Source: a virus
Length of the DNA: 30,624 nucleotides
IMG/VR virus record: IMGVR_UViG_3300048066_000360
Coordinates: 1-30,624 of that record
Strand: one strand, 5' to 3'
Numbering within the stretch: the first letter of the stretch is position 1; every line of letters starts with the position of its first letter. The position numbers were made by a program, and so were the translations under genes. Below the pieces are notes generated by a model, which ran no database searches, was not told the origin of the DNA, and worked only from the letters and a program-made list of their open reading frames with translations. This document shows positions 1-30,624 of this stretch, piece after piece.

Positions 1-337
1 CTGGTTCCTCCGAAAACAGATCCATTTTATTTTCTACACCAGCCCAGTCTTCTGCATCTTCAGGGGGCGTTCTAGCCTCAGTAATGTTTGGCCACCTTTG
101 AGCATATTTCTCATTATGTATTTCTAGTACTTTTATTCTGTTAGGATCCCATCCTGGTTCTTGATCACCAATGATTGCATCTACTGGGCATTCTGGTACA
201 CAAACTCCACAGTCAATACATTCGTTTGGGTCAATTACTAACATGTTCTTACCTTCGTAAAAACAATCCACAGGACACACTTCTACGCATGTCATATGCT
301 TACAATTAATACAATCTTCTGTAACTAAGTAACTCAT
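1..337 (-). CDS. fdxA: 7Fe ferredoxin, FdxA-type (3' end outside window)
   Basis: Small electron carrier expected to hold one [3Fe-4S] and one [4Fe-4S] cluster. The 112 visible residues match the bacterial FdxA / Azotobacter ferredoxin I layout. The first motif is C9-I-N-C12 followed by C17-x3-C21-P-x2-C25, and the second is C40-I-D-C43-x2-C46-x3-C50-P. By analogy with that family (numbering shifted by one), C9, C17 and C50 would bind the 3Fe cluster and C21, C40, C43 and C46 the 4Fe cluster. The C-terminal part, with WPNIT and DAEDW, also matches the family. FdxA proteins are about 106-112 aa, so only a few codons and the stop should lie beyond the window edge. The ATG shares its A with the TAA of the upstream 2OG oxygenase (TAATG), which implies translational coupling in the clamp-loader operon. 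This is not the plant-type 2Fe-2S PetF known from cyanophages. The electron partner is unknown. Confidence 0.93.
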
Positions 338-909
338 TATTCTTCAAATTTTACAACATAATTAGCAGCCACACGTTTCTTTAGTTGTGTCGGTGTACTT
401 GCATGATATAGTTCACTTGGAAATATAACAACTCGACCTTTACGTGGTTCTACTTTGTTAACAATATTATACGATGATTCGTCGTGTTCTAAATTAGGAT
501 ATTTTATATCTGTAAACACTGTAGGATTATCACCGTCTGTAACATAATATATAATAGAATGCCAACCTGGCTCGTGTCTATCTGCATGTACAGGATGATT
601 CAACCCATCTTCGTATAGTGGAGTATACATTAATGTATTTACTTTACATCGCTGTATACTAATAATTTTTCGGCTAAGTTCCTTTTCAATAAAGTACAAA
701 GGAACATTTAGTAACGGCCAAAGATATGTTCCGTCACCTTCATAAAATGCGGCATGTACTAGTTGATGTTCCTCAACTTCGCCTTTTCTAAGTTGTTTTC
801 CTCTACCGTATGTATGATCAGAATATTGCCACGGGGTGTCCACATGCAACATTGCATTTTCAATTTCATCTACTAGCCTTGTAGGAAATATATTATCAAG
901 GATTTGCAT
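337..909 (-). CDS. 2OG-Fe(II) oxygenase superfamily protein
   Basis: 190-aa protein of the double-stranded beta-helix 2-oxoglutarate/Fe(II)-dependent dioxygenase family (prolyl-4-hydroxylase/AlkB-like fold). The facial triad is visible: H108-A-D110 in [13 protein letters not shown], and the distal H169 in ELYHAS. R179, ten residues further on, fits the 2OG carboxylate ligand. The length is typical of the short stand-alone phage versions. The substrate cannot be read from the sequence; protein hydroxylation and nucleic-acid or small-molecule oxidation are all possible. It starts with an ATG overlapping the clamp-loader stop (TAATG), and its own stop overlaps the ferredoxin start in the same way. 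This places an iron-dependent oxygenase directly next to an iron-sulfur electron carrier. Confidence 0.88.
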
Positions 910-1823
910 TAAAGCGAAGCCAATCTAATAAGTGTTGCTGCTAAATTAATCTCCGGATCTGCAACTAGAGTATGATCTACTAGTCCTTGTTTAATTACAA
1001 GTACAGCTCTGTCCTGCTGTGCATTGTCGCCGAACAGTTCAATGTTGTCATACAACCATCGATAAATTTCTTCCATCTCTTCAGGACGTACAGCACCACA
1101 AAGTAACTTACGTGCTTCTTGAATTTTACCTGCCTTAAACAATTCAACCATGTCAAGTTTCCAATCAGCTTCGCCTGTATCGCCTTCATTAGGCTTTAGC
1201 AAACTGTTGTCTTGTACATTCATTTGTACTGTGTTAATGCATTTACGCAAGTCTGGATATGTTGCTTTTACATATGTATCTAGTGTATCCAAATCAGGAG
1301 TAACACCTTCAGTAATAAGTATTTCAGCGACTCGAGCTGTGAACTCAGTTTGGTCAATTTTAGCAATGTGGAAACCTTGACACCTACTATGCAAAGCGGG
1401 AATAACACGATTTGGATAGTTACAAGTAAGAATGAAACGAGCAGTAGTATGATACTCTTCCATAACACCACGCAACGCCGCTTGAGCGTTTGGAGATAAG
1501 TAGTCAGCCTCATCTAATAATACAACCTTAAATTCCCCAAATGGAATCATTTGTACAAAGTTTACAATTTTATCACGTACATCATCTACTGAGTTTGTTC
1601 GCGATGCGTTTATTTCAAGAATATCTAATTCCTGTATTTCAAGTTCATTGAACAATAATTTTGCAAGTGTTGTCTTACCAATACCTGCATTACCACTAAA
1701 CAATAAATGTGGAATAGTTTTTTCTTTAATCCAATTATTTACCTGGTTACGTTGTGCTTCGTCGCGAAATACATAACCACTTACCGTCTTAGGACGATAC
1801 TTCTCTACCCATAATTCTTTCAA
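909..1823 (-). CDS. 44: Sliding-clamp loader large subunit (T4 gp44-like)
   Basis: AAA+ ATPase subunit that opens and loads the sliding clamp (gp45) onto primer-template junctions during phage replication. Visible landmarks are the RFC-type N-terminus LWVEKYRP (4-11), Walker A GNAGIGKT (44-51), Walker B VVLLDEAD (100-107), a sensor-1 asparagine in TCNYP (near 135) and the SRC arginine-finger motif (146-148). The 304-aa length is close to T4 gp44 (319 aa). No ATG precedes the conserved N-terminus, so the start is a TTG, supported by GGAG six bases upstream. It is the first gene of an operon with the 2OG oxygenase and ferredoxin, behind a consensus sigma70-like promoter at 1848-1876. The small subunit gp62 is not in the window. 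Confidence 0.96.
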   Translation of the reverse strand: MKELWVEKYRPKTVSGYVFRDEAQRNQVNNWIKEKTIPHLLFSGNAGIGKTTLAKLLFNELEIQELDILEINASRTNSVDDVRDKIVNFVQMIPFGEFKVVLLDEADYLSPNAQAALRGVMEEYHTTARFILTCNYPNRVIPALHSRCQGFHIAKIDQTEFTARVAEILITEGVTPDLDTLDTYVKATYPDLRKCINTVQMNVQDNSLLKPNEGDTGEADWKLDMVELFKAGKIQEARKLLCGAVRPEEMEEIYRWLYDNIELFGDNAQQDRAVLVIKQGLVDHTLVADPEINLAATLIRLASL

Positions 1824-1847
1824 GTTCTTCTCCGTATTGTTTCTATT

Positions 1848-1876
1848 ATTTTAACATTTTTTATATGATTTGTCAA
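1848..1876 (-). promoter_or_regulatory. sigma70-like promoter for clamp-loader operon
   Basis: TTGACA (1871-1876) and TAAAAT (1848-1853) are separated by exactly 17 bases on the minus strand, 25 bases upstream of the TTG start. The -35 box contains the TGA stop of the upstream exonuclease gene. This arrangement suggests recognition by host RNA polymerase, giving early or middle expression. Confidence 0.75.
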
Positions 1877-2409
1877 CGCTCAATGTTTAATTCTTTGTAA
1901 GCAACCTGGATTGCTTTTGATTGATAGTAAGCATCTGCTAATGCATTGTGTAAATCGTTTTGTATTGCTTTACGTGGATCTTGTTTACAACACCCAAAAA
2001 GTGTTCTAGAATCCCGTATTTGCCAGAAGTTCCACGGAATAGGTCTTCCGCCTTGGCGGAACATGTCTTCCATAATGGTATAGTCAAAACCATATCCTTG
2101 TCCCCAAAATGTATCAACACCAACACTAAACTTGCTAATCTGTTTTAAAGCCTCATCTACGCTGACGGCTCCGGTTTGATCAAATGCTTCGTTACGTATC
2201 TGTTCATCTTGTTTACCCCACCACTCTATTGTGTCATCACTTGCACTACGACCTAACTTATCTTGATCTTCAATGCAAATTTTAATATAAAACTCTGAAT
2301 GTGGTTCGTCGTTTGATTTAGGATCAAACTTAACGCCACCTAAACTTAAAACTGTAGCACTTGGTTTTGTGTCAATTGTTTCAAGGTCAATAGAAGCATG
2401 TATGCTCAT
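1873..2409 (-). CDS. dexA: DEDD-family 3'-5' exonuclease, DexA / RNase T-like
   Basis: 178-aa exonuclease of the DnaQ/RNase H-like DEDD superfamily. The motifs are in order: D8-L-E10 (Exo I), D109 in GYGFDY (Exo II) and H154-x4-D159 in HNALADA (Exo III, DEDDh type). The conserved TIEWWGKQ stretch matches the Rv2179c-like/DexA subgroup. T4 DexA (227 aa) degrades single-stranded DNA, and related bacterial enzymes act on RNA, so the natural substrate is uncertain. The ATG overlaps the TGA of the upstream 53-aa membrane microprotein (ATGA), with AGGAG 11 bases upstream. It is probably transcribed from the promoter at 2590-2618. The gene symbol follows T4 by family resemblance only. Confidence 0.8.
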   Translation of the reverse strand: MSIHASIDLETIDTKPSATVLSLGGVKFDPKSNDEPHSEFYIKICIEDQDKLGRSASDDTIEWWGKQDEQIRNEAFDQTGAVSVDEALKQISKFSVGVDTFWGQGYGFDYTIMEDMFRQGGRPIPWNFWQIRDSRTLFGCCKQDPRKAIQNDLHNALADAYYQSKAIQVAYKELNIER

Positions 2410-2567
2410 TTTTTAGTATTCTCCTGGCCAATTCCGCCAATAATTAAAAACAGGTATAAAATAGGCCAAGCCCATCCTATTAATGATCCAGTAATATGCA
2501 GGTACATTAATACAATTCCGGTTAACCCCATTGTACCCAAACCTGTTAGTTGTGTTGGTAATTTCAT
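2406..2567 (-). CDS. 53-aa membrane microprotein
   Basis: Short gene of 53 codons plus stop. The protein begins MKLPTQLTGLG and has two hydrophobic stretches (about 13-30 and 33-47), with aromatic residues between them (GWAWPILY) and a polar tail ending in TKK. It is probably an inner-membrane protein with two helices or one long hairpin. An excellent AAGGAG site (2575-2580) lies seven bases before the ATG, and a consensus promoter lies directly upstream. The TGA overlaps the exonuclease ATG by four bases (ATGA). The function is unknown; its position suggests co-expression with the exonuclease. Competing reading frames on both strands lack a ribosome binding site and read as non-coding. Confidence 0.82.
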   Translation of the reverse strand: MKLPTQLTGLGTMGLTGIVLMYLHITGSLIGWAWPILYLFLIIGGIGQENTKK

Positions 2568-2578
2568 AAAAAAACTCC

Positions 2579-2610
2579 TTAATGCTTACATTATACTGTA
2601 TAAGCATTAA
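2579..2610. repeat. Perfect inverted repeat around the -10 box
   Basis: TTAATGCTTA (2579-2588) and its exact complement TAAGCATTAA (2601-2610) flank a 12-base spacer. The spacer contains most of the TATAAT of the minus-strand promoter. The right arm, read on the minus strand, runs into the AAGGAG ribosome binding site. It could be an operator, or an RNA hairpin formed only in read-through transcripts. Confidence 0.7.
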
Positions 2611-2618
2611 AGAGTCAA
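2590..2618 (-). promoter_or_regulatory. sigma70-like promoter for microprotein/exonuclease
   Basis: TTGACT (2613-2618), a 17-base spacer and TATAAT (2590-2595) on the minus strand, just after the mazG stop. The start of transcription would fall near 2583, inside the downstream arm of the inverted repeat. Confidence 0.8.
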
Positions 2619-2637
2619 GTTCTTTTGGAAGAATTAT

Positions 2638-2943
2638 TTAAGAAAGTTTGGTTAGATCTGCTTCTTTAATAAACACACCGTCTACCATCATTCCTTTACG
2701 ATCTTTAATATCGTCATAGGCTACGGAAAGACATTCTTCCATTGTAATACCGTTTCTAGTCATGATGTTAATTAGTACAACCATCATGTCTCCAATATCG
2801 TCACGAATATCTTTTCCTTTGCAGATGTTATCACTTAGTTCACCTGCTTCTTGTATCAACTTCATATACTGATCTTTATCAGTACTTCCGTCAATTAAAT
2901 TACGGTCATGATGCCATTCGGCAATTTTTTCTACGTAGTTCAT
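2638..2943 (-). CDS. mazG: MazG-like nucleotide pyrophosphohydrolase
   Basis: 101-aa all-alpha NTP pyrophosphatase. Metal-binding residues are visible as E32-A-G-E35 (QEAGEL) and D49-x2-D52 (RDDIGDMMV), the usual ExxE...DxxD pattern of single-domain MazG. MazG enzymes hydrolyse (d)NTPs. In marine T4-like phages the gene is a common auxiliary gene, once thought to lower ppGpp and later shown in a cyanophage to prefer deoxynucleotides. It follows the GroES-like gene by three bases (TAGTAAATG), so it is probably read from the late promoter at 3829-3836. The next sigma70-like promoter starts 20 bases after its stop. Confidence 0.92.
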   Translation of the reverse strand: MNYVEKIAEWHHDRNLIDGSTDKDQYMKLIQEAGELSDNICKGKDIRDDIGDMMVVLINIMTRNGITMEECLSVAYDDIKDRKGMMVDGVFIKEADLTKLS

Positions 2944-2946
2944 TTA

Positions 2947-3393
2947 CTAGTCCTTTTCTGGTATAAACGATTGTGGGTCAACGGTGTCTGGACCGTCACT
3001 GTATTCTTCACCTAGACGTAAGTCATTTGGTTTTTCATCTGCATAGCCTAGCACACTTTCTGCTTCGACCATTCTAAGTACTAAAACTTCTTCGCCAGTG
3101 TCGCATTCAAAACTTCTAGTCCATCGACCGTGTTCGACTAGAACCCATTGTCCTACATTGTAGACATCTTTGTTCTTTGGGCCTTTTGAATATACTTGGC
3201 CCCAGCGAGGATAGATGCCTCTAGTTTTACCATCGTCACTTGCAATAATAATTCCGCCTTCAGTTTTTTGTTCACCAAAGTCCATACCAGTAACAAGTAC
3301 ACGATTGCCTATTGCTCTAGGCTTCCCCTTGTGTGTCATTTTGACACCTTTTTGACCTTGTGTTAATCGGTCATAATCAATATATTCAGACAT
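2947..3393 (-). CDS. GroES-like co-chaperonin (gp31-type role)
   Basis: 148-aa protein with a Cpn10 beta-barrel core at about 25-110. RAIGNRVLVTGMDF resembles the first GroES strands, followed by a glycine- and isoleucine-rich mobile loop (EQKTEGGIIIASDDGKTRGI, 41-60) and then GQVYSKGPKNKDVYNVGQWVLVE, the GroES G-x-Gxx...GD-V region. It is longer than GroES (97 aa), with an acidic C-terminal tail of about 40 residues. T4 gp31 replaces GroES to fold the major capsid protein, and the same role is likely here. Its ATG overlaps the stop of the upstream acidic protein (TAATG), placing it in a late transcript, which fits capsid folding. Confidence 0.85.
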   Translation of the reverse strand: MSEYIDYDRLTQGQKGVKMTHKGKPRAIGNRVLVTGMDFGEQKTEGGIIIASDDGKTRGIYPRWGQVYSKGPKNKDVYNVGQWVLVEHGRWTRSFECDTGEEVLVLRMVEAESVLGYADEKPNDLRLGEEYSDGPDTVDPQSFIPEKD

Positions 3394-3806
3394 TAGTCAC
3401 CTTTTTTAACAAAATTGCCATCATCATCTTCTACCCAATCATCGTCAAACTCAGCAAGTTCAGCTTCAGTAGGTTCATTTACTACTTCTTTAGATGCTGC
3501 TTTCTTTTGAGCTCTAGTTGTTTTAGGCTTAGATGTTGATTCTTCTACTGCCGCAGGTTCATCTGCAACAATTTTTCCTACACTTTCGTCAGGTACAGTT
3601 GCTGGATTATCTGCATAGTAATCTCTAAGTACATCTTCTTTTTTACGTATAATTTTGCCGCCTGGGCCTAATTCGTCGCCACGTGCATTAACTCTAGCAT
3701 TACCAACTGCCGGAGTCATTTCATTTTTTTGTCTTAAAAGTTCTAAGTCTATGGTTTTACCTTTCATAGTCTTATAAACTTTGTTTACGTTTTTATTCAT
3801 TGCCAT
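3393..3806 (-). CDS. Conserved acidic phage protein, unknown function
   Basis: 137-aa protein starting MAMNKNVNKVYKTMKG. The start at 3806 is chosen because AGGAGA lies seven bases upstream and a late promoter motif (3829-3836) lies just before it. An open frame extending further upstream is not supported. The N-terminal half (about 1-65) is basic with short conserved-looking blocks (KTIDLELLRQKNEMTPAVGN, ARGDELGPGG). The second half is low-complexity, with a Lys/Ala/Thr patch (KPKTTRAQKKAASKE) and a strongly acidic end (EFDDDWVEDDDG). A late promoter and a disordered acidic tail would fit an internal head, scaffold or DNA-packaging partner, but no known family is recognised. It is co-transcribed with the GroES-like gene. 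Confidence 0.75.
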   Translation of the reverse strand: MAMNKNVNKVYKTMKGKTIDLELLRQKNEMTPAVGNARVNARGDELGPGGKIIRKKEDVLRDYYADNPATVPDESVGKIVADEPAAVEESTSKPKTTRAQKKAASKEVVNEPTEAELAEFDDDWVEDDDGNFVKKGD

Positions 3807-3828
3807 AATAATTCTCCTATTATATACG

Positions 3829-3836
3829 TATTTATC
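3829..3836 (-). promoter_or_regulatory. T4-type late promoter (GATAAATA)
   Basis: GATAAATA followed by C on the minus strand, close to the T4 late consensus TATAAATA. It lies 23 bases upstream of the ATG at 3806, with AGGAGA between. The TAA inside it is the stop codon of the upstream DnaE-like gene. Confidence 0.65.
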
Positions 3837-4362
3837 TAAGGAACTCGCGCCAATCCAGGTCAAACTGAATTGAATTGATCTTGTGTACGCCTATTAAGTA
3901 TAACACATAACTTGCTACAGAACTACCTCTACCTACACCCCATACAATATCATTTTCACGCATAAAGTCTACTAGATAGATCATATAGCGTAATAAATTG
4001 TGCATATCACGTTCGCCATATGCTTCCATTTCTTCCCATATACGATCTTGTACGTGTTGTGGGCAGGGTGTTTCTGCTTTGCCTAGTACATATTCATATA
4101 CATTAATGTCTTTGTATTCATCAGGCATAAACCATTCACTTTGACATACACCGTCAAAAGTCTGTTGATCTACTTCTAATGGAATATACTTTTGTAGTTT
4201 GTTGAGGCCTTGTTCTTCCATAGCCTTATTAAACTTATCTACATCGTCGTTTGCATCGCACAAAACCACATGGACTTTATCCACATGACCTGTATAGATC
4301 ATATCGACTAAATCTTTGTTAGAGAATCGTGGTATACCGAGTTCGTCAGTTTTCATAAGCAT
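3832..4362 (-). CDS. Truncated DNA polymerase III alpha (DnaE)-like protein
   Basis: 176-aa protein whose C-terminal part (about 120-176) closely resembles the segment of bacterial DnaE that leads into the palm domain. LVDFMRENDIVWGVGRGSS (130-148) corresponds to the DnaE block that ends in GPGRGSGAGS. IQFDLDWREFL corresponds to DnaE LEFDLLFERFL. In DnaE the catalytic PDFDVDF follows a few residues later; here the gene stops right after FLR. The protein therefore keeps the nucleotide-binding GRGS loop (144-147) but lacks all polymerase aspartates and cannot be an active polymerase. The N-terminus (GIPRFSNKDLVDMIYTG) is not recognised. No good ribosome binding site precedes the ATG at 4362; M3 is an alternative. 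The stop lies inside a late promoter motif. Family assignment is by motif reading only. Confidence 0.65.
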   Translation of the reverse strand: MLMKTDELGIPRFSNKDLVDMIYTGHVDKVHVVLCDANDDVDKFNKAMEEQGLNKLQKYIPLEVDQQTFDGVCQSEWFMPDEYKDINVYEYVLGKAETPCPQHVQDRIWEEMEAYGERDMHNLLRYMIYLVDFMRENDIVWGVGRGSSVASYVLYLIGVHKINSIQFDLDWREFLR

Positions 4363-4371
4363 GTATACAGT

Positions 4372-4599
4372 TTAACTGATATTAATTAAATTGTCAAGAT
4401 CATTTTCGCCATTTTGTTCTTTAATTTGCTGTTTTGCACGACGAGTACTAAGTTCTTGTCTATAATCATCAAGAATTAGCATGATTTGTTGTTGTACTTC
4501 TGGATTAGTTGTTTTCCAATAACGAGAACTTAGATCAATAATTTTATCTTCTAACTCGTTATCTTTTAATGTTCCAACTTTTGTTAGAGGGTGTGTCAT
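4372..4599 (-). CDS. Small conserved hypothetical protein (helical)
   Basis: 75-aa charged protein starting MTHPLTKVGTLKDNELEDKI. It is predicted mostly alpha-helical, with an amphipathic stretch (about 18-60, YWKTTNPEVQQQIMLILDDYRQEL) and a polar Gln/Glu/Asn-rich end. No catalytic motif or membrane segment is seen. It starts two bases after the stop of the 208-aa structural protein and is probably part of its late transcript. Proteins of this type occur next to structural genes in marine T4-like phages, but no function is recognised. Confidence 0.7.
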   Translation of the reverse strand: MTHPLTKVGTLKDNELEDKIIDLSSRYWKTTNPEVQQQIMLILDDYRQELSTRRAKQQIKEQNGENDLDNLINIS

Positions 4600-4601
4600 T
4601 C

Positions 4602-5228
4602 TTAAGAATATTGTCCTAGATATCTGCCATATACAGTATTACCGCCGTCTGTTGTCCAAAAATCAACAATGTGCGGATTAGCTGAACTGTTAACAACAAA
4701 TGAATCCCATATTGCATTACCGTCAGTTTTTAAAACGCTACCTAAGCCTGCTGCCCAAGTAACTGTTATAGCATGTCCTGATTGAGCAAAAATTTCACAA
4801 CGCATTTCAGCATATTCACCTGATGCTGGCCAACCACTAACATTTACTGTCATGTTTGCACTAACACTTGGCGATACTGCACCAACTGTAATTTTATGAT
4901 AATGTCCGCCTTCAATACCTGAAAAAGAAACATCAAACGGTGATACTTGTTGAGCACTACCTTGAGAACCTGTTTGATGATATGTTTTAGTAATTTCTCT
5001 TAATCTCGGATTAATTAATTCAACTGGAACAGCATTTTCACTATCGTAAAAAGTATTGTTTGCATTTAACTTTGCAGTAGTTGTTTGCAAAGATGTTATT
5101 TCTGTAGCCGCTGTACCTAAGCCTGTTTTAATTTCACTAAAGTTATCACGAAAGCCTTGGCTATCGTTATCCTGACCTGCTATCGGAAAGTCAGCGTCTA
5201 TATTTGCGTTGGTTATATTACTTGCCAT
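4602..5228 (-). CDS. Virion structural / fibre-associated protein
   Basis: 208-aa beta-rich protein. The N-terminal 40 residues hold a D-F-P-I-A-G-Q-D-N-D-S-Q-G-F-R-D-N-F motif (13-30). It parallels the NDGTGD...REAF..V..NF module at the start of the two following structural proteins and probably is a shared virion docking or trimerisation element. Residues 40-60 look coiled. The rest (about 85-208) is Ser/Thr/Gly/Val-rich with a WTTDGGNTVYGRYLGQYS ending typical of receptor-binding tips. The ATG at 5228 has AGGAGA upstream and a late promoter motif GATAAATA at 5249-5256. No enzymatic domain is recognised. Confidence 0.75.
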   Translation of the reverse strand: MASNITNANIDADFPIAGQDNDSQGFRDNFSEIKTGLGTAATEITSLQTTTAKLNANNTFYDSENAVPVELINPRLREITKTYHQTGSQGSAQQVSPFDVSFSGIEGGHYHKITVGAVSPSVSANMTVNVSGWPASGEYAEMRCEIFAQSGHAITVTWAAGLGSVLKTDGNAIWDSFVVNSSANPHIVDFWTTDGGNTVYGRYLGQYS

Positions 5229-5248
5229 GTTTTATGTTCTCCTACAAC

Positions 5249-5256
5249 TATTTATC
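5249..5256 (-). promoter_or_regulatory. T4-type late promoter (GATAAATA)
   Basis: CGATAAATAG on the minus strand, 21 bases upstream of the ATG of the 208-aa structural protein, with an AGGAGA ribosome binding site between them. It sits in the short gap after the stop of the 918-aa gene. Confidence 0.65.
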
Positions 5257-5260
5257 GTTA

Positions 5261-8017
5261 TTAAATATTAAACTCGTAGTTTGCGAAAAGGATGTATTGT
5301 TCCTCACTATTACCTTTAGTTGAATCAATTACATATCTATCAACTTCAAACTCTAATGTGCTAAAGTCAAATCCACTGTTTTTAATGTTTATAATTATGT
5401 CAGCACTTTGACCAGGCTTACAATAACACAACGGAACTGCTGTAATATATCCTAGTTCTTCAATACTGTTCTCTTGTGGGGTTCTCATCCATAATGGTAA
5501 GAAGTTCCCATCTGAAACACCGACTCTAGCAAGTTGGTTTCTCATATTCGTTATGTTACTTATGTATCGTTTATTATCTAAATTTTCACTAATTTTGACA
5601 GCATCACTGCTTATATCTATAGGATTAGTCTTAGGTCTAAATCTATCACTGTTTTCATCTATTGTTCCTGATGAGTTATCCTGTGTTTCAAAATTTGATT
5701 GATTAATTTTAAGTGCATTGTTAGTTTTAATTTTTATACTTTCTCTAACAACACCTTTGTTAGTATCCGCTGGGTCAATTACATTTACATATACAACTTC
5801 GTATACTGAATCATTTGTACCTGGTATTTTTGCAATAGCCGAGTTTATACTACCAAATTTAAATTTTTTGCGTTTATGATTTTTAGAAGCAGCTGCAACA
5901 TAGTCTTGTATAAACTTAGTTTCAATTCCTGCATACACTAACATTTTAATTTGGTTCTGTATACCAAACTGTATGTCACTTGGTCTATAAATATCACCCG
6001 GAGTAAAGATAGTAGGATCACTAATAAAGTTATTAAAGAGTGCTTTTTGTGATTCTTTCATCATTGGTTGTACAATTAAATTACTGTATACAAAATCATT
6101 TGGATCGTCAACATTAATAGTAAATGATTTTGTTATTGCACTAAATCCAAATTGGTCTTGTGCGTTAACTGTAAATGTATAAGATTTATCAACAGTTGTA
6201 CTGTCTCCATCAAATACTAACTCACCAGAATCAAAAGTTGGCAATCCTGATTTAACAAATTTGTAAGGTTCCCATTTAGTAGTTAAATCAGTACTAAAAG
6301 ATCCACTTGCGGTGTGTGTACTATTTCCAAGATATAAGTTTCCATTATAACTTACAACATCTCCGGCGTTATATACCCTTCCTGATTTCCAAAAAGATCT
6401 ATAATAGTTTTCACCAAACTGTCTTACCTTACCAAATATTTCACCATCAAGTGCAAGTGTAAGTCCGGGCGGCAATCTACCACTAGTTAAAGTATATCTT
6501 ATAACAGCATTTGGTACAGATGTTTTAGCCTTAACAGCAAATACACTAGTATAGTTTGCTCCGATGATACCTAACTTACTATCAGATAACCATGTAATAG
6601 TTGAATCAACTTCGCCTAGTAATGTTACTGTAAATGTTTTCTTTTTATTTGCTTCAAGAGTACTAGTTGTGCTATCAGTAAGTTCTTCTGTAAACACAAG
6701 ACCTGCTCTTGTATATGTTTCTAAAGGTCTATTAATAGTGATAGTGTCAAATGCTAATATAGCATTATTAACTTCTGTTATTAAATATGTTTGCCCTTTA
6801 ATAGTAATAGTTTGATCTAATAAATCAAGAAGTCTATCGTTCTTTTTAATCTTGATTACTGTGTCACCTTTTACAGCATTATCGTGTATAACAATATCTA
6901 CATTTTCAAATGTAGTTGTTCCTGTTGCTGCGTAACGAACAGCATTTACAGTAAATTTGTATTCTTTTGTAACCGCTGGTTGATATGGAACAACTCCTGC
7001 TAATTCACCAGTAGCACTATCAAGTTCTAATCCTGGAGGAATAACACTAGGAGTACCGTCATCGTTTACATCTTCTAATGTAAATCCAACAAATCCTGAC
7101 AGTGTTTCTTTATCAACAATATCTAAAAATAAAGTAACGTAATTATTTGCACGTCTGTATCCAAGGTTTCCTGGTGTTAGCCATATAGGAGTTCTAACGT
7201 GTGTATTGTCTGCACTAAATGTTGCATCACCAATTTGTAATATAGTGTTGTCTGATCTTAAAAAGTCATCGCCGACTACATAGATTCTAAATTTACGTTT
7301 GGCTACTGTATCACCGTCTGATACACTTACAGTAAATTGATAATTCCTATTAAGTTTTTTAGGTGATTTGGTCGGTACACTTAGGTCATATGTATCTACA
7401 TCATAAAAATAACTGTCATATCCGTTTGCTGGTCTTGTACCAAAATCAAATGCATATGCTCCGTATGCGTTATCATCATAATAACCTTGAGCTGCTAATT
7501 TGTCTAATGCTAATACTGGATCAACAACTCCACTAATTAATCCCGTAGATGATAATGTAATACCTGGAGGTAATTGTCCGTCACCTGATGCTATAAAATA
7601 TTCTAATTTTTGTCCAGCTGCTAAATCTTTATCTGTGGCTTGCAATTGATAGTTTATTGGACTTGAGTCTAAAACATATAATGCATCATTATTACCAAGT
7701 GCTAGTTCGCCTTCTGGTGTAACCCACACAGGAGCATCGGCTCCTACAATCGTAATTTTAAAAGTTCTATCTTCAACTTCGTCATTAAGTGTTGCTCTTA
7801 GTACAAATTTAAACTCTGTTTCTCTTGCAACTTCTAGTGGAGTACCTCTAAGAGTTGTACCGTCAATTCTTAGCCCCGGGGGAATATTTCCGCTAATCAA
7901 TGCTATTGTAGTACCAACAGGAACTGCTAACTGAATTGCGTTAGCACCACTTAATGATACTGATTCGTTATATGTTCCTAAACTTAGGTTATTTTGTACT
8001 GTCCAGATGTTCGCCAT
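5261..8017 (-). CDS. Ig-like (He_PIG/cadherin-like) repeat structural protein
   Basis: 918-aa virion protein built from repeated Ig-like domains. The putative-Ig (He_PIG) signature, a proline pair followed by GL/GI and an S/A-G-x-(V/P) turn, is seen four times: IPPGLRIDGTTLRGTP (about 44-59), LPPGITLSSTGLISG (about 148), IPPGLELDSATGELAG (about 325) and LPPGLTLALDGEIFG (about 512). Between the last Ig repeat and the next domain (about 530-585) lies a block, WKSGRVYNAGDVVSYNGNLY, followed by a tryptophan; it resembles a CBM5/12 carbohydrate-binding module. The C-terminal 250 residues form a separate domain ending in an Asp/Phe-rich strand region. Likely a long fibre or surface decoration protein for glycan attachment. 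AAGGA precedes the ATG, and a weak late motif (CTAAATAA, 8032-8039) lies upstream. Confidence 0.82.
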   Translation of the reverse strand: MANIWTVQNNLSLGTYNESVSLSGANAIQLAVPVGTTIALISGNIPPGLRIDGTTLRGTPLEVARETEFKFVLRATLNDEVEDRTFKITIVGADAPVWVTPEGELALGNNDALYVLDSSPINYQLQATDKDLAAGQKLEYFIASGDGQLPPGITLSSTGLISGVVDPVLALDKLAAQGYYDDNAYGAYAFDFGTRPANGYDSYFYDVDTYDLSVPTKSPKKLNRNYQFTVSVSDGDTVAKRKFRIYVVGDDFLRSDNTILQIGDATFSADNTHVRTPIWLTPGNLGYRRANNYVTLFLDIVDKETLSGFVGFTLEDVNDDGTPSVIPPGLELDSATGELAGVVPYQPAVTKEYKFTVNAVRYAATGTTTFENVDIVIHDNAVKGDTVIKIKKNDRLLDLLDQTITIKGQTYLITEVNNAILAFDTITINRPLETYTRAGLVFTEELTDSTTSTLEANKKKTFTVTLLGEVDSTITWLSDSKLGIIGANYTSVFAVKAKTSVPNAVIRYTLTSGRLPPGLTLALDGEIFGKVRQFGENYYRSFWKSGRVYNAGDVVSYNGNLYLGNSTHTASGSFSTDLTTKWEPYKFVKSGLPTFDSGELVFDGDSTTVDKSYTFTVNAQDQFGFSAITKSFTINVDDPNDFVYSNLIVQPMMKESQKALFNNFISDPTIFTPGDIYRPSDIQFGIQNQIKMLVYAGIETKFIQDYVAAASKNHKRKKFKFGSINSAIAKIPGTNDSVYEVVYVNVIDPADTNKGVVRESIKIKTNNALKINQSNFETQDNSSGTIDENSDRFRPKTNPIDISSDAVKISENLDNKRYISNITNMRNQLARVGVSDGNFLPLWMRTPQENSIEELGYITAVPLCYCKPGQSADIIINIKNSGFDFSTLEFEVDRYVIDSTKGNSEEQYILFANYEFNI

Positions 8018-8035
8018 TCAAGGTTATTCCTTTAT

Positions 8036-8770
8036 TTAGAATGCCGGTATATTAATTGAGCCAGCATCTAGTGTTATGTTAGGAGATGCTGTACCAATAC
8101 CACCGAAGTCTACGTTTACTGTTTTAAATAAAAAGTCGTAAATATTTGTAACTGCTACATCACCAATAGATCCAAAGTCCCAACTATTGCTAGGTTGTCG
8201 ATAAAAGTCTAACTCTCTAATATCAATATTATGTACATTACCAGTAACATTACCAGTAAGATTACCTAGTACACTAACTGCTGTTAGTGTTTGTATGTTG
8301 CCAATACTTTGTCCGTTTGCATCTAAAGAAGCACTTAGTTGCGGTGCTGGGTCTTGCGAAAGACTACCTAACGCACTAGAATCAATTCTAATGTTATTAC
8401 CGTCTCTTGTAGTAGTTACTAAAGTTCCGCCCTGTATAGTAACTGTAGTATTTTCAGTTACCGTTAAACTACCGGTGTCTCCTGCAACGATAAACTGTGT
8501 TACACCTGCATCAACGTCAATTGTAATTTCATTATCTGTTGATGTTAGTGTTGCATTTTGTCCGCCGATTAATGATTTAAATCTTAAATCGTTTACGTTT
8601 GTATCAAAGTAAAGTCCGCTTCCTGTTCCTAAATTTGTTACAGTAGTTGCTTCAGGAGTTCTCGCATCTAAATCAGAAAAGTTAAATACAACCTTTTCAA
8701 ATGCTTCTCTTAAATCGTCACCTGTCCCGTCGTTAGCAACATTTCCTAAATTAATTGTTTTTAATGCCAT
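8036..8770 (-). CDS. Virion structural / tail-fibre protein, 244 aa
   Basis: The first 40 residues (MALKTINLGNVANDGTGDDL, then REAFEKVVFNFSDL) are clearly homologous to the start of the 3890-aa protein encoded just upstream. Around 180-190 there is a short GNLTGNVTGNV repeat, also of the kind found near the end of the giant protein. The rest is Thr/Val/Gly/Asn-rich beta structure. It looks like a short fibre or fibre connector sharing the virion anchor of the giant fibre. AGGAGT precedes the ATG, and a late motif AATAAATAC (8793-8800) overlaps the stop codon of the giant gene. Confidence 0.78.
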   Translation of the reverse strand: MALKTINLGNVANDGTGDDLREAFEKVVFNFSDLDARTPEATTVTNLGTGSGLYFDTNVNDLRFKSLIGGQNATLTSTDNEITIDVDAGVTQFIVAGDTGSLTVTENTTVTIQGGTLVTTTRDGNNIRIDSSALGSLSQDPAPQLSASLDANGQSIGNIQTLTAVSVLGNLTGNVTGNVHNIDIRELDFYRQPSNSWDFGSIGDVAVTNIYDFLFKTVNVDFGGIGTASPNITLDAGSINIPAF

Positions 8771-8792
8771 CTATTTAACTCCTGTGTACATG

Positions 8793-8800
8793 TATTTATT
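8793..8800 (-). promoter_or_regulatory. T4-type late promoter (AATAAATA)
   Basis: TAATAAATAC on the minus strand, 22 bases before the 244-aa structural gene. Its first bases are shared with the TAA stop of the giant fibre gene. The -10 element has one mismatch to TATAAATA. Confidence 0.5.
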
Positions 8801-11800
8801 ATAAGCGACCAACTACAACTTCTACAGTGCCTTTGCCGTCATCTTCTTTTGTTCCTACAGCCTTACCAATTACAGTACCCATCTTAGGATCGTTATCAAC
8901 AATAGCATATCCAGGAACAGCACTAGTTACAAGCATGTCACCTTTAGCAACAGTACCAATTACTTTACAAGGAACACGCCCTGTTAGTGCTAATGGAACA
9001 ACAGTATCGCCTTCTAACTGATTGTTCATTAAGTATGCAGGATCAGTTGATACAACACCTGCTACTTTACGATCACCTTTTATTGTACAAGCAGTAATTT
9101 CTTCAGCGCCGCCAAATACAACAACAGTACCTGGTTCGTATGCTTCGTCACCTACGTATTTCTCTGCCAAGTCAGCGTAGTTTGCTGACGATGCTGTAGC
9201 ATTAAGCGTTTGAGTACCAACATTAAAACTAAGTCCTCCGCTGTCTGTTCTTGCCGCATTATTACCAGTGTTACTACCAACTAATACAAGATTAAAACTA
9301 CCAGTAGTTGGTTCTGAACCTACAGCGTTAACAGCAAAATTAGCTGCGTTCGTTGCATCTGAAACACCACCTGAGCTTGTAGCATATCCTTTACCTTCAA
9401 CAAAGTTTTTAACAGCAGCCGCTGTTAAGAATGAAGTATCGTCGTCGACTAAACTTGTACCATCAGCTGCAACTTCAGTGCCTGTTTGAACAGCTGCTGC
9501 ACCAAAGTCACTAACTGTCAAGTTGGGCAATCTAGCACTATCAAATGTACCAGCATTAATTTTACTTGCATTTAAATTTGGTATTCTATCAGTACCTAAT
9601 GTACCAGATGTAATTTTACTTGCACCTAAACTTGGTATTCTATCAGTACCTAATGTACCACTGTCAATAGTAGCTGCATCAATTGTGTCCCATACTGGAG
9701 CTGCTCCACTGGTAGCATCACCAGTCATTGCTAGGAATTTTTGTGTTGTTGTAGTGTTTGCTCCTACATAACTAGTTGTGCCTGTAGCACTTTGGTATGG
9801 TACTTCATTAGCTGCACCGTCTTTCAAACTAGTTGCTGTATCAGCATTACCAGTTAAGTCACCAGTTACATCACCTGTAATATCACCTGAAATATCACCT
9901 GTCACTGGTCCAACAAATCCTGCTGCATGTATTTGTCCAAACGCTTGGCCATTAGCACCAAGGTCCACTGATTCATTTGAATCAGGTAAAATACTTGCAT
10001 GAGTTATAACTGCATCAGTACCAATTTGGAATTTTAATGCAGATGCATTAGTTCCACTAGCTGTTAAGAAGTCAAACGTAGATTTTTCACTACCAAGTGT
10101 TACATCAACAGCTCTAACAACCAGTTCAGAATTAACACCACCGTCAACGGCAGTTTGTGAATTGTCCATCTTAAAGTGTAATGCACCTAAGTAGTCTTCA
10201 TCAGCTGGTGAAGTTGTGTCATGGAAGAATTCAATTATATTATCACCAACACCGTTGTTTTCTTGTGTATTTCTAATTTTAATATGTGGTGTGTCAAGTG
10301 TACTTGTAATAGTAAATGTATCAGCAGCAACATCATCACCTAAGTCAAAGTCTCCGCTAACAGTTAAGTTACCGTCAATTACAGTATTTCCTGTAACATC
10401 TAAATCAGTTCCAACATACAATTTCTTAGCAATGCCAACACCACCGTCAATTATTACTGACCCTGTTGTTGAACTTGATGCATCAGTTGTATCGTTAACA
10501 ACAAGAGTACCATCAATATCTGTGTTACCACTAGTTGCTGTTACATTGAACTTACCACCTATGTCAAAGTTGCCTCCAACGTATAGTTTCTTAGCAATAC
10601 CTGCACCACCATCTACAATCAATGATCCTGTAGATGTGCTAGTTGAATCAGTAGTTAAGTTTGCATTCAATGTACTATCTGCATTTAGTGCGCCACTAAC
10701 ATTTAGTATGCCAGTAACATCAACTTGGTCGTCAATTGCTATTGCTGTAGTAAGAGTGTTATTTCTTTGTACTTGGAATTCAAGTTTACCATCTTTACTT
10801 GCAGTTGCAATATCTGCTATTGTTGATTTTATAGCACCGTATGTATGTAAAGTAGCAATTGGTCCTGCATCATCGTTGCTTCTAAAGTTAATAGTACCAA
10901 CACCGTCTGCGTTTGCAACACTGCTTGTTTTCTTAATAATGTCTAAAGTATAACCTGCGGAGTCTGCATTAGTTCTTTGCAAGTCAACATCAGTAATGAT
11001 AGTTGAGCCAATACTTAATGTATCATCGCCACTACCAAGTGTTGTATTACCTTCAACAGTAAATGCATTTTTAACTGTGGTTGTTCCTGATAATGCTGTT
11101 AGTACATCAACATCTCCTGATCTCAGTACAACTCCTGTTGAATCTGCTAGTAACGCATTCTTACCATTAGCAATAATTGCTGTTTGACCAGCAGTTGTAT
11201 ATGGACTAATATTACCTAATGCAATACCTGAACCAGTTGCTGTTAGATCGTCTGGATCTTGAATAAAGTTTGTAAACACCCAATCAACAGCCAAGTGTGG
11301 TTTACTATTTGCTGGTGTATTTGCAGATGCGTTCTGTTGGAACACACTAGCATGACCGTTTTTGCCTGTTGCTGGTGAAGTAACTTGCTCTACTCTTATA
11401 CCAATATCACCAATGTCAACACTTGCTGTTGGAATCTCAACTATACTTTCGTCAACTTGACTAGCACCAGGAGTAACACCTGATATGCTCATTGCTAAGT
11501 TTTCGTTTGGTGTATAAACGTCTAAGAATGTGCTACCGCCTGCTGAACGTGTATCTAATGCTCTACGACTGTCAACTAACAATCCTTTAACATTAATAAA
11601 TCCTTCAGTATTTGCTGAAACAAATGTTAGATCGTTTTGATCGTTATTATCAAGTGTACGTACTAATTGGTTACCTTCACCTGCTTTAGTAATCTGTGTA
11701 GTACCATATACACCGTCAGCCATTTTAACTAGTGCTTCACCCGAACTTGAGAATTGAGTTGCACTTACAATAGTTGCTGCAGATGCATGACTGTCTGCTG

Positions 11801-14800
11801 TTACTCCTGCAAGTGTTCCTGTTCCTGGGAAAGTACTAGTTGCATTTATAACAATAATTTTATTTTCACTTGTAACAGCGCCTTGTACAGTTGCACTAAC
11901 ACCACCTGAACTTACAGTTGCACCGTTTGCAACACTAACAAGTCCTTCGGTTTGTATTACCCAACCACCAACTTCTGTAATTGTGCTATTTGCAAAATCC
12001 TTATCCTGTATTGCTCCGCCTAAATCAATAATTTGATCAAAACTAACAGCGTATGGTATACCGTCTGTATTGTATGCAGGGTCACCAATGTCACCTCTAC
12101 CAATTACAGTTTTTTCTGGTATATCTTGAATCTTATCAAATGTTATACCTCTATCTTTAACATTAACAAAACCAGTTTTTTCTATTGTAGTAATAGTTCT
12201 AGTTGAATCAACTGGTGTTCCTTTTATGCTTGAAGTCTGTTGTACAGCGTTAGCACTTCCAGGTAAGTTAAATGTTGTTATTGGTGTAATAAAGCATGTT
12301 GTTGCTCCACCTGTAACAAATGTATCACTTGTTCTAACTTTAAGAGTAGTACTATTAATAACTTTATCAATGTAACCAATATTAGAACCTTGTGTTATAA
12401 TATCGCCTACGTTTGCACTAACAGATCCTGTGAATACAAATACTTGATCTTCAGCAAATGCATCTGCAGAGAACGCAGCAATACCTTTGTTTGCTTGACT
12501 TACTCTTCTACCATTAGTAGTAAAGTCTTCAAAGTCGTCACTGTCCTGTAATACAGGAGCCTTTTGCATTAATAGTTTTTGTTGTTGTATATCTGCGTTT
12601 GTATTAACATCTGCATCTAGTAAACTTTCTGCTTGATATTGTAAGTTAACACTTGTAGCATCTTCTGATCTAGTTACTGTTATATTAATATCACTACGTG
12701 ATGCATCACCAGGACTACCAGTTTTGCTTTCACTTGCGTTTGCAACTTCAACCATTGGATATACAGCAAGACCATCTCTACCTTGTGTAGTATTTCTTGA
12801 TACATTTCCGTTTGATATAGTTTCTGCTTGGAAGTCTATAGGATCTCCACTTACACCGTCTGCAATAGCTGCTGTGCTAGTAACCAATGCTGATGTTGCA
12901 ACTACAGTTTCACTACCGCCCGGATTGTTTACAAGCTCAATAGCAGTACCATTAAATGATCCTGTTACTTCTCTTAGAATCATCTGTGTAGCACTTGTTT
13001 TACCTGATCCAACTACTGTTTGTGGATGTAATACATAACCTTGTGCGCCTGTTGAAGGTTGTCTTAACAGTTGTCCTCTTACAGCAACAGTTCCAGTTGC
13101 ATTTAAGTTAACCATTGTTAATGGTAAAACTGTATAAGTTATAACTTGTACATCAAGTCCTGATGCTGTGTCTGTACTATTTTCACCATTGTCAAATTTG
13201 AATGTATCACTAATGTCAACAATACGTCCTGCACTATTAGTATCTTCACCATATATAACATCGTTTACTGAGAACATAGTTCCTGCAACGTACTTGACAT
13301 ATATTTTCTTTTTACCTGTTAGTACAATTAAATCACTTTGACCATTTTGGTTATTAAAATCTGTTTGATAAAAACTTACGTTACGAAGATCTTCAAATTC
13401 ATCATTTGCAAATATTCTGTTATCAATGTATTCTTTGGTTGCCGCATCAGTATCTGCAACAGGACGTTTTAGTAAAGTAATTCTACCATTTGTCATGTTC
13501 AGTGTATGTGTAGTTTCTCCACCTACTGTTACTGGTGTTAACTGTGGATTAGTTGCACTCATTACCGTTGTAAGTGGTGCAGGATCTGCTACGTTAAATT
13601 CATCAAAGCCTAAACGTCTATTAATGTAATCTACTACAGCAACTTCTGTAGGAACATTTTTAAGTTCTGCTGTTGACTGTGTGAAACTACTTGTAAACTT
13701 ACTAATAATTTCACCATCTTTAAATCCAAGTCCGTCTAGTCCTGAGATATTAATTTGTGCTGTAAATGATATTGTACCAGTACCCTGGTCAACTGTAAAG
13801 AACTTACCAACTCTAAAGAATCCATCTTCGTCTGTTGATGCAAAGAACACACGCCCTTTGTTTCTTTCCCAAACTTGTGCTTTTGTTACTGTTGGATCAC
13901 TTGTTACGATTGCTGTCTTATCTGAAGCAGGTTGTCCAAAGATAATATTTGGATAGTTAGATGTATTAAATCCACCTGTACCAATGTTACTAAAGTCATG
14001 TCCTGTTGCTCTACATAATGAAATGTTAACAGTAATCTCTGCACCTTCACCTGCCGGAACACCAATTGCAAGGTTAACATTATCACTTTCGTTACCAAGA
14101 CTTAATGTATCAGCAATACCTGTAGTAGGTGCTGTTTCGTCTGGATCATAATATTTGTTACTTACTGAATTACGATCAATTTCTAAATACGCAAATCCTG
14201 TTGCATGTGAATTAGGTTCTCCTGCTTCTCTTGTTCCAATAGAACCAGTAGATGTTCCTGCTCCATCGTGATATGCAAGAATTTTATGTACTCTATCTTT
14301 CCATGCAAATATCATATCTGCATTTTGAATTCTTACTGTAGACTCTGTACCTAATGCTGGAATAGCAATGTATCTATCACCTGGTGTACCACCAAACGAT
14401 TCTTTAAATCCATTTGTTGTTAAGTAACTTAATTTAACAGCGCCGCTTCCTGCTAGTCCGCCGACACTACTAAAGTTTCCGTCCCCTGCGGCATCGTGTT
14501 CAATGTTTCCACCACCTACAGTAAAATCAGTACCGTTCCAGTCTTTAATATAAAGTTCTTCTGTACCTACGCCTTCTGATTTTGTTATTGTACCTGATGC
14601 AGAACCTTGTCTAACAACAGATCCTTCTGCTATTGTGCCAGTTGTAGCACTTGCAAGTACTAGTTTAAACTGTGCTTTATAGTTATCATACTCAACTCTT
14701 TGTCTAATATAATCATAGTTACTATCAAATGTAAGTATGTTTTGACCATCTGGTAAAGTTGCTTCACCTGCATTATCAAAAGTACTAATTGGAGTTACGT

Positions 14801-17800
14801 CAAAGTTAATAGAACGATAAGTGTTTTCTGGCTGTTCTTCAAACACAACTGCTGTTGAAGGTCTAATTGGAACAGTCTGTACATTGTCTAAGATAAACTT
14901 AGCTCTTGCTCTAATACTTAATGATTCACCAGCAAACAATGGCTTTGCTAGTCCGCCTGTACTTACTGATTCATCATTAGTTGAGTTAGAGAATGACAGT
15001 TTCCATACAGCACCGTTTTCACCAATTAGTGGGTTGCCACCAATTTCAGTTAAAAATACTTTACCTGATCTTGCTGTGTATGATCCGCCCCATCCTGTTC
15101 CGTTTACTGGTGTAGTTAATGCTGAATCACTATACAGTTCTACATATCGTTTATCATTAGTAGTTCCGCCTGTAGTTGTGCTAACTTTAGCATAATACGT
15201 TCCATTTAATTCTGTTATTCCTGAACCGTCAACAATAGTAATTGCATCTTCGTCTATAAAGTTATGTCCAATAGTTTCAAGTACAACAGGGTTTGTTTTT
15301 GTTACACCAATAATAGTTTTACGACCTGCTTTATCTAAGTTAGTTTCAATACTTGCAATAGTTCTACTTGTAGTAGTACCGTCAGTGTATATTGTGTCTC
15401 CAACACTAAACTGATCTCTATTTTCTGGTAGTGTTACATAGATTGTACTGTTATTAACACCATCTTTAATTGGTCTAGTTACTCTACCTAAAGGAGCCGT
15501 TGCTGTTTGTCCAGTTCCTGCTGTAATAGTTACTCTTGTGTTGTAAGGAACATTAGTTAATGCTCCGTTTAGAGTAAGTTTAACTTCGTTAACGCCCGGA
15601 ACACCGTCTGCTGATTGTGCATCAGTAACAGATACAACTTCAAATCTACTTGATGATGTTGCTGTACCGCCTGCATCTTGTATCACAGCATTGTTACCTA
15701 ACGAACCTGTATTATACGATGAACCGTTTAATGTTGTAGTCAATGATGCGTCAGTGTAAAGTGTTAAAGTTCCTGTTGATGGGCTAGGGCCAACATATCG
15801 AATTCCGTCTAGTCCTGGATTAGCACCACCACCAGTAGTAGGAATATTACTTTCAGATACAAGTACTCGTTGTCCTTCTACAAATCCATGAGCTTCAACA
15901 TTTAATACAACAGGATTAGATGCTGATATACTAGCAATCTCTTTTTCTTCGTTATATGTTACATCAATTTCACCTTCTGGTAAAGGAGCAAAGTCTGTAT
16001 CGTATGCATATACAAATGTTTGTAATGCGTTAGCGTTTGCACTAGCACTTGGATTCACATATACTTTACCTGTTTGTGAAGTATTAAATGCTAATGAACC
16101 AGTTTGTGCAACCTCATTCGGGTCACCGCCTGCAGCAACTAGTCCAAAGTTACCATAAGCGTTTGATCCATTTAACGATCTAATCTCTGAACCGTTATTC
16201 GCATAATAAGCTGCGTGACAGTAGTATGTAAACATACTAACCATTTCAGATATACCATTGTTAGTACATAATAGTCCGTAACCTAAATCATTAACTTGCG
16301 TAAAGTCATTACCAAGCATAGATCTGTTACCAGCTGTTTGAAGTACGATTGGATAATTTTCTCCACCAATCCAACCTTGTCCTTCATCATTTGCATCTGG
16401 GTTTGAATTTTTATCAAGTATAAGTTCTGCTGTACCGTTAGTAGGGTCATAGTTTCTAATAGCATTAACTTGGTAACGTACACCGTTTACATAGAATGGT
16501 GCAGGTAGTTGAGGACGTCTTGCAAATAATCCAAGTCCTACTCCGTTACTATTAACTTGTTTAGAATCTCTTCTACTTCTTACAAATATTTCAAATGGTG
16601 AATTAACACCTGCACTTGTAATGTTGTCAACAATTTCTAATGGCATGTTACTTACAAAACCATCAACAAACATACCACCTCTAAATGCTTGTTTGTTTAT
16701 TGATTGTGAGAAACTTGATCCTGTTTGTATGTATGGTGATTTAGTAAGTATCTGTCCATCTGGATCAAGTACACACATAAATCCACCATGACCTTGTACA
16801 GTCATATTACGTAAGATAGTTGCGTCATTCATTAAGAAGACATCCATATCTTTATTGTGTTTAGGTGGATTGTATTCGCTGTTAAACGCAAATACTATAA
16901 TATTTAATAATCCAGAAACAATAGTACTTGTTCCTGATTCAGCAAGTTGTGACGTTGTTACTGCAATATCCCATGCTGACGCCGCCTGTCTTGAACTTGG
17001 AACACTTGGAGTTCCAACTGGTGTTGCTGATGCACCAAGTAGTGCCTGTGCAATGTTACCAATTTCTAAAATAGCCGCTGAAGTTATAACTTCTTGACCT
17101 ACTTCTACAGCACCTGCATAGTATCTTCCTTGTGCTTCAAGTGACTGATCAACAAGACCTTTTTCTAAGTCAAATGCCAATGCATCAACAATAAGTCCTA
17201 AGTCTCTTGCACATTTTGGACCATATGTAAATGCAACTGCCGCTGGTACCGTAGCTGGAACACTATTTGCTCCTTTGCTTACTCCGCCTACTGAAAGTTC
17301 GCCACTAGTATCAAATATACCATCTGGTCCTACAATAATTACTGAATTTCCAGTACTATCACTTTTTACTTTACCAGTTACTCCGCTTCCTGATTGTGTA
17401 ACTGTATCGCCTCTGCTAAATGTTACGTTGCCTGTTAGTGTTAGTTCAACTTGAGTGTAATCACCAAAGCCACCATTGTTTAAATTATTAGTTGACGATT
17501 CATCTAAGAATAGTAAAACTTCTTGTACAATAGCATCTCTATTTTTTTCTAAGATAGAAACAGCATTAGTATAGCCTCCTGCATTAACTACACTGTTCGC
17601 CTGAGTGTTAATTGGGCGTCTTGGGTCAAGGCCATAATGATAACCAAAGTTTGTATCTCTTGAATACTGTGTTGGCGCTGTTGTTAAGTATGTTCCGCTT
17701 TGTACAGAATTATTAATTGAAATATTGTTGTTTACTACAGTATCAAATTGAACTACATCAGCATATCCGTTTCCTGTTTCGCTTGGTGGAACACCGTTAT

Positions 17801-20471
17801 TAGTTACTGGATCATACCCGTCAAAATATTGTACAACTATAGTGGTTGAATTAGTTGCTTTTTCTTGTACAAAACCAATTGCTGTTCCTGTTGCAACAGT
17901 TTGTGTAACCTTATCACCTACATTAACAGTTACCGCTTGCGTTAATGTTATTTCTACTTCACCTTCAATTTCTACACTATGATTGTGTAGTGTCATATTA
18001 TCAAAGTAGTTGTCTCTGTGGAAATATTGATTAGCCCATCTTGACTGTGATACACGATTTCTTGGTCGAATGTGTGTACGTCTAAATTCGTCACCTTTAA
18101 TGGAAACGTTTGCTGGAACACGTAACGGATAGTCCTCGTAGAATATACCAGTTTCTAAAAATACTGTAATATTTTGTTGACTTACTTTATTACCAAACTC
18201 AAGTATATCGCCTGCTTCATAAGTTGGATCATCTGCTGTAGCAACACCCGGATCAGACCTAGCAATAAATTCTATTGGTTCTTCAAGTTGAAGTTCAATT
18301 TGGTCATTGCCTGCTCCACCTAGTTCGTCGCCTCTATAATAGTTTACAATTCTTGATACAGCGCCTGACTTAGATCCTGTAATAACTTTACCTGGAATTA
18401 AATCTGTGTTAGTTGCTTTTCCTTGCCATACATTACCGTTACCACCGTTATCAACTTCAATTACGTATACAGAACCTTCTTGTAATACTGGTGCACCACT
18501 TATACCGTTATTAATAATGCTTTCAATAATATCAAATAGGTCGCCTACTCTTGCAATAGCATCTGCAGGAGCCGGTGTGCCTGGTGAAACAACATTTTGT
18601 TGTACGTCAGTTTGATAAACACCTGGGTTACCTGTGCCACCTTGCCATGGCGAGTTAGTTAAAACATACTGTCTAGTAATTTCTTCAACTTTTGCAATTG
18701 ATGCAAGTGTTTGTTCTTTCTGTGGACCAATAGCAATAGCACCGCTGGCATTACTATAGTATCTTAAACCTGCTTGTCTTGCAAGTTTGTTTGCGTTAGT
18801 ACCACTAATAACGTCAAGTTTTAAACTTTCGTAAATTAATCCTACATCACGTTTACAAATATCTTCGTCGTATGTAAAGTTTTTCCATTTAATTAATTCT
18901 GCTTCTGCTGGAACATTAGGGTCTAAACTAACAGCTGCATTGGCTGCCGCAATCTGTGCATTAGTCCAAGCAATAACTTCTTCTTGAACAAATGCTTTGT
19001 TATTGTCCATTAATGCTTTAAAGTTTGCTGTCTGTTGTCCGTTATATGTTGCTGGAACTTTAAATCCTAAATCGTTTGTGTTTCCACTTAATACATGAGT
19101 TGGAACAGTATCGTCAATAGTAATGGTCTGCATATATGGACCAGGTTCCAACTTACTTGTTTCAATAATTTCTTCTGCTTTTTGTAATGCAGCATTCAGT
19201 GTACGATAAGCATAACTTAATGCTCTACCTTCTTTACCTGCCGGTGTATTAACTTGGTTATCGTCACCTTGTAAACTAACAAACAAGTTTACATTACTTG
19301 CATAACTTGTGTTGTCTACATAAAATTTAGTAGCGGCTTGTAAATCTTCTAAGCCTGTTGTAATGTTTGCTAAGTCACCTGGGTGCTTGTCAAGGTAAAG
19401 TGTACCATCCATTTGGTCACCTTGACGTCTAAGTGCAGCCTCTCTAGGCATTGCTTCGTTAGCAAGGAACTTACCGTCTAGTATACTTGGTTGATATTCT
19501 GCATCAACTAGTGATTGTGTTCCTGAACCAGTACCTGCTTGGAAACTGATCTTTCTATTTGCTGTAGCATTTTTTGCAGCCTCAGCATTTTCATAAAATT
19601 CTAGTGATGTTGCACTTGCAACTCTAACATAAACTGGATTTAGATTTGTAAGTGGTTGAGCAACGGCACTTGATGCCGGTGTTGCTGTTGCACTTGTGCC
19701 TGTAGTTTCGTATCTAAATGGTAAACCATTAGCACCACTATCAAGTCCGTGACCTGCTGGAACTGTAATTAATGTTCCGTCTACAGTTCTACCAGTAATA
19801 TTGGCAACGCCTGCTGTGAAACTATCAATTGTAAATGAGTAATCTTCTGTAAAGATTTGATCTTCAGTACGAACTCTAATTTGTGCGCCAGTACCACCAC
19901 CAGTTGACTTTAGATAATTGGTATCTGCAAATCCTTTTGATATTGCAACACTGTCAGTTGTATATCCTGCACCATCATGTGCAGCATTAAGAACGGATAA
20001 CTTACTTTCAATGTCATTAAGACTGGTTGGCATACCAGCAATAATATTTCCTGAAGCATTAATACCACCACCAGTTGAATTAATTTTTGGTTTTTCGTCT
20101 TCTTCTAATTGTCCACCAGCCGCTGTTACAACAATGTAACCGCCTTGTGTCAAACTAAATTGTACAGTATCATCAACAGATGCATCAAGGAAACTGTTAC
20201 TAACTAATTTTCTAAATTCTAACTTACTACCTTCAGCAGCAACGTCTACTACTGGTAAAGTAGGTCTTGAAAATGTACTAGGATTCTCTTGGAGTTGTGT
20301 TAGTGTTGGAGTATCACTAAATTCAGTAAATGATATCGAACCACCTTGTCCAAATACAGCATATAGTTGGGTAAAATTATCATTTACCTTTCTAAACGCT
20401 TCTCTAATACTATCGCCGGTTCCGTCGTTACCTTCAACGCCGATATTAATGTCTTGTTTACCTTGTGCCAT
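8799..20471 (-). CDS. Giant tail-fibre / virion adhesion protein, 3890 aa
   Basis: One uninterrupted 11.7-kb gene. The N-terminal module (GNDGTGDSIREAFRKVNDNF, 14-33) is shared with the 244-aa protein and is probably the virion anchor. Two copies of a helical block containing CKRDVGLIYESLKLDV (about 490-620) and CARDLGLIVDALAFDL (about 970-1150) follow. Between them is a pectate-lyase-like beta-helix segment (ITVFLETGIFYEDYPLRVPA) near 765-790. A long Ser/Thr/Gly-rich beta region follows. Near the end are two copies of GSLIVDGGAGIAKKLYVG, TGD/SGD tetrapeptides and three 18-aa GTLGTDRIP-type repeats. The last about 130 residues (SANYADLAEKYVGDEAYEPG onward) resemble the fibre C-terminal domain annotated as peptidase G2/IMC autoproteolytic type; that assignment is moderate. 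It starts one base after the Fe-S carrier stop, so both share a late transcript. Confidence 0.88.
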   Translation of the reverse strand: MAQGKQDINIGVEGNDGTGDSIREAFRKVNDNFTQLYAVFGQGGSISFTEFSDTPTLTQLQENPSTFSRPTLPVVDVAAEGSKLEFRKLVSNSFLDASVDDTVQFSLTQGGYIVVTAAGGQLEEDEKPKINSTGGGINASGNIIAGMPTSLNDIESKLSVLNAAHDGAGYTTDSVAISKGFADTNYLKSTGGGTGAQIRVRTEDQIFTEDYSFTIDSFTAGVANITGRTVDGTLITVPAGHGLDSGANGLPFRYETTGTSATATPASSAVAQPLTNLNPVYVRVASATSLEFYENAEAAKNATANRKISFQAGTGSGTQSLVDAEYQPSILDGKFLANEAMPREAALRRQGDQMDGTLYLDKHPGDLANITTGLEDLQAATKFYVDNTSYASNVNLFVSLQGDDNQVNTPAGKEGRALSYAYRTLNAALQKAEEIIETSKLEPGPYMQTITIDDTVPTHVLSGNTNDLGFKVPATYNGQQTANFKALMDNNKAFVQEEVIAWTNAQIAAANAAVSLDPNVPAEAELIKWKNFTYDEDICKRDVGLIYESLKLDVISGTNANKLARQAGLRYYSNASGAIAIGPQKEQTLASIAKVEEITRQYVLTNSPWQGGTGNPGVYQTDVQQNVVSPGTPAPADAIARVGDLFDIIESIINNGISGAPVLQEGSVYVIEVDNGGNGNVWQGKATNTDLIPGKVITGSKSGAVSRIVNYYRGDELGGAGNDQIELQLEEPIEFIARSDPGVATADDPTYEAGDILEFGNKVSQQNITVFLETGIFYEDYPLRVPANVSIKGDEFRRTHIRPRNRVSQSRWANQYFHRDNYFDNMTLHNHSVEIEGEVEITLTQAVTVNVGDKVTQTVATGTAIGFVQEKATNSTTIVVQYFDGYDPVTNNGVPPSETGNGYADVVQFDTVVNNNISINNSVQSGTYLTTAPTQYSRDTNFGYHYGLDPRRPINTQANSVVNAGGYTNAVSILEKNRDAIVQEVLLFLDESSTNNLNNGGFGDYTQVELTLTGNVTFSRGDTVTQSGSGVTGKVKSDSTGNSVIIVGPDGIFDTSGELSVGGVSKGANSVPATVPAAVAFTYGPKCARDLGLIVDALAFDLEKGLVDQSLEAQGRYYAGAVEVGQEVITSAAILEIGNIAQALLGASATPVGTPSVPSSRQAASAWDIAVTTSQLAESGTSTIVSGLLNIIVFAFNSEYNPPKHNKDMDVFLMNDATILRNMTVQGHGGFMCVLDPDGQILTKSPYIQTGSSFSQSINKQAFRGGMFVDGFVSNMPLEIVDNITSAGVNSPFEIFVRSRRDSKQVNSNGVGLGLFARRPQLPAPFYVNGVRYQVNAIRNYDPTNGTAELILDKNSNPDANDEGQGWIGGENYPIVLQTAGNRSMLGNDFTQVNDLGYGLLCTNNGISEMVSMFTYYCHAAYYANNGSEIRSLNGSNAYGNFGLVAAGGDPNEVAQTGSLAFNTSQTGKVYVNPSASANANALQTFVYAYDTDFAPLPEGEIDVTYNEEKEIASISASNPVVLNVEAHGFVEGQRVLVSESNIPTTGGGANPGLDGIRYVGPSPSTGTLTLYTDASLTTTLNGSSYNTGSLGNNAVIQDAGGTATSSSRFEVVSVTDAQSADGVPGVNEVKLTLNGALTNVPYNTRVTITAGTGQTATAPLGRVTRPIKDGVNNSTIYVTLPENRDQFSVGDTIYTDGTTTSRTIASIETNLDKAGRKTIIGVTKTNPVVLETIGHNFIDEDAITIVDGSGITELNGTYYAKVSTTTGGTTNDKRYVELYSDSALTTPVNGTGWGGSYTARSGKVFLTEIGGNPLIGENGAVWKLSFSNSTNDESVSTGGLAKPLFAGESLSIRARAKFILDNVQTVPIRPSTAVVFEEQPENTYRSINFDVTPISTFDNAGEATLPDGQNILTFDSNYDYIRQRVEYDNYKAQFKLVLASATTGTIAEGSVVRQGSASGTITKSEGVGTEELYIKDWNGTDFTVGGGNIEHDAAGDGNFSSVGGLAGSGAVKLSYLTTNGFKESFGGTPGDRYIAIPALGTESTVRIQNADMIFAWKDRVHKILAYHDGAGTSTGSIGTREAGEPNSHATGFAYLEIDRNSVSNKYYDPDETAPTTGIADTLSLGNESDNVNLAIGVPAGEGAEITVNISLCRATGHDFSNIGTGGFNTSNYPNIIFGQPASDKTAIVTSDPTVTKAQVWERNKGRVFFASTDEDGFFRVGKFFTVDQGTGTISFTAQINISGLDGLGFKDGEIISKFTSSFTQSTAELKNVPTEVAVVDYINRRLGFDEFNVADPAPLTTVMSATNPQLTPVTVGGETTHTLNMTNGRITLLKRPVADTDAATKEYIDNRIFANDEFEDLRNVSFYQTDFNNQNGQSDLIVLTGKKKIYVKYVAGTMFSVNDVIYGEDTNSAGRIVDISDTFKFDNGENSTDTASGLDVQVITYTVLPLTMVNLNATGTVAVRGQLLRQPSTGAQGYVLHPQTVVGSGKTSATQMILREVTGSFNGTAIELVNNPGGSETVVATSALVTSTAAIADGVSGDPIDFQAETISNGNVSRNTTQGRDGLAVYPMVEVANASESKTGSPGDASRSDINITVTRSEDATSVNLQYQAESLLDADVNTNADIQQQKLLMQKAPVLQDSDDFEDFTTNGRRVSQANKGIAAFSADAFAEDQVFVFTGSVSANVGDIITQGSNIGYIDKVINSTTLKVRTSDTFVTGGATTCFITPITTFNLPGSANAVQQTSSIKGTPVDSTRTITTIEKTGFVNVKDRGITFDKIQDIPEKTVIGRGDIGDPAYNTDGIPYAVSFDQIIDLGGAIQDKDFANSTITEVGGWVIQTEGLVSVANGATVSSGGVSATVQGAVTSENKIIVINATSTFPGTGTLAGVTADSHASAATIVSATQFSSSGEALVKMADGVYGTTQITKAGEGNQLVRTLDNNDQNDLTFVSANTEGFINVKGLLVDSRRALDTRSAGGSTFLDVYTPNENLAMSISGVTPGASQVDESIVEIPTASVDIGDIGIRVEQVTSPATGKNGHASVFQQNASANTPANSKPHLAVDWVFTNFIQDPDDLTATGSGIALGNISPYTTAGQTAIIANGKNALLADSTGVVLRSGDVDVLTALSGTTTVKNAFTVEGNTTLGSGDDTLSIGSTIITDVDLQRTNADSAGYTLDIIKKTSSVANADGVGTINFRSNDDAGPIATLHTYGAIKSTIADIATASKDGKLEFQVQRNNTLTTAIAIDDQVDVTGILNVSGALNADSTLNANLTTDSTSTSTGSLIVDGGAGIAKKLYVGGNFDIGGKFNVTATSGNTDIDGTLVVNDTTDASSSTTGSVIIDGGVGIAKKLYVGTDLDVTGNTVIDGNLTVSGDFDLGDDVAADTFTITSTLDTPHIKIRNTQENNGVGDNIIEFFHDTTSPADEDYLGALHFKMDNSQTAVDGGVNSELVVRAVDVTLGSEKSTFDFLTASGTNASALKFQIGTDAVITHASILPDSNESVDLGANGQAFGQIHAAGFVGPVTGDISGDITGDVTGDLTGNADTATSLKDGAANEVPYQSATGTTSYVGANTTTTQKFLAMTGDATSGAAPVWDTIDAATIDSGTLGTDRIPSLGASKITSGTLGTDRIPNLNASKINAGTFDSARLPNLTVSDFGAAAVQTGTEVAADGTSLVDDDTSFLTAAAVKNFVEGKGYATSSGGVSDATNAANFAVNAVGSEPTTGSFNLVLVGSNTGNNAARTDSGGLSFNVGTQTLNATASSANYADLAEKYVGDEAYEPGTVVVFGGAEEITACTIKGDRKVAGVVSTDPAYLMNNQLEGDTVVPLALTGRVPCKVIGTVAKGDMLVTSAVPGYAIVDNDPKMGTVIGKAVGTKEDDGKGTVEVVVGRL
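9578..9660. repeat. Direct repeats in giant fibre gene (18-aa unit)
   Basis: A 29-bp identical sequence occurs at 9578-9606 and 9632-9660, spaced 54 bp apart. It encodes consecutive GTLGTDRIP-type 18-residue units, and a third, diverged unit (GTFDSARLP) lies next to them. The near-identity at DNA level suggests recent expansion or a substrate for slippage or recombination. Confidence 0.75.
9845..9910. repeat. Tetrapeptide (TGD/SGD) repeat region
   Basis: Short tandem units of 12 bp (plus-strand pattern tcacctg/tcaccag with variation) encode VTGDISGDITGDVTGDLTGN. This is a typical fibre-shaft repeat; a shorter version (GNLTGNVTGNV) occurs in the 244-aa protein near 8230-8270. Confidence 0.65.
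10398..10645. repeat. Two copies of a fibre repeat (about 60 aa)
   Basis: Copies at about 10566-10645 and 10398-10490 encode STSTGSLIVDGGAGIAKKLY and SSTTGSVIIDGGVGIAKKLY respectively, each followed by a YVG...G(N/T)T(V/L)xxDG(N/T)L strand pattern. The copies differ mainly at third codon positions, so they are an older duplication than the 18-aa repeats. Confidence 0.65.
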
Positions 20472-20472
20472 T

Positions 20473-20856
20473 TTATGTGAGCTCCGTTATTTTCTCGTTA
20501 TTTTTTTCGACAGCATCCATGTCGAAGTTTACACTAATTCCACACCCACATGCACTCTGTGCGTTAGGGTTATTAATTACAAATTGTGTTTGAAATACAT
20601 CTGTTTCATAATCTATTGTACAATCAAACAAATACATGTGAGCCATAGAATCTATAACTAAATTGCCTTCACCTGTATTAATAATTTCATCGTTTGGACT
20701 AACATCTTCTTTTACTATCATACCCCAGTCATATTCAAAACCAGCACATCCGCCACCTTTAAGGCTTAAATGTACTCCAAAATGCTCTGCATTAGTAGCA
20801 CAAAGCTCGTTAATTTTGTTTTTTGCATTTTTTGTGAGTGTAATAGGTAAAATCAT
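20473..20856 (-). CDS. A-type iron-sulfur carrier (IscA/ErpA/SufA family)
   Basis: 127-aa HesB/IscA-fold protein. The three cluster-binding cysteines are present: C37 in GGGCAGF, and C103 and C105 in SACGCGIS near the C-terminus. The spacing and the 107-aa-plus-tail length fit the family. A-type carriers pass Fe-S clusters from the scaffold to client proteins. The N-terminus (ILPITLTKNAKNKI) matches the family start. It has AAGGAGA before the ATG and a GATAAATA late promoter at 20873-20880. It ends one base before the giant fibre gene, so the two should be co-transcribed late in infection. Which of IscA, ErpA or SufA it is closest to cannot be decided by eye. A possible client in the window is the ferredoxin at 1-337. 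Confidence 0.92.
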   Translation of the reverse strand: MILPITLTKNAKNKINELCATNAEHFGVHLSLKGGGCAGFEYDWGMIVKEDVSPNDEIINTGEGNLVIDSMAHMYLFDCTIDYETDVFQTQFVINNPNAQSACGCGISVNFDMDAVEKNNEKITELT

Positions 20857-20872
20857 TGCGTCTCCTTACTGT

Positions 20873-20880
20873 TATTTATC
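20873..20880 (-). promoter_or_regulatory. T4-type late promoter (GATAAATA)
   Basis: CGATAAATAAC on the minus strand, 17 bases upstream of the Fe-S carrier ATG, with AAGGAGA between. It should drive both the carrier and the 3890-aa fibre gene. The divergent plus-strand gene begins 34 bases to the right. Confidence 0.65.
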
Positions 20881-20913
20881 GATAGTTTTTATAATCTTAA
20901 TGTAAATATAGTT

Positions 20914-21201
20914 ATGTTTATAAAAGAATACAAACAAAAGAAGCGGCATGTAAGGCATTCTAAATGCGGGAAAAAACATTCTTACGTTAGAGAGTCTACT
21001 CATGTAGTATTACGTTGTGATAACTGTAATACAGAGTTTGAACGACCAAGAGGAAGTATGGACCCTAAGCGGTTAACAAACAACTACTTTCATGTATGTA
21101 AGAACTGTGACAGTAAGGTTTTTGCACAGAAAAAGGGAGTCGAACGCAAACATGTTTGGGACATGAGCGTTTCAAGTAATTTAGATATTAGTAAATTATG
21201 A
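20914..21201 (+). CDS. Zinc-ribbon protein, unknown function
   Basis: 95-aa basic protein, one of only two plus-strand genes. It has two CxxC knuckles, C35-D-N-C38 and C62-K-N-C65, 23 residues apart. An earlier cysteine (C18) and several histidines surround them, so a single structural zinc site is likely. The N-terminus is Lys/Arg/His-rich (KEYKQKKRHVRHSKCGKKH), consistent with nucleic-acid binding. No HNH or other catalytic motif is seen. A TATAAT at 20890-20895 could be its -10 box, but the -35 is poor and no clear ribosome binding site precedes the ATG. Its stop overlaps the stop of the convergent gene at 21196 by six bases. It could be a small regulator. Confidence 0.72.
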   Translation: MFIKEYKQKKRHVRHSKCGKKHSYVRESTHVVLRCDNCNTEFERPRGSMDPKRLTNNYFHVCKNCDSKVFAQKKGVERKHVWDMSVSSNLDISKL

Positions 21202-21456
21202 TCTGTAACGAGCTGTTACATAACAGCAATCAGGCCCATCATCGTGATCTAAGCCCTCTTTAGCATTTTTAAACACAGTTGCACACCACTTTTCTCTAGC
21301 ATAAGGACTAACGATGTCATCTATTTCAATAGTTTCGTTAGTCTCTTTGTTAGTAATAGCAACGTTCCATAACTTTTTTGAAACGCCATTAGTTGCACGT
21401 TCGTTGTCGGATTCGTTCATTTCAATGATATATGCACCAACGTCTGTAGTTGCCAT
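21196..21456 (-). CDS. Small hypothetical protein, unknown
   Basis: 86-aa protein starting MATTDVGAYIIEMNESD. This start (21456) is preferred over a longer frame because the preceding gene ends three bases upstream (TAATAATG), giving coupling to the 55-aa membrane protein. GAGAAG lies a few bases before. The protein is acidic, with beta-like strands (KLWNVAITNKETNETIEIDD), a DCC near the end and no recognised domain. It is the last gene of the minus-strand run from the bidirectional promoter at 21827-21838. Confidence 0.65.
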   Translation of the reverse strand: MATTDVGAYIIEMNESDNERATNGVSKKLWNVAITNKETNETIEIDDIVSPYAREKWCATVFKNAKEGLDHDDGPDCCYVTARYRS

Positions 21457-21458
21457 TA

Positions 21459-21626
21459 TTAGTCTTCTCTTTTCCAGATAGTCCAAGCACCGTATGCAAT
21501 AGCGCCATAAGCCGCTAACTTAGCAAAAGGTCCTGCAATTAATACAATAACGCCAACGCCTATAAGCATTGCTCCATCCCAAGATGTACGCTCTTCTAAA
21601 CGTGATTTAATCCATTCTCTAATCAT
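21459..21626 (-). CDS. 55-aa membrane microprotein
   Basis: Short gene of 55 codons plus stop. The protein starts MIREWIKSRLEERTSWDGAM, an amphipathic basic helix. A hydrophobic helix (about 20-36, MLIGVGVIVLIAGPFAKLA) and a second hydrophobic segment (GAIAYGAWTIW) follow, ending KRED. GAGGAGC precedes the ATG. The ATG overlaps the stop of the upstream 60-aa gene by four bases (ATGA), and the stop is three bases before the next ATG. It is a clear member of a tight late operon. Similar short proteins with ERTSWDG occur in marine T4-like phages; the function is unknown. Two antiparallel membrane helices are likely. Confidence 0.82.
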   Translation of the reverse strand: MIREWIKSRLEERTSWDGAMLIGVGVIVLIAGPFAKLAAYGAIAYGAWTIWKRED

Positions 21627-21805
21627 GATGTTTTTGCTCCTCGAAAAGTTGATACGTTAGACATATCTCTCTTTTCATCTTTTAATTTTTCAGGTTTAAT
21701 AACTGGCACCTTGGTCATTACTCCAACTCCATTTTGTGCATCTGCACGTAAACCTGTAATTCTATCAAGTTTTAAACTTTTTGTTCCAACCATTCTATTA
21801 GCCAT
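21623..21805 (-). CDS. Small basic hypothetical protein
   Basis: 60-aa protein starting MANRMVGTKSLKLDRITGLR, lysine-rich, without cysteine pairs or a membrane segment. It reads as an extended or disordered small virion or nucleic-acid associated protein, but no family is recognised. AGGAGA lies nine bases before the ATG, and a perfect late promoter TATAAATA (21827-21834) is directly upstream, so strong late expression is likely. It is first in a three-gene run with the 55-aa membrane protein and the 86-aa protein. Confidence 0.72.
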   Translation of the reverse strand: MANRMVGTKSLKLDRITGLRADAQNGVGVMTKVPVIKPEKLKDEKRDMSNVSTFRGAKTS

Positions 21806-21826
21806 TTTTAGTATCTCCTGTACTAG

Positions 21827-21834
21827 TATTTATA
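21827..21834 (-). promoter_or_regulatory. T4 late promoter, minus direction (palindromic)
   Basis: Perfect TATAAATA followed by C on the minus strand, 22 bases upstream of the 60-aa gene, with AGGAGA between. It is half of the 12-bp palindrome TATTTATAAATA (21827-21838). Confidence 0.75.
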
Positions 21835-21838
21835 AATA
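21831..21838 (+). promoter_or_regulatory. T4 late promoter, plus direction (palindromic)
   Basis: Perfect TATAAATA followed by A on the plus strand, overlapping the minus-strand promoter by four bases. It lies 33 bases upstream of the ATG of the histone-like gene, with GGAG at 21862-21865. Confidence 0.7.
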
Positions 21839-21871
21839 AATGTACCAAAAATATATATTATGGAGATTATT

Positions 21872-22147
21872 ATGTTTAAATGGCTTAAAAGTTTTTTTAG
21901 TGATGCCGGGACAGTACCTGTTGTAATAGACAATGTAATGTCAACGCCACCTAAAAAGACAGCAGCTAAAAAGCCGGCGCCGGCAAAAAAAGCGCCTGCT
22001 AAAAAGGCTACAGTAAAGAAAGCGGATCTTGTTAAACTAACTAAAGCTCAACTTGAAGAAAAAGGTAGAGAATTTGGTGTAGAAATTGACAAGAGGAAAA
22101 AGAAAGACGATTTAGTTAAAGAAGTGTTTAACGCTTCTAAGAAGTAG
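21872..22147 (+). CDS. Histone H1-like / LEM-HeH-like basic protein
   Basis: 91-aa protein; the start at 21872 (MFKWLKSFFSD) is chosen because GGAG lies six bases upstream, inside a possible earlier ATG at 21860. Three parts are visible. The first is an amphipathic N-terminus with FKWLKSFF. The second is a Lys/Ala/Pro-rich tail (about 32-55) with KKPAPAKKAPAKKA repeats, as in histone H1 tails and bacterial Hc1/AlgR-type proteins. The third is a C-terminal helix-extended-helix block (LVKLTKAQLEEKGREFGVEI, then KKDDLVKEV) like the HeH/LEM or SAP domain. Likely a late DNA-binding or condensing protein. Its end overlaps the stop of the convergent coiled-coil gene by 11 bases. Confidence 0.78.
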   Translation: MFKWLKSFFSDAGTVPVVIDNVMSTPPKKTAAKKPAPAKKAPAKKATVKKADLVKLTKAQLEEKGREFGVEIDKRKKKDDLVKEVFNASKK

Positions 22148-22436
22148 ATCTAGCAATAGCGGCTGTATGCTGCTCAATAGTTTTTTCACAGCGAGACAGT
22201 TTACGTTCTAGGACGGTTAAAGCTGCTCGCTGTTTTCTTATTTGTTCTTCCAAACTAGATACATAACGCTGACTTGGAATTTGTAACTCTGAGCCATCTT
22301 CACCTAACATAGTGAAATGGTCGACACCTTGACCTTTAAGTCCACCCGCTACGCGGTTAGGATTTTTTGTCGACTCTTTTTCAGAGTGTTTCGAGCTGGC
22401 GCCCTTGTTCCCGTACATTTTGTTCAAATAGCTCAT
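22137..22436 (-). CDS. Coiled-coil hypothetical protein
   Basis: 99-aa protein starting MSYLNKMYGNKGASSKHSEK. This start is chosen because AAGGAAAG lies just upstream and a late promoter TATAAATA (22457-22464) precedes it. The N-terminal half is polar and glycine/lysine-rich (KNPNRVAGGLKGQGVDH). The C-terminal half (about 52-90, YVSSLEEQIRKQRAALTVL onward) is a clear heptad-type coiled coil. It probably is a small oligomeric virion or assembly protein; function not recognised. The N-terminus lies inside the last 56 bases of the UV endonuclease gene in another frame. Confidence 0.75.
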   Translation of the reverse strand: MSYLNKMYGNKGASSKHSEKESTKNPNRVAGGLKGQGVDHFTMLGEDGSELQIPSQRYVSSLEEQIRKQRAALTVLERKLSRCEKTIEQHTAAIARSTS

Positions 22437-23472
22437 AGTCTTTCCTTGCGTCATAATATTTATACAAATCAATACTAGCAAGATTTTTCATCTTGCTCTC
22501 ACACATAATGTCTGCATAATCTAAAAATTCTAATGCCCAGTCATTTGCTTCGTTGTTAGGATACCAATCACTGTGGGCTCTTAGTTTTTGTTTCTTGTGT
22601 CCTGCTTCTAGTAAGTTCTCCATGTTAGGTAAACTTTCATGTGTGAAGCCTTCGGGTAACCATTCATCTCTACTGTAACTGTAATGTATTACAGGACGTA
22701 CACCACGCCATGAATCTATCATGCGAGCAAATCTAGCGTCGGTTGGACGAATGTATTCTCCTGTACGGACCCAGTGATGGTGTATGTCGAGTACAAGTGC
22801 AAGGTCGTCTGCAAGTTCGAGGCTTGCGTCGACACCCCACGACATTTCGTCGTTCTCGATCGTAATGCAGTTTCTCGCTTCTTGAGATAATCTTGGGAGG
22901 ACTGCTTTGATACCGGCTGGACCTTGGCGGCCGCTGATGTGTACATTGCACTTAAAATCTTGGAATTGTTTGCCGTATCCCATCCAGCGTATGACATCGG
23001 TGTGATATTCAAATTCTTCTACGCTCCTATCTACTATTTCCGGATTATCCGAAGCAAGGACTGTAAATTGGCCTGGGTGCATGGAGAGTCTAACATCGAG
23101 TTCCCTTGCTTTTTGTCCGACTTTTGCAAATTCTTTCTCACAGTATGCAACCACATCAGGCTTACGCCAATAATAAGACCACTCATGCTGGGTATAAACA
23201 GGAAGTACATCACTACCCAGTCTGACCATTCTAAGCTCTCGAGGAAGGCTTCCCACATAATCAATCAACTTTCCGTATGACGCAATATTATGGACCATAA
23301 TATCCCACAAGCGTTCTTCAGCAACATCACGTGTTTGTCTATTCAACCACTGTACTGTTGTGCTACGAGTATTTAGCGGTCGTTGAATTTCTTCTAGTAA
23401 TTTTTTCTTTTGTGTTTGGTCGTTATGCATGAATTTACATGCAAAGCCTATACGTTTAGTGTCCATGTCCAA
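22381..23472 (-). CDS. uvsE: UV-damage endonuclease (UVDE/UvsE family)
   Basis: 363-aa TIM-barrel metalloenzyme that nicks DNA 5' of UV photoproducts. The family landmarks appear in order: RIGFACKF (7-14), SMHPGQFTVL with H132, CNVHISG with H178, ITIENDE with E206, LVLDIHHHW with D229 and H231, IHYSYSRDE with H263 and RAHSDWYPN with H300. These cover the metal-binding His/Asp/Glu set of UVDE. The start is uncertain: TTG at 23472 has GGAG six bases upstream, while the in-frame ATG is at 23466. It overlaps the end of the upstream membrane-protein gene. T4 itself uses DenV, an unrelated pyrimidine-dimer glycosylase, so this is a functional replacement, sensible for surface-ocean phage. Confidence 0.93.
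   Translation of the reverse strand: MDMDTKRIGFACKFMHNDQTQKKKLLEEIQRPLNTRSTTVQWLNRQTRDVAEERLWDIMVHNIASYGKLIDYVGSLPRELRMVRLGSDVLPVYTQHEWSYYWRKPDVVAYCEKEFAKVGQKARELDVRLSMHPGQFTVLASDNPEIVDRSVEEFEYHTDVIRWMGYGKQFQDFKCNVHISGRQGPAGIKAVLPRLSQEARNCITIENDEMSWGVDASLELADDLALVLDIHHHWVRTGEYIRPTDARFARMIDSWRGVRPVIHYSYSRDEWLPEGFTHESLPNMENLLEAGHKKQKLRAHSDWYPNNEANDWALEFLDYADIMCESKMKNLASIDLYKYYDARKDYELFEQNVREQGRQLETL
22457..22464 (-). promoter_or_regulatory. T4-type late promoter (TATAAATA) inside uvsE
   Basis: Perfect TATAAATA on the minus strand, 21 bases upstream of the coiled-coil gene ATG and inside the 3' end of the UV endonuclease coding region. The short leader would still include the AAGGAAAG ribosome binding site. 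Confidence 0.6.
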
Positions 23473-23623
23473 AGTGTACTCCGGTAAAATAACCTATTAG
23501 TAATGATAATGGGATAATAATTAGTAAGTCCATTATCCAGTGAAGTGCGATAGCAAGAGATATAATTTCTTTCCAGTGTACTTTGCATACATCAGCCCAG
23601 TTTTTTATGCGTCTTAGTATCAT
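23456..23623 (-). CDS. Small membrane protein
   Basis: 55-aa protein starting MILRRIKNWADVCKVHWKEI if the ATG at 23623 is used, which overlaps the stop of the upstream HAD gene by four bases (ATGA). An in-frame ATG at 23644 would add seven residues but has no ribosome binding site. A basic amphipathic N-terminus is followed by a hydrophobic stretch (about 20-45, IISLAIALHWIMDLLIIIPL and on) that forms one long or two short membrane helices. The tail is histidine-rich (GVHFGHGH). Function unknown. It is part of the operon running from the QueD-like gene to the UV endonuclease. Confidence 0.72.
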   Translation of the reverse strand: MILRRIKNWADVCKVHWKEIISLAIALHWIMDLLIIIPLSLLIGYFTGVHFGHGH

Positions 23624-24345
23624 AGATGTTTCAATATATTCCATGTTTCGTTATAATTGTTAATATTATAACATATTCCTAAGTCCTTGTCAATGATTTC
23701 TCTTTTAAGTGGATAGTCATTTCCATCTTTATCCATTCTATCACCAAAGAAATATATTTCATCTTTAGGATCAAAATCAACTAGTATCTGGCTCTTATCC
23801 CAACCTATTGGCGATATATCTATACCTGTTTCGCCACCTGGTTTGGCTTCCATTGCTGGAAATTGTAAATTGAATTCTCTAGCAATTCTATTACGTTCGT
23901 TTGTCTTTGTATCAAAGTCTACATATAACTTACGTTCACCTAGTGTAGCATTACGTCCTACAGTACTGAAGTTAACCATGCCTGCTCGTTCTTCAATATG
24001 ATTACCTGTACGTAAACAAAACTCTGATAATTGTATTTCTTTACGCAACCAATTTCTTGCTACTTCTGGCAAACTCCATTCTTTTGATCTTACGTTAAAC
24101 TCGCCTTCCCAAACATCACAGCCTGAACAGTTATATACACGTTCACATAAACTGTATATTTCTTCTCCAATTTGCTCTATTGTTTTTTCTTTATCGCTAC
24201 CTGTAACAAGGTATACAAGATTATTTGCACAAAAGTCTGAAAAGAACACTGCAAAGTCGTCGTTTATTTTTCTACGACTAGGCGTTAGTGTTCCGTCAAC
24301 GTCAAAAATATAATGTTTCTTTATTTCCAATTTTCTACCACCCAC
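23620..24345 (-). CDS. Phosphomannomutase-like HAD-family enzyme
   Basis: About 241-aa HAD-superfamily (type IIB cap) protein that resembles eukaryotic-type phosphomannomutase (PMM, alpha-PMM family). Motif I is FDVDGTLTPSR, with D15 nucleophile and D17 acid/base. The cap motif RAGMVNFSTVGR (120-131) is close to the PMM RNGMLNxSPxGR. GGETGIDISPIGWDKSQIL (170-188) parallels PMM GGxxSFDVFPxGWDK, and FFGDRMDKDGNDYPL (199-213) parallels the PMM motif IV. The length is close to PMM (about 245 aa). It may interconvert mannose-6-P and mannose-1-P for a nucleotide sugar, or be a sugar phosphatase. No ATG opens the frame: GTG at 24345 or TTG at 24330 is the start, both overlapping the glycosyltransferase end. 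Confidence 0.82.
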   Translation of the reverse strand: MGGRKLEIKKHYIFDVDGTLTPSRRKINDDFAVFFSDFCANNLVYLVTGSDKEKTIEQIGEEIYSLCERVYNCSGCDVWEGEFNVRSKEWSLPEVARNWLRKEIQLSEFCLRTGNHIEERAGMVNFSTVGRNATLGERKLYVDFDTKTNERNRIAREFNLQFPAMEAKPGGETGIDISPIGWDKSQILVDFDPKDEIYFFGDRMDKDGNDYPLKREIIDKDLGICYNINNYNETWNILKHL

Positions 24346-25133
24346 GGATCTTTACACATTTCTGGATTTGGATCACCATGAAAAACTACAACGCAACATT
24401 CAACTCTTGGAACCACATCTTCAATAAGTCTAAATGTTCGACTGCCTCTTTTGCCTCCAGGTGCCCAATCTCTACTTTTTCTTACTTCCCATTTCCAACT
24501 TTGAGTCCAACTATCTGGATACAGCATTGCTTGTTGTTTTCGTGTAGAAGCATATAACCAATCTTGATCACCAAAATGCTGTTTCATAACTGATTTAGGA
24601 TTCTTTTCAAACTCGTCCCATACATGTGCTAACTGTCCTGTTTTAAATCTAACAATAGAACTGTTATACTTAGGCCACTTTGGTCGCATTGCTCTAGTAT
24701 AGTCTCTAACAGTACACCAGTGATCAGGTTGATATGTGAACAATTTATCTATATTGGAAGATATTACAACATCTAAATCTAAGTAAAGTATTGTGCCGTT
24801 AATAGGTAAGTCTTTTGAAAACATATAAGGCTTGTTCCACCAGCCTTCAAGACCTTTTGGCAAAGGAATAGTTTGTATGCCAGGAAGGAGGTAAGCAGGG
24901 TCTTCAGTAATACAAACAAATTCATGTTCAAGTGTACAATGACGCTGTGTCATATTGTATAACTTGTTTACATAATCTGCAGAGTACTTCTGACCGTGCT
25001 TTAGACAAAGGATATAGCGTCTGTCGCTGGTGTTACGTTCTTGAGTAACAACTTTAGTAGCAAGGCCCTTTTCAATTGCTTTACGGGCTTTACGTTGCTC
25101 CTTTGTTTCTCCTGGTATATATGTCTTAGCCAT
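24321..25133 (-). CDS. Glycosyltransferase, GT-A fold (GT8-like)
   Basis: 270-aa predicted sugar transferase. After a basic N-terminal extension (about 1-35), the Rossmann-like GT-A start is RRYILCLKHGQKY. The metal- and nucleotide-sugar-binding DxD lies in ILYLDLDVVISS (D119-L-D121), preceded by WWNKPYMF and followed by the usual FGDQDWLY region. FHGDPNPEMCKDPWV near the C-terminus is a common ending of this family (xxHGxxKPW-like). The acceptor is unknown: virion protein, DNA base or host surface glycan. It overlaps the QueD-like gene by eight bases and is followed directly by the PMM-like gene. This suggests a small sugar-transfer cassette. Confidence 0.85.
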   Translation of the reverse strand: MAKTYIPGETKEQRKARKAIEKGLATKVVTQERNTSDRRYILCLKHGQKYSADYVNKLYNMTQRHCTLEHEFVCITEDPAYLLPGIQTIPLPKGLEGWWNKPYMFSKDLPINGTILYLDLDVVISSNIDKLFTYQPDHWCTVRDYTRAMRPKWPKYNSSIVRFKTGQLAHVWDEFEKNPKSVMKQHFGDQDWLYASTRKQQAMLYPDSWTQSWKWEVRKSRDWAPGGKRGSRTFRLIEDVVPRVECCVVVFHGDPNPEMCKDPWVVENWK

Positions 25134-25605
25134 CTACGTGTGACATCTTTTGCACTGAGTATGGTGTATAGATTGCACTGTTAGCACCATGCTCTGCACA
25201 TTCAGCTGATTCACACCAACAACGTCCATCGCTAATTTCTCTAATAAGTTCATCAGCAAACTTCCATGCGTGATATGCAAACTTCTCACAACCAACACCA
25301 TCAAAAGTTCTAATCTCTGCTAGACCTTTTTCTTCTAATGCTTTAAAAGTTTCTAGTTCTGGGTCTGCAATATCAATTGCTGTCTTATGATCAAAACTAT
25401 CTTCGAGCCAAGCCTTTAACGGCTTCAATCCACCGAAGTCAACAGCCCAGTTTTTCTCATCTAAGTCTGAACATCCAAATACAAATTTGAACTGTAAACT
25501 ATATCCATGAAGTAAATGACAATGTGAATGCATTGCCTTAGGTTGACGGAACACCGCTGATAGTCCGATGTTGTGTCCGTATGTTTTAGTGCTATAATAA
25601 GCCAT
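25126..25605 (-). CDS. queD: QueD / 6-pyruvoyl-tetrahydropterin synthase-like protein
   Basis: 159-aa T-fold protein of the QueD/PTPS family. SHCHLLHGYSLQFKFVFG (27-44) corresponds to the Cys plus LHGHS block, VDFGGLKPLKAWL (55-67) to the conserved DF..LK region, and FDHKT (71-75) to the catalytic Asp-His pair. In queuosine synthesis QueD converts dihydroneopterin triphosphate to 6-carboxytetrahydropterin. The zinc site is unusual: the first histidine of the E. coli enzyme (AAHR) is Phe here (AVFR), and HGH is HGY. The extra histidines at 26, 28 and 30 could compensate. AGGAG precedes the ATG, with a consensus promoter and a structured leader upstream. Partner genes for 7-deazaguanine synthesis (folE, queE, queC) are not in the window. 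Confidence 0.82.
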   Translation of the reverse strand: MAYYSTKTYGHNIGLSAVFRQPKAMHSHCHLLHGYSLQFKFVFGCSDLDEKNWAVDFGGLKPLKAWLEDSFDHKTAIDIADPELETFKALEEKGLAEIRTFDGVGCEKFAYHAWKFADELIREISDGRCWCESAECAEHGANSAIYTPYSVQKMSHVDG

Positions 25606-25672
25606 GTTATTCTCCTATATAAATAACGGCGGAGTATTTAAAGAGGGTCGACGTATTAAAGTCCTCTGTATA
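25606..25672 (-). promoter_or_regulatory. Structured leader upstream of queD (candidate)
   Basis: The predicted leader (about 66 nt) contains AGAGG (25663-25667) able to pair with CCTCT (25642-25646) across a 16-base loop. UUUAA in the loop could pair with UUAAA just after the stem, giving an H-type pseudoknot. A CUCC (25631-25634) could pair with the GGAG of the ribosome binding site (25612-25615). The shape recalls preQ1-I riboswitches, but the loop is longer and the A-rich tail is missing, so this is a hypothesis. Confidence 0.3.
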
Positions 25673-25678
25673 ATAGTT

Positions 25679-25707
25679 ATTATATTACAAATTATTTAAG
25701 TTGTCAA
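25679..25707 (-). promoter_or_regulatory. Perfect consensus sigma70 promoter for queD operon
   Basis: TTGACA (25702-25707), 17 bases, TATAAT (25679-25684) on the minus strand. The -35 box and spacer lie within the last codons of the upstream DUF115-like gene, whose TAA stop is adjacent to the -10. It should be read strongly by unmodified host RNA polymerase and drive queD, the glycosyltransferase, the PMM-like gene and uvsE. Confidence 0.82.
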
Positions 25708-26269
25708 GTGAAATATTAGAAAAATTCCAATAATCTGGTAATTCCCAATAACGTTCTTGATAGATATTAAACTTAACTTTTGGAAAACATTTAAAAACCA
25801 TACCAATTTGGTGTATCCAATATCTTGGATCAATGTTTCTGCTTTCTACTTTAGCATAGTTAGGTGTACCTTTGTATATATTATTAACATTTTGTGTTTT
25901 ACTATACAAATCAAAACCTATTAGGCTAACAATGTCGCCTTTTGACTTCATTGCGGCTAGTAGTAATGCATAAGGTCCGCTCCCCCACTGAAACGGTTGG
26001 TCGGGTCTTGTCATTCCGTTGTAGGGTAACTTAGGAACTGTTCGAACTCTTTCAATACCTTCGTATCTTTGAATCCAATCTTCTCTGGTATAAATTATTG
26101 TATGTTGATTTGCATTAGATTTAACGGCTTCGTCAACCATTCTTCGATCAACACAAACTAAATGGTCCATTTGGTAATCACGCATAATAGCATTACATCC
26201 AAACTTTAGTCCAGATAAGGAATCTATATTAATTTTTGATCGACTTTCGCCGTTTCCGAATACATACAT
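25685..26269 (-). CDS. DUF115 / sialyltransferase-like protein
   Basis: 194-aa protein with a Rossmann-type start MYVFGNGESR followed by G-C-N-A-I (28-32) and DHLVCVDRRM (35-44). Further on are FQWGSGPYALLLAAM and VSLIGFDLY. This order (GNGxS, N-A, D...D, G..AL..A...G...I.L.G.D) is that of the DUF115/MptE-like and GT29/GT42-like sialyltransferase fold, seen in many marine phage genomes without a proven role. The substrate is unknown. No strong ribosome binding site precedes the ATG, which lies 18 bases after the stop of the upstream membrane protein. It may act with the nearby glycosyltransferase, but it is separated from it by the queD promoter. Confidence 0.68.
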   Translation of the reverse strand: MYVFGNGESRSKINIDSLSGLKFGCNAIMRDYQMDHLVCVDRRMVDEAVKSNANQHTIIYTREDWIQRYEGIERVRTVPKLPYNGMTRPDQPFQWGSGPYALLLAAMKSKGDIVSLIGFDLYSKTQNVNNIYKGTPNYAKVESRNIDPRYWIHQIGMVFKCFPKVKFNIYQERYWELPDYWNFSNISLDNLNNL

Positions 26270-26287
26270 AAAAATATTTAGTGAAAA

Positions 26288-26629
26288 TTATTTTTTGTTA
26301 GATTTTTTTGTTCGAGAACTAATTTCTTTTTTGACATCAACTATGTCATCTTTAACTTCCTCAAACTTTTCAGTTGCTCGAGTCATTAAGTTTGCAACCT
26401 GTACCATTACATTAATTGCCCACCACCACCATATACAGGCGACAGCAAAGAAAAATGCACCCCCAACTACTAATAGTTGTTCTGACAGTGTATTAAAACC
26501 AAATACATGTAATAGAAAGAAGACAGCGAGAACAATCAGTGGTACAGATTTACCAAATATTTTCCATGCGTTTGCTTGTCGTGATGTTATAGTTCTGAGT
26601 TTCTCATAGAGACTTGAGTCTTTTTGCAT
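26288..26629 (-). CDS. Two-helix membrane protein with coiled C-terminus
   Basis: 113-aa protein. The N-terminal 28 residues are polar. Two transmembrane helices follow, about 29-46 (VPLIVLAVFFLLHVFGF) and 51-73 (QLLVVGGAFFFAVACIWWWWA). A charged C-terminal helix (about 82-113, RATEKFEEVKDDIVDVKKEI) ends in a Lys-rich tail. The short loop between the helices suggests a hairpin with both ends in the cytoplasm. Holin-like topology is possible but there is no specific holin signature and no adjacent endolysin. It lies 20 bases downstream of the 385-aa structural gene. Confidence 0.72.
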   Translation of the reverse strand: MQKDSSLYEKLRTITSRQANAWKIFGKSVPLIVLAVFFLLHVFGFNTLSEQLLVVGGAFFFAVACIWWWWAINVMVQVANLMTRATEKFEEVKDDIVDVKKEISSRTKKSNKK

Positions 26630-26649
26630 ATTTTATTCCAGTTCCGAGT

Positions 26650-27807
26650 TTAAGAAGCAATCTGTCCGAAAGGCTTCCAGCTTCCTGGAGTACCTTCACG
26701 AACACAAATCCAACCAACATAACCAGTTGGCTTAGGATTGTCAGACCATACTATATCACCTTTTCTGTATGATCCTGTAGTTGGAATATCGTTTCCAACT
26801 TCGAACTTTTTGCCTTCAAATCGAACTGGGCCTGCTGTAGTTACATCGCAATCAGGTGTTATATTAACTCCTAATTTTCCTTGTACAACAGTCTTAGACT
26901 CAATATTTGATCCTATAGTAATTTTACCAGATTCGGAAATAGATAATCTGGTTGTATTGTCCGTAACAATATTTAAATCAGTTGTAGTATACGACCCTAT
27001 AGTAACACTGTTAGTATCTGGTTGTATAATAAATTCTGAGTCACCGTCTACGATACTTACAAGTGCATTACCTGTATCTGTACCAATACCTAAACGCATT
27101 GTATTCGTGTCCCAGAATATAAACTGATCAACATCTAATGAACCTGTTGTTTTCAGGTCTCTTAGTGTTCCGACTTTTCTTAAACTACTACTAAGGACGT
27201 TAGTACCTAACGTGTCTTGCGAAAGAACACTAGTTCCTCCGATAGCAAAAGACGAGTCTTTGTGTAAATCAATAGTTTCAGTTGAGAAAAACTTACTACC
27301 TTGATACACAAATTGTCTAGTGTGTCCATCACCTATAAACAACAAACCTTTTCCGTTAATTGATCCGTTGTCGTCGGGTGTAAAAGTTAAAGGACTGTTT
27401 CTTTCTTGTCTTACGTCTGAAATTAATTCATTAACGTGAAGTTTAGTAACAGTCATTTCACCATCAACAAAAATATTGCCATGTACTTGAGCGCCTTGAC
27501 GCATATGAAGCCTACCTGTGACAGTAGTTTCACCAACAATGTTTTCAACATCAATATTATCGGTAGTTATACCGTCATCATCGACTTGAACTATTAGTTG
27601 CGTAGCATCATCTTTTATGCCAATACTTTGAAATTTTGCAATTTTACCTGCATAGATTTTATCGCCACTTATGCTCCTATCTGGTAGTGAGTCTACAGTG
27701 ACTGGTTTATTAGAAAGGACTCTTAACACATCGTTAAGTTGTGCAAACCCCTGTTCTATTGTGTTTAAATTGTTCTTATCGATATCGCTCATGTAAGTAT
27801 TTATCAA
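26650..27807 (-). CDS. Tail-fibre / virion structural protein, 385 aa
   Basis: 385 aa from a TTG at 27807, or 380 aa from the ATG at 27792. TTG is favoured by GAAGG upstream and by a four-base overlap with the preceding stop (TTGA). The N-terminus (NLNTIEQGFAQLNDVLRVL) is helical and coiled. The middle is a repetitive beta fibre with short 'GNIFVDGEMTVTKLHVNEL'-type strands like those in the giant fibre. The C-terminal 60 residues (GSYRKGDIVWSDNPKPTGYV, then GWICVREGTPGSWKPFG) are a domain common at the ends of phage fibre and baseplate-attached proteins. GATAAATA at 27798-27805 overlaps the start region. Probably a short fibre or baseplate-proximal protein. Confidence 0.78.
   Translation of the reverse strand: MINTYMSDIDKNNLNTIEQGFAQLNDVLRVLSNKPVTVDSLPDRSISGDKIYAGKIAKFQSIGIKDDATQLIVQVDDDGITTDNIDVENIVGETTVTGRLHMRQGAQVHGNIFVDGEMTVTKLHVNELISDVRQERNSPLTFTPDDNGSINGKGLLFIGDGHTRQFVYQGSKFFSTETIDLHKDSSFAIGGTSVLSQDTLGTNVLSSSLRKVGTLRDLKTTGSLDVDQFIFWDTNTMRLGIGTDTGNALVSIVDGDSEFIIQPDTNSVTIGSYTTTDLNIVTDNTTRLSISESGKITIGSNIESKTVVQGKLGVNITPDCDVTTAGPVRFEGKKFEVGNDIPTTGSYRKGDIVWSDNPKPTGYVGWICVREGTPGSWKPFGQIAS
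27798..27805 (-). promoter_or_regulatory. Late-promoter-like GATAAATA at fibre gene start
   Basis: GATAAATAC on the minus strand lies only five bases before the ATG at 27792 and overlaps the TTG start. If used, the transcript would be almost leaderless, so its activity is uncertain. Confidence 0.3.
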
Positions 27808-29108
27808 GATACCTTCAACAGTATGGTTTCCGCATTTATACGCCCGTTGAGCTTTGTATCAGTGGTTTTTATGTCATCCATAAACTTACGCAACGCAACC
27901 TTTCCTGAGTTTTTAAACTCTTTAAGTTGTTCTTCTGGCTTACGCAAAGTCTTCTGTATACTTTCATCCTCGTGGAATCCTGTAATAGTAGTGCCCTTAA
28001 CTTGTAGTCCACTACCAGGACGTTGCATCTTTTGCGGATCTGGATCTTTAGCAACATATTTGCCAAGTTTACGTGTCTTACAATTAAACACCCAAAGTTC
28101 ACTAGCATATATTATGTCTGCAGGATTAACACTTACGATACTGTACTTGTCATCTGACTTTTTAAACTTTAGTTTCTGTACTAGTTTTTCTGCACTATAT
28201 ACTTTTGCTTTACGTGGTCTACGTGTTGCTTTAGCACTCTCGATAACCATGTCACATGCTGACATAACCTTTTCTAAAGCCTTCAGCCAAGTAGCCATTT
28301 CTTTTTTACTTCTATGATCGTAACCTTCTTTTAACTGTTCCCAGTCATCTGCTTCTTTCCAGTCCTTTTCGGCTAACTTTTTAAGTTGTCCTGAAGTAGG
28401 AATATTGTGCCAGTCAACTACTTCACGTAATTCTGAACTATAAATTTCTTTAATTTTTCTAGCATGAGCCTGTGTTACTTTTTCTCTGATAAAATGTTTA
28501 TTAATATCTAAACCGTCAATTTTAAATGTTTTCGAATCTTCTACATGTCCATCTAACCACTCATCAATTGCTTCACATGCGGCATGGGCTTGTAAAAGAA
28601 TACGATCTTGAATAGTTAGTACAGGTTTTGCTAACTTATCTTCTTTTTTCTTTTCTTCAACTTTATTCTTAAGTGCTGTTTTGCCTTCAACGATTGCTTC
28701 GTCAACTCGTAGTTTTAAAAATTCAGTTGAACATCGAAGGTCACCTCTAGTACCTGGAAGACTTTCCCAATGTGCTGCTTCTTTATCTGTCTTTTTTGGC
28801 GCACCCATCATATCCATACGTGCAACAATACTTGCTGTAATACTAAGAGCTCTGCCAGGAGCGGCTTTTACGGCTTTGATTTTCTCTTTATCATAACCGT
28901 TGTCTTCCATCCACTTAGGAACATACGAGTATAAGTCTGCAGGCTTAAAGTGTTCGTAATACCAATCATGTGTATGACGTCTAAAGCGATGTATCTCCTC
29001 GCCATTCCACTCTTCCCAGCCCTCCCATGAAGGTTCCTTAAGTTTTGCTCCACGTTGAAGCCGGGGAGCAGCTCTAGGCTTTTTTCTTTTAGTCTTTGGC
29101 AGTGCCAT
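27804..29108 (-). CDS. Large basic conserved protein, unknown function
   Basis: 434-aa lysine-rich, mostly helical protein. It has a very basic proline-containing N-terminus (MALPKTKRKKPRAAPRLQRG), a Trp-rich block (PSWEGWEEWNGEEIHRFRRH), long charged helices (about 140-160, 230-290) and another basic patch (SAKATRRPRKAKVYSAEK, about 284-301). A C-terminal beta segment (DIIYASELWVFNCKTRKLGK) follows. Nucleic-acid binding is plausible from charge; no catalytic motif is recognised. GGAG precedes the ATG by eight bases, and a sigma70-like promoter is at 29138-29166. Its last codons overlap the 385-aa fibre gene start by four bases. Confidence 0.75.
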   Translation of the reverse strand: MALPKTKRKKPRAAPRLQRGAKLKEPSWEGWEEWNGEEIHRFRRHTHDWYYEHFKPADLYSYVPKWMEDNGYDKEKIKAVKAAPGRALSITASIVARMDMMGAPKKTDKEAAHWESLPGTRGDLRCSTEFLKLRVDEAIVEGKTALKNKVEEKKKEDKLAKPVLTIQDRILLQAHAACEAIDEWLDGHVEDSKTFKIDGLDINKHFIREKVTQAHARKIKEIYSSELREVVDWHNIPTSGQLKKLAEKDWKEADDWEQLKEGYDHRSKKEMATWLKALEKVMSACDMVIESAKATRRPRKAKVYSAEKLVQKLKFKKSDDKYSIVSVNPADIIYASELWVFNCKTRKLGKYVAKDPDPQKMQRPGSGLQVKGTTITGFHEDESIQKTLRKPEEQLKEFKNSGKVALRKFMDDIKTTDTKLNGRINAETILLKVS

Positions 29109-29137
29109 TTTTCAATCTCCAAATCAAGTTTATAAAA

Positions 29138-29166
29138 AGTATATATACAAAAATAAAAAAAGTCAA
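29138..29166 (-). promoter_or_regulatory. sigma70-like promoter for 434-aa gene
   Basis: TTGACT (29161-29166), a 17-base T-rich spacer and TATACT (29138-29143) on the minus strand, 30 bases upstream of the ATG and eight bases after the stop of the 79-aa gene. Same spacing and -35 type as the other host-like promoters in the window. Confidence 0.7.
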
Positions 29167-29173
29167 GTCTTTT

Positions 29174-29413
29174 CTAATTCTTTTTCTTCAATGAAAGGTA
29201 AGTTACGTACTTGTCGTTTATATATCCTGTTAATGTTACTTTATATCCGTACGAATAATCATCGGGGCTAATCTGGTATGAAATGTCTGAACCGTGCTTC
29301 ATACAAAGTTTTCCTTCTGGTGTTTGTTGCCACTTGTAGATTGGTGCAGAAACGTAGAGTTCAGGATCCTCTACGTCTGCCATGTTGAACGTATACAGAA
29401 CGTATCTGTCCAT
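29174..29413 (-). CDS. Small hypothetical protein, 79 aa
   Basis: 79-aa protein starting MDRYVLYTFNMADVEDPELY. It is Tyr-rich (11 tyrosines) with alternating beta-like strands (YVLYTFNM, YGYKVTLTGYINDKYVTYLS) and a KKKN end, so probably a small soluble beta protein. It has one cysteine, no membrane segment and no recognised domain. It starts one base after the stop of the next membrane gene upstream and is likely in one transcript with the three small membrane proteins that precede it. Confidence 0.68.
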   Translation of the reverse strand: MDRYVLYTFNMADVEDPELYVSAPIYKWQQTPEGKLCMKHGSDISYQISPDDYSYGYKVTLTGYINDKYVTYLSLKKKN

Positions 29414-29414
29414 C

Positions 29415-29672
29415 TTACTCTTTTAGATGCTTTTTATAAGGCGCTTTGAGCGTTTGAACAATTTCGTTTTGTTCTTTTTTAAAATCAGCATAGCGATGCC
29501 GAATAATATCTTGCGTAAGATCAATGAAGATTAATACTGGTGCAAGAAAAAATAAATCTTCATGAACAAATATAGCACTTAGAATTGCAATCGCAAAATA
29601 TGCTATCATTCGTTTTGAATGGGGTTGCATATCTGTAAAGTTCCATTTTACAAAATATAAGATATGTTTCAT
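29415..29672 (-). CDS. Small membrane protein, 85 aa
   Basis: 85-aa protein. After about 20 polar residues (MKHILYFVKWNFTDMQPHSK) a hydrophobic region, MIAYFAIAILSAIFVHEDLF plus FLAPVLIFIDLTQ (about 22-53), is long enough for two helices. The tail is basic (HRYADFKKEQNE...KKHLKE). AGAGG precedes the ATG. It follows the 136-aa membrane protein by one base and precedes the 79-aa gene by one base. Function unknown. Confidence 0.7.
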   Translation of the reverse strand: MKHILYFVKWNFTDMQPHSKRMIAYFAIAILSAIFVHEDLFFLAPVLIFIDLTQDIIRHRYADFKKEQNEIVQTLKAPYKKHLKE

Positions 29673-29673
29673 T

Positions 29674-30084
29674 TTATGCCTCTTTATTAGGGTTCCAAAT
29701 AGTTAAATTTTTAGTCTTAAGTCTATTTACAACAATGTTGTATCGTGACTGTTCTGCTTTCCATTCTTTTAACCACTTATGACCATCACGTTCTGCATCA
29801 ACAAAGATTGCATTAGTCATTGCCAGTGGTACTAAGATTGCAAAGTGAACAATAATACTTGCTACAGTATTATAACCAAACCACCCTAGGTAGTTTGCAG
29901 CTAAGAATCCAAACCATACACTCCATATAGTAAACAATACCAACATAAAGTAAGTTTGTAAACTTGGGTCTGGGATATATTTTAGTGGATTATATTTAAC
30001 ATCCATTACTCGTCTCCAGCCACTTACGAGACTCATTGTAGTTCGTCTAAATAGACTTGGCTTTTTTAAACTCGGTTGTATCAT
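29674..30084 (-). CDS. Membrane protein, two helices, 136 aa
   Basis: 136-aa protein from ATG 30084, which has AGGAGAAAGGAA directly upstream; a longer TTG-initiated frame is not needed. The N-terminus is basic (KKPSLFRRTTMSLVSGWRRV). Two transmembrane helices follow, about 44-63 (TYFMLVLFTIWSVWFGFLAA) and 72-95 (VASIIVHFAILVPLAMTNAI). The C-terminal region is charged and cytoplasm-like (ERDGHKWLKEWKAEQSRYN). It lies between a 33-aa membrane microprotein and an 85-aa membrane protein. No known family is recognised. Confidence 0.72.
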   Translation of the reverse strand: MIQPSLKKPSLFRRTTMSLVSGWRRVMDVKYNPLKYIPDPSLQTYFMLVLFTIWSVWFGFLAANYLGWFGYNTVASIIVHFAILVPLAMTNAIFVDAERDGHKWLKEWKAEQSRYNIVVNRLKTKNLTIWNPNKEA

Positions 30085-30094
30085 TTCCTTTCTC

Positions 30095-30196
30095 CTAATC
30101 AACGTGGTTTCTTATAAACTCTTTTATTACATGAATACCGTATGACATCCATGTAACAACTAGTAAACTAACAAATAATAATTCAAAATTATTCAT
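30095..30196 (-). CDS. 33-aa single-helix membrane microprotein
   Basis: Very short gene of 33 codons plus TAG. The protein starts MNNFELLFVSLLVVTWMSYG, one hydrophobic helix, followed by a short basic tail (VIKEFIRNHVD). The ATG shares a base with the TAA of the DNA ligase gene (TAATG), with AGGAG nine bases before the start, inside the ligase end. It ends ten bases before the next ATG. The coupling, ribosome binding site and clean hydrophobic helix support translation. Function unknown. Confidence 0.68.
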   Translation of the reverse strand: MNNFELLFVSLLVVTWMSYGIHVIKEFIRNHVD

Positions 30197-30624
30197 TATA
30201 ACTTTTCTCCTGGCTCAAAGCCACGGAATGTTTTAAATCTTGGAAAACGTAAACTATAAGTTCCGTCTTGGTTTTGTGTTACAGCATCAGCTCTTACTTC
30301 TACAAGTTGACCTGTGATATCAGTGCGACTATTCCAAAAGTCGTCACGATTAGCATCACTAAAGCCACTGCCGACATTAACATTAATTTTCTTTCCGTCA
30401 TCAATGCCTTCACAAACAAATGCACCAAGTCGTCCTTCATTTCGTCCTGTTCCTTCTTCGACATCCTTTACCTCTAATGTTACCTCAATGAACGGCTTTG
30501 CTTTAAGCCATGCATGAGTTCGTTTACATTCATAAGGAGCATCAACGTCCTTAATCATAACTCCTTCGTAACCACCGTCTACAGCCGCTTTATTTAACGC
30601 TACAAAGCGTTCTTGGCCTTCAGG
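30196..30624 (-). CDS. 30: ATP-dependent DNA ligase, C-terminal part (5' end outside window)
   Basis: 142 visible codons, open to the window edge. Nucleotidyltransferase motif IV is EGVMIKD (visible residues 20-26). Motif V covers KRTHAWLKAKP (34-44), with the two lysines that contact the alpha-phosphate. An OB-fold follows (EVTLEVKDVEEGTGRNEGRL, GAFVCEG, INVNVGSGF) and ends in SLRFPRFKTFRGFEPGEKL, typical of T4-like phage ligases (gp30). It seals nicks in replication and repair. The N-terminal domain with the adenylated lysine (KxDG) lies beyond the window. The internal ATG at 30558 is within motif IV and is not the start. Confidence 0.92.
   Translation of the reverse strand, partial: PEGQERFVALNKAAVDGGYEGVMIKDVDAPYECKRTHAWLKAKPFIEVTLEVKDVEEGTGRNEGRLGAFVCEGIDDGKKINVNVGSGFSDANRDDFWNSRTDITGQLVEVRADAVTQNQDGTYSLRFPRFKTFRGFEPGEKL

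Follow-up and report, generated by a model that had tools for sequence, protein, structure and literature searches.

A conserved RNA hairpin spanning an early-type promoter and a Shine-Dalgarno sequence: a candidate lock against read-through in a marine phage genome

Introduction

Several genes of phage T4 (e, soc, 49, I-TevI/II/III and segB) and mobE of Aeh1 have their Shine-Dalgarno (SD) sequence hidden in read-through RNA (PMC3014915, PMC2988022). The switch has been established experimentally for T4 gene e (PMC3014915), and the genes controlled in this way are, according to a review, all late genes carried on long early or middle transcripts (PMC2988022). The locus described here resembles the T4 e/soc group in that the SD is predicted to pair with upstream sequence in long transcripts only, and in that a promoter within the structure or immediately upstream of it would make an RNA without the 5' strand. 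It departs from the group in its promoter and its geometry. While the gene's own promoter is typically late in T4, here it is of the form TTGACT-17-TATAAT, and the late motif GATAAATA lies upstream instead. The -10 box sits in the loop, the -35 box shares bases with the anti-SD, and the stem borders on a T-tract.

A second group of relevance is the promoter early stem-loop (PeSL), cassettes of which Arbiol in 2010 and Comeau in 2014 are said to have described in RB49, phi1 and other T4-type phages. Our element shares with PeSLs a strong sigma70 early promoter that overlaps a stem-loop. In the RB49 sequence that we examined, several early promoters likewise have their -10 box looped out by a short stem, so this geometry is not new. 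The RB49 stems are, however, short and leave the SD free (fraction paired 0-0.2), whereas here the stem runs through both the SD and the -35 box. PeSL cassettes are characterized by many similar copies per genome through which genes are shuffled; strong TTGACT-class matches number one in each of 27 of 39 records and do not look like a dispersed repeat. The element is predicted to work in the manner of T4 e, its appearance is that of a PeSL whose stem has been lengthened across the SD, and it fits each definition in part.

Protection from impinging transcription is known as well from IS10 and IS50, in which transposase is controlled by the terminal inverted repeats of the transposon: read-through RNA folds over the gene start, and RNA from the gene's own promoter is made without the upstream arm. 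Neither a transposase nor transposon ends were seen at our locus, which sets it apart from these elements. We put at roughly three in four the probability of the following reading: where late virion genes give way to a replication operon, a sigma70 promoter of early type has an RNA hairpin built into it, which acts as an SD lock with probable partial termination.

Anatomy of the element

The window, by which we mean the whole stretch of 30,624 nucleotides analyzed, is a linear virus record of 30.6 kb with its main genes on the minus strand. The repeat, promoter, SD and ATG are all on that strand as well, in the order (2618 to 2565) TTGACT CTTTAATGCTTATACAG TATAAT GTAAGCATTAAGGAG TTTTTTT ATG (Table 1). 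A preliminary description of this DNA had reported a perfect 10-bp inverted repeat enclosing the -10 box of a TTGACT-17-TATAAT promoter. Computation bears out both features: the arms at 2579-2588 (TTAATGCTTA on the plus strand) and 2601-2610 are exact reverse complements, and the promoter scores 11/12, the best match within the first 20 kb of the window, tied with that at 1876-1848. The downstream arm does reach AAGGAG, as had been described, but the overlap of two bases given for it was an understatement, for the pairing spans the entire SD. The full hairpin is larger than first reported, with 18 pairs running from 2616/2573 to 2599/2590; its predicted fold has an energy of -21.7 kcal/mol (z = -7.9), which none of 200 shuffled sequences equaled. 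Rfam and tRNA scans gave no matches. Two perfect 10-bp inverted repeats are seen in the window and about 0.8 would be expected, so the 10-bp repeat alone is unremarkable. What counts is the 18-pair stem, its placement over promoter and SD, and its conservation.

Table 1 Features of the element and its surroundings (positions in the window)
Feature	Position	Strand	Remarks
-35 box TTGACT	2613-2618	-	Last bases double as part of the 5' arm (anti-SD)
-10 box TATAAT	2590-2595	-	In the hairpin loop apart from the final T, which is predicted to pair; spacer of 17 nt
5' arm of the 18-pair hairpin	2599-2616	-	Overlaps -35 box and spacer; present only in upstream read-through RNA; from fold and covariation
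3' arm of the hairpin	2573-2590	-	Holds the entire SD; predicted fold
Anti-SD ACTCTTT	2609-2615	-	Pairs with AAGGAGT; from sequence, covariation and fold
Shine-Dalgarno AAGGAG	2575-2580	-	AGGAG invariant in the A2 set
T7 tract	2568-2574	-	Between SD and ATG; terminator tail if the hairpin forms; T-enrichment in relatives
Start codon ATG	2565-2567	-	
Predicted transcription start	2583	-	Inferred, 7 nt past the -10 box, inside the 3' arm
TM53, first gene of the unit	2406-2567	-	53 aa, likely membrane protein
Second gene, 3'-5' exonuclease, Rv2179c-like (PF16473)	1873-2409	-	
Third gene, gp44-like clamp loader	909-1823	-	Additional promoter of its own
Clamp-loader promoter TTGACA-17-TAAAAT	1848-1876	-	Strong; without hairpin
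MazG-like gene	2638-2943	-	Directly upstream of the element, co-directional
GATAAATA, candidate T4-type late promoter	3829-3836	-	Reads toward the element
GATAAATA, candidate T4-type late promoter	5249-5256	-	Before a 208-aa gene, toward the element; kept in most relatives

Conservation and covariation of the hairpin

The first gene downstream, TM53, belongs to a family of 246 IMG/VR members. From the best 80 of these 246 relatives and the window, with promoters located by their -35 and -10 boxes only, we obtained 46 distinct upstream regions; they were chosen by protein, and pairing was not a criterion. The spacer measures 17 nt in 45 of the 46, with the -10 box in the loop. Each 5' arm was folded with its own 3' arm and with those of other regions. 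The mean energy is -18.1 kcal/mol for own arms and -10.5 ± 0.5 kcal/mol for exchanged arms, and 0 of 200 swaps reached the observed value. Where members of the TM53 family lack their own promoter (L199, L224, L226, L228, L249 and L262), the element is absent too.

The stem was compared pair by pair in a set of 33 elements (A2), whose rows were hand-picked and are biased toward strong hairpins, and for which controls were run alongside. In this set 92.7% of stem cells are paired, compared with 76.3% after shuffling of partners and 40-58% after sliding of the arms, and 68 cells are changed on both sides, against 22.9 ± 3.5 in the controls. Reconstructed by parsimony on the gene tree, double changes from one pair to another number 34 over 34 taxa; with only about 160 bases behind the tree, this count is rough. 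A larger table of 77 elements had been pre-filtered for pairing and for this reason takes no part in the covariation argument, which uses sets chosen with no regard to pairing (for the arm swaps, the parsimony count and the tally of G-U and A-C cells) and the controlled A2 set. Where the stem crosses the SD, the SD side is invariant and the opposite side changes only from C to T, by which G-U pairs are retained. G-U cells number 28 and A-C cells 4, a strong difference to which no formal probability is attached because the cells are not independent.

Dozens of relatives thus keep the hairpin by matched changes in both arms. The preliminary description had named the retention of the promoter without the repeat as an outcome that would count against its reading, and this outcome is seen in a few lineages only (L198, L229, L243 and L255), which have the promoter with little or no hairpin; the 335-kb MAG contig of L352 is likewise without a strong hairpin. 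The lock is therefore not essential everywhere. PA5oct, among the best annotated clamp-loader matches, has no comparable element near its clamp loader. The matches listed in an initial pattern scan were mostly ordinary strong promoters without a hairpin, and they form a useful negative group.

Predicted accessibility of the Shine-Dalgarno sequence

We computed the energy needed to open the SD in read-through RNA, with 60 nt of upstream sequence included, and in RNA begun 7 nt past the -10 box. In the window the predicted costs are 10.2 and 1.6 kcal/mol, respectively. Across 45 upstream regions of relatives the predicted means are 10.6 and 2.2 kcal/mol, and the difference is at least 3 kcal/mol in 40 of the 45. 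The exact start makes no difference to the result: with starts placed anywhere between 2586 and 2580, the SD is predicted to stay open. The same calculation for T4 gene e returns 9.1 and 1.2 kcal/mol, nearly equal to the values found here. The preliminary description had proposed that read-through RNA folds over the ribosome binding site and that RNA from the embedded promoter leaves it open. Three lines support the proposed switch: covariation, the arm swaps, and a predicted SD accessibility in agreement with T4 gene e.

Genomic context and direction of transcription

In those examined relatives that have the element and enough flanking sequence, the element lies between the virion-structural and the replication blocks, co-directional with both, while the genes flanking it on both sides vary. 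The clade of the window has GroES and MazG or other variable genes, then the element, then TM53, the exonuclease and the clamp loader, with some members lacking TM53 or the exonuclease. In a second clade (L117, L170, L145 and L178), the element precedes a set composed of the PolIII-alpha fragment, GroES and clamp loader, and in L170, L145 and L178 it follows directly after a gene of the 208-aa type.

The genes themselves offer some observations of their own. TM53 has the core GxGTxGxTGxxLM...TGWAWPxLY...GQEN and finds no match in PHROG, Pfam or annotated phages; it is encoded as well by the 335-kb L352 contig, which is binned as Ca. Neomarinimicrobiota. The PolIII-alpha fragment is in the window a stand-alone protein of 176 aa (3832-4362, minus strand) that matches the DNA polymerase III alpha NTPase domain (PF07733), and its place close to GroES and the clamp loader is conserved in almost every relative with sufficient flank. 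A single ORF of 3890 aa (8799-20471, minus strand) in the structural block probably encodes a giant tail or fiber protein.

Among octamers found upstream of genes, GATAAATA shows the highest enrichment in four relatives (G007, G013, G016 and G015). Behind it stand tail tube, baseplate/tail-fiber, virion and endolysin families, with 4 of 10 genes having no assignment. Behind TTGAC-type promoters stand radical SAM, HNH endonuclease, exonuclease, methyltransferase, ribonucleotide reductase and kinase genes, and none of the genes examined there belongs to a structural family. On these motifs and gene functions we assign the former class as late and the latter as early. In most relatives a copy of GATAAATA lies about 2.6 kb upstream of the element, and often there is another some 1.2 kb upstream. 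Late transcription is therefore expected to enter the element.

This arrangement bears on the comparison with T4 e and soc that the preliminary description had drawn. The SD-hiding switch is supported, but the timing looks different: because the internal promoter is of the sigma70 type and the upstream block carries T4-type late promoters, the order looks reversed, with an early-type promoter inside and late-type read-through from outside. Judged from the motifs, the early-type promoter appears to be insulated from late read-through.

Proposed mechanism

Polymerase arriving from upstream would transcribe both arms. The read-through RNA would then fold into the 18-pair hairpin and hide the SD of the first gene of the replication block, and the hairpin with its T-tract would probably also terminate part of the transcripts. 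RNA from the embedded promoter, with a start that we infer to lie within the 3' arm, would be made without the partner arm and would present the SD open in a 16-nt leader. Since only read-through RNA has both arms, TM53 and the genes downstream would be translated mainly from their own promoter and would be off when late transcription enters from the structural block. A counterpoint is that the clamp loader has a second promoter, which is unshielded.

In dense phage genomes with gene blocks on one strand, late transcription must not re-express early genes. The element would provide the insulation without any protein, by a triple use of about 45 bases; strong compensatory evolution stands behind it, and the timing known from T4 would be reversed. 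It is compact enough for reuse as an insulated promoter part in synthetic operons, and it predicts silent read-through RNAs in phage RNA-seq. A broader proposition is one for which we see even odds: that in this lineage of uncultivated marine jumbo phages early promoters behind late genes carry the SD complement in the -35/-10 spacer, that some 45 nt there combine promoter, terminator-like stem, SD and late read-through lock, and that the T4 e switch is thereby reversed and early genes are shut off late, both in one fixed replication operon and at several further promoters in each genome.

Alternative explanations

The best surviving alternative, though an unlikely one, is that the hairpin is only the intrinsic terminator of the upstream block, with the promoter overlapped to save space and the SD overlap incidental. 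Across the 20 kb at the start of the window, a terminator scanner identifies this stem as the longest terminator-like one, and the literature treats the PeSLs of T4-type phages as motifs that combine promoter and terminator. The eight nucleotides after AGGAG hold on average 5.07 T in the elements compared with 2.35 in 151 ordinary AGGAG-ATG genes, an enrichment that makes a terminator role plausible; termination probably contributes to the effect. However, seven of the strong hairpins have at most four T in those eight positions (for example GGAGATCTC and GGAGAATCT), so that the hairpin persists even where the tail is missing, and the SD is still in the stem; hiding of the SD is thus what strong hairpins have in common. 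Moreover, a terminator would have no need of a stem that passes through the SD, and the RB49 hairpins end before it. We favor a joint effect in which hiding of the SD is constant and termination comes on top of it.

A perfect 10-bp dyad over the -10 box is a common operator position, and the preliminary description had considered the repeat as the DNA site of a dimeric repressor. The arms are confirmed, but their letters vary widely among relatives with pairing retained, hairpin promoters within one genome have differing arms, and the half-site letters expected for such an operator are not conserved among the relatives compared. The main evidence against an operator is the excess of G-U over A-C: an RNA hairpin made from this strand explains the bias, and a palindrome that a protein recognizes as duplex DNA, where G-T and A-C mismatches cannot be told apart, does not. 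The operator is accordingly disfavored, and we consider it very improbable.

Long paired stems of this size can also serve as cleavage sites or as protectors of 3' ends, and the 18-pair stem would suit an RNase III-type site or a stabilizer of the upstream mRNA with the promoter overlap secondary. The promoterless members of the TM53 family have no hairpin, however, and a -10 box held in the loop at a near-constant 17-nt spacing is unexpected for a processing site, which leaves this explanation marginally less probable still than the operator. Finally, a chance repeat beside an ordinary promoter, which the expected frequency of perfect 10-bp repeats might suggest, has a negligible probability, being refuted by covariation in dozens of relatives and opposed by the z score of the extended fold.

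Other hairpin promoters in relatives

Searched with a covariance model, 27 of 39 whole records, which range up to 275 kb, each give one strong element of the TTGACT class. The notion of one element per genome holds for this class only, as scanning of whole relatives revealed other hairpin promoters. Five large relatives, scanned directly, contain further SD-hiding promoters with unrelated arms, among them G007 +15775 (arms ACTCCTATGGTTA/TAACTATAGGAGT) and G007 -185708, which has a counterpart in G016. With the main element excluded, 10 of 84 promoters sequester the SD at MFE < -12, compared with 3.2 ± 1.6 after arm swapping, so that such promoters are only moderately enriched. At the loose threshold of MFE < -9 there is no excess over arm swaps in G007, G013, G015 and G010; pooled data and stricter thresholds exceed the swaps. 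Two of the G007 cases follow a tail-fiber-type block and an M15-peptidase/endolysin gene, and the others are not behind clearly late genes.

Two further arrangements were encountered. Between G007 +219448 and +230512 (L312-L313), some ten or more strong TTGACA promoters precede small genes; several of them have perfect stems around the -10 box with the SD (GAGGGC) outside, and the cluster resembles the PeSLs of T4-type phages. Near 115631 in G016:C1 (L334), the spacer CATAGCTATTTTTG pairs with the SD and the start codon in a strand ending GTAGGAGTAGCTATG, which is the same idea in another form.
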